Source: an uncultured Acidobacteriota bacterium
GTDB lineage: Bacteria > Acidobacteriota > UBA6911 > CAINFC01
Assembly: GCA_903847975.1 (NCBI GenBank)
Contig: CAINFC010000166.1
Location: forward strand, 1-64,000
Direction of reading: 5' to 3'
Length of the DNA stretch: 64,000 nucleotides
Shown: piece by piece, positions 1 to 64,000 of the stretch
How positions within the stretch are numbered: the stretch's first letter is position 1
Layout: each line of letters begins with the position of its first letter
Program-made: the position numbers and the translations under genes
Notes under the pieces: generated by a model
Seen by the model: only the letters and a program-made list of their open reading frames with translations
Databases searched by the model: none
What the model was told of the DNA's origin: nothing

Positions 1-14
1 ACCCTTTTGGGGTT

Positions 15-240
15 CCTGCCACTTTTTGCGAAGCCATTATGGATGATGAAGGTGCAAAAAGTTGCGAAAGCCCTGGAAGGGCCTCGTAACACAGCCCGGG
101 GTTGGTGCGCTTCGCGCCTACCCCGGGTATAGATGCACGGAGACGACAACCCTGAAAGGGTTGCGCAAAACCCGACAAAACCAGGCGTAAGCGCAGCCCA
201 TACAGGGCTGGTTTTGAAAAAACCGCCTACCCGGGGTAGG
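15..240. repeat. Intergenic palindromic repeat region at the left edge
   Basis: No gene is supported in positions 1-418. The stretch holds nested inverted repeats: ACTTTTTGC at 21-29 pairs with GCAAAAAGT at 54-62; a CCCGGGGT/ACCCCGGG pair lies around 96-127; and AACCCTGAAAGGGTT forms a hairpin near 150. The 17 bases at 88-104 (AACACAGCCCGGGGTTG) recur exactly at 27504-27520 in a similar palindromic setting, so this is a dispersed repeat family. An open frame of about 100 codons across 133-435 is repeat-derived and has no protein-like features. Confidence 0.6.
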
Positions 241-418
241 AGGACCTTCAGCCCGCCCGGCCAAATACGAATCCTTAACGGTCCAAAAGTCCTTCTCCAG
301 AGACGGAAAGGTCTTTTTCTGATGACGCCAGCCCTCTTTATCAAGCCCTTGGCGGGTAGAGAAGCGGGAGGAAAAGCAATAGGGCTTTGCCGGAGAGACG
401 GCACGCGGCGGGCGATGG

Positions 419-3400
419 TCAGAAGAGCAGCTTAAGGCCGAGCTGAACCCGGCGCGCCGCAGCCGCCGAAGAGATCCGGCCGAACGAAGGGGATCCGAAA
501 AAGATGTCCGGGAGATGGAAGTTGGGGTGGTTGGCCAGGTTGAAAACCTCGGCGCGGAACTGCAGGATTTTTCCTTCCCGCAAACGGCTGTCCTTTAACA
601 GGGACAGGCTCAAATCCCGGTAGGCCGGGCCGTCCAGGATGTTGCGGCCCGAGTTGCCGAAACTGCCGTAGGGGGCCGGCGAAAAGGCGCGGGTGTCGAA
701 CCACAGCCCCGGGCCGGGCTGCTCCAGCCGGCCGGAAGAGATCCGGTTGGGCCGGTTGTTGGCGCCGAATCCCAGGCTGGACATGCCGGTATTGCTGTTG
801 TCGAGCTCCGGAAGCAGTGCCACGGTGAAGGGCCGCCCGCTCTGCAGGGTCAGAATGGCATGTACCGACCAGCCCGCGGCCAGCGCCTCCCCGATCCGGC
901 CGGCAGGGCTGAGTCGGTGCCCGCGGCCCATGGGCAGATCGTAGGATGCGCCCCAGGACAACCGGTGGCGGACATCGAAATTGGAACGGCCGTATTCGGC
1001 TCCGGGGCGGGAGCTGTCCTGCGGGAAATTGGAATCGCCGGAGCTCGAAAAAAAGGTGGAACTGGAATCCAGCGATCGGCCGAAGGTGTAGGAAAGCAGG
1101 GAACTCCAGCCGGCGCGGAAGCGCTGCTGAAAGAGGGCCTGCAGGCTGTGAAAGGCGCTAATGCCGCGCGATTCCTCGAAAGTGATGTCCGCAAACTGCG
1201 GCACCGGCCGCGGATTGGGCCGAATCGCGGCGGGTTTGGGCTGATTGATATCCCGTGCCGAAAGTATTTTATTGCCCCGGGAACCGAGGTAGGCCAGCTC
1301 CAGCAGCCTGCCTTCTCCCAGGGGCAGCGAAAGGGTCAGGTTCCAGTGCTGCATGTACGCCGTGCGCAGGTTGCGGTCGAATCCCAGGGCCGATCCCGGG
1401 ATGGCGAAAGGATAGGACGACGGGAAAGGATCCGCCAGAGTCAGCGGCATGCCCGGCAGCGGAAAGTACATGCGGAAATCGTAATAGGGCTTGTTAAAGT
1501 AGAGCCCTTCCCCGGGAGCCAGGGAAGACTGGTCATAATAGATCCCGTAGCCGGCGCGCAGCACCAGGTCGCGGTTCCGGAGCGGTTTCCAGGCCAGCCC
1601 GATCCTCGGGGCCCAGTTGTTCCGGTCCGGCCGGTACCCGGAGCGGGGAACGGCTCCCTGGCCTACCGGCACCAGGGCGGCTGACGTCGGGTCGAAGATG
1701 TTGGCCCGGTCGTAGCGGTCCACCGGCGGGCGGTTGTATTCGTAGCGCACGCCGAAAAGCAGCGTCCAGTGGGGCCGCCAGCGGTAGCTGTCCTGCAGAA
1801 AGAAGTTCAGGCTCCGGGTGCGCAGGTACTGCGGGTTGTCCAGGCGGGCGCCCCCGGAATAGGTGATAGCGCCGAGCAGCAGGTCGGCCAGCCCGTTGCC
1901 GGTGACCTGGCCGTAGTCGGAGAAAGCCAGCATGCCCCGGGACTGAATATCCCGAAAGGCGTTCTGCTGCAGGGACCGGAAGTCGAACCCGTATCGGACC
2001 AGGTGCCGGCCCGCGGTGTGGGTGGCCAGGTCGGAGACCTGAAACACGTTGATGGTGCTGTGCTGCGGATTGTTGTATTCGTCCCCCAGCGGGCTGTAAC
2101 CGGAAACGGTGATGAAGCTCAGGCCGTAATCCCGCGGCTGGGAGGAGAGCTCCGGCAGGCCGACCGAGCGGTTCAGGCTTCCGCTGCGCGTCTCCTGCCG
2201 GGAGCCGAACGCGATCCGGGTGTAGGAGAGCCGGAGCTGCTGCATCCAGCCCGCGGAAAAGATGCGGTCTTCGCCGAGCATCAGGTTCTGGGCCCTTCGG
2301 GCCACTTCGACTCCGTAGCCCGGGACCCGGGCGAATCCCGGGCCGGAGAACGGCTCGTACAGGGAGCGGTCCGAAAAGCTGTAGCGGCCGATCAGGCTGG
2401 AACGGGCGGAAACAGTGTGATCGATCCGTGCATCGAAGCGGTCCTCGCGATCCCGCAAGGCCGGGGAGGAAACAAAGTTCTGACCGGCGACCGCCCGGTT
2501 CGGCAGCGGATACAGGGCCGCAATGGCCTTGCCGGTCGGGCTGATCCAGGCCGCAGGGACGATCCCGTTGTCGAAAGGTTTCTGCGTATACGGATTGATC
2601 GGGCTGGAAAAGATGCTCTGCGAAAAGTTGCCGGTACGCTCCTCGGCCGTGGGGACATTGGTGAGCCGGGTAATCCCCTCGCGCAGCCGGCGCCCTTCGT
2701 AGTCGGTGAAGAAGAAGGTCCGGTTTTTGCGCAGCGGTCCGCCCAGCGAAAATCCGTACTGGTTCCGCTGGTAGCGGGGATTGGGATCATCCGGCCGGAC
2801 AAAGTAATTCCGCGCGTCCAGGGCGGCGTTGCGGAAGAACTCGTAAGCCGTTCCGTGAAAGGCGTTGCTGCCCGATTTCAGAGCCACGTGGATCTGTGCT
2901 CCGCCGCTCCGGCCGAAGGTGGCGTCGGCCGTTCCGGTGAGAACCTCGAATTCCCGGATGGCATCCGCCGGCGGATGAACGGCGTAGCTGTTCAGCTTCG
3001 GATCGTTGTTGAAAACCCCGTCCAGGATGAAATTGTTGGAATCCTCGCGGGCTCCGTTGGCGTTGACCGTAAAATCTCCGCGAACCGATCCCGGAGAACC
3101 CTGGGCGGCCGGGGCGGTCCCGGGCAGCAACAGGGTGAGCTGCAGGAAGTCGCGGCCATCCAGGGGAAAGTTCATCATCGGCCGGTTTTCAACGACCGCC
3201 CCGGAGCTGGCGGTGTCCAGCCGGGCGGGTACCGGTTCGGCCTCCACGACCACTTCTTCCGCCGGCCCCCCTCTTTCCAGCAGGATTTTCAGACGCTGGC
3301 TCTGTCCGACCTGCAGGGCGATTCCTTTCCGGGAATATTTCCGGAATCCGGCCCCTTCGGCTTCCAGGCGATAGATTCCCGGGGCGAGCGCCGGAATGGC

Positions 3401-3604
3401 GAACTCGCCGCGCGCATCGCTTTCCGCCCGCCGTATTTCCCCGGTTTCCTCGCTGGTCAGCAGGATGCGGATTCCGGCGGTGGGGATGGATGCCTTTTCC
3501 AGGGCCTGGCCGATGAGCGTGGCATCCGGAGTCTGGCCGAAGCCTTCGTGCCGCGGATACAATCCAAGTAACAAAAACAGGACGACAAACGGGCGTATTT
3601 TCAT
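419..3604 (-). CDS. TonB-dependent receptor with carboxypeptidase-regulatory-like plug extension
   Basis: Outer-membrane receptor of about 1061 residues, probably for import of a carbohydrate or other large ligand, energised by TonB. It has a signal peptide (MKIRPFVVLFLLLGLYP, cut near FGQ). A carboxypeptidase-regulatory-like domain at about residues 30-110 includes SDARGEFAIPALAPGIYRLE. A plug region (LDGRDFLQLTLLLPG; NGAREDSNNFILDG; then a FGRSGGAQI block) is followed by a long beta-barrel rich in aromatic and Asn-containing strands and ending in Phe (LGLKLLF), typical of outer-membrane insertion. No clear TonB box is visible near the N-terminus, which is common in this long family. It is transcribed away from the RraA-like gene; no SusD-like partner is present. 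Substrate is unknown. The family call is firm. Confidence 0.93.
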   Translation of the reverse strand: MKIRPFVVLFLLLGLYPRHEGFGQTPDATLIGQALEKASIPTAGIRILLTSEETGEIRRAESDARGEFAIPALAPGIYRLEAEGAGFRKYSRKGIALQVGQSQRLKILLERGGPAEEVVVEAEPVPARLDTASSGAVVENRPMMNFPLDGRDFLQLTLLLPGTAPAAQGSPGSVRGDFTVNANGAREDSNNFILDGVFNNDPKLNSYAVHPPADAIREFEVLTGTADATFGRSGGAQIHVALKSGSNAFHGTAYEFFRNAALDARNYFVRPDDPNPRYQRNQYGFSLGGPLRKNRTFFFTDYEGRRLREGITRLTNVPTAEERTGNFSQSIFSSPINPYTQKPFDNGIVPAAWISPTGKAIAALYPLPNRAVAGQNFVSSPALRDREDRFDARIDHTVSARSSLIGRYSFSDRSLYEPFSGPGFARVPGYGVEVARRAQNLMLGEDRIFSAGWMQQLRLSYTRIAFGSRQETRSGSLNRSVGLPELSSQPRDYGLSFITVSGYSPLGDEYNNPQHSTINVFQVSDLATHTAGRHLVRYGFDFRSLQQNAFRDIQSRGMLAFSDYGQVTGNGLADLLLGAITYSGGARLDNPQYLRTRSLNFFLQDSYRWRPHWTLLFGVRYEYNRPPVDRYDRANIFDPTSAALVPVGQGAVPRSGYRPDRNNWAPRIGLAWKPLRNRDLVLRAGYGIYYDQSSLAPGEGLYFNKPYYDFRMYFPLPGMPLTLADPFPSSYPFAIPGSALGFDRNLRTAYMQHWNLTLSLPLGEGRLLELAYLGSRGNKILSARDINQPKPAAIRPNPRPVPQFADITFEESRGISAFHSLQALFQQRFRAGWSSLLSYTFGRSLDSSSTFFSSSGDSNFPQDSSRPGAEYGRSNFDVRHRLSWGASYDLPMGRGHRLSPAGRIGEALAAGWSVHAILTLQSGRPFTVALLPELDNSNTGMSSLGFGANNRPNRISSGRLEQPGPGLWFDTRAFSPAPYGSFGNSGRNILDGPAYRDLSLSLLKDSRLREGKILQFRAEVFNLANHPNFHLPDIFFGSPSFGRISSAAAARRVQLGLKLLF

Positions 3605-3618
3605 AACGTCGACGGTTT

Positions 3619-3645
3619 TTTATATAGAGATTAGCTTTGTGTTAA
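3619..3645 (-). promoter_or_regulatory. Possible promoter for the TonB receptor gene
   Basis: On the minus strand TTAACA (3645-3640) is followed, after 15 bases, by TATAAA (3624-3619) inside an AT-rich patch just upstream of the start codon at 3604. The spacer is shorter than the optimal 17 and the untranslated leader would be very short, so this is a tentative call. Confidence 0.3.
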
Positions 3646-3734
3646 GTCGGATTCAGCTTTTTCAAGCCGGTAATTATGACATATCATATCCTGTTTGTCA
3701 TTATCCCGGCCGGGAGGGCAGGTCCCCGGGTTGA

Positions 3735-3822
3735 TTCCTTCCTTCCCGGCCTTCCGGTCTTCCTGTGAAAGCAAAGAGCTCACAGGAAGAATCAGAAAGG
3801 AAGGGAAGGAAAGCGAAGGGAG
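3735..3822. repeat. Pyrimidine/purine hairpin repeat (TTCCTGTG / CACAGGAAG family), copy 1
   Basis: A long imperfect inverted repeat: a pyrimidine-rich arm ending CTTCCTGTGA and a purine-rich arm starting TCACAGGAAG, with a loop of about 11 bases. It lies in the gap 3605-3884 between two minus-strand genes. Related hairpins occur at 8948-9035 and 61150-61233, with a half copy at 46150-46182. The run of T needed for a canonical terminator is absent. It may act as a transcript-end or mobile palindromic element (inference). Confidence 0.6.
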
Positions 3823-3884
3823 ACTTGCTGCGAAGGGAAGGGCTCCTGTCTTTTGCTTCCATCCCGTCCTTCCGCGAATCGTCC

Positions 3885-4748
3885 TCAGAGCAGGTCCTTG
3901 AAATACTCGGCAGCGGATTCCCAGTCGACGGTTTCATCGGGCTTGCGCCCCAGGCGGTCGTAAAGCCGGCGCCGGGTTTTCTTGTCGTCGATGGCGATGC
4001 GGGCGGCGATGGCCAGAACTTCTTCGGCCACCTCGATCGGGATGACGATGCAGCCGTCCCAGTCGCAGCCGACGATATCTCCCGGCCGCACCATCGCTCC
4101 CCCGATGCCGACCGGGGTGTTGACTTCCATCAGTTCCACCCTTCCGGGAATGATGGTGCGCCCGATTCCGCAGCAGGCCACGTTGCACTTCTGCATGATC
4201 ACCTCGTCGGTGTCCCTACAGTACCCCTCGGTCACAATGCCGGCCACTCCGCGGCTCATCATGTCGAGGCTGTTGTTCGATCCCCAATAGCCGCACTCTT
4301 TGGCCCCGCCGGTCGACATGGCGATCACGCATCCGGGCTTCAGGTGCGGGTTGAGCTCGGCGTGCCAGCCGCCCATCCGGCTCCAGATGGAGTGCTGCTT
4401 CAGGGCATCGGCCACCGATACGGGCGGCATGCGCCGGTTGGTGGGGATGACCCGCATGGTAACGGCCGGTCCGAAAAAGCGCATCCCCATCCAGAGCGGG
4501 CGTATGGCGGGATCCATGAGGGTCAGGTCGGCGCGGCCCACGGCATCCAGGCCGTCGGTCACGTCGGTCACCCGCAGGAACCGGTTGAAGCGCTTGGCGA
4601 TTTCGTAAGGGTCCTTCCGGGATCCGGCGGCGGGAGCGGCCGGAGGCGCTGGTTGACGGAGGGGCGCCGCGGCCCCGGATGCGAGGGTGGAAGTCTTAAG
4701 AAAATCGCGGCGCGTCGACGAATCGTTCCAAAGGTTTTTTTCTGTCAT
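3885..4748 (-). CDS. RraA-family aldolase/demethylmenaquinone-methyltransferase-like protein with Tat signal
   Basis: Protein of 287 residues. The N-terminus has a twin-arginine motif (STRRDFLKTSTLASGAAAP), so export to the periplasm is predicted; most RraA relatives are cytoplasmic. The rest matches the RraA/HMG aldolase fold: a GYWGSNNSLDMMSRGVAGIV block, then EGYCRDTDEV, where the R-D pair contributes to metal and substrate binding in this family, and the C-terminal VRPGDIVGCDWDGCIVIP motif. Family members include 4-hydroxy-4-methyl-2-oxoglutarate aldolases and the RNase E regulator RraA; which activity applies cannot be told. A GAGG ribosome site lies 9 bases before the ATG. It sits 29 bases downstream of the GH38-like gene on the same strand and is probably co-transcribed with it. 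Confidence 0.85.
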   Translation of the reverse strand: MTEKNLWNDSSTRRDFLKTSTLASGAAAPLRQPAPPAAPAAGSRKDPYEIAKRFNRFLRVTDVTDGLDAVGRADLTLMDPAIRPLWMGMRFFGPAVTMRVIPTNRRMPPVSVADALKQHSIWSRMGGWHAELNPHLKPGCVIAMSTGGAKECGYWGSNNSLDMMSRGVAGIVTEGYCRDTDEVIMQKCNVACCGIGRTIIPGRVELMEVNTPVGIGGAMVRPGDIVGCDWDGCIVIPIEVAEEVLAIAARIAIDDKKTRRRLYDRLGRKPDETVDWESAAEYFKDLL

Positions 4749-4777
4749 GGTGGATGTCCTCGTTTAGACTCGTAAAG

Positions 4778-7501
4778 TTAATTTCCGGCCGGCGGGTGAC
4801 CCTTCACCTCCGGCAGATAACGATGCAGCGCTTCCCGCTTTTTTTCGGGCACCAGCGGATCCCATTCGGTAAGAGGCCGTATTTCCGCCACCGGCTCCGC
4901 GGTCGGGAAGCGAAGAGTGACGATCTGCTGGGGGCGGACCGGAAAGCGGTAGCCGGGGCCTCCGCCGAGATCCTGCCTGCTGCCGCCGACCAGGTCCGTG
5001 CGGGCCGCCCCGCGATGCGGTAGCATCAGTCTGACCCAGCCTTCGCCGGCCACTCCAAGGCACTCCGCCAGCCGGACCTCGATCTCCCCGGCCTCCCGGC
5101 GCATGGCCTCCACGATCAGGTTGCCTCCCGTTTCCAGAAAGGAGACGGGCCTCCGCACCGCGCCGCCCGGCAGTGCAATCGGGGGCTGGTTGAACTCCCA
5201 GGCCAGCTGCGGGATTCGGGCCTGGCGGAAATCTCCGGCATGCGCCGTCAGCGCATAGCGCAGCAGGTGGCGTCCTACGCCGCTCAGCCAGGAATTGGGA
5301 TATCCCCGGTATTTTTCGGCCGTGTTGAGCAGGTAAATCACCGGTGTGCTGCCGTTGATTTCCCGGCCGCTCAGACCCCGGTCGAAAAGGGCCAGGCCGG
5401 CCTCTTTCATCTGGTAGTGCGACCAGCGCACCGCCGGGGTGATGCCCTGCATGAATCCGGCCGGCCGCCCGCTGCCGGCGCCCGTGGGGAACTCCGCCGA
5501 TCCTGCGGCGGTCACCCCCGTCTCGTCGGCCGGCCAGGCGGAATGGGAAAATCCGTAGGGAATGCCGCGCCGGACCTCGAGAACCGGGCCGGCCAGGGGG
5601 AACTCGGCGACCACCACCGTCGGATCGGGAATGTCGTTCAGTTCGGTCAGGAAATCGATGCGGGGGTAGTCCCGGTAAAAAACCATGGTGCGGATGCTGG
5701 GATGCCCGGAAAAGAAGGGTGTTTCCACGCGGACGGTGACGGCCAGGGGCCCGGTGCGCACCTCGATCCGGGATGCCGGGCGGTCGGTGTCGGCGATCCG
5801 CTTCCGGTCGGGCCGGTCGGCCATATGATCGGCCGGATTGGCGATATCCGTCCTGGGCTTTTCCGCCACCAGGACGTTGGCCGGTCCGGCCAGCAGCTCC
5901 GTGCCGGAGGGCTTGAGCTTCAGGCTCCGCAGCGATCCGGTCTCCCGGTCGATGGCGGCCAGGAAGTGCCGGGTTTCCAGCACGGCGGGTAGCGGTACCG
6001 TTTCCGGGTCGGGCCGCCCGGGTGCCGGGGCCGGCGCGGGACCCAGCCCGACGGAAGGCAGGTCGAGGCGGCAAATCCATTCTCCCGCGGCGGGTACCGC
6101 CTGGCAGTTCGTGCCGGCCGGCACTGCGGTCATAAAGGGATCCTGCCTGGGCCAGTTCAGCGGGTTGAAGGCAAGCATTTCGCGGCCCGGCCCGGCAATG
6201 GATCGGGCCGCACCGGCCAGGGTGCTTCCGGCTATCTTTTCCACGGTTTCGAACCGGTCGCGGACGTCCCAGCTCTTCTCGTGCTCGAAGACCATTCCGC
6301 CCGCGGCTCCCCAAAGGGTGTTCCGGTCCATGTTGAGCAGCATCAGCAGCCATGCATGGTAGAGATCCTGGACCGGGTAAAGGTAAGGAGAGCCTTTGGA
6401 CCGGGTGGGCGGCAAACTGGCGGCGGCGGCCAGCATTTCCGCGGCCTGCAGGAGCTGTTCGTCGCGCCGGTACCATTCCTTGACCCGCGGATTCTGGATC
6501 CAGAAGGCCTTGTAGGTGAAGGCGGTCCCCGCCGAAAGGGTCGGCAGGGCAACTTTCCCGGAGCGGATCTCCGGCCAGACGGCGTCCAGGTATCGGCCCG
6601 GCGTGGTGAACCGTACGTCATAGAGCGGGGCGAATTTGCGGAACTGCTCCAGGAACTCGCCTGGATAAGACGGGCAGCGCGGGGCCAGGTTGTAGTCCCC
6701 GCTGCCGCCCAGGATCAGCACCGGCAGCCGTTCAGGGGTGCGTCGCGGCGGGCTGCGCAGATCGGTGGCATCGGGCCGCTTCCGGTCTTCCTCGGCGGGC
6801 AGCGGCCGGATGCGTGCCCGGATGTCGTCCCGCAGCTCGCCGAGCTCCGCCTCACCCAGGGGCTTGCGGGCGCCGAACATGGTTCTCCATTCCAGGTAGT
6901 GCCCGGGGCTCAGGGCCAGGGTTCGGGTTCCGTCCGGCGACACCAGCCAGTGCAGGGTGCTGCCGGTCGGATTGGCCCGGCAGTAGGCCAGCGCCTCGAG
7001 CCCGAGCCCGGCGACGATCTGGGCCATCTGTTCGTGCAGCCCGGTGATGTCGATCATCCAGCTCAGGCGCGGGCGGAAGCCCATGACCTGCTGCTGCCAG
7101 CGCAGCCCCTCCACTCCCATTTTGACCAGCGCCTCGCCCCCGGAAAGATTAACGGTCGGTTCCAGGAAAAAGGCGTTCACCAGCTCCACCCGTCCTTCGC
7201 CAAGGCGCTGCTTGAGCTCCCCGAACCGCTCCGGGGCGAAATTCCGCATGGCGATGAGGTTGTTGCATTCGGAGAGGGCAAAGGAATAATGAGGATCCTG
7301 GCGAACCCGGTCCAGGTGGTCGAAATAGGAATTGGCGCAGTAGTTGCGCTCGGTCGACCAGTCGGTCAGCCATCCGCAGCTGGCCGGATGGAAGTTGGGT
7401 ATCACGAAAACCGCGCGGCGATCCTCCGCCGGTTGCGCGGCGACGCAGCGGAAAAGACCGATCCAAAAAAGAAGGAACCCTCCGGCAGCGGTGCGGTTCA
7501 T
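4778..7501 (-). CDS. Secreted glycoside hydrolase family 38-like protein
   Basis: 907-residue exported protein (signal peptide MNRTAAGGFLLFWIGLFRCVAAQ). Residues about 30-330 resemble the GH38 N-terminal (alpha-mannosidase-type) catalytic domain. WMIDITGLHEQM contains the Asp that would align with the GH38 nucleophile, and VELVNAFFLEPTVNLSGGE matches the conserved second strand region. The C-terminal half is the beta-rich GH38C-like part (VETPFFSGHPSIRTMVFYRDY). The usual metal motif HxDxGW is replaced by FHPASCGWL, so the metal site is altered. AGGAGG lies 10-15 bases before the ATG. The gene is divergent from the propeller cluster at 7665 and upstream of the RraA-like gene. An alpha-mannosidase or related glycosidase role is inferred from fold only. 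Confidence 0.8.
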   Translation of the reverse strand: MNRTAAGGFLLFWIGLFRCVAAQPAEDRRAVFVIPNFHPASCGWLTDWSTERNYCANSYFDHLDRVRQDPHYSFALSECNNLIAMRNFAPERFGELKQRLGEGRVELVNAFFLEPTVNLSGGEALVKMGVEGLRWQQQVMGFRPRLSWMIDITGLHEQMAQIVAGLGLEALAYCRANPTGSTLHWLVSPDGTRTLALSPGHYLEWRTMFGARKPLGEAELGELRDDIRARIRPLPAEEDRKRPDATDLRSPPRRTPERLPVLILGGSGDYNLAPRCPSYPGEFLEQFRKFAPLYDVRFTTPGRYLDAVWPEIRSGKVALPTLSAGTAFTYKAFWIQNPRVKEWYRRDEQLLQAAEMLAAAASLPPTRSKGSPYLYPVQDLYHAWLLMLLNMDRNTLWGAAGGMVFEHEKSWDVRDRFETVEKIAGSTLAGAARSIAGPGREMLAFNPLNWPRQDPFMTAVPAGTNCQAVPAAGEWICRLDLPSVGLGPAPAPAPGRPDPETVPLPAVLETRHFLAAIDRETGSLRSLKLKPSGTELLAGPANVLVAEKPRTDIANPADHMADRPDRKRIADTDRPASRIEVRTGPLAVTVRVETPFFSGHPSIRTMVFYRDYPRIDFLTELNDIPDPTVVVAEFPLAGPVLEVRRGIPYGFSHSAWPADETGVTAAGSAEFPTGAGSGRPAGFMQGITPAVRWSHYQMKEAGLALFDRGLSGREINGSTPVIYLLNTAEKYRGYPNSWLSGVGRHLLRYALTAHAGDFRQARIPQLAWEFNQPPIALPGGAVRRPVSFLETGGNLIVEAMRREAGEIEVRLAECLGVAGEGWVRLMLPHRGAARTDLVGGSRQDLGGGPGYRFPVRPQQIVTLRFPTAEPVAEIRPLTEWDPLVPEKKREALHRYLPEVKGHPPAGN

Positions 7502-7589
7502 ATCCCATTCCCCTCCTGTTGTAATCGTTTGAAGTTTAATTTTAGGTCAAAGCCGGAAAGTTTGCCCGGGATGTGGAGGGAAAAAATCC

Positions 7590-7619
7590 TTGATTCCGCG
7601 GATGGGCATTCTGTAAGAT
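7590..7619 (+). promoter_or_regulatory. Probable promoter of the beta-propeller/electron-transfer cluster
   Basis: TTGATT (7590-7595), an 18-base spacer, then TAAGAT (7614-7619), about 46 bases before the first propeller gene in the divergent gap 7502-7664. Moderate sigma-70-like match; no operator is apparent. Confidence 0.45.
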
Positions 7620-7664
7620 TGTGAAAAGAAGCAGAAAAAGTCAAACTGGAAATAGGAAGGGATC

Positions 7665-8894
7665 ATGAGGTTGACCATGAAGAAACGGTTCTATTTGTGC
7701 CTGGCGGCGGCAGTCTGTTTTGGGAGTACGGTTTTTTCCCAGGTGGATTCCCAATGGCGGGGGCCTGCCCGGGACGGCGTTTACCCGGGAGAAAAACTAA
7801 TCCGGCAGTGGCCGGCATCCGGTCCGAAGCTGCTCTGGTCGGCCGAGGGCCTGGGAGAAGGCTTTTCCTCACCGGCGGTTACGGAGCAGAATGTGTATGT
7901 TACGGGCCTGGTTCAGGGTACGGGTACGCTTTTTGCCCTGGATCATACCGGCAAGATTAGCTGGAAAGTGCCCTACGGGCCGGACTGGAGCGGCAGCAAT
8001 GCCGGCTCCCGCACCACGCCGACCGTCGCCGGGAAGCAGATCTACGTCGTCAGCGCCATGGGCCTGCTCACCTGCTTCGGCCCCGGCGGGGAAAAAATCT
8101 GGTCCGTCGATCTTATGAAGGAGTTCAAGGCCCGCAACATCGAGTGGGGCATCACGGAATCCCTGCTGGTGGATGGAGACCGGGTCATCTGCACGCCGGG
8201 AGGGCCGGAGGTGATGATGGCCGCCCTGGATCGCCACACCGGAAAAACGGTTTGGAAAACGAAGGGCAACGGCGAGATTTCCGCCTACTGCTCTCCGGTC
8301 ATCGTGAAGCACGGTACGCGAAGGCTGCTGCTTTCCATGACGGCCAAATCGGTGGTGGGTCTGGATGCCGACAGCGGCGAGTATCTCTGGAGCGCCCCGC
8401 ACATCACCGATTACGATGTCAACCCGAACACGCCCCTGTATTCCAACGGATGGGTTTACACCGTGAGCGGCTACGGCACCGGCGGCCAGATGTTCCAGAT
8501 CAGCCCCGACGGCAGGAGTGTCAAGCAGGTCTGGACCGACAAAAACCTGGACAGCCAGATGGGTGCGGCGATTCTGCTGGACGGCTACCTTTACGGCTCG
8601 GGCCATAACCGGCGCGGCTGGCACTGCCTGGACTGGAAGACCGGCAAGCTGCAGTTCAGCTCCAGCGAGGTGGGCGGCAAGGGGAATATCATCTTTTCGG
8701 ACGGCATGCTCTACGCTTACGGGGAGAACGGCATGGTGGCGCTCATTCAGCCCAACCCGGCGAAATTCACCGTGGTCGGCTCCTTCCGCATTACCCGGGG
8801 ATCCGGGCCCCACTGGGCCCACCCGGTCATCCGCAGCGGTCGCCTCTATGTGCGCCATGGGGAGGTCCTGCAGGTTTACGACCTTTCCAGGTAA
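7665..8894 (+). CDS. Secreted PQQ-like beta-propeller protein
   Basis: 409 residues with a signal peptide (MKKRFYLCLAAAVCFGSTVFS). The mature part consists of repeated four-stranded blades of the PQQ/BamB-like type, with motifs such as ALDHTGKISWKV, ALDRHTGKTVWKT and LDADSGEYLWSA, preceded by the QWRGPARDGVYPG opening seen in this group. No heme or PQQ-dehydrogenase catalytic residues are identifiable, so it is more likely a scaffold, ligand-binding or assembly protein than a quinoprotein dehydrogenase. An in-frame ATG at 7677 is an alternative start. It heads the co-directional cluster but is separated from the next gene by a repeat hairpin, so it may form its own transcript. Confidence 0.82.
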   Translation: MRLTMKKRFYLCLAAAVCFGSTVFSQVDSQWRGPARDGVYPGEKLIRQWPASGPKLLWSAEGLGEGFSSPAVTEQNVYVTGLVQGTGTLFALDHTGKISWKVPYGPDWSGSNAGSRTTPTVAGKQIYVVSAMGLLTCFGPGGEKIWSVDLMKEFKARNIEWGITESLLVDGDRVICTPGGPEVMMAALDRHTGKTVWKTKGNGEISAYCSPVIVKHGTRRLLLSMTAKSVVGLDADSGEYLWSAPHITDYDVNPNTPLYSNGWVYTVSGYGTGGQMFQISPDGRSVKQVWTDKNLDSQMGAAILLDGYLYGSGHNRRGWHCLDWKTGKLQFSSSEVGGKGNIIFSDGMLYAYGENGMVALIQPNPAKFTVVGSFRITRGSGPHWAHPVIRSGRLYVRHGEVLQVYDLSR

Positions 8895-8947
8895 TTCATG
8901 AAAGATTTCACCGCCAAAGGCGTCTCCCCGCAAGGGCAGGCCAACGG

Positions 8948-9035
8948 CTTCTTCTCTCTTCCTGAACTTCGTTTCTTCCTGTGAAGAGAAAGCACACAGG
9001 AAGATCCGGAAGGTCGGGAAGAAAAACGAAAGGAA
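8948..9035. repeat. Pyrimidine/purine hairpin repeat, copy 2
   Basis: The arm TTCTTCCTGTG pairs with CACAGGAAG, and flanking pyrimidine and purine tracts (TCTCTTCCTGAAC and GGTCGGGAAG) extend the imperfect stem. Same family as 3735-3822 and 61150-61233. It lies between two propeller genes and could attenuate or terminate transcription from the first (inference). Confidence 0.6.
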
Positions 9036-9072
9036 TGTCGCGGTGAGATTTTTTCATTTTCGCGGGACCGTC

Positions 9073-10506
9073 ATGAAAGAAAAGCTTGCCAGCCAGGCGC
9101 CCTGGATCGGTACGGCGCTGATCGGCTCTTTTCTGCTGGCCTGGTGGTTGCTGTATGACCCGGTTGCAGACTGGACCGAAAAGCTTCCGGGGGCCGACAA
9201 CCGCCCAAAAAACATGGCGGAGCTTGCTGCCAAGGTTGAAATCGGCTCCCTTTTTGAAGCTTTCGACGGCATACCCTCTGCCATTACGGGAAGCTGGCCG
9301 CGTTTTCGCGGCGCCGATTTCGACAACATCAGCAAGGAAAAAATCCGCCTGGCCGAGCGCTGGGGCGACCAGGGGCCCCGCCGCCTCTGGTCGGTGGAGC
9401 TGGGCGAAGGGCACGCCGGTCCGGTGATCGGGCACGGCCGGGTCTATCTGCTCGATTATGACGAGAAAAAGCGGGCCGATATCCTGCGGTGCTTTTCCTT
9501 TGACAGCGGACGGGAGATCTGGCGCCGGGGGTATCCTCTCTTCCTGAAGCGCAACCACGGCATGTCGAGGACGGTCCCGGCGCTCCGCGACCGCTACGTG
9601 GTTTCCATCGGTCCCAAATGCCACGTCATGTGCGTGGATGCCGAGAGCGGAGCCTTCCGCTGGGGATTGGACCTGGAAAAGGATTACGGTGTGGAAACCC
9701 CGCTCTGGTACACCGGCCAGTGCCCGCTGATCGACCAGGGGACTGTGGTGCTGGCCATCGGCGGAAAATCGCTGCTCATGGGAATCGACCTGGAAACCGG
9801 CCAGATCCGCTGGCAGACGCCCAATCCCAAAGGTTGGAAAATGTCCCACTCCTCGGTGATCCCGCTGACCGTCGGCAGCAGGAAAACCTACCTTTACAGC
9901 GCCATCGGCGGGATTGTGGGCGTATCCGCCGAACCTTCGTCCGCCGGGCAGCTGCTGTTCGAGAGCGAGCTTTGGAACCATAACGTCATCGCTCCTTCGC
10001 CCGTTCCGGTGGGCGACGGCAAAATCCTTTTTACTGCCGGCTACGGCGGCGGCAGTATGATGCTCGACATTTCCGAGGAGGCCGGCGGGTTCTCGGTAAA
10101 AGCGCTGCAGAAGCTGAAACCCGACGAGGGGATCGCCTCGGAGCAGCAGACTCCGATTTACTACCAGGGATATCTTTTTTCGATTCTGCCCAAAGATGCC
10201 GGGGCCTCCCGGAACGAGTTTGTCTGCTACCATCCCGACGACTGCCGCAAGGCGGTCTGGTCCAGCGGGAAAACCAACCGCTTCGGCCTGGGGCCCTACC
10301 TGGTGGCCGACGGAAAATTTTTTCTGCTGAGCGACGAGGGCGTGCTGACCCTGCTCAAAGCCGGATCCAGGGAATACGTGGCGCTGGCCCAGGCCAGGGT
10401 GCTGGAGGGGGTTGATGCCTGGGGGCCGCTGGCCATTGTCGCCGGAAGAATGCTGGCCCGCGATTCGCGGCAGATGGTTTGTTTGGATCTGCGGGCGGAG
10501 TCCTGA
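9073..10506 (+). CDS. Membrane-anchored PQQ-like beta-propeller protein
   Basis: About 477 residues from the ATG at 9073 (GGGAC lies just upstream); a GTG at 9043 with AGGA would add ten residues. One N-terminal membrane segment (WIGTALIGSFLLAWWLLY, about residues 10-27) anchors a periplasmic propeller. The propeller opens with SWPRFRGADFDNIS, the typical start of this subfamily, and carries blades such as CFSFDSGREIWRRGY, CVDAESGAFRWGLD and GIDLETGQIRWQTP. It ends 3 bases before the NHL-protein gene, indicating an operon. A role as docking scaffold or periplasmic partner of the downstream Fe-S chain is inferred from position only. Confidence 0.8.
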   Translation: MKEKLASQAPWIGTALIGSFLLAWWLLYDPVADWTEKLPGADNRPKNMAELAAKVEIGSLFEAFDGIPSAITGSWPRFRGADFDNISKEKIRLAERWGDQGPRRLWSVELGEGHAGPVIGHGRVYLLDYDEKKRADILRCFSFDSGREIWRRGYPLFLKRNHGMSRTVPALRDRYVVSIGPKCHVMCVDAESGAFRWGLDLEKDYGVETPLWYTGQCPLIDQGTVVLAIGGKSLLMGIDLETGQIRWQTPNPKGWKMSHSSVIPLTVGSRKTYLYSAIGGIVGVSAEPSSAGQLLFESELWNHNVIAPSPVPVGDGKILFTAGYGGGSMMLDISEEAGGFSVKALQKLKPDEGIASEQQTPIYYQGYLFSILPKDAGASRNEFVCYHPDDCRKAVWSSGKTNRFGLGPYLVADGKFFLLSDEGVLTLLKAGSREYVALAQARVLEGVDAWGPLAIVAGRMLARDSRQMVCLDLRAES

Positions 10507-10509
10507 GCG

Positions 10510-11529
10510 ATGAGCCATAAAGATGCCGGAATGGGGAAGGTCCTGACCGCGGGAATCCTGTTTCTCTCGCTGGCCGGGGTGATTTACTTCGGCTTCCTGG
10601 CGCTGCGGGACGAGCCGCGGCCGGGAGCGAAAAATCCCTTCGAATACGATATCGAAAGCTACAAAAAAAAGGATGCCACGCCGAATTTCCACCGGGAGGT
10701 ACAGCGAATCACATTGGATTTCGCGCTGCCCCGGGCCCTGGCCGTCGCCGGGAATGGAAAGGTTTATGTCGCCGGAGATCAGGCCGTGGCCGTTTTTAAT
10801 GCGGATGGAACGGCGGCCGGCCGAATAGACATTCCGGGGCCGGCCCGCTGCCTGGCGGCGGATGCCGAGGGAACGCTTTACCTCGGCTTGGGAGACCGCC
10901 TGGCGGTTTACGATTCCGCCGGCCGCCCGAAAAGCGAGTGGCCCTCGCTCGGAGAAAAAGCGGTGCTGACTTCCGTGGCGTTGTCGCGGGCCCACGTTTA
11001 TGCCGCCGATGCCGGCAACCGGATCGTCTGGAAATACGACCGGCAGGGCAAGTTGCTGGGCCGGATCGGGGAGAAAAACGAGAGCCGGGACATCCCCGGT
11101 TTCATCATTCCCAGCCCGTTTTTTGATGTGGCCGTCGACCCGGACGGCTTTCTGTGGGCCGCCAACACCGGCCGACATTCTCTGGAAAACTATACGGAGG
11201 GCGGCGACTTCCGCACCAGCTGGGGGGAATCGGGGATGGACTGGCCGCAGTTCTGCGGGTGCTGTAATCCGTCCCACTTCGTGATTCTGAGCGACGGGTC
11301 GGTGGTCACCAGCGAAAAGGGTATAGCCCGGGTCAAGGTATACAACCGCATCGGCAATCTGGTTTCGATCCTGGCTGGACCGGAGGAATTTCAGGAGGGA
11401 ACCGTCGGGCTGGATCTCGCTCGGGACGGCAGCGACCGGATCTACCTCCTGGATCCTCCCGGCCGCCTGGTGCGCATCTTCGTAAAAAAGGGAGAGGCGC
11501 CGGCCGCCGGCGATGGGAGGAAGCCGTGA
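10510..11529 (+). CDS. Membrane-anchored NHL-type beta-propeller protein
   Basis: 339 residues: one N-terminal transmembrane helix (VLTAGILFLSLAGVIYFGFLAL, about 10-31) and a periplasmic propeller of NHL-like repeats (KVYVAGDQAVAVFNADG, HVYAADAGNRIVWKYDRQGK, GFLWAANTGRHSLENY). A striking Cys cluster, PQFCGCCNPSHF, sits between two blades; adjacent Cys residues in an exported protein suggest metal or heme contact, or a disulfide. GGAG precedes the ATG, and the gene starts 3 bases after the previous stop. It probably works with the Tat-exported ferredoxin encoded 49 bases downstream (inference from operon). Confidence 0.78.
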   Translation: MSHKDAGMGKVLTAGILFLSLAGVIYFGFLALRDEPRPGAKNPFEYDIESYKKKDATPNFHREVQRITLDFALPRALAVAGNGKVYVAGDQAVAVFNADGTAAGRIDIPGPARCLAADAEGTLYLGLGDRLAVYDSAGRPKSEWPSLGEKAVLTSVALSRAHVYAADAGNRIVWKYDRQGKLLGRIGEKNESRDIPGFIIPSPFFDVAVDPDGFLWAANTGRHSLENYTEGGDFRTSWGESGMDWPQFCGCCNPSHFVILSDGSVVTSEKGIARVKVYNRIGNLVSILAGPEEFQEGTVGLDLARDGSDRIYLLDPPGRLVRIFVKKGEAPAAGDGRKP

Positions 11530-11578
11530 GAAGAAGCCAAATACAAACTCGTAAAAGAAACGATAGGGGTGGGGGATT

Positions 11579-12175
11579 ATGAAGGAACTAAAAACCGATT
11601 CTTCTTCCACGCGAAGGAACTTTCTGCGCAGCGGGCTGCGCCTTACGGCGGCGGCGGCGCTCTGCGGGACCGGCGCCGTCCTGGTGCGCAAGGCCTCCTC
11701 GCAGGAGATGGTCTGGCAGCTGGATCCCGCGCTTTGCATCCAGTGCGAGCGATGCGCCACCGGCTGCGTGCTGCCGCAGTCGGCGGTCAAGTGCGTGCAC
11801 TCCTACTCCATGTGCGGCTACTGCGACCTGTGCAGCGGCTACCTGCAGCCCGGGGCCCGGGCGCGCGACACCGGGGCCGAGAGCCAGCTGTGCCCCACCG
11901 GAGCCATCCGCCGGAAGTTCGTGGAGCCTCCTTACTTCGAGTACACCATCGACGAGGAGCTCTGCATCGGCTGCGGCAAATGCGTCAAGGGATGCGGCGC
12001 CTTCGGCAACGGCTCGCTGTATTTGCAGGTTCGGCACAATCTGTGCGAGAACTGCAACGAGTGCTCCATCGCCCGGGCCTGCCCCTCGCAGGCCTGGCGG
12101 CGCGTTCCGGCCCATCAGCCCTACCTGCTGCGGGGGGACGAGGGGCTGCGCGGGAAGCGCGACGGGAAAGCTTAG
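11579..12175 (+). CDS. Tat-exported 4Fe-4S polyferredoxin
   Basis: 198 residues with a twin-arginine leader (STRRNFLRSGLRL). The mature protein carries Cys motifs for about four 4Fe-4S clusters: CIQCERCATGC with a later C; CGYCDLC with a later LCPTGAI; CIGCGKCVKGC; and CENCNECSIARACP. This layout resembles NapG and other exported electron-transfer ferredoxins. A periplasmic electron carrier that receives electrons from, or gives them to, the NapH-like membrane protein encoded 13 bases downstream is the natural reading. The start is set by the GGGGG tract just upstream and by the Tat motif. Confidence 0.88.
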   Translation: MKELKTDSSSTRRNFLRSGLRLTAAAALCGTGAVLVRKASSQEMVWQLDPALCIQCERCATGCVLPQSAVKCVHSYSMCGYCDLCSGYLQPGARARDTGAESQLCPTGAIRRKFVEPPYFEYTIDEELCIGCGKCVKGCGAFGNGSLYLQVRHNLCENCNECSIARACPSQAWRRVPAHQPYLLRGDEGLRGKRDGKA

Positions 12176-12188
12176 CCGGAGGTATTCT

Positions 12189-13562
12189 GTGCTCAAAGGG
12201 TATTCCTATATGTTTCCATCCGCCCGGACCGGCGCCGCCCTGGCGATCCTCTGCTGGCTCGGCGGTGCCTGGGCGGCCTGGGCGCAGATCAAGGAGCGGT
12301 TTCCCAAGCCCGATTTCCAGTCCGGATATATCCGCCCGGACCTGCAGACGCCGGCGCCGCGATCCATGGCCTGGGAGATGGCTGACATTGCCGTTCTCGC
12401 CGCCGCACTGGCCGCCGCCACCTACCTGGCTCACCGCACCCGCAGCCGTCGATCGATTTTCCTGCTGATGATTTTTTCCCTGCTCTACTTCGGATTTTTC
12501 CGCGAAGGATGCGTATGCCCGGTCGGCTCGGTCCAGAATGTCTTTCTGGCCCTGTTTACTCCCGGTTATGCCGTGCCGTTCACGGTGATCGCCTTTTTCC
12601 TGCTGCCCCTGGCGTTTGCCCTGCTTTTCGGCAGGACTTTCTGCGCTGCCGTCTGTCCGCTGGGGATGATGCAGGACGTCGTGATTCTGAAGCCGGTACG
12701 CATCCCGGGCCGGCTGGCGGATATCCTGGGCGCCATTCCCTATATTTATCTGACTCTCACACTTCTTTTTGCCGCCACCGGGGCCACATTTCTGACCTGC
12801 CGGCTCGACCCCTTCGTCGGCTTCTTCCGTTTCGGCGCCACCTTCCCGCTGGTTTTGTTCGGGATTTCGATGCTGGTCCTGGGAACCGTGGTGGCCCGCC
12901 CCTACTGCCGCTTTCTCTGCCCCTACGGAGTGCTGCTCGACTGGATGTCGAAGCTCTCCTGGCGGCATGTGAAAATCACGCCCGGCGAGTGCAACAACTG
13001 CCGGCTCTGCGAGGATTCCTGCCCCTTCGGGGCGATCCGCACGCCGGTGCTGGAATCGCCGCCTCCCGTCGGGCGGATGGAGGTCCGCCGGCTCGCGATG
13101 CAGTTCCTGCTGCTGCCGGCCGTGGTTCTCGCCGCCGGCTGGGCCGGCGCTGAGCTTCACCTGGTCCTGGCCCGCATGCACCCGGTCGTTTCCCTTGCCG
13201 AAGAGGTGCTGGCCCATGATGCCGGTAAGAGCGGCGAGGTCAGCGATCCGGTAAAAGCCTACCGAGCCAGCGGCAAACCTCTCGCCGAACTGCTATCCGA
13301 GGCCGATGCCCTGCAGGGCCGTTTCCGGACCGGCGGCTGGCTGGCGGGCGGATTTCTGGGATTGGCCTTTGCCTGGAAGCGGATCCATCTGCTGGTTCGC
13401 CGGAAATCGCCCTGGTACGACCTGGACCGCGGCGCCTGCTTCAGCTGCGGCCGATGTTTCTCCTACTGTCCCTATGAAAAAGTCCGGCTGGGACTGATCC
13501 CCCCGGACGCCGTTCCGGAGCCGCCGGAAAATAACAACCTGAATGGGAAAAACCATGCCTGA
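12189..13562 (+). CDS. NapH/NosR-like membrane polyferredoxin
   Basis: 457 residues, starting at GTG 12189 with a near-perfect GGAGG six bases upstream. It has at least six hydrophobic segments and three CxxxCP-type motifs (FREGCVCPVGSVQ, FCAAVCPLGMMQD, YCRFLCPYGVLLDW) characteristic of NapH, NosR and CcoG-like proteins. There are two ferredoxin motifs: CNNCRLCEDSCPFGAI after the central helices and CFSCGRCFSYCPYEKV at the C-terminus. It probably carries electrons across the inner membrane between cytoplasmic or quinone donors and the exported ferredoxin. A second membrane domain between the two ferredoxin motifs is longer than in NapH. The stop codon overlaps the next start by 8 bases. Confidence 0.87.
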   Translation: MLKGYSYMFPSARTGAALAILCWLGGAWAAWAQIKERFPKPDFQSGYIRPDLQTPAPRSMAWEMADIAVLAAALAAATYLAHRTRSRRSIFLLMIFSLLYFGFFREGCVCPVGSVQNVFLALFTPGYAVPFTVIAFFLLPLAFALLFGRTFCAAVCPLGMMQDVVILKPVRIPGRLADILGAIPYIYLTLTLLFAATGATFLTCRLDPFVGFFRFGATFPLVLFGISMLVLGTVVARPYCRFLCPYGVLLDWMSKLSWRHVKITPGECNNCRLCEDSCPFGAIRTPVLESPPPVGRMEVRRLAMQFLLLPAVVLAAGWAGAELHLVLARMHPVVSLAEEVLAHDAGKSGEVSDPVKAYRASGKPLAELLSEADALQGRFRTGGWLAGGFLGLAFAWKRIHLLVRRKSPWYDLDRGACFSCGRCFSYCPYEKVRLGLIPPDAVPEPPENNNLNGKNHA

Positions 13563-15345
13563 GGATCGAAAAACGCTGTCCGTTTCGCCGGGAGCCGCGC
13601 CGGCCTCCGACTCCCTGCTGCAGGCCGCCCGCCGAACGGCCGTCGTGGCGGCGGTTCTGGCTGCGATTCTGAGCACGCTCATGACCGCCCACTACCTGCA
13701 GACCCGGTCCGCCGATCCGCTTAAGAGCCAGGCGCTCGCCCGGCTGATGCTCCAGCTGCGCGACAACCCCGAGGACGCCGCCCTGAAGGAGCAGATCCGG
13801 GCCCTGGACCTGCTGGCCCGCCGGGCCTACTTCCTCAACCAGTGGCAGATCCGGACCGGCAGCTTTTTGCTGTTTGCCTTTCTGCTGGTTTTTCTGGCCT
13901 CCATGAAAATTATCCACTCCCGGCGCCTGGCCCTGCCGGATCTGGGGCGGGAGCCCGGGGGGGGCAGCTACTGGGAGGAGAAGCTTCTGGCCCGCCGGTA
14001 TCTCCTTTTGCTCGGCACAGGCCTGGGTCTGGTGGCCGTGGCCCTGGGCCTGGTTTCGGAAAGCGAGCTGAAAAAGTACGGGAGCCTGTCCGCGCGCCGG
14101 GAGCCCGCCGGCCCGCCGGGCGCGACGGCCGGTCCGGATCCAGTCGCCTCGCCCAAACAGGCGGCCTCCGCTTTTCCCGGCCTGGAAGCCTTGCAGCAGA
14201 ACTGGCCCGGCTTCCGCGGCCCGGACGGGAACGGGGTGGCTTATGCGGCCGGTGTTCCCGCCGAATGGGACGGGCGTTCCTCCAAAAATATTCTATGGAA
14301 GGTTCCGGTACCCCTGCCCGGGAAAAACTCTCCGGTGGTGTGGGGCAGCCGGCTCTTCCTGTCCGGGGCGGATAAGAAATCGGAAGTAGTCTTCTGCTTT
14401 GACCGGGAGTCAGGGAAAATCCTCTGGCAATCGGAGCTGAAGGATATTCCGGGAGCGCCCGCGGAGCCCCCGCGGATTTCCGAGGATACCGGATATGCGG
14501 CGCCGACCCTCGCCGTGGACGGCCGGTTCGTCTGCGCGGTGTTTTCCACAGGCAATGTCGGCTGCTTTGACATGGACGGGAAAAGGATCTGGGCCCGAAA
14601 CCTCGGGATTCCGGATAACCACTACGGTCACGCCTCCTCGCCGCTGATTTTCGAAGACCTGCTCCTGGTTCCCTTTGACCAGAACTCCGGCGGGCGGCTG
14701 GTGGCGCTGCGCGTCGGCGACGGCAGCCCGGCTTACGAAAAGCGCCGCGAAGTGCAGATCTCCTGGGCTTCTCCGATCCTGGCCCGCACCCCGGCCCGGC
14801 CGGAGCTCGTGCTGAGCGCCAATCCGCTGGTCGCCGCCTACGACCCCCGCACCGGGGAAGAGCTCTGGCAGGTGAAGTGCATGTCCGGCGAAGTGGGCCC
14901 GTCACCCGCCTATGCCGACGGGATGGTGTTTGCGGTCAACGAATATGCCCGGCTGGCGGCCATCCGGTTGGGGGCCAAAGCGGAAATGGCCTGGGAGTAT
15001 CTCGAGGACCTGTCTTCGGTTTCCAGCCTGCTGGCCACCCGGGATTACGTTTTCAATGTGGCCAGCTACGGGGCGGTGTCCTGCTTTCAGGCCAAAACCG
15101 GCGAGCGCCACTGGATCCACGATTTTCCCAACGGCGTCTACTCCTCGCCGGTCCTGGCGGGCGGCCTGGTCTACATGATTGACATCAACGGCATCACCCA
15201 CATTTTCAAGGCGGACAAAACCTTCCAGCCGGTGCGCAGCAACGAGCTGGGGGAAAAAACCTTTACCGTGCCGGCTTTCATGCCCGGACGCATCTATATC
15301 CGGGCGGAAAGCAACCTCTACGGCATCGGGGAAAAAAGTTCCTGA
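13555..15345 (+). CDS. Membrane-embedded PQQ-like beta-propeller protein with three N-terminal helices
   Basis: About 596 residues from ATG 13555 (an in-frame ATG at 13543 lies inside the previous gene). Three membrane segments occupy about residues 20-40, 100-120 and 145-165, with a charged segment between the first two. A PQQ-like propeller follows; it starts with NWPGFRGPDGNGVAY and has blades such as CFDRESGKILWQSE, CFDMDGKRIWARN and CFQAKTGERHWIHD. The layout suggests a periplasmic propeller held on a membrane hairpin that could pack against the NapH-like protein. No cofactor ligands are recognisable. It overlaps its upstream neighbour and ends 3 bases before the NuoE/F fusion, so it is firmly inside the operon. 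Confidence 0.8.
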   Translation: MPEDRKTLSVSPGAAPASDSLLQAARRTAVVAAVLAAILSTLMTAHYLQTRSADPLKSQALARLMLQLRDNPEDAALKEQIRALDLLARRAYFLNQWQIRTGSFLLFAFLLVFLASMKIIHSRRLALPDLGREPGGGSYWEEKLLARRYLLLLGTGLGLVAVALGLVSESELKKYGSLSARREPAGPPGATAGPDPVASPKQAASAFPGLEALQQNWPGFRGPDGNGVAYAAGVPAEWDGRSSKNILWKVPVPLPGKNSPVVWGSRLFLSGADKKSEVVFCFDRESGKILWQSELKDIPGAPAEPPRISEDTGYAAPTLAVDGRFVCAVFSTGNVGCFDMDGKRIWARNLGIPDNHYGHASSPLIFEDLLLVPFDQNSGGRLVALRVGDGSPAYEKRREVQISWASPILARTPARPELVLSANPLVAAYDPRTGEELWQVKCMSGEVGPSPAYADGMVFAVNEYARLAAIRLGAKAEMAWEYLEDLSSVSSLLATRDYVFNVASYGAVSCFQAKTGERHWIHDFPNGVYSSPVLAGGLVYMIDINGITHIFKADKTFQPVRSNELGEKTFTVPAFMPGRIYIRAESNLYGIGEKSS

Positions 15346-15348
15346 GCG

Positions 15349-17691
15349 ATGGAAGATCTGAACCAGGAAGTGGACCGGATCGTTGCCGGCATCGGGAGCG
15401 CGCCCTCCGATGTGATTGCCATTCTGCATGCCATCCAGAAGCGCTATCACTATCTTCCCGAGGAGGCGCTGCGCAGGGTCTGCCGGACCACCCGCATTCG
15501 CCCGGCGGATATGGCCGGCGTGTCTCGCTTCTACACCCAGTTCCGGCACTCGCCGGTCGGGCGTCACATGATCCGCATCTGCAACGGCACCGCCTGCCAC
15601 GTCAAGGGGGCGGAGCGGGTCTTCGAGTCCTTTCACCGCGAGCTGGGGCTGGAGGGGAGCGAGGACACGGACCGCGACGGCCAGTTCACCCTGCAGAAAG
15701 TGGCCTGCCTGGGCTGCTGCACCCTGGCTCCGGTGGTGCAGATCGACCAGGTGACCTACGGGCACGTGCAGCCCGAGTCGGTGCACGGAATCCTGCACGA
15801 GTTTCTTCACCGGCCCGCAGGCCATGGGCCGCCGCACGGAGCCCCGGCCGAGGATCCCGGCGGCCATGGGGAAATCAAAATCGGTTTGGGCTCCTGCTGC
15901 ATCGCCGGCGGAGGGGAAAAGGTGCGGGAGGAGCTGGTCCGGTGCCTGCAGGAATCGGAGGCCCATCCGCGCGTCAAGCGGGTCGGATGCGTCGGCATCT
16001 GCCACCGCACGCCGCTGATCGAAATACACCCGGAAAAGGGCCCGTCCGTTCTTTATGACCGCGTCCGCCCGGAAGAGGTGGCCGGGATTGTCCGGCGCCA
16101 CTATCCGCCGCTGTCTCTGCCGCGGCGTTGGAAGAACCGCGCCGTCCACTACATGGAAAGACTGCTGGGCGATTCCGGATCCGCTCCGGACTGCCGTCCT
16201 CCGATGGATGTCCGCGATCCGGCGGTGGATGCCTTTCTCGGCCGCCAGGAGCACATCGCCACCGAGCACCTGGGGCAGATGGATCCCTTGGACATGCAGG
16301 ATTACTTGGATCATGAGGGTTTTCGCGCCCTCCGCCGGGCTCTGGGGGAGATGGCCCCGGAGGAGGTCGCGGAGTGCATCCGCCGGAGCGGCCTGCGGGG
16401 GCGCGGCGGGGCCGGCTTTCCCACCGGGGAAAAGTGGCGGGTGGTTCGCGGCTCGGCCGATCCGGTGCGCTACGTGATCTGCAACGGGGACGAGGGGGAT
16501 CCGGGCGCTTTCATGGACCGCATGATCCTGGAGTCTTACCCCTTCCGGGTAATCGAGGGGATGATCCTGGCGGCCTATGCGGTCGGCGCCCGGGAGGGCT
16601 TTTTCTACATCCGCGCCGAGTACCCCCTGGCGGTGGCCCGCGTCCGGGAAGCCATCCGGCTGTGCCGGCAGGAGGGCTGGCTCGGGGAAAACATTCTCGG
16701 CAGCGGCTTTTCGCTGGATCTGGCTATCCGCGAAGGAGCCGGGGCCTTCGTCTGCGGCGAAGAAACCGCCCTGATCGCCTCCGTGGAAGGGAAGAGAGGG
16801 ACGCCCCGTTTTCGGCCGCCCTATCCGGCTCACCAGGGGCTGTGGGGGCATCCCACGGCAGTCAACAACTGCGAAACCCTGGCGGTGGTGCCCTGGATTA
16901 TCCGCAACGGAGCGGAGTCCTTCCGGACGCACGGCACGGAAAAAAGCCGGGGATCCAAGGTTTTTTCCCTGGCCGGCAAGATCGTGCGCGGCGGGCTGAT
17001 CGAGGTCCCGCTGGGCATCACCATTCGCGAAATCGTGGAGGATATCGGCGGCGGTATGGAGCCGGGCCGGCGCTTCAAGGCGGTGCAGATCGGCGGGCCC
17101 TCCGGCGGCTGCCTGCCGGCGGAGATGGCCGACACCCGCGTAGACTACGAAGAGCTGACCGGGGCCGGAGCCATGATGGGTTCCGGCGGCCTGCTGGTCA
17201 TGGACGACACGGACTGCATGGTCGACATCGCCCGCTATTTCCTGGATTTCACCTGCCATCAGTCCTGCGGCAAGTGCACCTTCTGCCGCATCGGCACCCA
17301 GCACATGCTGGAAATTCTCGAGGACCTCTGCGCCGGGCGCGCCCACCGGGACGATTTGCAGAAGCTGGAGGAAATCGCCCGGAACACCCGGCAGGGAAGC
17401 CTCTGCGGGCTGGGAAAAACCGCTCCCAACCCGGTTCTGACCACCCTGGCCTACTTCCGCGGGGAGTACGAAGCGCACCTCCGCGGGAAGTGCCCCGCCG
17501 GACGCTGCAAGGCCCTGATCCGCTACTCGATCAACGGCTCGTGCATCGGCTGCACCCTCTGCGCCCAGCGCTGTCCGGCGGATGCCATACCGATCGAGCC
17601 CTACCGCCGGCACCATATCCGCCAGGAGCGTTGCACAAAATGCGATATCTGCCGCGAGGTGTGCCCCGCGGGTGCGGTGGAGGTCGGATGA
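15349..17691 (+). CDS. NuoE-NuoF-ferredoxin fusion, NADH-linked flavo-iron-sulfur subunit
   Basis: 780 residues, a fusion of modules that are usually separate. Residues 1-155 are NuoE-like with 2Fe-2S ligands in CNGTACHVKG and CLGCCTLAP. Residues about 173-255 are a second thioredoxin-like 2Fe-2S domain (GSCCIAGGG, CVGICHRTP) as found at the N-terminus of HydB-type NuoF proteins. Residues about 300-715 are the NuoF core, with the FMN/NADH motifs GRGGAGFPTGEKW, CNGDEGDPGAF and GAGAFVCGEETAL, and the 4Fe-4S motif SCGKCTFCRIGT plus a later Cys. Residues about 720-780 are a 2x4Fe-4S ferredoxin (CIGCTLCAQRCP, CTKCDICREVCP). It should oxidise or reduce NAD(H) with internal electron transfer. Such subunits occur in electron-bifurcating hydrogenases and formate dehydrogenases, but no such catalytic subunit is encoded here. 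It overlaps the next gene by ATGA. Confidence 0.93.
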   Translation: MEDLNQEVDRIVAGIGSAPSDVIAILHAIQKRYHYLPEEALRRVCRTTRIRPADMAGVSRFYTQFRHSPVGRHMIRICNGTACHVKGAERVFESFHRELGLEGSEDTDRDGQFTLQKVACLGCCTLAPVVQIDQVTYGHVQPESVHGILHEFLHRPAGHGPPHGAPAEDPGGHGEIKIGLGSCCIAGGGEKVREELVRCLQESEAHPRVKRVGCVGICHRTPLIEIHPEKGPSVLYDRVRPEEVAGIVRRHYPPLSLPRRWKNRAVHYMERLLGDSGSAPDCRPPMDVRDPAVDAFLGRQEHIATEHLGQMDPLDMQDYLDHEGFRALRRALGEMAPEEVAECIRRSGLRGRGGAGFPTGEKWRVVRGSADPVRYVICNGDEGDPGAFMDRMILESYPFRVIEGMILAAYAVGAREGFFYIRAEYPLAVARVREAIRLCRQEGWLGENILGSGFSLDLAIREGAGAFVCGEETALIASVEGKRGTPRFRPPYPAHQGLWGHPTAVNNCETLAVVPWIIRNGAESFRTHGTEKSRGSKVFSLAGKIVRGGLIEVPLGITIREIVEDIGGGMEPGRRFKAVQIGGPSGGCLPAEMADTRVDYEELTGAGAMMGSGGLLVMDDTDCMVDIARYFLDFTCHQSCGKCTFCRIGTQHMLEILEDLCAGRAHRDDLQKLEEIARNTRQGSLCGLGKTAPNPVLTTLAYFRGEYEAHLRGKCPAGRCKALIRYSINGSCIGCTLCAQRCPADAIPIEPYRRHHIRQERCTKCDICREVCPAGAVEVG

Positions 17692-19274
17692 GCCTCATCC
17701 GGTTTCGCATCGACGGCCGGGAGGCGGCGGCAGAGCCCGGAACCACCCTCTGGGAGGCAGCCCGGCGCCTGTCGATCGATATTCCCACGCTTTGCCACCG
17801 GGTGCCCTACGAGCCGGTCACTTCCTGCATGATCTGCGTGGTGGAGGATGTCGCCACCGGCCGGCTGCTGCCGGCCTGCTCCATGCCGGCGGCCGAAGGG
17901 ATGAACATCGCCACGGACTCCGCGGCCGTGCGGGAAGCGCGGAAGGCGGCCCTCGAGCTGCTGCTCAGCGAGCATGTCGGCGATTGCGAGGCGCCCTGCC
18001 GCAGGGCCTGCCCGGCCTACATGGATATCCCGCAGATGAACCGGCAGATCGCCCGGGGCCGCCCGGAAGCCGCCCTGGCGACCATCCGCAGAGATATCGC
18101 CCTGCCGGCGGTGCTGGGGCGGATCTGCCCCGCTCCCTGCGAAAAGGCCTGCCACCGCCGGGCCGCCGACGGCGCCGTGCACATCTGCCACCTGAAGCGT
18201 TTCGCCGCCGACGCGGACCTAGCCTCCTCCTCTCCTTTCCGGCCCGACTGCCGGCCTCCGTCCGGGAAAAAGGTTGCCATTCTCGGAGCCGGGCCGGCCG
18301 GCCTTTCCGCCGCCTATTATCTCCAGATTGCAGGTCACGGCTGCCGGATCTTCGACCGGCACCCTCTGCCGGGCGGGGCGCTGCGCTACGGAGTTCCGCC
18401 GGAAGCGCTGGACCGCTCGGTGCTGGACGCGGAGATCGGGCGGATTCTGGCTCTGGGCGCCCTTTTTCACGGAGAGCGGACCCTGGGGCAGAACCTGACC
18501 TGCCGGGAGCTCCTCGAATCCTTCGATGCCATCGTCCTGGCGATGGGAAGTACGGAGATGTCCGTTCTCGACGGCCTCGGCGTGGAGGTTCGCGAAAACC
18601 GGGTCGTCGTCGCCCGGGGCGGACACGAAACCGGCCGTCCCGGGATTTATGCCGGGGGCAATATGATCGGGGAAGGGAAAATGGCCATTCGCGCTGCGGC
18701 CCACGGCAAAGCCATGGCTGCGGCCATCGACCGGTCCTGGCATCCGCGGGAGGAGTCTGCGGAGTCGGTCCGTCGTTTCCACAGCGTGATCGGCAGGCTT
18801 CAGCAGGGAGAGCCGGAGCAGTTTCTTCAGGAGGCCATTGCCGACGGCCCTCTGGCGCCTCCAGGCGGCTTTTCCCAAGGCTATCCGGATGAGATGGCGG
18901 CGCGGGAAGCGGCGCGCTGCTATCAATGCGACTGCCGCAAGAAGGATTGCTGCCTGCTGCGCATCTACGCCGGGGAGTACGGCTCCCAGCCCCGGCGGTT
19001 TAAATATGGCCGGAGGAGAAGCGTGCGGATCGTTCTGGAGCACCCGCGGATCAGCCATGAGCCTGGAAAGTGCATCCGCTGCGGGCTCTGCGTGCGCATC
19101 GCCAAGGCCCATGAGGAAGAGATCGGACTGGCCTTCGTCGGCCGCGGCTTCGATATGCGCGTGGAAGCGCCTTTCGGGGAATCCCTGGACCGGGCCCTGG
19201 TAAAGTGCGCCCGGGAGTGCGCCGAATCCTGTCCGACGGCCGCCCTTGCATTCCGCGAGCGCCTGGAGAAGTGA
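17688..19274 (+). CDS. 2Fe-2S / GltD-like FAD protein lacking the NAD(P) domain, with C-terminal Fe-S region
   Basis: 528 residues starting at the ATG that overlaps the previous stop (ATGA). Residues 1-90 are a NuoG-type 2Fe-2S domain (Cys 36, 47, 50, 64). Residues 96-170 are the GltD-type N-terminal 4Fe-4S region (Cys 100, 104, 108, 147, 151, 155). The FAD fold begins at GAGPAG (200-205), continues with PLPGGALRYGVP, and closes with GIYAGGNMIGEGKMAIRAA (319-337). The second Rossmann domain that binds NADPH in GltD, normally between these parts, is missing: only about 30 residues separate AIVLAMGS from GIYAGG. The C-terminus has CYQCDC and a NuoG-like ferredoxin segment (CIRCGLCVRIA, then RGFDMRV, CARECAESCPTAAL) whose fourth ligand is unclear. 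It likely takes electrons from the NuoF-type partner rather than binding NAD(P)H itself. Confidence 0.88.
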   Translation: MSLIRFRIDGREAAAEPGTTLWEAARRLSIDIPTLCHRVPYEPVTSCMICVVEDVATGRLLPACSMPAAEGMNIATDSAAVREARKAALELLLSEHVGDCEAPCRRACPAYMDIPQMNRQIARGRPEAALATIRRDIALPAVLGRICPAPCEKACHRRAADGAVHICHLKRFAADADLASSSPFRPDCRPPSGKKVAILGAGPAGLSAAYYLQIAGHGCRIFDRHPLPGGALRYGVPPEALDRSVLDAEIGRILALGALFHGERTLGQNLTCRELLESFDAIVLAMGSTEMSVLDGLGVEVRENRVVVARGGHETGRPGIYAGGNMIGEGKMAIRAAAHGKAMAAAIDRSWHPREESAESVRRFHSVIGRLQQGEPEQFLQEAIADGPLAPPGGFSQGYPDEMAAREAARCYQCDCRKKDCCLLRIYAGEYGSQPRRFKYGRRRSVRIVLEHPRISHEPGKCIRCGLCVRIAKAHEEEIGLAFVGRGFDMRVEAPFGESLDRALVKCARECAESCPTAALAFRERLEK

Positions 19275-19318
19275 GCATGCGTCCCGATTTCTGTCAAATG
19301 CTTTCGGGGAACGACACG

Positions 19319-20482
19319 ATGATTCGAAAACTCGTTCTTCTGTCGACCGTGCTGCTGTGTCTGTGGTCGTGCGGCTGCCGCAGCAGCCGCACGGAAAGTG
19401 GATCTTCTCCTCATGCCGGGGATGCCTCCTGGCCCATCTTCCGTGGAGATCCCGCGCTGAGCGGGCAGGCCCGGGATCCGCTGCCGGCGGCGCTGACTCT
19501 GCGATGGTCTTTCCAGGCCGGGGACAATATCGTCTCCTCGCCGGTTCTGGGGATGGGACGGGTTTACATCGGGTCCACCGATAAAAAAGTCTATGCCCTG
19601 CACCTGGCGGATGGAAAGAAAGCCTGGGAATTCGATACCGGCGACAGCGTGGAAGCTTCTCCCCTGCTGCTGGACGGGACGGTTTACATCGGCTCCCTCA
19701 GCGGGGAGTTCTTCGCCCTGGAAGCCGGAACGGGGCGGGTGAAATGGAAGCACAAGCTGGGCAACTCGGTTTACGGCAGCGCCAACTGGGCTGAGGCCGC
19801 CGGCGGGCAGGGGAAATACGTTTTCGTGGGAAGCTACGACAACCGGATGTACGGCTTTCAGGCGGAGACCGGCACCCTGCTCTGGACCTATGAAACCGAC
19901 AATTACATCAACGGCGCCCCGGCTACGGACGGCAGGATCATGGTGTTCGGCGGCTGCGACTCGCGGCTGCACATCGTCTCCGTGGAGACCGGCAAGCGAA
20001 TTGCCCAGGTAGAGGCCGGATCCTACATCCCCGGATCGGCGGCTCTGGCCGGCGGCAGGGCTTTCGTGGGGAATTACGGCAACCGGCTGATCTGCATCGA
20101 TATAGGCGGCCGCAAAATTCTCTGGGAATACGAAAACGCCGAAGGGGGCGGAGCGTTTTTTTCCTCGCCGGCCGTTGGCCCGGACCGCGTCGTAGTCGGC
20201 TCGCGCGACCGGCTGCTGCACTGCATCGACCGGAGCACCGGGCAGAAGATCTGGACCTTTGCCACGCGCCGCGACGTCGACAGCAGCCCGGTCATTGCCG
20301 GGGACCGGGTGATTTTCGGCTCGAACGACGGCAGGCTGTACCTGGTCCGGCTGGCGGATGGCGCGCCGGTCTGGTCCTACGAAATCGGCGGAGCGATCGC
20401 CGGTTCGCCCGCCGTGGCGGGAGGGATGGTTTTCATCGGCTCGGCCGACGGCAGCGTGTATGCCTTTGGAGAAGGGAAATGA
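19319..20482 (+). CDS. PQQ-like beta-propeller lipoprotein
   Basis: About 387 residues from ATG 19319, chosen because it gives a lipoprotein signal (KLVLLSTVLLCLWSCGC); an ATG at 19277 would add a poor hydrophilic extension. The mature protein is a full PQQ/BamB-like propeller with very regular blades: VYIGSTDKKVYALHLADGK, VYIGSLSGEFFALEAGTG, VFVGSYDNRMYGFQAETG, VIFGSNDGRLYLVRLADG, VFIGSADGSVYAFGEGK. The outermost Cys near residue 18-20 would be lipidated. It is the fourth PQQ-like propeller of the cluster and overlaps the glycosyltransferase start by ATGA. A sensing or scaffold function is inferred; no catalytic residues are seen. Confidence 0.85.
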   Translation: MIRKLVLLSTVLLCLWSCGCRSSRTESGSSPHAGDASWPIFRGDPALSGQARDPLPAALTLRWSFQAGDNIVSSPVLGMGRVYIGSTDKKVYALHLADGKKAWEFDTGDSVEASPLLLDGTVYIGSLSGEFFALEAGTGRVKWKHKLGNSVYGSANWAEAAGGQGKYVFVGSYDNRMYGFQAETGTLLWTYETDNYINGAPATDGRIMVFGGCDSRLHIVSVETGKRIAQVEAGSYIPGSAALAGGRAFVGNYGNRLICIDIGGRKILWEYENAEGGGAFFSSPAVGPDRVVVGSRDRLLHCIDRSTGQKIWTFATRRDVDSSPVIAGDRVIFGSNDGRLYLVRLADGAPVWSYEIGGAIAGSPAVAGGMVFIGSADGSVYAFGEGK

Positions 20483-21780
20483 GAATCGCCTACATCACCC
20501 CGGGTGCCGGGCTGCCTTATTACTGCCAGAACTGCTTCCGGGACATCGACCTGCTGAAGGCTTTCCTCGCCCTGGGCCACGACATCGTCAAGGTCCCCAT
20601 GTACCTGCCGGAGGGAGTGCAGGATCCCGACATCCGCCATACGCCCGTATTTTACGGGGCCATCAATGTCTACCTCAAGGAAAAGGCGGCGCTTTTCCGG
20701 CATGCGCCGCCCTGGCTGGAGCGGTTTCTGGACCTTCCTCTTTTCCTGCAGCTGGCTGCCCGGAAGTCGGGATCGACGCGCCCCAACGGCCTGGAGGAGA
20801 TGACGCTCTCCATGCTGCGCGGAGAAGCCGGCCGCCAGGCCTCGGAGCTGGAGCACCTCATCCGGCATCTTCGCGGGGAGATCCGGCCCGACATCGTCCA
20901 CCTCTCCAATGCCCTTCTGCTGGGACTGGCCGGGCGGCTGAAAAGCGAGCTCGGCGTCCGTTTGGTCTGCTCTTTACAGGACGAGAACGAATGGGTTGAC
21001 CTGATGGAGGACAGCTATCGCCGGCGGGTCTGGGAGCTGATGGCCGAACGGGCCCGCCCGGTCGATCTGTTCGTGACCCCCAGCCGCTACTATGCAGAGA
21101 AAATGCAGGCCCGGCTGCGGCTGCCCGAAGGCAGGGTCAAGGTGATTCGCGGGGGGCTATCCGTGGAAAAATACGAGGAGTCGCCCCTGCCGTTCGATCC
21201 CCCGGTTCTCGGCTACCTGTGCCGCATGTCGCCCTACTTCGGAATGGGCATCCTGGTGGATGCCTTCCTGGGGATCAAGAAAAATCCGCAATTCCGGGGA
21301 CTGCGCCTGCACCTGGCCGGAGGCTATGCCGCCGAGGACCGGCCTTTCGTAAAGCGGATGCGCCGGAAAATAGCCGCCGCCGGTTTCGAAAAGGACGTAA
21401 CTTTTTTCGAGCATTTCGACCAGCAGGGGCGGATCCGGTTCCTGAAAACGCTCACCCTGCTCTCCGTTCCGGTCCCTTCCGGGGAGGCCTTCGGCGCCTA
21501 CCAGGCGGAAGCTCTGGCGGCCGGAGTTCCCGTGGTCCAGCCGGAGGTCGGCTGCTATCCGGAGTTTGTCGAGCTGACCGGGGGCGGGGTGATCTACCAA
21601 CCGAACGAGAGCGGCCGCCTGGCGGCGGCCGTAACCGGGCTGCTGGAAGATCCCGACCGGATCCGGGCCCTGGCAGCCCGGGGGAAAGCGAAGGTGGGCG
21701 AATACTTCACCATTTCGCGATCGGCCGGCGATTTTCTGGAGGCCTACCGCGCGCTGCCGGTCCCGGCTGCGCCGGCCTGA
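20479..21780 (+). CDS. Family 4-type glycosyltransferase
   Basis: 433 residues, GT-B fold. The N-terminal half begins MRIAYITPGAGLPYYCQNCFRD, a variant of the CxxC-x-RD opening seen in a subgroup of GT4 enzymes. The C-terminal half has the nucleotide-sugar binding region with GEAFGAYQAEALAAGVPVVQ and the E-x7-E-type spacing. The acceptor is unknown. It is the last gene of the co-directional cluster and is translationally coupled (ATGA) to the propeller lipoprotein. That suggests glycosylation of an exported component or of a cell-surface glycan co-expressed with it, but this is inference. Confidence 0.83.
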   Translation: MRIAYITPGAGLPYYCQNCFRDIDLLKAFLALGHDIVKVPMYLPEGVQDPDIRHTPVFYGAINVYLKEKAALFRHAPPWLERFLDLPLFLQLAARKSGSTRPNGLEEMTLSMLRGEAGRQASELEHLIRHLRGEIRPDIVHLSNALLLGLAGRLKSELGVRLVCSLQDENEWVDLMEDSYRRRVWELMAERARPVDLFVTPSRYYAEKMQARLRLPEGRVKVIRGGLSVEKYEESPLPFDPPVLGYLCRMSPYFGMGILVDAFLGIKKNPQFRGLRLHLAGGYAAEDRPFVKRMRRKIAAAGFEKDVTFFEHFDQQGRIRFLKTLTLLSVPVPSGEAFGAYQAEALAAGVPVVQPEVGCYPEFVELTGGGVIYQPNESGRLAAAVTGLLEDPDRIRALAARGKAKVGEYFTISRSAGDFLEAYRALPVPAAPA

Positions 21781-21808
21781 TTGCATCCTCCATCCTCCCG
21801 GTTTTTTT

Positions 21809-21957
21809 CGCAATCGCAATCGCTATCGCTATCGCTATCGCAAACAAACCACCCGATACGATAACGAACCCGGTCTGTTTCGCAAATGGGTCCCCTGTCG
21901 GCACCTTTTCTTACGGAAGAAGAATTCTTTCGATAGCGATTGTGATAGCGATAGCGA
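21809..21957. repeat. Inverted hexamer microsatellite (ATCGCT / AGCGAT)
   Basis: Downstream of the glycosyltransferase, GCAATCGCAATCGCTATCGCTATCGCTATCGC (21809-21841) is a run of six-base units. About 85 bases later, CGATAGCGATTGTGATAGCGATAGCGAG (21930-21957) is its approximate reverse complement. The two arms could fold into a long hairpin between the convergent cluster end and the diguanylate cyclase gene, and may end transcription on both strands. No protein is encoded in 21781-21969. Confidence 0.7.
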
Positions 21958-21969
21958 GTTGGCCGGGGG

Positions 21970-23310
21970 CTAGTCCGCGCCGAAGCGCAGGCAGGCATCC
22001 CGGCTGCGCTCCTTCACCTGGTACATGGCCCGGTCCGCCTTGCGCAGCAGCGTTTCGCCATCTTCCCCATCCTGCGGATAGATGGCGACGCCGATGCTGC
22101 CGCTGATTTGAAGCTGCAAGCCATCGACGGCAAAGGGGAGGCGGAGTTCCTCGCGAATTTTGCCGGCGGTGGACAAGGCATCTTCGGGGCGCCTTATGTC
22201 GGAAAGGAGAATGACAAACTCGTCTCCGCCCATCCGGGCTACGGTATCCGAGCGCCGCAGCAATCGCTGCAGCCGGTCGGCCACGCTGCGCAGCAGACGG
22301 TCTCCGCAATTGTGTCCATGCCGGTCGTTGATCTCCTTGAAGTGGTCCAGGTCCAGGAAAAGCAACGCCAGCGCCTGGTTCCGCCGCCTGCTGTGCTCCA
22401 GGGCGTGGCGCAGCCGGTCGGAAAGCAGCAGGCGGTTGGGCAGTCCGGTCAGGTAGTCGTGAAAAGCCAGCCGCCGGATGGTCTCTTCCATGCGCTTCCG
22501 CTCGGTGATGTCCCGGCCAATGGCCAGAATGGCCGGATGCCCCTTGTATTCCATCAACGCGCTGTTTATTTCCAGCACCATCTCCGTGCCGTCCTTGCGA
22601 AGGTGAGTGGTTTCGAAATTGCGCAGGACGCGCAGCTGGCGAATGCGGCGCGGCCGCCGGTTCCCTCTGCCTTTATCCGCAGACAGCTGGCTCAACAGCA
22701 TGCCCACCAGCTCCTGGCGGTGGTACCCGTATAGCTCGCAGGCGCGCGGATTGGCATCAAGGATGATTTCGCGACTCAGGGAAAAAATCAGAATGGCGTC
22801 ATGGGCATTTTCAAACAGGCTGCGGTAGTCCTGCTCGGAGCGGTTCAGGGCCATGACCGCCTGCTTACGATCGGTCACGTCCACCAGGATGCCGTCATAA
22901 TGAAGAACGGCTCCCTGGCCATCCGGGACCGCCCGCGGAAAGTCCTGCACCCAGATGTGCCGGCCGTCCAGGGTCTTGAGCTCGAATTCCCAGAAGGCGG
23001 GCCTGGCGGCCTCCAGGTGCTCGAGGTGGTTCCGGCGGTCTTCGGGGTGAACATACAGCTGATCCACCCGGACACGCTTCAGATCTTCCGCGCGCTTCAC
23101 CCCCAGCATGGCGGCCAGCGCCGGATTGGCATCGATGATCCGGCCGTTCCGGGTGGTGCGGTACACGCCGACAGGGAGGTGCTCCAGCAGCTGGTGGTAA
23201 CGCAATCCTTCATTGGCGCCGGTTGAAGCGGCGCGCTTCTTTCCGGTCGAAGCAGTCGGCTCTTTTGCCTGGGCAACGCGGGATGGGGTGGCGGCTTCTG
23301 TTTTCTTCAT
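21970..23310 (-). CDS. PAS-PAS-GGDEF diguanylate cyclase
   Basis: 446 residues from the ATG at 23310; the frame stays open far upstream but that part is antisense to the ABC gene. After a basic, low-complexity N-terminus, two PAS domains follow (about 50-165, ending GILVDVTDRKQAV, and about 175-285, ending AIGRDITERKRMEE). The GGDEF domain has FHDYLTGLPNR, LDLDHFKEINDRHGHN and the intact active-site loop MGGDEFVILL. An RxxD inhibitory-site motif (RRSD) lies five residues before GGDEF, so product feedback inhibition is expected. No membrane segments are seen, so it is a cytoplasmic sensor. It is divergent from the ABC genes. An HD-GYP protein that could degrade c-di-GMP is encoded at 44572-45885. 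Confidence 0.92.
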   Translation of the reverse strand: MKKTEAATPSRVAQAKEPTASTGKKRAASTGANEGLRYHQLLEHLPVGVYRTTRNGRIIDANPALAAMLGVKRAEDLKRVRVDQLYVHPEDRRNHLEHLEAARPAFWEFELKTLDGRHIWVQDFPRAVPDGQGAVLHYDGILVDVTDRKQAVMALNRSEQDYRSLFENAHDAILIFSLSREIILDANPRACELYGYHRQELVGMLLSQLSADKGRGNRRPRRIRQLRVLRNFETTHLRKDGTEMVLEINSALMEYKGHPAILAIGRDITERKRMEETIRRLAFHDYLTGLPNRLLLSDRLRHALEHSRRRNQALALLFLDLDHFKEINDRHGHNCGDRLLRSVADRLQRLLRRSDTVARMGGDEFVILLSDIRRPEDALSTAGKIREELRLPFAVDGLQLQISGSIGVAIYPQDGEDGETLLRKADRAMYQVKERSRDACLRFGAD

Positions 23311-23424
23311 AGTATGGAATATATCCGAAGCCGGAGGGGGAAACAATTCGCGGGCCGGTTCCGGCATCCTCCTCTTGACAGACGGCCGCACAAAGTCAAG
23401 AATGGGAAGGTGAGCGAGGGAACC

Positions 23425-24117
23425 ATGTACTTTCTGGAGCTGAAGGAAATCCGTAAGAGCTTCCCGCACCCGGCGGGAAAGGAGGGAATCGATATCCTCT
23501 GCGGGATCGACCTCCGGCTGTCCCGAGGGGGCGCCCTGGCTTTGGTGGGCCCTTCCGGTTCCGGAAAAAGCACCCTGCTGAATATAGCCGGCACCCTCGA
23601 TTCTCCCAGTTCGGGGCAGGTTCTCCTGGAGGGCAGGGACCTGGCCGGGCTCCCGGAGCAGGAGCGGGCGCGCATCCGCAACCGGGAAATCGGATTTGTT
23701 TTTCAGCTGCATCACCTGCTTCCGCAGTGCACGGTTCTTGAAAACGTGCTGGTTCCGGCTCTGGCCCGGTCTGCCCCGGCCCCCGCGGAGCGCCTGCGAC
23801 CCAGGGCGGAACATTTATTGCAGCGCGTCGGCCTCGCCGATCGCCAGGCGCATTTTCCTGCCCAGCTCTCCGGCGGAGAGCTGCAGAGAGTGGCCGTGGC
23901 CCGCGCCCTGATCCACTCTCCGAAGCTTCTCCTGGCGGATGAACCGACCGGGTCTCTCGACCTGTCTTCCGCCGAGGAGCTGGCCCGGCTCCTGCTGGAG
24001 CTGAACCGGGAGGAGGATACCGCCCTGATGGTGGCCACCCACTCTCACCGGCTGGCGGCCGCGATCGGCACGATCTATTCCCTGCGGAACGGCCGCCTGG
24101 AGCAGGGGTACTGCTGA
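23425..24117 (+). CDS. LolD/MacB-type ABC transporter ATPase
   Basis: 230 residues from ATG 23425, preceded by GAGCGAGGG. All ATPase motifs are present: Walker A GPSGSGKST, Q-loop FVFQLHHLLPQ, signature LSGGELQRVAVARAL, Walker B LLLADEPTGSLD and the H-loop THSH. Spacing and the GSLD ending are those of the LolD/FtsE/MacB group, which power FtsX-fold permeases in lipoprotein release or mechanotransmission rather than solute import. It is encoded 21 bases before the permease gene, its evident partner. A GTG at 23410 is an alternative start. Confidence 0.92.
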   Translation: MYFLELKEIRKSFPHPAGKEGIDILCGIDLRLSRGGALALVGPSGSGKSTLLNIAGTLDSPSSGQVLLEGRDLAGLPEQERARIRNREIGFVFQLHHLLPQCTVLENVLVPALARSAPAPAERLRPRAEHLLQRVGLADRQAHFPAQLSGGELQRVAVARALIHSPKLLLADEPTGSLDLSSAEELARLLLELNREEDTALMVATHSHRLAAAIGTIYSLRNGRLEQGYC

Positions 24118-24138
24118 GGGCATGCCTGCATCGGAAAC

Positions 24139-27100
24139 ATGAACTCCTGGACTCTCCTGCGGCGAAGCCTGGTCCATTATCGGCGCACCCACCTTTGGGT
24201 GCTGCTGGGGACCATGGTTTCCACCGCGATCCTGACCGGCGCCCTGATCCTCTCGGACTCGGTGAGGTACAGCCTGGAGCGGATTGTGCGGAGCCGCCTG
24301 GGCAATGCCGAATTCGCGCTGGCAATGGAAGACCGTTTTTTTCGCGCCGGCCTTGCCGATCGCCTGGCCGGGGCCCTGAGGACGGATGCCGCGCCCGTTC
24401 TTCGCACCCGGGGCGTTGCGGTGCTTTCCGGCGGCCGCCGGCGGGTGAACCGGGTGGAGATCCTGGGCGTCGACGGGCGCTTCGGGCGGCTGGGCAATTG
24501 TCCGGAAGAATATTCCCGCCTGGCTCCCGGCGAAGTGCTGATCAACCGGGCCCTGGGGGAGCGGCTGCAGGCCCGGGCCGGCGAGGAAATCCTGCTGCGG
24601 ATGGAAAAACCCGCCTTTTTCCCCAAGGACGCTCCCCTGGCGCCGGACCAGGATCTGGCTTATGTGGGGCGCTACAAAGTAAAAGGAATCGTCGGGGACG
24701 AGCAGTGGGGCCGCTTTCAGCTGCAGGCCAACCAGGTGGCCTCCTGCACCGCGTTTCTCCCGCTGGAAGGCCTGGGCCGCGATCTGGAACTGGAGGAGCG
24801 CGCCAACCTTCTGCTGCTCTCCGTCCGCCGCGGCGAGCCGCTGACCGGGGAGGAAATCGGGAAGGCCCTGCGCACGGTCTGGTCCCTGGAAGACACCGAC
24901 CTGGAAGCCGTTCCGGCGCCCGAAGCCGGACGCCTGGAAATCCGCTCCCGGCGCATATTCCTGGATCCGGCGGTTTCCGCCGCCGCGGCGAAAATCGATC
25001 CGTCGTCCCAACCCGTTTTGACCTACCTGGTAAACCGGATCCGGAAAGGAGAGCGGTCCGCTCCCTACTCCTTCGTGTCCGGCGCCGCTTCGCCGCTGGT
25101 TCCGGGCGAATTGCGGGACCATGAGATCCTGATCAACGAATGGCTGGCGGAGGACCTCGGGGCCCGGGCCGGTGACGACATTCGGCTTGCTTACTTTGTG
25201 GTAGGTTCGACGCGAGCCCTGGAGGAGGCCGTATCCGAATTCCGGGTCAAGGCCGTGGTTCCTCTGCAGGGCGCCTTTGCCGACCGGCGGCTGATGCCGG
25301 CCCTTCCCGGGCTGGCGGAAAAAGAGAGCTGCCGGGAATGGGACCCGGGGACGATCCTCGATCTTTCCCTCATTCGTGACAAGGATGAGGATTACTGGAA
25401 CCGGTACCGGGGCACGCCCAAAGCCTTCGTTTCCCTGGCTGCCGCCCGGAAAATGTGGGCCAACCGGTTCGGAGATGCCACGGCCGTTCGCCTGTCGGGC
25501 GGGCCGCCGGAGGAGCTTGTCGGCCGGATGACCTCTTTGCTGGATCCCGCCGGCATGGGGCTGACCTTCCAGGAAGTGCGCCGCCAGGGCTTGGCCGCCA
25601 GCCGGGCCTCCGTCGATTTCGGGGGGCTCTTTATCGGCTTGAGCTTTTTTATTATCCTGGCCGGGCTGCTGCTGACGGCGCTGCTTTTCGTCCTTCAAAC
25701 CGAACAGCGCGCCGCGGAAAGCGCTCTGCTGCGGGCTTTGGGCTTTTCCGCGGCGGAAGTGCGCGCCCGGCATCTGCGGGAGGGCCTGGTCCTGGCGGCG
25801 GCCGGCGGCCTGACCGGAGCGCTGGCCGGAGTGCTCTACAACCAGGCCGTGCTCTGGGCTCTCCGCACGGTGTGGCAGGGAGCCGTCGGGACCTCCGCGC
25901 TGCACCTGCATCTCCGGCTTCCTGCGCTGGCCGCCGGCGCCGGGCTCGGCGCCCTGACCGCTTTTCTGGCCATGGTGCTGACGGCGCGCCGGCAGCTGCA
26001 ATCGCCGGTGCCGGGCCTGCTGCGGGGCGAACGCTTCCTGCCGCACAGCCCGAAGCGCTCCGGCTTCCTAGCTTTTGTTACGGCCTGTTTCTGCCTGGCA
26101 GCAGCGGCTTGGATCCTGTACCGGGCCGACTGGCGCCGGCCGGATGAATCCTTCCTGTTCTTTTTTCTGGCAGGAGCCATGGCTCTGGCTGGAGGAATCG
26201 CCGTGGCCGATGCCTGGCTCGCCCGTCTGCAGGCACATGGTCGGGGTTCCTCTTTTCGTCCCGCCTTCCTGGGAATCCGCAACCTGGCGCGCCGCCGCTT
26301 TCGCAGCCTGGGGCTGATCGGAATGCTGTCCAGCGGGATGTTCCTGGTGTTTACGGTCGGCGCCCATCGCCAGGGAGAGCGGACGGATGCCGCCCGGCGC
26401 TCTTCCGGTACGGGCGGCTTTGCCCTGGTGGGCGAGACCACGCTGCCCCTGCTGTATGATCTCAACAGCAGCAAAGGCCGGCAGTTCTACCAGCTGGAGC
26501 GGGAGGCCGGCCCGGCGGTTCGCTTCGTCCCCTTCCGGGTGCAGGAGGGAGACGATGCCAGCTGCCTGAACCTGAACCGCGTTTCCCGTCCCCGGCTCCT
26601 GGGGGTGAATCCGAGGGAGCTTGCGGAGAGAAAATCGTTTTCTTTTGTCGAAACCCTGCCCTCGCTGCAGGGACAAGATACCTGGATGGCTCTGGATGAA
26701 ATTCCGGCCGACGGTCCGGTGCCGGCCCTGGCCGACCAGACGGTGCTGACCTGGGGCCTGGGCAAGGCGGTGGGGGACACGCTGGAATATGTGGCCGAAG
26801 ACGGGCGCCCCTTCCGGATCCGGCTGGTGGCCGGTCTGGCCAACTCCGTTTTTCAGGGGAGCCTGATCGTTTCGGAAAAAGCTCTTTTGCGCTATTTCCC
26901 CTCGCACAGCGGGCACCGTTTTTTTCTGGCGGATGTTCCTCCGGATCAGGTGGGGGGGCTGACGGAACGGCTGTCCTGGGCCCTTTCGGACCTCGGGCTG
27001 GACGTAGTTCCGGCGGCGGCCCGCCTGGCGGATTTCAACCAGGTGCAGAATACCTACCTTTCCATATTTCTGATCCTGGGGAGCTTCGGGCTGATTCTGG

Positions 27101-27432
27101 GCAGCGTCGGCATGGGCATTGTGGTGCAGAGGAACGTCCTGGAGCGACGTCACGAGCTGGCGGTTCTGCTGGCCATGGGGTTCCGGAAAAGGGAAGTGCG
27201 TTCGCTGGTGGTTCGGGAGCATCTGGCCCTGTGGGGGGTGGGGCTGGCGGTGGGCGCGGTTTCTTCCGGGATGGTGATCCTTCCCTCTTTGGCGGCGGGG
27301 AACGCGGAGGTTTCCTGGGGCCTGCTTTTGCTTCTGATGGCGCTGGTGGCCGGCGGCGGGCTGCTGTGGATCGCTCTTTCCGCAGCCTGGGCCACCCAGA
27401 AGGACCTGGTTCCCGCCCTGCGCCGCGAGTGA
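24139..27432 (+). CDS. Large FtsX/MacB-type ABC transporter permease
   Basis: 1097 residues. An N-terminal helix (LWVLLGTMVSTAILTGALIL, about 18-37) is followed by a periplasmic MacB-PCD-like region (about 40-480). Then comes an FtsX core (IGLSFFIILAGLLLTALLF near 500, AAAGGLTGALAGVLYNQAV, and LAAGAGLGALTAFLAMVLTA), a second periplasmic region (about 720-960) and a second FtsX core at the C-terminus (IFLILGSFGLILGSVGMGIV). The two-core layout in one chain resembles fused LolC/E-like permeases. Substrate is probably a lipoprotein or hydrophobic molecule. Bases 26511-26988, encoding part of the second periplasmic region, recur with few changes at 38486-38963. Confidence 0.9.
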   Translation: MNSWTLLRRSLVHYRRTHLWVLLGTMVSTAILTGALILSDSVRYSLERIVRSRLGNAEFALAMEDRFFRAGLADRLAGALRTDAAPVLRTRGVAVLSGGRRRVNRVEILGVDGRFGRLGNCPEEYSRLAPGEVLINRALGERLQARAGEEILLRMEKPAFFPKDAPLAPDQDLAYVGRYKVKGIVGDEQWGRFQLQANQVASCTAFLPLEGLGRDLELEERANLLLLSVRRGEPLTGEEIGKALRTVWSLEDTDLEAVPAPEAGRLEIRSRRIFLDPAVSAAAAKIDPSSQPVLTYLVNRIRKGERSAPYSFVSGAASPLVPGELRDHEILINEWLAEDLGARAGDDIRLAYFVVGSTRALEEAVSEFRVKAVVPLQGAFADRRLMPALPGLAEKESCREWDPGTILDLSLIRDKDEDYWNRYRGTPKAFVSLAAARKMWANRFGDATAVRLSGGPPEELVGRMTSLLDPAGMGLTFQEVRRQGLAASRASVDFGGLFIGLSFFIILAGLLLTALLFVLQTEQRAAESALLRALGFSAAEVRARHLREGLVLAAAGGLTGALAGVLYNQAVLWALRTVWQGAVGTSALHLHLRLPALAAGAGLGALTAFLAMVLTARRQLQSPVPGLLRGERFLPHSPKRSGFLAFVTACFCLAAAAWILYRADWRRPDESFLFFFLAGAMALAGGIAVADAWLARLQAHGRGSSFRPAFLGIRNLARRRFRSLGLIGMLSSGMFLVFTVGAHRQGERTDAARRSSGTGGFALVGETTLPLLYDLNSSKGRQFYQLEREAGPAVRFVPFRVQEGDDASCLNLNRVSRPRLLGVNPRELAERKSFSFVETLPSLQGQDTWMALDEIPADGPVPALADQTVLTWGLGKAVGDTLEYVAEDGRPFRIRLVAGLANSVFQGSLIVSEKALLRYFPSHSGHRFFLADVPPDQVGGLTERLSWALSDLGLDVVPAAARLADFNQVQNTYLSIFLILGSFGLILGSVGMGIVVQRNVLERRHELAVLLAMGFRKREVRSLVVREHLALWGVGLAVGAVSSGMVILPSLAAGNAEVSWGLLLLLMALVAGGGLLWIALSAAWATQKDLVPALRRE

Positions 27433-27464
27433 TCGGCCCGTCGGCAAACAACACTTTTATAATG

Positions 27465-27660
27465 ATGGCGCCAAAAAGTAGCAGCAACCCCAAGGGGTGC
27501 CGGAACACAGCCCGGGGTTGCGCCGCAGGCGCTGCTCCGGGCAGACGGATTGGTTAGTCCGTAGGATAACCAACTCGATTCGGCCGGGCGTTCCGGCAAG
27601 CCTGCATAAGGGCCATCCTCGCGGAGGCAACGGCATCGTTCGGTTGTCGTCCGTTTCATC
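27465..27660. repeat. Repeat-bearing intergenic region downstream of the permease
   Basis: The gap 27433-27737 has no supported gene. The 17 bases at 27504-27520 are identical to 88-104, and CCCGGGGTTG plus CTGCTCCGGG form a palindrome. Bases 27561-27606 (starting GTAGGATAACCAACTCGATT) recur with few changes at 39096-39143. Because the permease fragment also recurs just before that second site, the two regions share ancestry. Confidence 0.6.
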
Positions 27661-27737
27661 GGTTTCGCAGCGAGATATAAAGAGCCGTATTGTTTTGCGA
27701 TCCCGGACTACTTGGTGCGATCGAGAATCCTGTACGT

Positions 27738-28743
27738 TTAGGGAATCACTCCTTCCAGAATGCTGATCTCATGAGAGGTCGGCAGGATCCGCTGGAGCTT
27801 TAGCCCCGCTTGGGAAAACAAATTCCGGAATTCCGGTTCGGTGCGCTCGCGACCGTTGACCAGCAGCATCATTAAATCCAGCCATTTGGCGAAACAGAAT
27901 CCATTCCCTGCCGGGATCACTGTTTCCGCGATCAGGATCCGGCTGCCGGCTTTCATCGCTTTGCGGCAGTTTTTCAGGATCGTCACTGCATCCTCATCCT
28001 GCCAGTCATGGATGACGTGCCGAAGAAGATAAATATCGGCATCCGCCGGCACGGTTTCCAGAAAGCTCCCCGGAGATATTACGCAGCGCGAGCTTACACC
28101 GAGTTTTTCCATTGTCTGCCTGGCGCTTTCGGCCACACTCGGGAGGTCAAAAAGAATACCCTGGACTTCCGGATGTTTACACAGCAGTGCCCCCAGAAGG
28201 CTTCCATTTCCTCCCCCGACATCCATCACCGTCTCGCAACCGGAAAAATCATAAGCCGCCAGCATGGGAGCCGTTTCGGGATCATGAACTGCCCTCATGC
28301 AATCATCATACAGTCGGTGGCGCTCCGGATTCCGGGTCATGTATTCGAAAAAGGAGCTGCCTAAGGTAATCCGGGTTGCGTCTTCACCGGTTTTTACCGA
28401 GGACAGCAGCTGTCCCCATAGATGGTAGAATTCCGAACCGACCATCCTGGCAAAAGATCGGCTGGTATCCGGATGTTCGCTCCTGAGGAAGTCCGCAAGG
28501 GGTGTCAATCCGAATCGTCCCTGGGGATCCTCTGAAAAAATCCCAGATTCCGGCCAGGGCGCGCAAGAGGCGATAGAGCGCGCCCGCATTGGTTTGGGTC
28601 TCCTGTGCCAGTTCCGCGACGGCCCGGGGTCCTGCCTCCAGAAGGTCGGCAATGCCCAGTTCTGCGGCAACATGGATACCTTGCGTTATCCAACCTCCTA
28701 CGACCATTTGGCTCAGCTGCTGTTTTTCCAACGGTTGGCTCAT
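27738..28743 (-). pseudogene. SAM-dependent O-methyltransferase, frameshifted
   Basis: The reading frame from ATG 28743 encodes the dimerisation/winged-helix part of a plant-OMT-like (Methyltransf_2) enzyme up to ALYRLLRALA. It must then shift by one base near 28550 to continue as ESGIFSEDPQGRFGLTPLAD and the catalytic domain (ETVMDVGGGNGSLLGALL for SAM binding; LLRHVIHDWQDEDAVTIL with the catalytic His region). The total of 1006 bases equals 335 codons plus one base, so one extra G/C in the CCGGCC tract at 28550-28555 explains the break. The intact protein would have normal family length. Either a recent pseudogene or a sequencing or assembly error. The start overlaps the stop of the upstream small gene (ATGA), implying former translational coupling. 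Natural substrate unknown. Confidence 0.82.
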
Positions 28744-29315
28744 CGGGAACTCCTCTCTTCTGATTGTTTGACAAATGCCTGTGGCGCTTGGTTATCGATA
28801 TTCACAAGGCCTTTCTCCCATGGCGGATGACGATCGAAAAAAAACGGTTTTGTGTCCGGAGAGGCAGACATCCAAGGGATACGGCCGTGGAAGCGCAAAC
28901 TCCGCTCCCATTTTTCCGGAAGCTGCCTGGTGATTTTGGGTGAGGAATCGCCGCTCCTTAAATCCAATGCACGGCCAAGGAAATAACCGCCAATGGCGCC
29001 CCCGCCGCCGGTAATAGCGGCTAAGGTCCATACCTTACGGTCGCTGTGCATGGCATCATCGTAGGCCGCCATTCCCGCTAAAAGGCCCAGGGCCAAACCT
29101 CCACCCGCACCGGCAAAGGGGAGCAGCGTGCGATACTGGAACGAATTCTTTCGGGATGATGTCGGCGATTGTCCGTAGGCGTCCGGAGGAGCAGCTAAAG
29201 CAACCAGGAGGCTGAGAATGAACCAAGGGCAGGACCATTTCCGGTGGATCCCGTTACCAACCGGCGAGAACTGTGTTTCACTTACGAATCGGCGAAAATC
29301 GGACTTTCCAAACAT
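28740..29315 (-). CDS. Hypothetical protein with hydrophobic glycine-rich segments
   Basis: About 191 residues, starting at ATG 29315 because AAGGAG lies seven bases upstream. It has an N-terminal charged stretch, a membrane or signal segment (WFILSLLVALAAPPDAYGQ, about 32-50), then two Gly-rich hydrophobic stretches (LLPFAGAGGGLALGLLAGMAA and AAITGGGGAIGGYFLGRAL) like glycine-zipper segments, and a soluble tail. Its stop overlaps the methyltransferase start by ATGA, supporting a real gene. No family recognised; possibly an envelope protein. Confidence 0.55.
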   Translation of the reverse strand: MFGKSDFRRFVSETQFSPVGNGIHRKWSCPWFILSLLVALAAPPDAYGQSPTSSRKNSFQYRTLLPFAGAGGGLALGLLAGMAAYDDAMHSDRKVWTLAAITGGGGAIGGYFLGRALDLRSGDSSPKITRQLPEKWERSLRFHGRIPWMSASPDTKPFFFDRHPPWEKGLVNIDNQAPQAFVKQSEERSSR

Positions 29316-29697
29316 GAAATGGCTCCTTATTTTTCGACTGCCGATGATCGAGAGGGATCGGCACAGCGGCAAAGCACCATCACTCAATGTGGTACTATTG
29401 TAAATCACTTGCCGGATAGGAGTCAAGAGCGCTTTCCGAAGAAGAACAGGAATTATGCAGGGATCGGAGCGATCAGGGAGGGGCAACAAGTACGAAAGCA
29501 ATCTGCAACAACTTCCTGAACGAAAACCGTATGAAGTTTCCGCTTACGCTGGCGTGGTACTGGCGGAAATCCACTCGCCATGGGCCGCGAAAGGTGGAAC
29601 TCCATACGGATTATGTTTACGGATCGGATGCGGATCGATTTGCGAGAGCTCCCGACTTTTTAGTCCTTCATCCGTAATCCGCGGCTCGAATCGCTGC
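29316..29697. other. Intergenic stretch without recognised features
   Basis: Between the hypothetical membrane-protein gene and the protein kinase, both minus strand. I see no protein-like frame, no clear terminator and no repeat shared with the other families in this window. Confidence 0.5.
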
Positions 29698-32511
29698 CTA
29701 TCGGCCGGCCGCAGGGGCCAGGTGCTGGAGCTCCTGGAACCAGTTCTGCACCAGGACCAGCTCCGTGACCGACGGTTCCTTAACGGTGGGCGCTTTTACC
29801 ATCAGGAACCGCTGCCCGTCGGGGGAAAGATCCTCAAGCCACCATCCGGAAATGCCGTGCTTCTGAAAAAGGAGTCGAGGCTTGCCGGCGTAGAATCCTC
29901 CGGCTGTCCGGATGTCAACCGCCCAGAATTGATGCCGGTAGCGGTAAAAAAGCTGTTTTCCGTCTCTGCTCCACAAAGCACTGGTTCCCCCTTCCGTCGA
30001 TACCTGGACGATGGGGCCGGGGCCGGGGAAGGGCCGAACATATATCTCCTCCCGCTTGGTCTCATTGGACATATAGGCAATCCAGCGCCCGTCGGCTGAA
30101 AACTGTGCGCCTTCTTCATCCGATTTCGAATGGACCAAGGGAGTTACCGTGCCGGATGGAAGGTCCAGGATCAAAGTGTCTGCTCCGGTTTCCGGGTTGG
30201 ACTCGTCCAAAGCAAGTTTCATCCCGTCCGGAGAAAAGGATGTGGCACCTTGATCGGAATGGCTTGTTGTAAGACGTTCCAGCGGCGCACTCCCGTCGTA
30301 TGGCTGCCAAAACAGATTGATCATGCCGCTTTTGCACCAGCCAAAAACGAGCCTTTTGCCGTCCGGAGTCCAGACCAGCCCATAGGAACGGCCCTCGGCA
30401 GTGACTTGACGGTTGGTTCCTCTGCCGATGTCGTATACCCAGACTTGGCGCACCAGACCCTGTTTGATATAGGCAATCTTTTGACCGTCGGGCGAAAGTC
30501 GCGGCCGGCTGAAGGGAAGTTGAAATTCTGAAATTTGCTGTTCACTCCCCTGGCGGTCGATCCAAACCAGCGAGCGTTTCGGATCGGGTGGAACGCCCCC
30601 CACGGCATAGACTAGCGTCCCGTTATCCGCAACGGCAAACTGACCTGCGCCGGTATTGAAATTGTGGGTCGATCCCACCAGGGCTTGCATGACGTTCTCT
30701 ACCAGGGGGAAGGGCTGGCCGACGATTTTCTGCCCGGTCAAATCGAAGCGCACTGCCATCAGGGTTCCCTGTCGTAAGAACACAATGTGGCCGGTGGGGA
30801 TATAACGGGCATCCGCGGCATTCTCGATCAGGTCCTGCCATGCGCCGGTGCTCAATCGCAGCAAGGCCACCCGAGGTTGAGCATCCATATCGTGCCGGAT
30901 GATGGTGAAAAGCAGAGCGTTACCCTTTGGGAGCCACGCCGGAAGACGATGATTGTATTCCTCTCGTTTCGGATCCGGCTTGGTCAACACCACCGGTTTT
31001 CCGCCATCGGAGGAAATCCTGAGAAGACCCATATCTCTACCTTCCGATAAAATCATATCGGAATAAACGATGCTGTTATCCCTCCCCCAGCTGGCCCCGG
31101 AAAGCTCGGTCGCTTCGCCCAGGGTGACGGAAACGCCGCCTGCAATCGGTATTTTCTTTAGCTTGGCGTTCGGGCTGTGGTAATCGTTGGCATTCGGGCT
31201 GTAGTAGTCGTTGCCTTCCGACCAGAAACCCACCCAGCGATTGTCGGGCGACAAAAAAGGGTAGATGCCGCCTTCCGTCCCGGGAATAGCCTTTGCGACT
31301 GCCTGGTCCAACCGGCGCAGATACAGTTGGGATTTGCCCTGAAGAAGCCCCTTTTCTTCTCGCGCGCTGTAAACGATAAAGGTTCCGTCGCTGGAAATAG
31401 CGATGGCCGGTCGGCTCGGTCGTCCGTCTTGCCCCTCTCCGGGAACGGGTCTGCCGCTGAGACAGTAGCCCGGCTCGATTTTGAGGGTGGAGGACACCAG
31501 TTGGGCAGGAACGGCGGGATGAAAATAGCGCGGCAGTGAGAGACCGGCGAGGAGCCCCGCACCCAGCAGGAGCGCCCCACACGCCACCAGCCAAATTACC
31601 GGAAAGCGTCGGGAACCGAAGGCAGCCGCCGGAGGGAGAGCATCCGTTGCCGCAGGGGCATCGATTTCGATCCGTGCATCGGCGATGTCGTGCAGGCGCT
31701 GCCGCGAATCTTTCTGCAGGCAGCGGTGCAGCATCTGTTTGACGTTCCAGGGCAGGTCGGAGGGAAGCGAGGCCCAGTCCGGCTCCTCTTTGAGGATCGC
31801 CGCCAGAGTATCCGATACCGTCTCGGCGGCAAAGGCCTGTTTGCCCGTCAGGCATTCGAAGAGCACACACCCGAAGGCCCATATATCCGTCCTCTGGTCG
31901 ATCGCTTTGCCGCGGGCCTGTTCCGGGGCCATGTAGGCGGCCGTCCCCAGGATGACACCCGCTTGGGTGGCACCCATGCTGAGGGTAGGAGAATTCGGGA
32001 GGTCCGGCGATCCGGTGCGATCCTCCTGCATCGCCTTGGCCAGGCCGAAATCCAGTACTTTTACCTTTCCCTCCGGAGTGACCTTGATATTGGCCGGTTT
32101 CAGATCGCGATGCAGGATTCCTTTCTCATGGGCATATTCAAGAGCATCGGCAATCTGTTTGGCGATCGTCAGAGCCTCCTCCAAGGGTATCGCTCTCTGT
32201 CGGATGCGATCGGCCAGGGTTGGGCCTTCTACCACCTCCATGGCCAGGGCACGGGTGCTTTCGGTTTCCTCCATGCCGTAGATCGTAGCTATGTTGGCAT
32301 GGTTGAGTGCCGCCAACATTCGGGCCTCCCGCTCAAAACGGGCCATTCGCGCCGGATCGTCCGCAAAAGCAAGCGGCAGTACTTTCAGAGCTACATCACG
32401 ATTGAGCTTGATATCGCGGGCACGGTACACTTCTCCCATCCCACCTGCTCCCAGCAGGGACAGGATTTCATACGAACCGAGCCGAGTTCCTGGATTCATG
32501 GATAAAGGCAT
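29698..32511 (-). CDS. Ser/Thr protein kinase with TolB-like beta-propeller sensor domain
   Basis: 937 residues. Residues about 10-280 form a PknB-type kinase: Gly loop LLGAGGMGEVY, catalytic Lys in VALKVLP, HRDLKPANIKV, DFGLAKAM and APEQARGKA, all intact. A membrane helix follows (FPVIWLVACGALLLGAGLLAGL, about 305-326). The extracytoplasmic part is a WD40/TolB-like propeller (AISSDGTFIVYSARE, FSPDGMKLALDES, FSADGRWIAYMS). This combination is widespread in Acidobacteriota. It contains a 24-base tandem duplication (31164-31211), giving NDYYSPNA followed by NDYHSPNA. It starts 21 bases after the end of the trmO remnant. ATG 32499 is an alternative start. Target proteins unknown. Confidence 0.92.
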   Translation of the reverse strand: MPLSMNPGTRLGSYEILSLLGAGGMGEVYRARDIKLNRDVALKVLPLAFADDPARMARFEREARMLAALNHANIATIYGMEETESTRALAMEVVEGPTLADRIRQRAIPLEEALTIAKQIADALEYAHEKGILHRDLKPANIKVTPEGKVKVLDFGLAKAMQEDRTGSPDLPNSPTLSMGATQAGVILGTAAYMAPEQARGKAIDQRTDIWAFGCVLFECLTGKQAFAAETVSDTLAAILKEEPDWASLPSDLPWNVKQMLHRCLQKDSRQRLHDIADARIEIDAPAATDALPPAAAFGSRRFPVIWLVACGALLLGAGLLAGLSLPRYFHPAVPAQLVSSTLKIEPGYCLSGRPVPGEGQDGRPSRPAIAISSDGTFIVYSAREEKGLLQGKSQLYLRRLDQAVAKAIPGTEGGIYPFLSPDNRWVGFWSEGNDYYSPNANDYHSPNAKLKKIPIAGGVSVTLGEATELSGASWGRDNSIVYSDMILSEGRDMGLLRISSDGGKPVVLTKPDPKREEYNHRLPAWLPKGNALLFTIIRHDMDAQPRVALLRLSTGAWQDLIENAADARYIPTGHIVFLRQGTLMAVRFDLTGQKIVGQPFPLVENVMQALVGSTHNFNTGAGQFAVADNGTLVYAVGGVPPDPKRSLVWIDRQGSEQQISEFQLPFSRPRLSPDGQKIAYIKQGLVRQVWVYDIGRGTNRQVTAEGRSYGLVWTPDGKRLVFGWCKSGMINLFWQPYDGSAPLERLTTSHSDQGATSFSPDGMKLALDESNPETGADTLILDLPSGTVTPLVHSKSDEEGAQFSADGRWIAYMSNETKREEIYVRPFPGPGPIVQVSTEGGTSALWSRDGKQLFYRYRHQFWAVDIRTAGGFYAGKPRLLFQKHGISGWWLEDLSPDGQRFLMVKAPTVKEPSVTELVLVQNWFQELQHLAPAAGR

Positions 32512-32532
32512 TCCCCCTCGCCAAACGTTCTC

Positions 32533-32989
32533 CTAAAAGTAATCCTTCATTAACCTGTTTACCCACTCCGGTACGGTCGCTCCGGTCACGCAGTCATAGG
32601 CCGGGTAATAAGGTTTCACGTCTATCACCGGCGTACCGTCGATTGCATCGAGGCCGCATACCACCAGTGCATTCGGCTCCATGCGGATGATCCGTCGCAG
32701 TCAGGCCGATGGGGTTGGGTCGGTCCTTGGCCCGCTGACTGAAGATGCCGACCTCGGGCATATCCGACAATCCCCGCGGCCTGCGCTCCAGGTGCCGGGA
32801 GGGCTCCAATCCGGCTTCATGCAACCAGGTTGGGACCAGAGCGTGCGAAAAATCCATTAGCCCCTTCAGCCCTCTGTCGTACTCCGGCAGCAGAACGACC
32901 CGCGATTCTTCGGCTCCCCAATTCTGGTCCGTCTGTTTCCTGACCGGCGACTCTACCAATCCAATGGGCTTCAAAACAATACGGTTCAT
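32533..32989 (-). pseudogene. trmO: TrmO-like tRNA (N6-threonylcarbamoyladenosine) methyltransferase, frameshifted
   Basis: From ATG 32989 (AAGGG just upstream) the frame encodes the TsaA/TrmO fold: KPIGLVESPV, MDFSHALVPTWLH, then the hallmark FSQRAKDRPNPIGLTA. Near 32694 the frame must shift by one base to continue as RIIRMEPNALVVCGLDAIDG, TPVIDVKPYYPAYD and a natural end WVNRLMKDYF at TAG 32533. Without the shift the protein ends in unrelated residues. The 457 bases equal 152 codons plus one, so a single extra base explains it. Family members use S-adenosylmethionine to methylate t6A37 in some tRNAs. Likely pseudogene, or a one-base sequencing error. Confidence 0.82.
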
Positions 32990-33596
32990 GTTTCCCTTCC
33001 ACTTATTTTATCAAGCGGGTCGGCGTTTGGTACCGCACTTCCATCACGCGCATCCGAACCTCGGCGTTCGATGTCCCGGCCGATCCTATCCGGGCCTGCG
33101 CTGTCGGCTCCGGTGATGTCTGCGGTCGGCCAGCTCCTTTATCCAGGTCCCAGGACCCGTATCGCGATAGAGAGTATTCCGGCGATAGCCTTTGCCGCGA
33201 AAGCTATCAGTGCAGGTACACAAGCATCGTAATAATAACCTTTATCCTGACAGCAGGCGCAATCCGCGGGCAGATACGGCCTGCAAGCCGCATCCAGATT
33301 CCGCATCATCAGCAAGGGAATGTATGGCCCCAGCGTCAGTACCGGCATCGGGTTTTCCAGGCAGGCCCGTTGGAAAGCGTCCGCGGCTCCGAAAGGACGC
33401 GCTCCTTCCGGGCAACCGCCTTTTCCGTGCTTTTTTCCCTCGCCGATCCCCGGAAGTTTACCGGTTTACTCCCTGACGCCCCTTTTTTGTTTGATTTCGC
33501 TGTGGCTGAGTCGTATACTTGCGAAATAATAAGAAAACGTGGAAAAGCGTTTAGCTATCCCATCCAAAACTTCCACCGAAGCGGAAGGAAAACGAT
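32990..33596. other. Intergenic stretch, no supported gene
   Basis: Divergent gap between trmO and the M20 peptidase gene. A 69-codon minus-strand frame at 33139-33348 contains Cys residues (ADCACCQDKG) and a hydrophobic C-terminus, but there is no ribosome site or recognised family. The last 60 bases before the peptidase are AT-richer and probably hold its promoter, though no clean -35/-10 pair stands out. Confidence 0.4.
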
Positions 33597-35150
33597 ATGC
33601 GACCCGGACTGTTATTTTTAGCTCTGTGGGCCGTCCTGGTGGTAGAGACCGGCATGATAAAGGCTCAAAGGCCGGGGTCCACCGCTGCAATAGCTTCCGC
33701 CGTGCGCTCGTACCGGACGGCGCACGAGGCGGCGATCGTGAAGGAACTGGTCGACCTGCTGTCGATTCCAAACATCGCTTCGGATGAGCAAAACATCCGG
33801 CGCAACGCCGATCTGCTCAAAGCCATGCTGGTGCGCCGCGGCATGCGTGTTCAGTTCTTCGAAATCGAGCATTGGGGACCGACTGTGTATGCGGAACTGC
33901 CGGCAGCCGGTGCTGCGCGAACGCTGATATTCTATGCGCACTATGACGGCCAGCCGACGGATCCCAAGGCCTGGACCGGGAGCGGACCCTTTGAGCCGGC
34001 TCTGAGAACCAACTTGATCGAAGCCGGCGGAACTTTGCTTCCGTTCCCCCCGGCCGGCACCCCGTATCAGGATGATTGGCGCATCTATGCGCGGTCGTCC
34101 TCCGACGACAAATCGCCCATCGTGGCGATGCTGACAGCTATCGATGCGCTCGGCACCCAGAATATCCCGCGCGCAGTCAATCTGAAAGTGATCCTCGACA
34201 GCGAGGAGGAAAACAGCTCGCCCCATCTTGAACGCGCACTGAACGCGCACCGTGAACGGATTCGGGGCGATGTCCTGATCTCAGCGGACGGCCCGGTTCA
34301 TCCATCCGGGCGCCCTCTTGTGTTCTACGGAAATCGAGGGGTGCTGGGCTTCCACCTTACTGTCTACGGGCCGGCGCGCGGATTGCACAGCGGCCATTAC
34401 GGCAACTGGGCGCCGAATCCCGCCATGCGGCTGGCGCAGCTGCTGGCCTCCATGAAGGATGCTTCGGGGCATGTGCCGATTGATGGATTTTACGCGGATG
34501 TCGTACCGTTGACCGCACGGGAGCGAACTGCGCTCGAAGCCATGCCTTTCCATGATGCCGAACTCATGCGCGAGCTTCAGTTCGGTGAAGCCGAAGGGGG
34601 CGGCCGCAAGCTGGTCGAGCTCATCAGTGAGCCCTCCTTGAACGTACGCGGACTGCGCAGCGCCTATGTCGGCAAAGAATCGCAGAACGTCGTTCCGGAT
34701 CGGGCGGAAGCGTCCTTCGACGTTCGCCTGGTCAAAGACATGGAACCGGATCCCCAGTTCGAGCGAATCGCCGCACACATTCCGAAGCAAGGTTTCTACA
34801 TTGTTCGCGACCGCGAACCCACATCGGAGGAGCGCCGCTCGCATGCTCACGTTGTGCGACTTGACTACACCGGAGGATACCCGGCTACGCGCACATCCAT
34901 GGATCTTCCGGTGTCCGTCGCGATCGCCCGCGTCCTGGACCTGGCTTTCGGCGGCGATGTAGTAAAGGCGCCGACTCTCGGGGGAAGCGTGCCCATGCAC
35001 CTGTTCGCCCGACTCGGCCTCCCGGTGATCGGAGTTCCGGTCGTCAACTATGACAACAGCCAGCACTCTCACAACGAAAACTTGCGGTTGGGTCATTTCT
35101 GGCGAGGCGTAGAAACCTACTCGGTGCTGCTGAGCGCTTTGAAATGGTAA
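33597..35150 (+). CDS. Secreted M20-family metallopeptidase
   Basis: 517 residues with a signal peptide (MRPGLLFLALWAVLVVETG). The M20 di-zinc site is intact: FYAHYDGQP (His ligand and catalytic Asp), SSSDDKSP (bridging Asp), DSEEENSS (catalytic Glu and Glu ligand), ADGPV and the C-terminal SQHSHNEN (His ligand). A dimerisation domain lies between about residues 245 and 400 (GVLGFHLTVYGPARGLHSG). It probably cleaves dipeptides or N-acylated amino acids in the periplasm. AAGGA lies 8 bases before the ATG. It is flanked by degraded genes but itself intact. Confidence 0.9.
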   Translation: MRPGLLFLALWAVLVVETGMIKAQRPGSTAAIASAVRSYRTAHEAAIVKELVDLLSIPNIASDEQNIRRNADLLKAMLVRRGMRVQFFEIEHWGPTVYAELPAAGAARTLIFYAHYDGQPTDPKAWTGSGPFEPALRTNLIEAGGTLLPFPPAGTPYQDDWRIYARSSSDDKSPIVAMLTAIDALGTQNIPRAVNLKVILDSEEENSSPHLERALNAHRERIRGDVLISADGPVHPSGRPLVFYGNRGVLGFHLTVYGPARGLHSGHYGNWAPNPAMRLAQLLASMKDASGHVPIDGFYADVVPLTARERTALEAMPFHDAELMRELQFGEAEGGGRKLVELISEPSLNVRGLRSAYVGKESQNVVPDRAEASFDVRLVKDMEPDPQFERIAAHIPKQGFYIVRDREPTSEERRSHAHVVRLDYTGGYPATRTSMDLPVSVAIARVLDLAFGGDVVKAPTLGGSVPMHLFARLGLPVIGVPVVNYDNSQHSHNENLRLGHFWRGVETYSVLLSALKW

Positions 35151-35190
35151 CCGATTTCTGTGAAAGGCTCTGCAACTTCAGGAAATCGGT
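35150..35190 (+). terminator. Hairpin directly after the M20 gene
   Basis: ACCGATTTC (35150-35158) and GAAATCGGT (35182-35190) are perfect 9-base inverted repeats starting at the stop codon, with a 23-base loop. No T-run follows, so it is at best a weak or factor-assisted terminator. Confidence 0.35.
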
Positions 35191-35379
35191 AGGCTGACGT
35201 CGGAGTTGCCAAATTATGGCGCTTCCGCCGTTCCATTTTCACTCCTCGGGAGATTGGAAGGACGACCTGCTCAGCGTCGGTCTTAGCCGTCCTTCCCTCT
35301 CGTCCTCCTCCTGAAAAGATCGTTCCCCTCGCACCGGCGGAACCTGTGGGCGCGGATCCTCCGAGCCGCGCACGAATGT

Positions 35380-35619
35380 TCAAAAGATCCGTTCCTGCTC
35401 GGAAACAGGAATGCCGAGGCCACAGTCGCGAACGGCAATGAAAATCCTATTTTCCTCGCGGCCGGCAGAGACTTCCATCCGCCGGCTCTCTCCGACAATC
35501 GCCAAATGGATCAGCTCCGGAGTCCGAAATATTTTTTTGCCAGGGATTACCAAAAGAGTCAGATCCCTAGCCGCCAGAGTCGGCGGAAACGGATGGCAGA
35601 TCAGAACCCGGCGGCGCAT
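35380..35619 (-). pseudogene. Histidine-kinase ATPase-domain remnant
   Basis: A minus-strand frame of about 79 codons whose last 45 residues look like the middle of a HATPase domain. SRRMEVSAGREENRIFIAVR resembles the strand before the G1 box, and RDCGLGIPVSEQERIF matches the DxGxGIP..EQERIFE motif. The frame stops exactly where the conserved E should follow ERIF, and no G2 box, dimerisation helix or sensor domain is nearby. This is therefore a fragment of a sensor kinase gene. A response-regulator remnant lies 2.5 kb away on the same strand (38151-38485). Confidence 0.55.
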
Positions 35620-35967
35620 ATCCTTCCTGAAAGACAGCGAAGATTTCCGGCTCCATTCCGGCGGTAAGATTCCTCTCCCCTTGCCGGAGGGCCGTCAGGC
35701 AGCGCATCTGGATAACGGCAAGGTTACACGGATGAATACCGCATTTTCAGGAAACAGCGGATCGGATCCGCCTTGGATCCGTTGAATCCGTGTTGATCCG
35801 TGATCGATTTCATTTGCGGGGGGAGTATTCCCCAGAGCTCCGTTTGCTGTTCGCAGCCCCATGGTGCCTGACGATTGCCGTTCAATTTCACCCTACTCCC
35901 CAGCCTCGGAATGGCTAACCCGGTAAAGATCGGTTCGCCGCCGTCTGCCGAAATCAACCACAGCTTA

Positions 35968-38082
35968 TCACTGCTGGGCCCGCCGGCCTTTCGTTTCCGA
36001 TAACAGCCCGCTGATGGCCCACAATTCCCAGCCACGAACCTCGCCTGCGAAGGCGATCTGACTTCCGTCCGGACTAACTGTCGGACTCATCCCTCTCATA
36101 TGGTGAGGCAGCGGGAATTTATGATAGGAGCCGCCTTGAGCCGGGAAAGATTAAAGAGCCTCCTGGCTATAAAACGCATTGAGCGCGAGCACGTGACTCC
36201 CGTCGCCCGACCAGGATAGTGGAGTGAAGAACAGGTTACGTTGTAGTTTCCTCGGGGGGCCTCCCGCGGTGGGCGCAAGCATCAAACTCCTCTTGCCTTC
36301 CTCGTTTCCGATGACGAAGGCCATTTCCTTTCCGTCGGGGGAAATCACCGGCATGACCGCAAAACCGGCCTTAAAGCGAAAGAGCTTGCGTTCCATTCCG
36401 GTCTGAAGATCGCGAGCGATCATGAGGTAGGTGCAGATCTGCTCCACGAGTGGGTCTTTATTCGGTTCGCACGGGATTGACATATCCTTTCGCGGAAGAA
36501 ATGCAGCGGTAAAATCACCTGAGAACCCAATGCTCTGCCGCGGCACATCGGAAACGGTCCAAGCGGACTTTACTTCCCCGGTTTGGCCGTCTACCTTTCG
36601 AAAAATGTGCGTCTGGTTCTGGTCCTTGCTTTGTACGGCCATAAAGCTGCGTCCGTCCGGAAACCAGCCGACATGATCGGTTTGGCTGCCGGGGACATCG
36701 TGATCCTTGCCCGTGACGAAAGAATGGACCCTGAGAACCTCCCCCAGGCCCCATTGTCTGCTCCGGAAGGAAAGCGATTTACCGTCGGGCAGCCATGCGA
36801 CGCGGCCGAAGGAGTTGCCGACAGAACGTTCGTTCACTCGCTTGGCATCCGACAGGAGCCTTCCGGTAGATGAGTCGACTCCCGCTGCGTAGATATCCAT
36901 CCGATTGTCCGCCTGTGTGTAAAACAGTGTCCCGTCGCGAGTGATCTCGACAGGATTGACGCGATGAAAGTCGGATTTCAGAAGTTCCGGTTCGCCAAGG
37001 GGCTTTCCATCCGCCACTCGAACCGACCACAATCCGGCAGAGCCGCCTCGGTCGCTCACAAACAGCACGCGGCGGCCGTCCGGAGTACACACGGGAGACT
37101 CGGTCGTGGCCGGGCCCGAGACCAGAGGAACTTCCGGGTTTCCACTTGCCGTCATGAGGTAGACGTGAGGTCCGCCCGAGTCCCGACGAGTGAACAGGAT
37201 ATAGTTGCCGTCGGGCGAGAAGCCGTGCGCTGTCAGGCCATCCTCCTCCGACCCCGATTTCAGCGGCAGTACCGGACCGTCCGGAACGGCTATCAGGACA
37301 ATTTGTCGGGACTTGTCGTACCGGTGCAATGTCCCCAACAGGAACCTGTTGCCTGGCGACCAGCCTCCCTGCTCAACATAGGAGACATCTTCTTTCCTGA
37401 ACAGGGAGCGCGGCGACGGCGGTCCGGTTGTTTGCAGGCGGATGACCCGCACTTCACAGCGGTCTTCCTGCCAGTTACACCAGTTAAAAGCCACCTGCCT
37501 GCCGTCGGGCGAGAAACGTGCCCTATTCACCCAAGCCATGGCGGGGGCCTCCCATGTCGCGCCGGTGGTGAGCCGCGATTCGATCCCCGTGGAGATTTCG
37601 TGCAGAAGCAGGTTTCCCGATTCCCAGTCCGGGAAGGCCAGGTAGCGGCCGTCATGGGATACGTGCAGGTTCGATTCAAAGTGGCCGGGTCTCTTCAGGA
37701 TCGAACGGGCCATCTGCCGCCCGCTTTGCGCGCCCGAATACAAGGCGGTCCTCGCCTGCGCGGCAGCTTCCTTCTGATCGGCGTACTCGCGCACGATGCG
37801 TTCGTAGATCTTGCGGGACTCGGCATCTCCCAGTTTCTGAAAGCACGCCGCCATCCGCAGCAGCGCCTTGGCGGCGATCGCGCGGTTGGAGCCGGAGTCG
37901 GCGACAATTTTCCGATACTGCTCGATGGCGGCTTGCAGATCGCCGTCCACCAGCTCTTTTTTGGAGGCGCATTCGAGCAGTACCTCGGCGCGGTCTACCT
38001 TCTGCGCCGTAAGAGGAGAGGTAAGAAAGAAAAGGCCGATCAGCAGACCGGCTGCTTTTTGTTTTTTCCTGCATCGGAACAT
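35968..38082 (-). pseudogene. TolB-like propeller protein with tetratricopeptide-like N-terminus, interrupted by an in-frame stop
   Basis: From ATG 38082 (AGGAG seven bases upstream) the frame encodes a signal peptide (AAGLLIGLFFLTSPLTAQ) and a helical TPR-like segment (AIEQYRKIVADSG, AAKALLRMAACFQKLGD). About ten TolB/WD40-like blades follow (HVSHDGRYLAFPDWE, GFSPDGNYILFTRRD, CTPDGRRVLFVSDRGG, VISPDGKEMAFVIGN). A TAA at 36151-36153 stops it after FYSQEAL, giving 643 residues. The same frame continues for another 60 codons with a proper final blade (MSPTVSPDGSQIAFAGE, then ELWAISGLL), ending at TGA 35968. That closing block is typical of the family, so the stop is probably a nonsense mutation. 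The truncated protein lacks the last blade and may not fold. Confidence 0.75.
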
Positions 38083-38150
38083 GTGAGTTTCTCCTTTCGT
38101 TGAAAGCTCCATATTAGGGCGTCAAAGTCAGGAGGAATGGGTCGTATGGG

Positions 38151-38485
38151 TCACGATTCGGTTTGATTTTGGCCTTCCAACCGGTAGCCCATGCCGCGAA
38201 CGCTGACCAGGTACCGGGGAGATCGCGGATCCGGCTCAATCTTCCGGCGCAAGGAGAGGCCGTGGTTGTCCACCACCCGGTCGGTGATGAAAGTGCCCGG
38301 CCCCCATACGGCATCCAGGGTCTGGTTGCAGCTGAGCAAACGGCCACGGTTGCGCACAAAATAGGCCAGCATCTTGAATTCCAGAGGGGTAGTCTCCACC
38401 CGATGTCGGTTGCGCCTCACTTCCTCCCGGGTAATGTCCACCTCCACTTCTCCAAAACGGCAGCATTCGGTTTCTTCTCCTCCCA
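38151..38485 (-). pseudogene. OmpR/PhoB-type response regulator, C-terminal DNA-binding domain only
   Basis: About 110 codons encoding a complete winged-helix output domain: FGEVEVDITREEV, TPLEFKMLAYFVRNRGRLLS, WGPGTFITDRVVDNH and the terminal YLVSVRGMGYRLEG. The receiver domain is absent. At 38485/38486 the sequence switches abruptly to a 478-base stretch that is the reverse strand of permease-gene DNA. The frame happens to stay open through that antisense DNA to 38987, so a chimeric 278-residue protein is formally possible, but its first part is not a receiver. Interpreted as a gene broken by insertion or rearrangement. Confidence 0.8.
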
Positions 38486-38963
38486 CCCGGCGGTTCGCTT
38501 CGTCCCCTTCCGGGTGCAGGAGGGAGACGATGCCAGCTGCCTGAACCTGAACCGCGTTTCCCGTCCCCGGCTCCTGGGGGTAAATCCGAGGGAGCTTGCG
38601 GATAGAAAATCGTTTTCTTTTGTCGAAACCCTGCCCTCGCTGCAGGGACAAGATACCTGGATGGCTCTGGATGAAATTCCGGCCGACGGTCCGGTGCCGG
38701 CCCTGGCCGACCAGACGGTGCTGACCTGGGCCCTGGGCAAGGCGGTGGGGGACACGCTGGAATATGTGGCCGAAGACGGGCGACCCTTCCGGATCCGGCT
38801 GGTGGCCGGTCTGGCCAACTCCATTTTTCAGGGGAGCCTGATCGTTTCGGAAAAGGCTCTTTTGCGCTACTTCCCCTCGCACAGCGGACACCGGTTTTTT
38901 CTGGCGGATGTTCCTCCGGATCAGGTGGGGAAGCTGACCGAACGGCTGTCCTGGGCCCTTTCG
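38486..38963 (+). repeat. Duplicated internal fragment of the ABC permease gene
   Basis: These 478 bases correspond without gaps to 26511-26988 of the permease gene, with only scattered substitutions by eye (for example a T-to-C-type change giving ALGKAVG in place of GLGKAVG). The sense strand keeps an open frame for part of the second periplasmic domain but has no start, ATPase or membrane segments, so it is a non-functional gene fragment. Its left edge abuts the response-regulator remnant. Its right edge (after CCCTTTCG) runs into unrelated sequence. Confidence 0.9.
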
Positions 38964-39095
38964 TTGTGGCCCTGAAAGCGCACACAATCAAAGAGGTGAA
39001 AGCCCTCTTCAAGTATGCGCTCTCCGGCTTGAAACCGGCTGTAACTGCGTCGTGGCGACACGGGGTGGGAGCAGCAGGAGGTGGAGGATCAGGCG

Positions 39096-39143
39096 GTAGG
39101 ATAATGAACTCGATTCGGCCGGGCGTTCTGGTGAGCCTGCATA
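39096..39143 (+). repeat. Second copy of the post-permease repeat segment
   Basis: GTAGGATAATGAACTCGATTCGGCCGGGCGTT and the following bases closely match 27561-27606 downstream of the intact permease gene. It lies 133 bases after the permease fragment, whereas the original pair are 573 bases apart, so material between was deleted or exchanged. No gene is supported in 38964-39370. Confidence 0.7.
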
Positions 39144-39370
39144 GTAAAGGCGAAAACCAGGCCGGGAGGAAGTTTGACGAGCTGAATGGCAGCGCGCTAA
39201 AGCAGCATCAATAGAACACACGGTGTCTGGTGACGGAATGATTGAACAAGTCTTGGGCGCGGATGAACTGTCCGCGATATCCGTTATCAAAGGCTTTGAG
39301 CGAAATGGTGCCGGCCCGGACGTTTTTGCCTACACCGGGGTCATGAACCTGAATTCTTTCATCCCCTTTC

Positions 39371-39399
39371 TTGACAACCTCCTGCGGTATATATAATAT
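39371..39399 (+). promoter_or_regulatory. Promoter of the second TonB receptor gene
   Basis: TTGACA at 39371-39376 is a consensus -35. Downstream, TATAAT (39392-39397, 15-base spacer) or the overlapping TAATAT (39394-39399, 17-base spacer) provides the -10. The coding start at 39480 gives a leader of about 75 bases. Confidence 0.65.
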
Positions 39400-39479
39400 C
39401 CACTCAGAGCCAAGCAAAGCGGATGCTGGGCAAATCCTCGTTGCGCCTTCGGCAACATCGAAAAACCAAGGGAGACACT

Positions 39480-42400
39480 ATGAGCTACAAGCATGGTATT
39501 TCGTTTTTCTCGATACTTTACCTGCTAATGGCAACGGCGGCCGGCCAGGACTACCGGGCCAGCATTTCCGGCATGATCACCGATCCCAGCGGGGCGGTTA
39601 TTCCCGGAGCCAGGGTGAAAACCATTCGTGCGGACACCAACGAAACCAAAGAGGTGGTTAGTACTCACGACGGCAACTATTCGGTGCCCTATCTCATCCC
39701 CGGTACCTATGCGGTAGAATTTTCGGCGGCCGGGTTTCAGACCATCAAGCGCAAGGACATCGTACTGCGGGTAGCCGACAAACTGAACCTCTCCGTTCAA
39801 TTAACGATCGGTGCGATAAGCCAGGAAATTACGGTGACCGGCCAGCAGGAGGTAATCGAGACCGGCTCAGCGGATCGCGGCCTGGTCTTCGATCCCATCA
39901 AGGTACAGCAATACCCGCTCAACGGACGGCAGACATACATGTTGATGTCTTTGACTCCCGGGGTCATATTTACGCAGGAGGTCTTCGGCAATACCGGATT
40001 TTCCGGAACGCGCGGATGGGATGTCAACAGCTCCTATAAAATCAATGGCGCGCGCAGCGGCCAGAATCTCTTTTTGCTGAACGGCGCCCCGATCAGCGAT
40101 GCCGGCGGGACCTGGTCCATCTCCCCCAATGTGGAAGCGGTACAGGAATTCAAGGTGATGACCAACACCTACGATTCCTCCTACGGACGTTTTGGCGGCG
40201 GGGTGGTCAACACTACTTTAAAATCCGGAACCAATAATTGGCACGGCAACATTTTCGACTTTTTCCGCAATGCCGCCCTGGATGCCAACCAGTTTCAGAA
40301 TAACATCGTCGGCTCTCCCAAAGCCAAGCACAACCAGCACCAGTGGGGTGGAGTTGTGGGCGGCCCCATCCGCAAGGACAAGGATTTCATCTTCTTCAGC
40401 TTTGAGGGTTGGCGGGAAAGAATCGGATTTCCGGCAGTGGCCAGCGTGCCCGCCATGGATCTGCGCAACGGAAAAGGCTTCGCCGCCCGCGGGTATAAGA
40501 TCTACGATCCGGCCACCACTCATGTGTGCAATCCCGCGACCGAGCCCTGTCAAGGATCGACCTACATCCGAAACCGGTTTCCCGGGGATATCATTCCGGA
40601 CAACCGTATTAGTCCCATTGGCAGAGCGGCCATCAACTACTACCCGGCTCCCAACACCAGCGGATTGGACAACAACTTCGTTGCCAGCGGCAATGTCGGC
40701 CGCTACCGCTACGACCAACCGATGGCCCGTTGGGACCATATTTTCAGCAAAACCGACAGCCTGAACGTCACCTTCACCTTCCAGCACGGTCAGGAGTACC
40801 GCGATCAGACCGGTTTCGGTCCTCCGGCCGGGAGCGGGGATGTGGGATCGGAGCGTACCCAGCAATCCTATATCACCGCCTGGACTCATGTCTTTTCGCC
40901 CACCATGGTTCTGGATGTGCGCGGTTCCTACGGCCGATTCACCTCCATGTTCCCCCGCTACACCGATTTTGACCTGACCTGGGACAAAATCGGCATGACC
41001 GGAATGACCAAAGCTCCCACCTGGGAGAAGAACACGGTCCCACGCTTCGACTTGACCGGTTTCACCAACCTGTTTGCCTGCTGCGGTACCATGCGCTCCT
41101 GGAACACATACAACCAGGCCAATTTCACTCCCAGCCTGACCAAGACTTTCAGCCGCCACACACTGCGCACCGGCTTCGAGATTAACTATGTTACTCGGGG
41201 CGATATCAGTCCGGGGTATTCCAACGGCAACTTCACCTTCAACCAGACATGGACCCGCCAGCTTAGCGGCAGCGGCCAGGGTACCTATGACGGCAGCACA
41301 ATCGCCAGCTTGTTGCTGGGAGTTCCAGCCAGTGGCTCGATCGACTGGAACGACAGCACCTACCGCAGCCGCCCCTACTACGGCCTGTACGTTCAGGATG
41401 ACTGGCGCCTCAATTCCCGTATCACCCTGAATCTCGGCCTGCGCTGGGAAGTTCAGGTTCCCTGGCTGGAACGATTCAACCGGGCCACGCGCGGTTTCGA
41501 TTTGTCCACCAAGAATCCTTACAGTGACGCGGTGTTGGCTGTCTGGGCCAAATATAAAACGGAATACGATGCCCGGAATCCCAAGTACCCCTATCCCGCT
41601 CCCCCATCCAAACTGGTCGGCGGCTATCTGTTCGCCGGAGTCGGCGGCCAGCCCAGCCGGCTGTATGATACCGACTGGACCAACATCGCTCCGCGCATCG
41701 GCCTGGCCTGGCGCGTTACCAATAAGACCGTTATCCGCACCGGGGCGGGAGTTTTTTACATGTCTCCCACTCAGACCGGAGTGGCCCAGGGATTTAACCA
41801 GTCTACCCCTTATACCAGTTCGTTGGACGGCATGACGCCATCCGCTGGCCTCACCGGGCCCTATTCCCTGCAGAATCCGTTCCCCAACGGGCTCAGCCCT
41901 GCGGTGAAGTCCTCTCTGGGACTGGCCACCAGCGTCGGAAACGGCGTCAGTTTCGATCCTTCCGGATTCAAGATCCCGCGCACCTACCAGTATTCCTTCG
42001 GGATCCAGCGCGAACTGCCCCACCGTATCATGGTGGAGGCCTCCTTTGCCGGCAACTACCAGATCTACATCAACTTCAGCCAAAATCAGAACAACTGGAG
42101 CCTGGAGGATAACAATAAGGGGTATGCAGACAACTCCTACTTGAGTCGTACACTTGCCAATCCGTTTTACGACATTCTGCCGCGAACCTCCAGCCTGGGG
42201 GGCAGCCCAACGGTCAGTGCCGCCAATCTGCTTCGCCCCAACCCCATTTTTCAAGGTATTACCAACAACCTGGTACAAAAAGGTCACTATCGCTCCGATG
42301 CGTTCCAGGCCAAGGTGGAAAAGCGGATGCTGGGGGGGAGCAATCACGTTCTGACCTGGGTCCTCTCCTATACTTTCGCCAAAGCGTACGAGGCCAATCA

Positions 42401-42971
42401 TCGGTTGAACGATTGGAATGTAGCGGAGCCTTTGATTTACGAGTTGGACAACACCGACAAGCCTCACAACTTCTCCTTCAGCGGTGTTTGGGATCTTCCT
42501 TTCGGTACCAATCGAAAAATCAACTTTACCCATCCGGTGGCCAATACCATACTGGGCAACTGGCGCTTTGACTGGATCCTTACCTACCTGTCCGGATACC
42601 CGGTCAGCTGGCCCAATCTGCAAAACAGTTGCGGCGAATGGCATGTCGCAAAGCAGACCGAGGACAGCTGGTTCAACAACGACAAGTCCTGCTATAAAAC
42701 CTGGCCGTCGTACAACCTGCGCACCATTCCGGACCGCTTCCCCGATATCCGCAATCCGGCGGCACCGCAGTTAAATATCGCTCTGGAGAAGACCTTTAAA
42801 TTCTCCGAACGGTACCGATTCCAATTCCGCGGGGAATCCTTCAATGTGACCAACACCCCGATACGACCCGGTCCGAACACGGATTTCAACAGTACTTCCT
42901 TCGGAAAGCTGACCAGGATGCAGAACAACTTCCCCCGGGTGATCCAGTTCGCCGCCAAGTGGTTCTTTTAA
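39480..42971 (+). CDS. TonB-dependent receptor with carboxypeptidase-regulatory-like domain
   Basis: 1163 residues from ATG 39480, which has AGGGAG upstream and gives a signal peptide (ISFFSILYLLMATAAGQ). A carboxypeptidase-regulatory-like domain covers about 25-110 (SGMITDPSGAVIPGARVK, YLIPGTYAVEFSAAGFQ). A plug region follows (YPLNGRQTYMLMSLTPGV, YKINGARSGQNLFLLNG, YGRFGGGVVNTTLKSGTNNW). The barrel continues to a terminal Phe (FAAKWFF). It is longer than the receptor at 419-3604 and distinct from it, with an Asn/Tyr-rich barrel. No SusD-like partner is adjacent. Ligand unknown; a large carbohydrate or peptide is likely by family. Confidence 0.93.
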   Translation: MSYKHGISFFSILYLLMATAAGQDYRASISGMITDPSGAVIPGARVKTIRADTNETKEVVSTHDGNYSVPYLIPGTYAVEFSAAGFQTIKRKDIVLRVADKLNLSVQLTIGAISQEITVTGQQEVIETGSADRGLVFDPIKVQQYPLNGRQTYMLMSLTPGVIFTQEVFGNTGFSGTRGWDVNSSYKINGARSGQNLFLLNGAPISDAGGTWSISPNVEAVQEFKVMTNTYDSSYGRFGGGVVNTTLKSGTNNWHGNIFDFFRNAALDANQFQNNIVGSPKAKHNQHQWGGVVGGPIRKDKDFIFFSFEGWRERIGFPAVASVPAMDLRNGKGFAARGYKIYDPATTHVCNPATEPCQGSTYIRNRFPGDIIPDNRISPIGRAAINYYPAPNTSGLDNNFVASGNVGRYRYDQPMARWDHIFSKTDSLNVTFTFQHGQEYRDQTGFGPPAGSGDVGSERTQQSYITAWTHVFSPTMVLDVRGSYGRFTSMFPRYTDFDLTWDKIGMTGMTKAPTWEKNTVPRFDLTGFTNLFACCGTMRSWNTYNQANFTPSLTKTFSRHTLRTGFEINYVTRGDISPGYSNGNFTFNQTWTRQLSGSGQGTYDGSTIASLLLGVPASGSIDWNDSTYRSRPYYGLYVQDDWRLNSRITLNLGLRWEVQVPWLERFNRATRGFDLSTKNPYSDAVLAVWAKYKTEYDARNPKYPYPAPPSKLVGGYLFAGVGGQPSRLYDTDWTNIAPRIGLAWRVTNKTVIRTGAGVFYMSPTQTGVAQGFNQSTPYTSSLDGMTPSAGLTGPYSLQNPFPNGLSPAVKSSLGLATSVGNGVSFDPSGFKIPRTYQYSFGIQRELPHRIMVEASFAGNYQIYINFSQNQNNWSLEDNNKGYADNSYLSRTLANPFYDILPRTSSLGGSPTVSAANLLRPNPIFQGITNNLVQKGHYRSDAFQAKVEKRMLGGSNHVLTWVLSYTFAKAYEANHRLNDWNVAEPLIYELDNTDKPHNFSFSGVWDLPFGTNRKINFTHPVANTILGNWRFDWILTYLSGYPVSWPNLQNSCGEWHVAKQTEDSWFNNDKSCYKTWPSYNLRTIPDRFPDIRNPAAPQLNIALEKTFKFSERYRFQFRGESFNVTNTPIRPGPNTDFNSTSFGKLTRMQNNFPRVIQFAAKWFF

Positions 42972-43205
42972 AGAAAAAGGCGAGGGTGCCGGAGGGAACA
43001 GGTGGTTTTCCCCGGAGAGAGGCAGGGGAAAGGAGCCGATTCTGTCCTGGGGCTGTCCATGATGGCTTCGTAAAAAGTTTTGGGATTCAGTATCCAGAAG
43101 ATAGAATTCATAATAGGGGTAACCTATAGAAAATATGTCTTTTAGATTCTGGATTCTGGCGACTGCATTCTGACTTCCTGTTTTTCTTTTTGCGAACCCA
43201 TCATG

Positions 43206-43211
43206 TATAAT
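43206..43211 (+). promoter_or_regulatory. -10 element upstream of the PQQ-like gene at 43240
   Basis: A perfect TATAAT sits 28 bases before the start codon in an AT-rich stretch. The matching -35 (about 43183-43188) is poor, so only the -10 is called. The gap 42972-43239 also holds GATGGCTTCGTAAAAAGT (43061-43078), a short motif repeated near 23-40 (reverse strand) and 61107. Confidence 0.45.
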
Positions 43212-43239
43212 CGGTCCAACCTTAACAACGAGGAGTCTA

Positions 43240-44580
43240 ATGAAACAGTTCGTGGCAGCGATTTTGGGGTGTGCCCTCCTGGTCGGAGGTCTGCTGGGGG
43301 CGGAGAAATCTCCGGAGTATCTGAATTCCTGGCCGCAATGGCGCGGCCCGATGGCGAACGGAGTCGCACCGGCAGGGAATCCCCCGGTCGAATGGAGCGA
43401 AACCAGGAATATCGCCTGGAAGGTGGCCCTCCCCGGAAAAGGGCACTCCACGCCGATCATCTGGGGGAATCAGATATTTATTCAGGCTGCGGTGGAAACC
43501 GAAAAGGCCGCCGCCGCTGCTCCGGGCAACGCCGCGCCGGAGCAACGAATCATGCGGATGCCGGTCAACCGCGCGAGCAAGGTCCATCGTTTCGTCCTGC
43601 TGTCGCTCGATCGCCAGAGCGGGAAAGTTCTCTGGGAGCGTACGGTTCGCGAAGGTCGTCCCGAGGAGGGAACCCACGAGTTCGGCAGCTGGGCCTCGGC
43701 CTCCCCGGTGACCGACGGAGAGAACCTTTATGCTTTCTTCGGGTCGCGCGGCCTGTACTGCTTCGACCTGAAGGGCAAGCTGCTTTGGGAGCGCGATTTC
43801 GGGAAAATGTCCATCAAAATGGAATTCGGGGAGGGAAGCTCCCCGGCGCTCTACAAGGATAAAGTGATCGTCACCTGGGATCATGAAGGGCCCTCCTTTA
43901 TCACCGTGCTGGATAAAAAGACCGGCAAGGAGCTGTGGAAGGTGGACCGCGAGGAGAAGACCAGCTGGGCGAGCCCCTTCGTGGTGGAAACCGGGGGAAA
44001 GGCCCAGGTGGTCACCAGTGCCACCCAGCGCATCCGCAGCTATGACCCGGAGACCGGGCAGCTGATCTGGCAGTGCGGCGGGATGACCGCCAATGTGATT
44101 CCCATGCCCGTGGAGTCCAACGGGATCGTTTACCTGATGAGCGGGTTTCGCGGAAATGCCCTCCTGGCAATCCGCCTGGCGGAAGCCAGGGGGGACATCA
44201 CCGATTCGGCGGCCATCGTCTGGAAAACCTCCAGCGATACGCCCTATACCCCTTCGCCGCTGCTTTACCAGGACAGGCTATATTTCCTGAAGGCCAACAA
44301 CGGCATTCTCTCCTGCCTGGAGGCCAGGGACGGGAAGCCCAATTACAGCAACCAGAGGCTGGAGGGAATCGCCAATATTTTTACCTCGCCCGTGGCGGCG
44401 GACAACCGGATTTATATCGTCGGGCAGAACGGAACCATGTACGTCGTCCGGACCGGGCCTGCCTTCGAGGTTCTGTCCAAAAACAGCCTGGAGGATAACT
44501 TCATCGCTTCCCCGGCCATCGTCGGGAAGCAGCTCTTTCTGCGGGGCTACAAAAACCTCTACTGCGTCGAGCTAAAGTGA
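43240..44580 (+). CDS. Secreted PQQ-like beta-propeller protein
   Basis: 446 residues with a signal peptide (MKQFVAAILGCALLVGGLLGA) and a GAGGAG ribosome site. The propeller begins SWPQWRGPMANGVAP and carries blades such as SLDRQSGKVLWERTV, CFDLKGKLLWERDF, VLDKKTGKELWKVD and SYDPETGQLIWQCGG. A Pro/Ala-rich insertion lies near residue 90-105. It resembles the propellers of the 7.6-20.5 kb cluster but stands alone, after the second TonB receptor. Its last 9 bases overlap the convergent HD-GYP gene. A scaffold or binding role is probable; no dehydrogenase residues are recognised. Confidence 0.83.
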   Translation: MKQFVAAILGCALLVGGLLGAEKSPEYLNSWPQWRGPMANGVAPAGNPPVEWSETRNIAWKVALPGKGHSTPIIWGNQIFIQAAVETEKAAAAAPGNAAPEQRIMRMPVNRASKVHRFVLLSLDRQSGKVLWERTVREGRPEEGTHEFGSWASASPVTDGENLYAFFGSRGLYCFDLKGKLLWERDFGKMSIKMEFGEGSSPALYKDKVIVTWDHEGPSFITVLDKKTGKELWKVDREEKTSWASPFVVETGGKAQVVTSATQRIRSYDPETGQLIWQCGGMTANVIPMPVESNGIVYLMSGFRGNALLAIRLAEARGDITDSAAIVWKTSSDTPYTPSPLLYQDRLYFLKANNGILSCLEARDGKPNYSNQRLEGIANIFTSPVAADNRIYIVGQNGTMYVVRTGPAFEVLSKNSLEDNFIASPAIVGKQLFLRGYKNLYCVELK

Positions 44581-45885
44581 GGGGAGATTTTCGCCGGCGT
44601 GCAGGTCGTTCAGAAAGACGGCCATGGGATCGAATCCGTATTTATCTACGGACTCGATTCCGGTAATCTGCAGGCGGGTCCCGCGCGGAGTGGGGTGGCT
44701 CAGATCGAGGTCGTACTTGGGAACCGGACGCTCCGACCTTCCGTCGTAAATAATCCGCACCGTGGGCAGCATCCGGTTCTCCCGGTTGGAGCGGATCACA
44801 AAACCGATCGCCCCGTTGGACAGGGAAACCAGCGAACCCACCGGATAGACGCCCAGGAACTTGATGAACTGCTCCACCAGCTCCGGATTCAGAAAGGTGG
44901 TGCGCATCTCGTAGATCTGCCGCAGGGCCTCGGTCGGCTCCAGGGGCGGACGATAGGGGCGCGGGGAAATCGCGGCATCGTACATGTCGGCTATCGCCGC
45001 CATCTGGCCGTACCAGGAGATCTCCGCGCTCTCCACGTGGTTGGGGTAGCCGGATCCGTCGCAGCGCTCGTGGTGCTGCAGGGCCACCTGCACGGCAATC
45101 TTGGGAATGGCCGGGGTTCTTTCCAGGATGCGCCGGCCGTATTCCACGTGCTTCTGAATCAGATTGTATTCCTCGTTGGTCAGCTTTTCTTTCTTGTTGA
45201 GCAGCCCGGCAGGCAGCTGCATCTTGCCGACATCGTGCAGCAGACCGCCCATGCCTACCTTGCGCAGGGTCAGATCGTCCATCCCGTATTCCTTGCAAAA
45301 GGCGATGAGCAGTGCGCAGACTCCCACGGAGTGCTGGTAGGTATAGCGGTCCCAGTTTTTTATGCGGCTCAGCCCGATCAGGGCATCCGGCGTCTGCAGG
45401 ATGGAATCGGTGATGGTTCCGACGGCCTGCTGCACCTTCTGGTCGTTGAGCGGGGCGCCGGACCGGACTTCGGACATGACGTCTTCGATGACCCGTTGGG
45501 TCTCGCCGAGAACCTTGCGGGCGGTCTGAATTTCCTTTTGCAGCGGAATGGGGTAATGAAAAGAATTTTCCACCGCCATCGGTATAGCGGTTTTCCCGCT
45601 CAGGGAGGCGGCCGCATGAAGGGTCTGCGATCCTGCGGTGGCCGTTTTAAGGAGAGGGTAAGCGGAAGAGGGTGCTGTCGCGCCAGCCGGGACGGCAGCA
45701 ATGTCCAGGCCCCGGCCGGTATCGATTTCCACTTCCTTGATGCCGCTCTGGATCAGCTTTTGCAGTGTTTTCGGGTTGTCCAGCAAAAAGCGGTTGAACA
45801 GAAAAGAGTGCTGGTACCACTTCCGATGAAGGCTGTTGACAAACATTCCCAGCCGCAACTGGTCTGTCCGAATGGTTTTGATCAT
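44572..45885 (-). CDS. HD-GYP domain c-di-GMP phosphodiesterase-like protein
   Basis: 437 residues. The N-terminus (residues 1-60, TDQLRLGMFVNSL) matches the DUF3391-type domain that precedes many HD-GYP proteins. The HD-GYP domain spans about 185-370, with the metal-site motif LLHDVGKMQLP, the HHERCDGSGYP signature and AAIADMYDA. All metal-binding residues look intact, so hydrolysis of c-di-GMP to pGpG or GMP is expected. No receiver or membrane segments. It overlaps the convergent propeller gene by 9 bases at the stop codons. Together with the diguanylate cyclase at 21970-23310 it gives this locus both arms of c-di-GMP turnover. Confidence 0.92.
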   Translation of the reverse strand: MIKTIRTDQLRLGMFVNSLHRKWYQHSFLFNRFLLDNPKTLQKLIQSGIKEVEIDTGRGLDIAAVPAGATAPSSAYPLLKTATAGSQTLHAAASLSGKTAIPMAVENSFHYPIPLQKEIQTARKVLGETQRVIEDVMSEVRSGAPLNDQKVQQAVGTITDSILQTPDALIGLSRIKNWDRYTYQHSVGVCALLIAFCKEYGMDDLTLRKVGMGGLLHDVGKMQLPAGLLNKKEKLTNEEYNLIQKHVEYGRRILERTPAIPKIAVQVALQHHERCDGSGYPNHVESAEISWYGQMAAIADMYDAAISPRPYRPPLEPTEALRQIYEMRTTFLNPELVEQFIKFLGVYPVGSLVSLSNGAIGFVIRSNRENRMLPTVRIIYDGRSERPVPKYDLDLSHPTPRGTRLQITGIESVDKYGFDPMAVFLNDLHAGENLPSL

Positions 45886-46002
45886 ATTCGATTCTGGCGC
45901 CGGAGCCGCTATAGCAACTGAAACTCTAGATTTCCCGCGAAAACTCCGTTGTGATCTGTGCTACATCTCTCTCGATTTGCACCTGTCAATTGTATTAGAT
46001 GC

Positions 46003-46200
46003 CTCGTAAAAAGTCGATGATTCGTCCGGTTGCACCAATCCGGTGTTCCCGGTGGAGCCTGCCAAATCCAATTGTGATCCCCGCCGTCTTTTGACAGCCT
46101 CATCCCGGACGGCCCGTTAAAAAGTCGAGAGTTCTAGCCTAAGCCCTGGCGCTTTTCTTTCCCGCTCTTCCTTTCATCCTGTGAGCCAGGGGTCTCACGA
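46003..46200. repeat. Partial copies of dispersed repeats in the gap 45886-46380
   Basis: CCTCGTAAAAAGTCGATGA (46003-46021) and CCCGTTAAAAAGTCGAGAG (46112-46130) are variants of the TGGCTTCG(T/C)AAAAAGT motif. Bases 46150-46182 (CGCTTTTCTTTCCCGCTCTTCCTTTCATCCTGTG) match the left arm of the hairpin family at 61150-61233, here with only a short right arm (TCTCAC). No gene is seen. Confidence 0.55.
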
Positions 46201-46222
46201 CGACTTCCCGCCAAGGTATACC

Positions 46223-46251
46223 TTGACATGGGAATAAGCCCCTTTTAAAAT
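46223..46251 (+). promoter_or_regulatory. Strong sigma-70-type promoter of the M14 peptidase operon
   Basis: TTGACA (46223-46228), a 17-base spacer and TAAAAT (46246-46251): the best promoter match in the window. The start codon at 46381 leaves a leader of about 120 bases. Confidence 0.75.
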
Positions 46252-46380
46252 CATGGAGCCAAAAAACCAACGTTCCATGCTGGATCGTGTTCGGTGTGTG
46301 CGGAGAGTCCGCGCGGGGCAAGGATACTCTCTGCGAAGCCGGCTCCGGGAGGAGTCAAATTCCGACAGGAGGAAGGTTCC

Positions 46381-48399
46381 GTGTTCATGATCAGGAATAA
46401 ACAGTACTTCGGGTGGAAAGCAGCGGGCGCGGTCGTGCTGACCCTTTTTGCTCTGGGCTGGACCACTCCCGCCCAGGAAGAGCCTAAATATCACAACTAT
46501 GCCGAAATGACCCGTCTGCTCCAGAATCTGGCCTCCGCCTATCCCCAGCTGGCGAAATTGGAGACCATCGGCAAAACGATCGAGAAGCGCGACCTCTGGG
46601 TTCTGCAGCTGGCCGGAGCGACCGGGGCACCGGTTTCGGAGAGGCCGGCACTGCTGATAGCTGCCAACCTGGAGGGCGATCACCTGATCGGCAGCGAAAT
46701 CTCCTGCTCGCTGGCGGAATACATTCTGAAGAACTACGCCGGTAATCCAACCATCAAGCAGAAGCTGGACAGGTATGTTATTTACGTGATCCCCCGTGTC
46801 AATCCGGATGCAGCCGAGGCCTACTGGGCGCCCGCCCGGTCCTGGAGGCGAACCAATGCCCAGCCGGTGGATGAAGACAACGATGGCCGCATCGATGAAA
46901 ACGGACCGGAGGACCTGAACAAGGACGGCGTGATCACGGTGATGCGGGTCAAGGAGCCAGGCGGACCGTACATGGTCGATCCGGAAGAACCCCGGCTGAT
47001 GAAAAAAGCGGACCCCAAGAAAGGCGAGAAGGGGGAATATACCCTCTATCGGGAAGGAGTCGACCGGGATCAGGACGGTTTCATCGGCGAAGACCCGCCG
47101 GGCGGGGTGAACATCAACCGCAACTTTCTGCACGATTATCCCAGCTACAAGGCGGAGTCCGGCCGGCATATGGCCAGCGAGACGGAAACCCGGGCCCTGC
47201 TGGACTTCCTGCTGGCCCATCGCAATATCGCTGCGCTGCTGACTTTCGGGGAGAGTGACAACCTGGTAAGCGCACCGGCGGCCACGGGACGGCTGGGGAC
47301 CCCGAAAAAGATTGACCTTTTGGAAATGAGCGACGCCTCCCTTGCCGAAGCCGGCAAAGTGGGAATTTTCACAGCGGCCACCGGGCGCTTTGGCCGGTTC
47401 GGCGGCGGAGAGATGTTTTTCAGCGAAGAGATGATGCGGGAATTTTCCCAGCGAAGCCAGGCCGCCACGGCCGCTTCCTCCGCGACGCGTTTCCAGAGGC
47501 CGGCCGTCAACCCGGCCACGGTCATGGCCGCGGGCGATGTCGAGTATTTTCGGGCGGTCGGCGCCCGTTATGCGGAGATGACGGGGATCCGCCAGACGCT
47601 GACGGCGGTGAAGCCCGAGGGGGCTCTGTTTCAATACGGATATTTTCAATACGGCATTCCTTCCTTTTCCACTCCCGGCTGGGGATTAGCCGAAGCGGCC
47701 CGCAGCGGCGGCCCGCCGGCCGGGCCCGGAGCGGCAACAGAGTCCGGCCCCGGAACGGGCGCGGTGCGCTCCGGAACATTTGCGGGGCGCCGGATGGGCG
47801 GGCCTCCCGGGGCGGCAGCCGCCGCCGGAGCGGAGGGGCAGGCGGCGGAATCGGCCGCCCAGGCAGTGGACCGCCAGTTGCTGCAATGGATGGACAAGGA
47901 GAAAATAGACGGCTTTGTCCCCTGGACCCGATTTCAGCACCCCGACCTGGGTGAGGTGGAAATCGGCGGTTTCAAGCCGTATGCCGTTGTGAATCCGCCG
48001 GCTGCCAGGATTGCGGATCTGGCCAAATCCCACGCGGATTTTGCCCTTTATCTCACCTCTTTGTTCCCGGCGGTGAAGATCGCCAAACTGGAGGCGGCCG
48101 CCCTTGGCGGAGGACTGTTCCGCATCAAGGCCGAGGTGGAAAACAGCGGCGTCTGGCCCACCTGCCTGGACCACGCCCAGACGGCCCGGGCGGTCAAGCC
48201 TACGCTGGTGCAGCTGCAGGTCGAGCCGGAAAGCATTCTTTCCGGCCATGAAAAATCAAACAGCGTTCCGGTACTGGCCGGTTCCGGCGGCCGTTCCCGC
48301 TTCGAATGGCTTCTCCAAGGCAAGGCCGGTCAGTCGATCGAGCTGAAGGTGGTCTCCCAAAAAGGCGGCACCGATAAACGTTCCGTATTGCTACCCTGA
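46381..48399 (+). CDS. M14 zinc-carboxypeptidase-like protein with rearranged metal site
   Basis: About 672 residues from GTG 46381 (AGGAGG seven bases upstream); ATG 46387 is the alternative. Signal peptide AAGAVVLTLFALGWTTPAQ. The M14 fold is recognisable (ANLEGDHLIGSE, YVIYVIPRVNPDAAEAY, GGVNINRNF), but the HxxE zinc motif, HGNE in the next gene, reads EGDH here (E98, H101). The third ligand His is absent too (TFGESDN against SYHNSGG in the neighbour). Two acidic Ca-binding-like loops (DEDNDGRIDENG, DRDQDGFIGED) and a long Gly/Ala/Pro insertion around residues 440-500 are present. It could be a non-catalytic or altered-metal partner. It is 12 bases upstream of the canonical M14 gene. Confidence 0.82.
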   Translation: MFMIRNKQYFGWKAAGAVVLTLFALGWTTPAQEEPKYHNYAEMTRLLQNLASAYPQLAKLETIGKTIEKRDLWVLQLAGATGAPVSERPALLIAANLEGDHLIGSEISCSLAEYILKNYAGNPTIKQKLDRYVIYVIPRVNPDAAEAYWAPARSWRRTNAQPVDEDNDGRIDENGPEDLNKDGVITVMRVKEPGGPYMVDPEEPRLMKKADPKKGEKGEYTLYREGVDRDQDGFIGEDPPGGVNINRNFLHDYPSYKAESGRHMASETETRALLDFLLAHRNIAALLTFGESDNLVSAPAATGRLGTPKKIDLLEMSDASLAEAGKVGIFTAATGRFGRFGGGEMFFSEEMMREFSQRSQAATAASSATRFQRPAVNPATVMAAGDVEYFRAVGARYAEMTGIRQTLTAVKPEGALFQYGYFQYGIPSFSTPGWGLAEAARSGGPPAGPGAATESGPGTGAVRSGTFAGRRMGGPPGAAAAAGAEGQAAESAAQAVDRQLLQWMDKEKIDGFVPWTRFQHPDLGEVEIGGFKPYAVVNPPAARIADLAKSHADFALYLTSLFPAVKIAKLEAAALGGGLFRIKAEVENSGVWPTCLDHAQTARAVKPTLVQLQVEPESILSGHEKSNSVPVLAGSGGRSRFEWLLQGKAGQSIELKVVSQKGGTDKRSVLLP

Positions 48400-48411
48400 G
48401 GAGGCAGAATC

Positions 48412-50226
48412 ATGAGTGCATTGAAAAAATATTCCTACCCCATCGCTTCGATCCGGACTGCCGCGTGCCTCCTGTTCCTCGGAACCGCCCTCTTTCCGAT
48501 GGTGCGGCCCCTGCGGGCGCAACAATTTTCGGATCCGCCCATCAAAGTCAAAATCGACTTCAACCGCTGGCATGATGTGAACGAGCTCTATGCGGACATC
48601 CGGCGCCTGCAGCAGGCCTGGCCCAAATTCCTGAAGACGGAGGTCATCGGCAAGAGCTTCGGCGGCCGGGAAATCCTGATGGTCACCATCAACAATCCGG
48701 ACACCGGCGCGGAAGGCAGCAAAGCGGCGATGTGCATCGAAGCCAATGTTCACGGCAACGAAATCCAGGGGGGAGAGATCTGCCTCTACACCATCTGGTA
48801 CCTGATGGAAAACTACGGGCGCATCGAGCAGATAACCCGGCTGGTCAACGAGAGGGTCTTCTACATTTGTCCCACCATCAACCCGGACGGCCGGCAGTAC
48901 TTCCTGGAAGGCGCCGCCGGCGACGCACGTTCCGGGCATGTGCCCCTGGATGACGACAACGACTACCAGGCGGACGAAGACCGGCCCGACGACATGAACG
49001 GCAACGGGGTCGTGGAGCAAATGCGCAAGAATGTTCCCGGGAAAGGAAACTTCCGCCCGAGCAGCCTGGATCCCAGGCTGATGGAGCCGGTTCCTGCCGG
49101 GGAGAAGGGGGACTACATTTTGCTGGGCCGCGAAGGGATCGATAACGACCACGACGGCCAGGTGGACGAGGATAGCCTGGGTGGCTACGATCCCAACCGG
49201 AATTATCCGACTGGCTGGCAGCCCAATTACGTCCAGCGCGGATCCATGGACTATCCGGCGCAACTGCCGGAGGCCAGGGCGTCCATCGATTTCCTGTTTG
49301 CCCATCCCAACATCGCCGGGTTTCAGTCCTACCACAACAGCGGCGGCATGATCCTGCGCGGTCCGGGAGCCGAGTCGGCCGGCGAATACCCCGCCGGCGA
49401 CGTCCGGGTTTACGACGAGCTGGCCCGGAACGGCGAACGGATTCTACCCTTCTATCGCTACCTGGTGATCTGGAGCGGGCTATACACGGTCTATGGCGGA
49501 TCCATCGACTTTACCAATGACTGCCTGGGGATCCTCTCCTTTTCCAACGAGCTCTGGAACGAAGAGCAGTATTTCACCAGCCCGGCGCTGAAGGAGCAGC
49601 AGAAGGATCCCAACAGCCCCATCCGCGGGCGCAAGGGGGATTTTTTCTTCAACGACCGTCTGGAGTTCGGATCCCAGTACCTGGATTGGAAGCCGTTCAG
49701 CCACCCTCAATTCGGAACGGTGGAGCTGGGCGGTACCTGGCGCAAGCTGCAGGGACGCATCCCGCCGCGGTTCATGAACGAGGAGCTTTGCCACCGCAAC
49801 ATGGCCTTCACCCTGTACCAGGCCGACGAGATGCCGATGATCCAGATGGGAGAAATCAGCATCGAAAAGCTGGGGGACCATGTGAGCCAGGTGCAGCTCG
49901 ATATTTCCAATCCCAAGGTAGTGCCCACCATCCTGGCCAAAGCGGCGCAGAACAATGTGGTTCGCCCTGATCTGCTGACCGTGGAGGGCAAGGATGTGGA
50001 AGTCCTGGCGGCCGGCTGGATCGACAACCGGGAGCTTCAGAAGGTCAAGCCGGCGGTGGTGGCCCGCATCGACCAGAAAAATCTCAAGCGGATCCTGGTG
50101 CGCAGCGGCTTTTCGGGAAAGACTACCCGAACCGTTCAGTATTTCCTGAAAGGTTCGGGAGAGGTTTCGATTACCTACAGCAGCTTAAAGGGAGGGACCG
50201 CTATTAAAAATTTTCGTCTGCCATAG
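48412..50226 (+). CDS. M14-family zinc carboxypeptidase
   Basis: 604 residues with a signal peptide (about 1-37, ending RPLRAQ). The zinc ligands His 114 and Glu 117 lie in ANVHGNEIQGGE and His 308 in FQSYHNSGG. Substrate-binding NR is in DPNRNYP (261-265), and a candidate catalytic Glu is in the SNELWNEEQYF segment. Two acidic loops (DDDNDYQADEDRPDD, DNDHDGQVDED) resemble Ca-binding repeats and are inserted in the same places as in the upstream paralog. The C-terminal 130 residues form a beta-rich domain. Expected to trim C-terminal residues from peptides outside the cytoplasm. GGAGG precedes the start; it is co-transcribed with the altered M14 gene. Confidence 0.9.
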   Translation: MSALKKYSYPIASIRTAACLLFLGTALFPMVRPLRAQQFSDPPIKVKIDFNRWHDVNELYADIRRLQQAWPKFLKTEVIGKSFGGREILMVTINNPDTGAEGSKAAMCIEANVHGNEIQGGEICLYTIWYLMENYGRIEQITRLVNERVFYICPTINPDGRQYFLEGAAGDARSGHVPLDDDNDYQADEDRPDDMNGNGVVEQMRKNVPGKGNFRPSSLDPRLMEPVPAGEKGDYILLGREGIDNDHDGQVDEDSLGGYDPNRNYPTGWQPNYVQRGSMDYPAQLPEARASIDFLFAHPNIAGFQSYHNSGGMILRGPGAESAGEYPAGDVRVYDELARNGERILPFYRYLVIWSGLYTVYGGSIDFTNDCLGILSFSNELWNEEQYFTSPALKEQQKDPNSPIRGRKGDFFFNDRLEFGSQYLDWKPFSHPQFGTVELGGTWRKLQGRIPPRFMNEELCHRNMAFTLYQADEMPMIQMGEISIEKLGDHVSQVQLDISNPKVVPTILAKAAQNNVVRPDLLTVEGKDVEVLAAGWIDNRELQKVKPAVVARIDQKNLKRILVRSGFSGKTTRTVQYFLKGSGEVSITYSSLKGGTAIKNFRLP

Positions 50227-50292
50227 TGCTTTTTATCTGCAATAGAATCCAAACGAGTTTCATTTTATTATCCAATTTCAACGGAGGTTTTT

Positions 50293-51732
50293 ATGATTTC
50301 CAATTTCAACCGGCGGAACTTTCTGTCCAGCACCGCCAAAACCGCTGCCGGAGCGGCCGTAGCCGGCCGGGCCCTTTCGGCTCAGCCGGCGGCCCGAAAA
50401 GTCCTCGGAGCCAATGACCGCGTCAACATTGCGGTCATCGGGATTCGCGGGCAGGGATCCGGCCACATCCAGGGCTTTTCGCAGATCCCCAACGTACGCA
50501 TCAAAACGCTGTGCGACATCGACGAGAATATTTTCGCCGAGCGGGTGAAATTCCTGCAGGGCAAATACAACTACCAGCCGGTCACCGAGTGGGACATGCG
50601 CAAGGTGTTCGAGGACAAGGAAATCGATGCGGTGACCTTCGCTGTTCCCAACCACTGGCATGCCCTGGGCACGATCTGGGCCTGCCAGGCCGGGAAGAAC
50701 GTCTACGTGGAAAAGCCCTCCTGCTGGAGCGTCTGGGAGGGACGCCAGATGGTTTACGCTGCCCGGAAGAACAAGGTGGTGGTGCAGGTCGGCTTCCAGA
50801 ACCGCTCGCGGCGCACCACCCGGGCGGCCATACAGCTGCTGCACAGCGGCAAGCTGGGCAAGATCTACATGGGGCGCGGCCTGTGCTTCAAGCCCCGGGG
50901 GGACATCGGCAAATATCCGGACGGGCCCATGAACGAAGGCGAGAAGTTCACCCTGACCAAGGAAGGCGGCGCCATGCCCGCCTACACCAAGTCCTATCTG
51001 GACAAGGTGCATTACGACATGTGGATCGGCCCGGCGGGCCTCCGGCCTTTCAACCGCAACCGCTTCCATTACAACTGGCACTGGCAGTTCGAATACGGAA
51101 ACGGGGACACCGGCAACCAGGGCCCGCACCAGTTCGATGTTGGCCGCTGGGGCCTCAACAAGGAGGAATACCCGGTGAAGGTCAGCTCCTACGGCAACCT
51201 CTACCTGTTCAAGGAGACTTCGGACCAGGACACCCCCAACGTCCAGACCACCCTGTTTGAGTATGCCGACGGCACGGTTTTCGAATTCTGCACCCGCGGC
51301 TGGTACACCAACAAGGAGGGTTCGGTGGCCATCGGCAATGTGTTCTACGGCAGCGAAGGCTGGCTGGAAATCGATGCCGACGGCAATTGGAAGACCTTCC
51401 TGGGCCGCAAAGGCGAGCCGGGACCGGACAGCAAGAGTATTCCGGAAGAGCAGGCGGATGCCCTCAGTACCATCGGATCCGGGATGGGCGGGCACTTCGG
51501 CAATTTCATCGCCGCGGTCCGCTCCGGCCAGCCGTCCGATCTGACCTGCGACATTGAGGTCGGACACAAATCCAGCGTGCTGCCCCTCCTGGGAAATATC
51601 GCCTACCGCACCGGCCGCGAGCTGAAGTTCGACGGCGCCACGGAAAAGTTCGTCAACGACAAGGAAGCTGACAAGCTTCTGGCCCGGGCCGAGTACCGCA
51701 AGCCCTACACGGTACCGGACCTGAGCAGGTAA
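50293..51732 (+). CDS. Tat-exported Gfo/Idh/MocA-family oxidoreductase
   Basis: 479 residues. Twin-arginine leader NFNRRNFLSSTAKTAAGAAV. Rossmann domain with VNIAVIGIRGQGSGHIQGF (nucleotide binding), then CDIDENIF, and EKPSCWSVWEG carrying the family's catalytic Lys in the EKP motif. The C-terminal alpha/beta domain includes WHWQFEYGNGDTGNQGPHQF, with the typical GxxxxxGxHxxD-like region. The nucleotide is probably pre-bound NAD(H), allowing function in the periplasm. Such enzymes act on sugars, inositols or glycosides. An AACGGAGG site lies 8 bases before the ATG. It follows the M14 pair by 66 bases and ends before a strong hairpin. Confidence 0.9.
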   Translation: MISNFNRRNFLSSTAKTAAGAAVAGRALSAQPAARKVLGANDRVNIAVIGIRGQGSGHIQGFSQIPNVRIKTLCDIDENIFAERVKFLQGKYNYQPVTEWDMRKVFEDKEIDAVTFAVPNHWHALGTIWACQAGKNVYVEKPSCWSVWEGRQMVYAARKNKVVVQVGFQNRSRRTTRAAIQLLHSGKLGKIYMGRGLCFKPRGDIGKYPDGPMNEGEKFTLTKEGGAMPAYTKSYLDKVHYDMWIGPAGLRPFNRNRFHYNWHWQFEYGNGDTGNQGPHQFDVGRWGLNKEEYPVKVSSYGNLYLFKETSDQDTPNVQTTLFEYADGTVFEFCTRGWYTNKEGSVAIGNVFYGSEGWLEIDADGNWKTFLGRKGEPGPDSKSIPEEQADALSTIGSGMGGHFGNFIAAVRSGQPSDLTCDIEVGHKSSVLPLLGNIAYRTGRELKFDGATEKFVNDKEADKLLARAEYRKPYTVPDLSR

Positions 51733-51746
51733 TCCATCCCTTTTCT

Positions 51747-51773
51747 GCGGGGGCGCGCCGGGCGCGCCCCCGC
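51747..51773 (+). terminator. GC-rich hairpin after the Gfo/Idh/MocA gene
   Basis: GCGGGGGCGCGCC and its reverse complement GGCGCGCCCCCGC face each other with one central base, 14 bases past the stop codon. The stem is very stable but only scattered T residues follow, so efficiency is uncertain. Confidence 0.55.
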
Positions 51774-51810
51774 TCCGTCCCTCCTGTTGCCATCGCCATA
51801 GCGAAATGTC

Positions 51811-51939
51811 GGATAACGTACCGTTGTGCACTGCCTCGGCCCGGTGAAGTCCCGCGTAAACCTCACCGGACTGTTATTCCGAGGCAAAGTCCCGTAAGGG
51901 ACGGCAAGATTGCAGACCGGCAATTCAATGCCGGGTTGG
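51811..51939 (+). repeat. Structured palindromic repeat, copy 1 (possible folded RNA)
   Basis: Three nested or successive stems: GCCTCGG (51833-51839) with CCGAGGC (51879-51885), enclosing CCGGTGA (51841-51847) with TCACCGG (51863-51869); then GTCCC/GGGAC (51889-51902); then CCGGCA/TGCCGG (51917-51934). The loop GAAGTCCCGCGTAAACC and the tail GCCGGGTTGG are shared with 61319-61454, while loop bases and some stem pairs differ there. The remaining gap 51940-52156 has short palindromes (GCGCGGCGCGCGC) but no gene. Confidence 0.7.
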
Positions 51940-52156
51940 CTTGAAGGAATCGGCTGGTAAGGCTATTGGGGGAGGGACGCGCGGCGCGCGCCCCAAGGAA
52001 TATCCGGGCCGGAAAAATCCTGCAGAAGAACCTTCCCGCGAACGGATGGGTTGCTCCCCTGGAGGCATCGGCTAATAAGGCTTTTATGGCGTAGGAGCGC
52101 CATCCGCACGTCTCTACAGATATCTTGTCGGAGATGTCGATTTCTCGGACAGGCCC

Positions 52157-54214
52157 CTAGGGCTGATACTTCCCGGACGATGCCATCCGCCCGGCTTCTT
52201 CCCAGAGGGCCAGAATCTGTCTCCGGCCGCGGTCGGGAGTACCGGCATAAGATTCCAGAACCTTCTGCAGGCCTTTACCCAGCCGGACGGCCGCTTCGGG
52301 GTAGGATCGATCGGCGGCGGTCTGCGAGGCTACCTCCGGCAGGGGCGGCAGCTTTTGCTCCGACTGCAGCTTATGCCGCAGCTGCATGGCCGCCAGCGTT
52401 GCCAGGATAATCCGGGCATGGCTGCCCTCATAGGATTCCGACGGGCCCCGCTTCTTCATCAGCCGCTCGAAATTTTCGACGCGCTGGAAAAACGAGACAG
52501 GCAGTCGGGACGATTCCGGAAGCGACGAGAAACGATCCCAGAGCGGGTCCTTCGGCGCCGGCAGCGGCGGGGCCGGGCTCTCCCGCTTTTCCTTTTCCGG
52601 CCTGGTTGCGGAGGCGTTCCCCAGGAGGATCTGCAGCCGGGTGCGATCGGGCAGCTGGCTGTAAGGCAGCGTCACCGATCGTGAGTCGAAGTGTCGCCAG
52701 GCCTTCCCGTTGAGCACTACGGCAGTCACCGGGCCCTGCCCGGTGGTCGACAGATAGAGGCTCTTGGAACCGAAGCGGATCGGAAAGCGCTGCTCCAGCC
52801 GGGTGATCCCCGGAGGGATGTGCGGCCGCAGCTCCAGGTGATCCGCGCGGTAAAAATACTCGAAAAGCCCGCGGATCATGGCTGCAGGGCTACCCCAGTT
52901 GTCGTACACGCAGTTGATCGGCTGCTTGGGCTGGTAAACCCGGTTTCCAAAATCCACCAGCGGATTGTCCATGCGGAACTGCCGGGCGTAGCCAAGCATT
53001 TTACGGAAGGAGCGCCGGGCATCTTCGAACGCTCCCAGGCGGTAGTAGGCCAGGATCATGCGCGCCTCGCAGGTCGTCCAATGTCCGCCGTTCACCCAGG
53101 TGCCGAAGGACCAGAGCCACTCCCGATCGCCGGTATACATATCGTCCAGCCCGGGGTAGTTGGTCAGAATCAGGTCGTTGGGCCGCAGGCCGCGGATGGA
53201 GGAAAGGACGCGGAAGATTTTCCCGGCCTGCTCGTCGTCGGCTACATGGAAGGCGATGGCGTCGTGGTTGCAGACCGCTTCCAAATAGCCGTGCCGCGGG
53301 GCGCCGAACACGCCGTGCCGGGTGCCGTCGGGATCCAGGCTCTTGATCAGGTAGCCCTCCTCGGTGGTCATGGCCCGGAGCCCCCGCCGGGCGGAATCGC
53401 GCAGCGCCCGATAGCGGTCGGCTTTCCGGCTCTCGCCGGCCATGGTTTCCAGCTCGATCATACGGTCCAGTGCCGCAATGTGGGTTACCGAAAGTCCGGT
53501 CAGGTAGGCTGGCCGGAAGGTGCCGTCCGGCTGCTTCCATCCGGCGAAGCTGGGAGCGAGGAGATTTCCGGCGGGGCCCACCAGAAAAAGGTTGTTCCGG
53601 GGGTCGCGCCGCGATTCGATAAACTCGACGCTCCGCTCCAGCAGAGGGAGATAATGGCGCAGAGCGCCCCGGTCCCGGCTGACCAGCAGCAGTTCGGACT
53701 GCAGAACCACACCCGCGGCGGTAAATTCCATTCCCCAGTCGTGGATGTCGATTCGGCCGTCGCCCTGCTTGTAATAGATCAGGCCCGGTGCGGCGGCATC
53801 GCAGAGGCAGCCGTCCGGTGCGACCCAGTTCTTTTCCCCTTTTCTTTTCCCGTCCCCCATCTGCGAAAACCACAGATCCTGGGAGTTCTGAAGAAAGGTG
53901 GTATAGGGCTCGGTCAGGAAGGGCAGGGCGGCGTAGGTCGGACCGTAGCTGTTCTGGATCCACCAGGCTCCCCAGGTGGGGCCTTCGACAAATCCGTTCC
54001 AGGCGGGAGAATAGAGCATGGAGACGTTCTGGAACTCCGGATCCGGGTAGAACATGCGACCGCAGATGTCCAGGAGCCGAAGGTACTCGGCATCTCCCTG
54101 CCCTCGAAAGTACCGCCCCTCGAATCGGTCAGCGGCGGTCGCGGGCGGCGGCGGAAGAAACCAGAGGAGGAGCAGGAGGGCGATCCATCGGGGGGTTCTT
54201 TTCGTTCGGTCCAT
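52157..54214 (-). CDS. Secreted six-hairpin (alpha/alpha-barrel) glycosidase-like protein
   Basis: About 685 residues from ATG 54214, chosen because it avoids overlap with the kinase gene and gives a signal peptide (RWIALLLLLWFLPPPPATAA). The bulk is an all-helical barrel with motifs typical of six-hairpin glycosidases (GH37/63/78/94-like clan): WNGFVEGPTWGAWWIQNSYG, DIHDWGMEFTAAGV, LWSFGTWVNGGHWTTCEARM and VYDNWGSPAAMIRGLFEYFY. A beta-rich tail with FGSKSLYLSTTGQG follows, then a helical C-terminal extension of about 170 residues. Precise family and substrate cannot be set. It follows the PfkB kinase gene by 11 bases on the same strand, so the two probably handle the same sugar. Confidence 0.72.
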   Translation of the reverse strand: MDRTKRTPRWIALLLLLWFLPPPPATAADRFEGRYFRGQGDAEYLRLLDICGRMFYPDPEFQNVSMLYSPAWNGFVEGPTWGAWWIQNSYGPTYAALPFLTEPYTTFLQNSQDLWFSQMGDGKRKGEKNWVAPDGCLCDAAAPGLIYYKQGDGRIDIHDWGMEFTAAGVVLQSELLLVSRDRGALRHYLPLLERSVEFIESRRDPRNNLFLVGPAGNLLAPSFAGWKQPDGTFRPAYLTGLSVTHIAALDRMIELETMAGESRKADRYRALRDSARRGLRAMTTEEGYLIKSLDPDGTRHGVFGAPRHGYLEAVCNHDAIAFHVADDEQAGKIFRVLSSIRGLRPNDLILTNYPGLDDMYTGDREWLWSFGTWVNGGHWTTCEARMILAYYRLGAFEDARRSFRKMLGYARQFRMDNPLVDFGNRVYQPKQPINCVYDNWGSPAAMIRGLFEYFYRADHLELRPHIPPGITRLEQRFPIRFGSKSLYLSTTGQGPVTAVVLNGKAWRHFDSRSVTLPYSQLPDRTRLQILLGNASATRPEKEKRESPAPPLPAPKDPLWDRFSSLPESSRLPVSFFQRVENFERLMKKRGPSESYEGSHARIILATLAAMQLRHKLQSEQKLPPLPEVASQTAADRSYPEAAVRLGKGLQKVLESYAGTPDRGRRQILALWEEAGRMASSGKYQP

Positions 54215-54225
54215 GGTGGAAGTCC

Positions 54226-55122
54226 TTATTCGTCCGGCCGGATCGACCCGGGACGCAGCTGACCGGCGTTCCATTGCGCGCAACGGATACCCATGTCTGC
54301 TGCGGCGACCGCATCCCTCGTTTTCATCCAGCAGGAGGAAAAACCGGCGGCAAAAGCGTCTCCGCTGCCGATGGTGTTAACGGGCACAATGCCGGGCACG
54401 GGCAGGCGATGGAGTTTCTCCCCGAAGGCGGCCCGGACGGGCCGTTCCCCGTCGGTCAGGATGACCCCGGTTCCCGCACGGGACAGGGCCAGCATCCTCT
54501 CCTCTACGGCCTCCTGCGGCGGATCCGGATTTCCCGGGAAAAAAGTATGAATGAATTCCGTGAGGTTGGGCTTGATGAAATCCGGATGCTCGGCAAGGCA
54601 GAGCTGCAGGTCGGTCCCGCGGATGTCCAGGAGAACGGCTTTGCCCTGCGCTTTGGCCGAGGAGACCATCCACGGAAAAAGCCGCGGGGAGAAGCCCGGC
54701 GCCTGGGTTCCGGTCAGGAGGAGCATTCCGGCACCCGGCAGCAAAGCCGAGAACCGCTCCCGGACGTCCTGCCCGGTGGCCGGGCATACCGGTTCCGCTT
54801 CTTCGACAATTTCGGTCGAGGTGTGCGCTTCCTCGCTCAGCAGAGTGAAGCAGATCCGGATTTCCGTTCCGGAATCCACCCATTCCACTTCGAGCCCGTC
54901 CCGGGCCGCCAGCTGCAGAAAAAACGGGCGCCACGCACCTCCGGCCTGGGACAGCAGGACGGCACGTTCCCCAAGCTGGTGCAGAACCCGCGTGACGTTG
55001 ACTCCTTTGCCGGAGGCATCCACGCGAAAACGGCGGGCCCGGTTCACCCCGTCCTCTTTCAAGGCGGCGAGAAGGTAGGTGCGCTGGACTACCGGATTGA
55101 GGCAGACGGTGAGAAATTTCAT
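54226..55122 (-). CDS. PfkB-family sugar (phosphate) kinase
   Basis: 298 residues. The N-terminus LTVCLNPVVQRTY resembles the LTxTLNPAxD opening of 1-phosphofructokinase/tagatose-6-phosphate kinase (FruK/LacC). ASGKGVNVTRVLHQLG is the first PfkB signature, and NTIGSGDAFAAGF the second, with the catalytic Asp in GSGD. The Asp of NPxxD is replaced by Gln in NPVVQR, so the substrate may differ from fructose 1-phosphate. No PTS gene is present. No good ribosome site lies before the ATG. It is encoded upstream of the glycosidase-like gene and after the cytochrome terminator. Confidence 0.85.
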   Translation of the reverse strand: MKFLTVCLNPVVQRTYLLAALKEDGVNRARRFRVDASGKGVNVTRVLHQLGERAVLLSQAGGAWRPFFLQLAARDGLEVEWVDSGTEIRICFTLLSEEAHTSTEIVEEAEPVCPATGQDVRERFSALLPGAGMLLLTGTQAPGFSPRLFPWMVSSAKAQGKAVLLDIRGTDLQLCLAEHPDFIKPNLTEFIHTFFPGNPDPPQEAVEERMLALSRAGTGVILTDGERPVRAAFGEKLHRLPVPGIVPVNTIGSGDAFAAGFSSCWMKTRDAVAAADMGIRCAQWNAGQLRPGSIRPDE

Positions 55123-55142
55123 GTGCCGGAAGGGCTAAAATG

Positions 55143-55179
55143 AAAACCGGCGGAAGCATGTGGCGCATGCTTCCGCCGG
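55143..55179 (-). terminator. Rho-independent terminator of the cytochrome c gene
   Basis: On the minus strand a perfect 14-base stem (CCGGCGGAAGCATG with CATGCTTCCGCCGG, five-base loop; 55179-55147) is followed by TTTTCATTTT. It sits 47 bases after the stop codon of the multiheme cytochrome gene. Confidence 0.85.
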
Positions 55180-55225
55180 CATCAGAGGTTATACCTTCGA
55201 AACGAAGGACATCAGCAGTCCGGAT

Positions 55226-57040
55226 TTACGGCTTGGTGTTCCACCAGAGCCCGCCGGGTCCGAAGTAGTTGACCAGGTGCTTGGCCAGCTCGATTTCGTT
55301 CGCGGTTCCGAATTTGACGTCGTTCGGCGTGGGATTGGCCGGTATATCGGTCCAGACGATCGCCTTGCCGCGGTGGCAGCTGGCGGAGCAGGAGTTGATG
55401 TTACCGGAGGAGCCCCAGGTATTGCCGGTTCCGGCCGTCTTGGCCAGAGCGATGGTATCTTCCGGGCGGGCCGGCATAAAGGTGTGGGTGGCGCCCTCGA
55501 TGGTCCCGTGACCGGACGTCGGTGCCATGTGACAGGTGGTGCAGCGGGAGAGTCCGAAGCTGCGCTCGGCCCCTTCCGGATGATGGGTGTGCGCTTCCGT
55601 CACTTCGCGGATGGCGGTGAGGTTTGTATCCCAGGCGTTAATCATACCCTTGTTCAGCTTGGCAAAAGGTCCGTAGCCCGCATGGCATCCGAGACAGAAG
55701 CTGTTGTTTTCCACCATGGTGTGCTTCACGGTTACGCCGCTGCGGGTAATGGTATCGCGCACCTGGGCCGGATTCGTGGTTTCGGCATGCGAGTTGTGGC
55801 AGTCGTTGCAGGCGATCCCGTGGGAACCGGTGTAGTGGGCGCTGCTCTTGTAGCTGTCAATGCGGGCGCCGACATAGTTCCAGCCATCGGGCCACTTGCC
55901 GCCGGTGAACACCTGGTAGGCATCCAGGGCCTGCGGAGGATTGGTCAGCACGTAAGGCTTGTTGTTCTTTTCATCATAGGTGAACCCCCAGGTTTTGTTC
56001 GGGGCGGAAGCGATCTGCACGTGGCACTGCAAACAGACATTGCTGCGCAGCCGGTTGTCGGTAATTTCGGCGGGATTCACGATCAGCGTGGCATCCTTGG
56101 GATTGCCGACGTGATTGGAGCCGGGGCCATGGCAGCTTTCGCAGCTGATGTTGGCCAGATCGGCATTGCCGTCACCGTCCAGATCCGGGTAGTTCGGGCT
56201 GGCGGTGGGCAGCATGATGGCCGGATAGGGGTTGACGACGTATTCACCGGCTTTGCTCAGGTAAGCTTTTTTAACTCCGGTGATGTGGCAGCCGGAGCAC
56301 TGCTTCAGGTAGTTCTGTCCCTGCATGGTGGTATTGGTCAGGGCAGCGACAACGCCGCCGACTTTGACGTTGGGAGTGTTCCCGGTGTACCAGGCGGGGA
56401 TATTGGTGGTCCAGCCGGTTCCACCCCAAACGGCCGGTCCGAAGTAGATGGAATCGCTCCACTTGCTGGTCGTATCGCTCACCGGAACGCGGACCATGTA
56501 GCGCTGTCCGTTGCCGACGCTCTGGCCGGCCAGGGTGGCTACGACCCACAGTTTGACTCCCGTGGGGCCCAGCTGAATGTAATACTTGTCGGCTGCGGCA
56601 TCGTACGACAGAATCGGCGCATTGGGAATCAGCGCTTCAAAAGGAGAATTCCTGATATTGTTGAAATCCAGCCCCATCATGAAATCGTCTACGGATCCCT
56701 TCAGGCTGTTGGCCATAACTCCTTTCCCGGCTTTCAGAGTGTAGGTGGCCATGGGTTTGCGAATGAAATAGGAATGCTTGGTGTGCAGCCAATGGGTGGA
56801 TTCCGGAGTTCGGCTGGTGTGGCACATCAGGCACACTTCGGCGCCGATGTAAAAAGCGTTGGCGGATTGGGCTTCCGGATAATTGGCAAGCAGGGTATTT
56901 GCAAATTCCTGCATCTGCTGGCCATCCACAGGGGCATGCGTGGAGATGAGCGATAACTCCTGGGCAGAGACCCCTGCTACGCACAGCACGGAGACCGCCA
57001 GCAAAGCGAGAAGAACAGACTTCATCTTCTTGAAATACAT
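55226..57040 (-). CDS. Secreted multiheme (seven CXXCH plus one CX3CH) cytochrome c
   Basis: 604 residues with a signal peptide (about 1-26, VSVLCVAGVSAQ) and a strong GAGGAGG ribosome site. Heme motifs are at CLMCH 70, CSGCH 248, CESCH 300, CLQCH 336, CNDCH 411, CLGCH 449 and CTTCH 500, plus an unusual CSASCH at 551. The long gap between hemes 1 and 2 (residues 75-247) is a heme-free domain. CESCHGPGSNH and the spaced His residues (HTHHPEG) resemble octaheme tetrathionate-reductase/hydroxylamine-oxidoreductase-like or cytochrome c554-type folds, but the layout is not diagnostic. It could act as extracytoplasmic electron conduit or oxidoreductase. It has its own promoter and terminator, so it is monocistronic. 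Confidence 0.9.
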   Translation of the reverse strand: MYFKKMKSVLLALLAVSVLCVAGVSAQELSLISTHAPVDGQQMQEFANTLLANYPEAQSANAFYIGAEVCLMCHTSRTPESTHWLHTKHSYFIRKPMATYTLKAGKGVMANSLKGSVDDFMMGLDFNNIRNSPFEALIPNAPILSYDAAADKYYIQLGPTGVKLWVVATLAGQSVGNGQRYMVRVPVSDTTSKWSDSIYFGPAVWGGTGWTTNIPAWYTGNTPNVKVGGVVAALTNTTMQGQNYLKQCSGCHITGVKKAYLSKAGEYVVNPYPAIMLPTASPNYPDLDGDGNADLANISCESCHGPGSNHVGNPKDATLIVNPAEITDNRLRSNVCLQCHVQIASAPNKTWGFTYDEKNNKPYVLTNPPQALDAYQVFTGGKWPDGWNYVGARIDSYKSSAHYTGSHGIACNDCHNSHAETTNPAQVRDTITRSGVTVKHTMVENNSFCLGCHAGYGPFAKLNKGMINAWDTNLTAIREVTEAHTHHPEGAERSFGLSRCTTCHMAPTSGHGTIEGATHTFMPARPEDTIALAKTAGTGNTWGSSGNINSCSASCHRGKAIVWTDIPANPTPNDVKFGTANEIELAKHLVNYFGPGGLWWNTKP

Positions 57041-57086
57041 TAATACCTCCTCACGAAATGAAAGTAACGGATCTTTTCAGATGGAT

Positions 57087-57116
57087 ATTGTATTTTACAT
57101 CAGGAATCAGGGTCAA
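57087..57116 (-). promoter_or_regulatory. Promoter of the cytochrome c gene
   Basis: Minus strand TTGACC (57116-57111), an 18-base spacer, TACAAT (57092-57087), about 47 bases before the start codon. A good sigma-70-like match. Confidence 0.65.
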
Positions 57117-57161
57117 GAGGGGAATAAAGATTAGTTGCGGTTCCTTTCCGGGCGTTTTTGC

Positions 57162-57190
57162 TTGACCTTTGCGCTTAATTTTCCTACTCT
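57162..57190 (+). promoter_or_regulatory. Probable promoter of the phosphofructokinase gene
   Basis: TTGACC (57162-57167), 17-base spacer, TACTCT (57185-57190), just upstream of AGGAGG and the start codon; the -10 is weak. It is arranged back to back with the cytochrome promoter. Confidence 0.45.
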
Positions 57191-57211
57191 TTTCATTTTC
57201 AGGAGGTCCTC

Positions 57212-58543
57212 ATGGAGATGGAAGAAATATCGGTTACCCCGGAGGAAATGCAGATCCGGAACCTGGGAACCTGCCGGATCGATTCCCCGGTAAAAAATCA
57301 AACCGGTATCCGGTTTATCCACGACGGCGAGCAGGTCCTGTACGACGACCTGGTTAGCCGGGAAGCGAACAAAGGCATCGCCATCATGGGCCAGGTGAGC
57401 CTGGAGCGGGCCGGCCCCCGGGAAAAGATCTATTTCGATCCGGCCAAGGTCCGCGTTGGGATCGTCACCTGCGGCGGGTTGTGCCCGGGGCTCAACGCCG
57501 TGATCCGGTCCACGGTGCTGGGTTTGTGGCACGTCTACGGCGTGCGCCATATTTATGGATTCAAGTACGGTTACGAGGGCTTTGTGGCCCGTTACGGGCA
57601 TGACGTGGTGGATCTGAACCCCGACGTGGTGGACGGCTGGGAGGATCTCGGGGGTACCAAGCTGGGCTCCTCGCGAGGCCACCAGGACCCGGAAGAGATC
57701 GTCGATTGCCTCGAGCGGATGAGCATTTCCCAGCTGTTCGTGGTCGGCGGGGACGGCACCATTCGCGGGGCGATCAAGATAGTGGAAGAGGTGCAGCGGA
57801 GAGGTCTCCATACAACGGTGATCGGCATACCCAAAACGATCGACAACGATATCCTGTTCATCGACGAGAGCTTCGGCTTCCAGACCGCAGCCGGTGCCGC
57901 CGTGCAGGCCCTGGACTGTGCGCATGTCGAGTCGAAGGGGGCTTTCAACGGGGTCGGCCTGGTCAAGCTGATGGGGCGCTATTCCGGGTTTATCGCCTGC
58001 ACGGCCGCCCTGGCCATGAGCGACGTGAATTTTGTCCTGATTCCGGAAGTGCCGTTCTGCCTGGAGGGTCCCGGCGGCTTCTTGCCCGCCCTGAAGCGGC
58101 GGCTGGAAAGGCGCAGGCATGCCGTCGTGGTGGTGGCCGAGGGAGCCGGCCAGACTCTCATGAATGCCTCGGGAGAAATCGACGCCTCCGGTAACGCGCA
58201 GCTGCAGGACATCGGGGTGCTGCTGCGGGACCGCATTGTGGACTACCTGAAAAAATCCGGAATCCGCTCCACGGTCAAGTACATCGACCCGTCCTACCTG
58301 ATCCGGTCCGTTCCCCCCAATTCCCACGACAGCATCTATTGCCTGCAGCTGGGGCACGATGCCGTTCACGCCGCCATGGCCGGCAAGACGGCCATGATCG
58401 TCGGCCGGTGGCACGGCTTGAACGTGCACATTCCCATGAGCGTCACCGCCAAGGGGCGGAAGCAGGTGGATCCCGGAAGGCCTCTGTGGCGTTCGGTTCT
58501 GGAAACGACCGGCCAGGCCCAGTGGTTTTGCGACCAGGATTGA
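57212..58543 (+). CDS. pfkA: 6-phosphofructokinase, long form
   Basis: 443 residues; AGGAGG lies five bases before the ATG. The catalytic core has GIVTCGGLCPGLNAVIR, the VVGGDGTIRGA loop, IGIPKTIDND with the catalytic Asp pair, and KLMGRYSGFIA. GGDGT is the ATP-type loop (PPi enzymes usually have GGDD), while PKTIDND with Lys is shared with PPi and plant-type enzymes. This combination is typical of the long ATP-dependent clade with about 70 extra N-terminal residues, as here. Catalyses the committed glycolytic step from fructose 6-phosphate. It is divergent from the cytochrome gene and 100 bases upstream of the phosphatidyltransferase gene. Confidence 0.9.
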   Translation: MEMEEISVTPEEMQIRNLGTCRIDSPVKNQTGIRFIHDGEQVLYDDLVSREANKGIAIMGQVSLERAGPREKIYFDPAKVRVGIVTCGGLCPGLNAVIRSTVLGLWHVYGVRHIYGFKYGYEGFVARYGHDVVDLNPDVVDGWEDLGGTKLGSSRGHQDPEEIVDCLERMSISQLFVVGGDGTIRGAIKIVEEVQRRGLHTTVIGIPKTIDNDILFIDESFGFQTAAGAAVQALDCAHVESKGAFNGVGLVKLMGRYSGFIACTAALAMSDVNFVLIPEVPFCLEGPGGFLPALKRRLERRRHAVVVVAEGAGQTLMNASGEIDASGNAQLQDIGVLLRDRIVDYLKKSGIRSTVKYIDPSYLIRSVPPNSHDSIYCLQLGHDAVHAAMAGKTAMIVGRWHGLNVHIPMSVTAKGRKQVDPGRPLWRSVLETTGQAQWFCDQD

Positions 58544-58643
58544 AATATCCGGACCGGCAGCCGGCCGGTTTCCCAAAAGGGAAAATTTGGGGTATAGTCA
58601 CCCTTTTTCCCAATAACTTATTGCATCGATTCCAATAATTCCT

Positions 58644-59255
58644 ATGGCAGGTATCAGCAACGCAATCGGACAGGCGGGCAAATCGATTATCGACGTGATC
58701 GTCCGCTTTCTTTCCGCCATCCGGGTGCACCCCAACCTTATTACCTTTGCCGGCTTTCTGATCAGCGTGGGGGCCGCCGGGGCCTTTGCCGTCGGCGCCT
58801 GGCGCACCGGGGCCGTCGTCGTCATCCTGGCCGGGCTGTTCGATATCCTGGATGGGGCGGTGGCCAGGACCTCCAAGACGGTGACCGGCTTTGGAGCCTT
58901 TTTCGATTCGGTCCTGGATCGCTACGGCGATATGGCCATCATGATCGGACTGATGATCTATTACATGTCGGTTTCCAACCGCTTTTACGTGATCCTGGCG
59001 GCGGTGGTGCTGATGGGTACGGTCATGGTCAGCTACACGCGGGCCCGGGCCGAATCCCTGGTGGTCAAGTGCAAGATCGGCTTTCTGGAGCGGCCGGAGC
59101 GCCTGGTCCTGATGGTCATCGGCGGACTGTTTCACCGCATGGAGGCGGTTTTGTGGGTCATGGCCGTGCTCTCGCATCTCACGGTCATCGGCCGAATCTA
59201 TTTCACCTGGCAGGAGCTGAAGTTCGAGTCGATCCGGAACCGGCCGAAGCTTTAA
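58644..59255 (+). CDS. CDP-alcohol phosphatidyltransferase family protein
   Basis: 203 residues, integral membrane, with about six helices. The family motif D-G-x2-A-R-x8-G-x3-D-x3-D is perfect (DGAVAR, eight residues, G, then FFDSVLD). It transfers a phosphoalcohol from a CDP-activated lipid or alcohol to an acceptor such as glycerol 3-phosphate or inositol phosphate. The C-terminal KCKIGFLERPERLVLMVIGG segment resembles archaetidylinositol or phosphatidylinositol-phosphate synthase-like members; substrate not determined. It converges with kduI, with only 12 bases between the stops and a T-run (TTCTTTTTTT) there. Confidence 0.85.
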   Translation: MAGISNAIGQAGKSIIDVIVRFLSAIRVHPNLITFAGFLISVGAAGAFAVGAWRTGAVVVILAGLFDILDGAVARTSKTVTGFGAFFDSVLDRYGDMAIMIGLMIYYMSVSNRFYVILAAVVLMGTVMVSYTRARAESLVVKCKIGFLERPERLVLMVIGGLFHRMEAVLWVMAVLSHLTVIGRIYFTWQELKFESIRNRPKL

Positions 59256-59267
59256 GCCGTTCTTTTT

Positions 59268-60098
59268 TTAGCGCAGCGATTCGATCGGAGCGGCATCCAT
59301 ATCGCCGAACTCCTGGTTTTCCCCGCCCATGGCCCATACGAAGGTATAGTGGCTGGTGCCGACTCCGGCGTGAATGGACCAGCTGGGGGACAGAACCGCC
59401 TGCCCGTCCCGGACTACCAGGTGCCGGGTTTCCTGCGGGTCGCCCATGCAATGGATGACGGCCGCACCGGGGGCCAGGTCGAAGTACATATAAACCTCGC
59501 TCCGGCGCGGGTGGGTGTGGGGCGGCATGGTATTCCAGACGCTTCCCGGGGCCAGCTCGGTAAAGCCCATCACCAGCTGGCAGCTGGGAATTCCCGCAGG
59601 GTGGATGTACTTGTAAATGGTTCGCTCGTTGGCTCCCGCGGAGCTGCCGAGGTGAGCCGGTTCCGCATCGGACTTCCTCGCCTGCCGCGTCGGCAGGGCC
59701 AGGTGGGCCGGGTAGCTGACCAGGTAAAACCGGGCCGGCTTCCGGGAGTCGCTGCTACAGAAGGAAATCTCGGGATTTCCGCGTCCGACGTAAAGGGCAT
59801 CCCGGTTGGCCATAAGGAATTCTTCTTTCCCCACTCGGACTGAACCTTCCGCACCGAGGTTGAGGATGCCGATTTCCCGGCGCTCGGTGAAGTAGTTTGC
59901 GGCCAACTCCCGGCTGGTTGGCAGCCCGACGGGCGATTGGCCCGGGGAGATGCCGCCGACGATGGCCCGGTCGATGTGCGAGTAGACCAGGCGGAAGGCA
60001 TCCTGGGGGAAGAGGTCTTCGATTAAAAAGGCCTCGCGGAGTTCCGCGGTGTTCATGCGGGAAAAGCGAACCATGTCGGGAGAGTGACGAACGTCCAT
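59268..60098 (-). CDS. kduI: 5-dehydro-4-deoxy-D-glucuronate isomerase
   Basis: 276 residues, the expected length for KduI. Cupin fold; the zinc ligands are seen in PPHTHPRRSEVYMYF (two His and a Glu) and in SWSIHAGVGTSHY (His). RSEVYMYF and VWAMGGEN are conserved. It isomerises 4-deoxy-L-threo-5-hexosulose uronate, produced from unsaturated galacturonate or glucuronate, to 3-deoxy-D-glycero-2,5-hexodiulosonate. It is encoded 51 bases downstream of kduD on the same strand, so the two consecutive pathway steps are in one operon. GAGGAG lies about 11 bases before the ATG. Confidence 0.95.
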   Translation of the reverse strand: MDVRHSPDMVRFSRMNTAELREAFLIEDLFPQDAFRLVYSHIDRAIVGGISPGQSPVGLPTSRELAANYFTERREIGILNLGAEGSVRVGKEEFLMANRDALYVGRGNPEISFCSSDSRKPARFYLVSYPAHLALPTRQARKSDAEPAHLGSSAGANERTIYKYIHPAGIPSCQLVMGFTELAPGSVWNTMPPHTHPRRSEVYMYFDLAPGAAVIHCMGDPQETRHLVVRDGQAVLSPSWSIHAGVGTSHYTFVWAMGGENQEFGDMDAAPIESLR

Positions 60099-60149
60099 AT
60101 TATTATATGCTCCTCAATGGGAATATGAGATAACAGTTGCCGTTGCGGT

Positions 60150-60920
60150 TTAGCGGGCCAGCCAGCCGCCGTCGACGGCAAGAATGTGCCCGTGTACGTA
60201 ATCCGAAGCCGCCGAGGCCAGGAAAACGACCGTGCCTTTGAGGTCCGAATTTTCACCCCAGCGCTCCGCGGGAATCCGGGCCAGAATCGATGCTGCCCGG
60301 CCGGCATCGGCACGCAGGGCGGCGGTATTGTCGGTGGCCATGTAGCCCGGCGCGATCGCGTTCACGTTGATCCGGTGTCTGGCCCATTCGTTGGCCAGAG
60401 CGCGGGTGATGCCCGCCACGCCGCTCTTGCTGGCGGTGTAGGCCGGTACGGTGATCCCTCCCTGGTAGGAGAGCATCGAGGCTACCTGGATGATTTTCCC
60501 GCCAGTTCCCTGGTTCAGAAAAACTTTGGCAACCGCCTGGGATAGGAAAAAGACGGTTTTCAGGTTCAGGGCCAATATGGCATCCCAGTCCTCTTCGGTA
60601 AAATCGATGGCCGGCCGCCTGCGGATCATGCCGGCATTGTTCACCAGGATATCGATTCTTCCGAATTCCTTCAGGGTCCGCTCCACGACGGCAGCGATGG
60701 CGCCGCTGCGGGTCAGATCCTCCTGAAGCCCCAGAAAACGTCGTCCGGCTCCCGCCAGAAGGGTCTGCACTTCCTCAAACGATCCCACGTCAACGCCGGC
60801 AATATCCGCGCCCGCTTCCGCCAGGGCTTCCGCCATGCCATAGCCCAGCCCGTTCGGGCGCGAGCAGCCGGTGACCAGGGCAACCTTACCTTTCAACTGA
60901 AACTGTTCCAGGATACTCAT
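60150..60920 (-). CDS. kduD: 2-dehydro-3-deoxy-D-gluconate 5-dehydrogenase
   Basis: 256-residue short-chain dehydrogenase. The catalytic tetrad is intact: NNAG, Ser in VASMLSYQGG, and Y-x3-K in VPAYTASKSG. IDILVNNAGMIRRRPAIDFT and VNAIAPGYMATDNT are typical of KduD. The NAD-binding glycine loop (TGCSRPNGLGYG) has two extra residues compared with the usual TGx3GxG of KduD. It reduces 3-deoxy-D-glycero-2,5-hexodiulosonate to 2-keto-3-deoxygluconate after KduI. AGAGG is six bases upstream of ATG 60920. A KDG kinase and aldolase are not in the window. Confidence 0.9.
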   Translation of the reverse strand: MSILEQFQLKGKVALVTGCSRPNGLGYGMAEALAEAGADIAGVDVGSFEEVQTLLAGAGRRFLGLQEDLTRSGAIAAVVERTLKEFGRIDILVNNAGMIRRRPAIDFTEEDWDAILALNLKTVFFLSQAVAKVFLNQGTGGKIIQVASMLSYQGGITVPAYTASKSGVAGITRALANEWARHRINVNAIAPGYMATDNTAALRADAGRAASILARIPAERWGENSDLKGTVVFLASAASDYVHGHILAVDGGWLAR

Positions 60921-61106
60921 GCCGCGACCTCTTTTCTATATGTTCGATCGGCAAATAGTAAATTGGGTTGCCACCACAAGTCAAGCTCCAGGCGGCAGAC
61001 CGGCAACCGTGCCGCATCGGGGTAGCCTTGGATCGGGAAATGGAAGCTTTTGACCCGGCCGGCCATTTCCGGATCGTCTGAAAGAAGGCCCGTCTTACTA
61101 TCCGGA

Positions 61107-61262
61107 TGGCTTCGCAAAAAATCCCCGTTTCCTGACGACAGGCTCTTCCGCTTTTCTTACCGTTCTTCCTTTCTTCCCGTATGCCTTTTCTTTACACAGG
61201 AAGACGGGAAGATCAGGAAGGAAGAAGGAAGCCATCTCATCCTGAGGAAGGTGTAAAAAGTA
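61107..61262. repeat. TGGCTTCG-AAAAA motif plus pyrimidine/purine hairpin repeat, copy 3
   Basis: ATGGCTTCGCAAAAAATCC (61107-61125) is followed by the hairpin 61150-61233: pyrimidine arm (GTTCTTCCTTTCTTCCCGT), loop, and purine arm (ACACAGGAAGACGGGAAGATCAGG). It closes with GAGGAAGGTGTAAAAAGT (61244-61261), resembling GATGAAGGTGCAAAAAGT at 45-62. The two short motifs thus flank a hairpin as in a small composite element. No gene in 60921-61610. Confidence 0.6.
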
Positions 61263-61318
61263 GTATTGTTTTGTTATGCCGTTCCTTACGGGACTTGCGT
61301 GTATGCCGCACGGGGCGA

Positions 61319-61454
61319 AATAACGGATATCGTGGCGTTGTGCTCCGCCTTGGCCTTGGGAAGCCCCGCGTAAACCGGCAAAGGACTGTTATTTCGAGGT
61401 GAAAGTCCCATATGGGACGGCGGATTTTGGCCCGGCACGAAAGTGCCGGGTTGG
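61319..61454 (+). repeat. Structured palindromic repeat, copy 2 (possible folded RNA)
   Basis: Aligns along its length with 51811-51939. Shared parts include CGTTGTGCTCCGCC, GAAGCCCCGCGTAAACC, GGACTGTTAT and GCCGGGTTGG. Stems are kept with changed bases: CCTTG/CGAGG for the outer stem, GTCCC-ATAT-GGGAC for the second, and CCCGGCAC-GAAA-GTGCCGGG for the third, with a GNRA-type loop. Further small palindromes (GTCCCATCGGGAC, ACCCCGAAAGGGTT) follow up to 61545. Confidence 0.7.
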
Positions 61455-61610
61455 GGCAGGATCAACCCAAGTCCCATCGGGACAGCAGAGCCGGGCAAAA
61501 AAACGATCATTTACGAATCTATCCATCACCCCGAAAGGGTTGATACCACCAGACAGCCCTGACCGGAGCAGCGTCAGGCAAAGGAGGGGGAAAGCGGGAG
61601 TCCCTGCAGA

Positions 61611-63209
61611 TTACCAGTTCACATCGTTGTGGGTCGGCTCGGGGGAAACGCCTTCCAGGGCGCAGTGCAGCTGCAGCAATCCCCAGAGCAGGTCGTCCGC
61701 GCCGGTAATGGCTTCGTAGTGCTCCGCCGATCCGTCGGCCCGGAACAGGCCGTTGCGCTGGAAAAGCCCGATGGCCATGTCCGCCGTCTGGCGGGCAAAT
61801 TCCAGGTAGGCGCCCGAGCGTTCCGGCACTTCCTTCCGCAGGCTGACCAGAAGGGAAATCACCTGGCCGCAGGCCTTCGGCCATAGGTCATCCTTTTTAT
61901 CGGGTAGACCATCCCGCACCAGAGCGTCCGCGATCCGCCGGGCACGGGCCAGGAAGCGGGCATCGCCGGTCTGCCGGAAGCGGGTGTAGTCGAGGAGCGC
62001 TTTTCCGGACAGGCCGGATCCCCCGTAACTCATTTCCCAAAGCGGGGAAAGAGATGTGCTGATGGTCCGGACTCCGCCGCTGACCACCAGGACGCGGCTT
62101 CCTTTGGCCAGGCCGGCGTATTTCCGGGCCAGCTCCTTTTCCTCTTCCGTTTTCGGGGAGGGAAAAGCGACGGCCCGGGGCCGCGACGGAATATCCGATT
62201 CTTCCGGCGCCCTGGCCGCCAGGTCGCGTTCGTCCAGCGTGCGGACCAGCTGCCGCCAGGCTTCGGTTTTTTCCGGCACCAGGGCGGAGGAATCCCAGAG
62301 CAGCAGCCGCAGGGTCGGATCGGCGGGATCGGACGGCGGGGGGCACGGAGAAGGCACCAGCAGGCTGTAGGGCCTGGGCCGCAGCCCGGTGCGGCTTTCG
62401 ACCAGGACTTCGATCCGCTCGATGAACCTGGGGTCGCGGCTTTCGAGAAAGGCGTTGGCGAACGTCCAGATGTAAAATCCGCTGTGGCGGGGGAAAGCGG
62501 AGCCGGAGGCTGCCCCCAGGGACGGATGATGGACCTTCAGGCCGGCATGCCGGTTGTAGTCTCCGCGGCGGCGGTCGGCGACCTGGGACATCCAGATTCC
62601 TTCGGCGATCCGCAGCGCGCGATAGGGATTGATCTGGTAAAGATTTTCCCAGAAGGGAAAACGTCGGAAGACTTCGTGCACGTCGGCGTGAATCTTTTCC
62701 TGCAGAAAATCCCAGCTGGCGTGCTCGCCGCAGGCCATCAGGCCGGTTTCCGCGCTCTGGCAGTTTTCCAGCCAGAAGCGCAGCACCTCGTCGGCACGCC
62801 GGGCATACCTTGGTTCGCCCGTCAGCCGGGTCAGCTCGAACATGGTGCGGAGCAGCAGAATGTCATGCTCCAGGTTATTGCCGAAGGGGACGCGGTCGCC
62901 GGGCCGGATACCGACCGGAGGATCGGGGAGCCCGCAGCCGATCGACTGGACCTGCCGGTTTGGCGACCGGTAGAATTCCGGAGGCACTTCCGTTACCGGC
63001 AGGGACAAAGTCCTGAGGTTCAGCATGCCGGCAAAAAGAGGCGAAGGGCGTGGACCGTAGCGATCGGTCCCGCGCTCCATCATGGTCTCCACGAATCGTA
63101 TCACCGCCGGCAGGTAGGAACGGCCGTCCGGAGCGGACGGTGCGCCGCTCCCCAGGGCGGCCCCCGCGCCGAGCGCCAGAATCAGCATCGTGTTTTTCAT
63201 TTTTCCCAT
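61611..63209 (-). CDS. Secreted alpha/alpha-barrel protein, possibly a pectate or uronate-polymer lyase
   Basis: 532 residues with a signal peptide (MKNTMLILALGAGAALGSG). Predominantly helical, with repeated hairpins (NLEHDILLLRTMFELTRLTG, YARRADEVLRFWLENCQS, DLLWGLLQLHCALEG) typical of an alpha/alpha toroid. FVETMMERGTDRYGPRPSPLF and GYDR-like basic/aromatic stretches recall family 2 pectate lyases, and the kduD-kduI operon lies just downstream on the same strand, which would process its unsaturated uronates. The family assignment is tentative; a different toroid glycosidase or a non-catalytic protein is possible. Confidence 0.55.
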   Translation of the reverse strand: MGKMKNTMLILALGAGAALGSGAPSAPDGRSYLPAVIRFVETMMERGTDRYGPRPSPLFAGMLNLRTLSLPVTEVPPEFYRSPNRQVQSIGCGLPDPPVGIRPGDRVPFGNNLEHDILLLRTMFELTRLTGEPRYARRADEVLRFWLENCQSAETGLMACGEHASWDFLQEKIHADVHEVFRRFPFWENLYQINPYRALRIAEGIWMSQVADRRRGDYNRHAGLKVHHPSLGAASGSAFPRHSGFYIWTFANAFLESRDPRFIERIEVLVESRTGLRPRPYSLLVPSPCPPPSDPADPTLRLLLWDSSALVPEKTEAWRQLVRTLDERDLAARAPEESDIPSRPRAVAFPSPKTEEEKELARKYAGLAKGSRVLVVSGGVRTISTSLSPLWEMSYGGSGLSGKALLDYTRFRQTGDARFLARARRIADALVRDGLPDKKDDLWPKACGQVISLLVSLRKEVPERSGAYLEFARQTADMAIGLFQRNGLFRADGSAEHYEAITGADDLLWGLLQLHCALEGVSPEPTHNDVNW

Positions 63210-63407
63210 AACCTTTTCTCCCTGTGTCGCAAGCTGCCTGCGGACGGAATCGGTCGATAATGTCGCGGAACCGGCATGACGTGATCCATCGTCGCGCAGC
63301 CCATGCAGAAGACCGTCGCCGGAGAAGGCAGAGCAAGGTCCGATCGGATCCCCGCCGGACGCACCCCAAACGGACCGTTTGGGCCGCGAGGATTCATTGC
63401 CTGACGC
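63210..63407. other. Short intergenic stretch
   Basis: Lies between two minus-strand genes. No terminator, promoter consensus or protein-like frame is evident. Confidence 0.4.
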
Positions 63408-64000
63408 TTACGGCACCTTCAGGGTCTTCAGCCAGGCGACACTCTGCTCCGTGAGCTCCCAGTTCTGTTCGACATAATAGCTCTTCACCCCGCATTTTTT
63501 CGCCGCCTGGAACGTCTTTACCCAGTCGATCGTGCCCCGTCCGACCGCCACCTGGGGTCTCCGGCCGCCCCGTTTTCCGGCCGTTCCGCTGCCGGCCGCC
63601 GGTTCCGGAACCGGCGCGTTCATGTCGACATCCTGCAGGTGCAGCGAGTTGATGCGGCCGGGGTATTTCTGAAGGTACTCGGCGCCGACCAGCCCGGCTG
63701 TGATGGTCGACATCTGGAATTGAAACTGGACCAGCTTCGGATCCAGCAGGTCGAACAGCCGGTCATAGGTGCGCTGCCCTTCGACCATGGAAAGCTCGAA
63801 GCCCTCGTTGTGCAGGCCCTGCTGCATGCCAGCCCTGGCGGCCGCCGCGGCGATCCGGTTGTATTCCTCCGCCGCCCGCTGAACCTGCTCCAGGGTGGGA
63901 CTGCTGCCCCCGTTCCCATCCCCCAGCGTGGCGGTAACCATCTGGGTAATACCCACTTCGTGGGCCCACTCGATGCTCTTGCCCTGGCTCTTGCGCAGCT
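63408..64000 (-). CDS. Sugar phosphate isomerase/epimerase (xylose-isomerase-like TIM barrel), 5' end outside the window
   Basis: The frame is open through the right edge, so only the C-terminal 197 residues are seen (LRKSQGKSIEWAHEVGITQM onward). Features of the AP-endonuclease-2/xylose-isomerase-like barrel are present: GLHNEGFELSM, where the Glu would be a metal ligand; FQFQMSTI, with the usual DxxH-type strand changed; INSLHLQDVDM, with His-x-x-Asp in place; and VAVGRGTIDW. It ends in YYVEQNWE, the common final strand with Glu. Acts on sugars or sugar derivatives; the substrate is unknown. Such genes often accompany Gfo/Idh/MocA oxidoreductases. Confidence 0.82.
   Translation of the reverse strand, partial: LRKSQGKSIEWAHEVGITQMVTATLGDGNGGSSPTLEQVQRAAEEYNRIAAAAARAGMQQGLHNEGFELSMVEGQRTYDRLFDLLDPKLVQFQFQMSTITAGLVGAEYLQKYPGRINSLHLQDVDMNAPVPEPAAGSGTAGKRGGRRPQVAVGRGTIDWVKTFQAAKKCGVKSYYVEQNWELTEQSVAWLKTLKVP

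Follow-up and report, generated by a model that had tools for sequence, protein, structure and literature searches.

Acido-Lenti-1 as the probable double-hairpin end of Y1 transposons and as a module of a high-copy repeat family in an acidobacterial genome

Two intergenic copies (A and B) of a repeat were located in the window, a 64,000-nt stretch of an acidobacterial genome of 8.1 Mb. Copy A lies between convergent genes, the gene before it being a Gfo/Idh/MocA oxidoreductase (50293-51732); a short motif, ATCGGCTRRTAAGGCTWTT, occurs twice just to its right (51949-51975 and 52067-52095, spaced 118 bp). Copy B lies beside a pectate-lyase-like gene (PF06917; 61611-63209). Both copies had been placed to within ~10 bases by an earlier, sequence-only reading, and the hairpins named there are present. 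Flanks of copy A were compared with those of other copies; inverted ends were absent on both sides, and copy A consists of the core alone. Copy B is of the complete type, and its ends, set by comparison with other copies, are uncertain by several bases (Table 1).

Table 1. Positions of the two repeat copies and their parts in the window, and of one transposase-bearing element in another genome (own numbering).
Feature	Position	Strand	Evidence
Copy A, repeat core (model positions 1-142)	51801-51941	+	149 bits with model R1
Copy A, outer stem GCCTCGG (51833-51839) / CCGAGGC (51879-51885)	51833-51885	+	sequence, fold
Copy A, hairpin GTCCC-GTAA-GGGAC (H1 of Acido-Lenti-1)	51889-51902	+ (Acido-Lenti-1 reads minus)	sequence, fold
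Copy A, hairpin CCGGCA...TGCCGG (H2 of Acido-Lenti-1)	51917-51934	+	sequence, fold
Copy B, complete type, ~280 bp, inverted ends GAGGAAGGTGTAAAAAGT... and ...TTTACGAATCTATC	61244-61523	+	flanks of ~25 copies
Copy B, left hairpin GTTCC-TTAC-GGGAC	61281-61294	+	sequence, left-end alignment, own-genome blast 61277-61296(-)
Copy B, repeat core (model positions 1-142)	61315-61456	+	149.4 bits with model R1
Copy B, hairpin GTCCC-ATAT-GGGAC	61405-61418	+	sequence
Copy B, RF01687 match: hairpins GTCCC-ATAT-GGGAC and CCCGGCAC-GAAA-GTGCCGGG	61404-61450	-	36.4 bits, E 8e-7
Copy B, right-end module (swapped-in left-end type): CCCGGCAC hairpin and outer hairpin GTCCC-ATC-GGGAC (61471-61483)	61431-61483	+	
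L055 (G025), ~650-bp element: Acido-Lenti-1	790-836	-	
L055: intact Y1 gene, 150 aa	880-1332	-	
L055: Acido-Lenti-1	1390-1436	+	

The family is far larger than the two copies first reported. Blast alone found 55 places in the genome, and a search with a model built from 21 copies (R1) gave at least 150 scored matches, ~90-110 of the matches listed being near full length; the family was sized at ~100 near-full copies of the ~142-bp core. Most full-length copies shared 77-84% identity with copy A, and many sat at contig ends, where an interspersed repeat that interrupts assembly would be expected. Complete-type copies span ~280 bp and carry, left of the core, GATGAAGgTGCAAAAAGT, an AT-rich stretch and GTTCTGCCGTCCC-N4-GGGACTTGC, and right of it CAAGTCCC-N3/4-GGGACGGCAGAAC, an AT-rich stretch and TTTTTTGCGAAGCCATC, the two sides being inverted copies of each other. 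Hairpin modules have been both gained and lost, since four copies have an extra left module (L003, L004, L019 and L021) and one lacks the right module (L029).

The last third of the element, read on the minus strand, is Acido-Lenti-1 of Rfam (RF01687; gathering score 37 bits). No known RNA reached its gathering threshold in the window (the RF01687 match in copy A was weak, 15.3 bits at 51888-51935 on the minus strand; copy B, Table 1), and 24 other places in the genome scored above that of RF01687. In the module, a 12-nt linker separates hairpin H1, whose stem is ~5 bp long, from H2, with a stem of ~8 bp; a foot of the ATAG/GTAG type immediately precedes H2 on its 5' side. Class-wide, the foot was ATAG in 16/25 and GTAG in 3/25 (together 19/25); in the window's genome it was mixed. 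There the orientation of the module towards the core is reversed, H1 adjoining the core and H2 lying farther out. No relative of the core (model positions 1-~87) was found in 60 related genomes, and it is the module, not the core, that same-class relatives have in common with the window element.

Several features of the family are those of MITE-like repeats: it is dispersed, in high copy number and without a coding gene, no transposase gene being present in the copies examined in this genome. Terminal inverted repeats are found in the complete-type copies, including copy B, and are lacking in copy A. No autonomous element with these ends was seen in the same genome; what is shared is the module, which autonomous elements in other genomes also carry. 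Neither an empty site nor a target duplication was found, the flanks of the G014 and G035 copies examined being themselves repetitive.

The fold of copy A was more stable than 199/200 shuffles (z -2.7 with DNA and -2.9 with RNA parameters) and that of copy B than 190-192/200 (z -2.0 and -1.8, respectively). The stem differences between the two copies had been described as compensatory, and they do not clearly beat shuffles. Across 21 copies, 92.0% of cells were paired against 91.3% in shuffles (25/500 as high; 95% for the H1 hairpin), and 4 pairs were changed on both sides against 2.3 (75/500 as high). Among 91 copies, covariation was dominated by subfamily haplotypes, most of the top covarying column pairs, e.g., 38-45 (GG/UU), being markers of subfamilies and not base pairs. 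A candidate long-range stem in the core, CGAAATAGC/GTTATTCCG, paired in 83% of cells, showed no clear covariation and was rejected.

Of the differences cited earlier, the one between GCCTCGG and CCTTG affects one side only, C-G becoming U-G (family consensus GCCTTGG/CCGAGGC). The one between CCGGCA and CCCGGCAC arose from a left-end module swapped into the right end of copy B: this end matches the left module of L004, taken in reverse complement, at 56/62 positions and the ordinary right module of L004 at 46/67; L018 and L024 carry the same right-end variant. With the third hairpin a swapped module, covariation between the window copies is mostly an effect of recombination. Of the two outcomes that the sequence-only reading had named as counting against it, one was observed, the lack of convincing covariation among other copies; the other, assignment to a known REP or terminator family, was not.

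Across the class, the two Acido-Lenti-1 hairpins behaved differently from the window's family. Pairing was kept in 97.5% of cells against 74.6% in shuffles, and double changes numbered 62 against 17.5, neither value being reached in 500 shuffles; the covariation disappeared when the register was slid. Covariation of this strength indicates that the structure is conserved at class level, but covariation alone cannot separate RNA from single-stranded DNA structure. Selection on RNA structure, as proposed earlier, is thus not borne out by the copies of the window's own genome, and the class-wide covariation, strong as it is, belongs to modules that behave as transposon ends.

In sister genomes the module occurs up to ~100 times per genome, often as inverted pairs with starts ~100-390 bp apart. 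One acidobacterial MAG (G027; JAFGIY01) has five ~370-bp element copies, 90-95% identical, in unrelated surroundings; it was the single acidobacterium matched in a pattern scan of the genome collection, as can be expected where stems vary between genomes. Two further genomes (G014 and G018) had 96 and 14 Acido-Lenti-1 matches and no Y1 transposase match at E <= 1e-3; there the modules are orphan repeats, like those of the window's genome. A literature search found no paper treating Acido-Lenti-1 beyond a listing; the family is of type 'Gene; sRNA' in Rfam and was rated 'probably' an RNA (Weinberg et al., 2010; PMC2864571). Lentisphaerota, too, are among the groups from which it has been reported.

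Y1 transposase genes were gathered by a PF01797 scan of the class, sorted by a simple motif pattern rule (WQ.GY, Y-x3-Q), not by phylogeny, and their surroundings were tested with Rfam. An above-threshold Acido-Lenti-1 module lay within 350 bp in 11/27 loci of the WQ.GY/Y-x3-Q type, on both sides in 5, and in 0/26 other Y1 loci (canonical IS200 0/6, RAYT 0/11, unassigned 0/9; Fisher 2.7e-4). Module density predicts 0.13 such loci by chance (P 4e-18). The remaining 16/27 had no module over threshold, and further loci of this transposase type carry sub-threshold modules, mostly in the same orientation. The ~650-bp element of Table 1, which lacks tnpB, illustrates the arrangement: of the bracketing modules, the low-coordinate one reads on the minus strand and its high-coordinate partner on the plus strand, an inverted arrangement in which H1 faces outward. 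A single departure from this orientation was seen, in an extra module lying farther out (L188).

The same association was found outside the class. Among 20 loci of other classes picked by transposase alone, 8 had the module, 6 of them on both sides. In 297 genomes of the phylum, the transposase was present in 47/63 module-bearing genomes and 25/234 others (odds ratio 24.6, uncorrected for phylogeny); the latter 25 carry the transposase and no module. Searched outward from the top Acido-Lenti-1 matches, a transposase was met in 3/49 loci, in line with a majority of copies being non-autonomous. Within a single element the ends tend to match each other, and between genomes the stem sequences differ with pairing kept; this is what co-evolution of enzyme and hairpin would give. 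The suggestion that the repeat is mobile as a palindromic unit is accordingly well supported by hairpin modules bracketing Y1 genes in sister genomes. The encoded Y1 enzyme to be looked for had been pictured as RAYT-like; the bracketed genes are Y1 genes, and not classical RAYTs.

The bracketed transposase matched PF01797 and the NCBIfam IS200/IS605 transposase, and its relatives in the PDB were TnpA of the IS608 and ISDra2 types. In an alignment (A4), D54, H55, W95, Q96, Y115, Q119 and H123 were invariant and H57 and H122 were conserved in at least 90%. The proteins show DH[IV]H, WQ, Y-x3-Q-x2-HH, a length of ~148 aa and a conserved C-terminal segment, and are on these published motifs putatively assigned to TnpA subclass 1.2, for which DHxH, WQ, Y-x3-Q-x2-HH, ~150 aa and a conserved C-terminus were described (Quentin et al., 2018; PMC6006769). 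That subclass was described as generally without typical terminal hairpins and as mostly from Cyanobacteria and Bacteroidetes (PMC6006769), whereas the present elements have hairpin ends and occur in Acidobacteria. With IS200/IS605 elements and their non-autonomous derivatives they share the transposase family and hairpin ends, but unlike in canonical IS200 each end is a double hairpin, one the inverted copy of the other. Y1 genes lying between inverted repeats have been described in Acidobacteria as TIRtrons (Di Nocera et al., 2013; PMC3733652), and the TIRYT/TIRtron arrangement, including its acidobacterial cases, is similar in this respect.

Other repeat systems were compared in the same way. 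REP/BIME repeats with RAYT resemble the present ones in being high-copy intergenic hairpins, in inverted pairs, with a tetranucleotide foot 5' of a hairpin; here the foot is mostly ATAG instead of GTAG, and the unit is a double hairpin. Membership of the GTAG REP/RAYT group was rejected on the rarity of the GTAG foot and the lack of modules at RAYT loci. The CGTC REP, with an unpaired terminal CGTC and an 8-9 bp stem starting A-T (Di Nocera et al., 2013), was rejected as well, GTC lying inside the ~5-bp H1 stem and the stem being G+C. Class 3 TnpA, described from Planctomycetes and Acidobacteria, is marked by W[TA], Y-x4-Q and a foot of the form CnGA (PMC6006769); it likewise includes acidobacterial Y1 genes and atypical hairpins in hundreds of copies, e.g., in Solibacter, but the present proteins have WQ and Y-x3-Q and the foot is ATAG. 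The Acido-Lenti-1 module agrees with RF01687 in its two hairpins and linker and differs from an RNA gene, as which RF01687 is filed, in being dispersed as a repeat, occurring in inverted pairs and bracketing transposase genes; the window element adds its own ~90-bp core and outer inverted ends.

With good confidence, Acido-Lenti-1 is read here not as an RNA gene but as the double-hairpin end of subclass-1.2 Y1 transposons, from which high-copy orphan repeats were seeded across Acidobacteria; what was catalogued as an RNA is most likely transposon DNA. The autonomous unit would be a gene for a ~150-aa Y1 transposase (HUH, single catalytic tyrosine) between two inverted modules. By analogy with IS200/IS605 and REP systems, the enzyme would recognise the hairpins as single-stranded DNA, make its cut next to them and mobilise the unit; the ATAG/GTAG foot preceding H2 is similar to the REP guide sequence. 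Derivatives that are truncated or reassembled but keep these ends would be mobilised in trans. Single-stranded DNA hairpins would then be the selected structure behind the class-wide covariation. The window copies are fairly likely to be non-autonomous, MITE-like mobile repeats built from the hairpin modules that end IS200-type transposons in other Acidobacteria. A transposase of the subclass-1.2 type may have moved them, and they would now be without other function; such an element may have given rise to them long ago, or the module may have been taken over by another system.

Such a different mover, with the Acido-Lenti-1 hairpins captured as building blocks, was considered rather unlikely for the window repeats. 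It could be a RAYT of the genome itself, or a transposase recognising the outer ends GATGAAG.TGCAAAAAGT, and several observations agree with it: no subclass-1.2-like transposase was detected in the assembly, a RAYT-like gene is present (L033), the orientation of module to core is reversed with respect to the transposase-bearing elements, and the outer inverted ends reach beyond the hairpins. That RAYT, however, has copies of a different repeat family at its sides and none of the present one, and a gene enclosed by these ends was nowhere seen in this assembly, itself broken at the repeats. The Y1 inventory of the genome came to two RAYT-like genes and one IS200 fragment, and all were rejected as partners, none lying beside the element.

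Distinctly improbable is the reading under which Acido-Lenti-1 is a functional small RNA, the window copies are its genes or relics, and proximity to transposase genes is incidental or reflects an RNA serving the transposon. The Rfam filing, the published rating and the strong class-wide covariation speak for it, but such covariation is also expected of single-stranded DNA hairpins recognised by a transposase, and a copy number of up to ~100 per genome, inverted pairing and consistently oriented modules at 11/27 and 8/20 transposase loci (0.13 expected by chance) fit it poorly. A role as ordinary intergenic structures, whether terminators, mRNA-stabilising hairpins or similar, for which the copies would have been kept, was judged highly improbable: both copies are intergenic, one between convergent genes, and their folds are stable, but no T-run follows the hairpins, long shared sequence extends outside the stems, and the differences among copies show no clear compensatory excess.

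If the transposon-end reading is true, a curated Rfam family would be reclassified as transposon DNA, a transposase subclass without a known DNA substrate would gain one, and acidobacterial assembly breaks at these repeats would be explained. It would also serve as a warning that hairpin covariation is not proof of RNA function, as single-stranded DNA transposases select hairpins too.

Other elements were recorded alongside. The RAYT-like gene of the window's genome (contig C213, L033 1170-2048; gene 1291-1893, minus strand) is flanked by copies of a different repeat family, AAGCTTTAGCTTGC..., that also lies beside element copies L007, L008 and L010; gene and repeats probably form a REP/RAYT pair of their own. 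Near the start of contig C258 (L034 165-680) lies a reverse-transcriptase-like frame (RVT_1) that two TGA codons interrupt, and a second, uninterrupted one lies on contig C6 (L035). Tandem-like, same-orientation Acido-Lenti-1 arrays lie downstream of the transposase gene in G019 (L203 2598-3218) and G186 (L313 2082-3259). The MAG G027 also has a larger set of short elements, e.g., L097-L126, with the common end GGAGTTTATACAT (91 pattern matches against 19 in a reversed control) and at least two different inner sequences; one (L183) contains a decayed Y1 gene.
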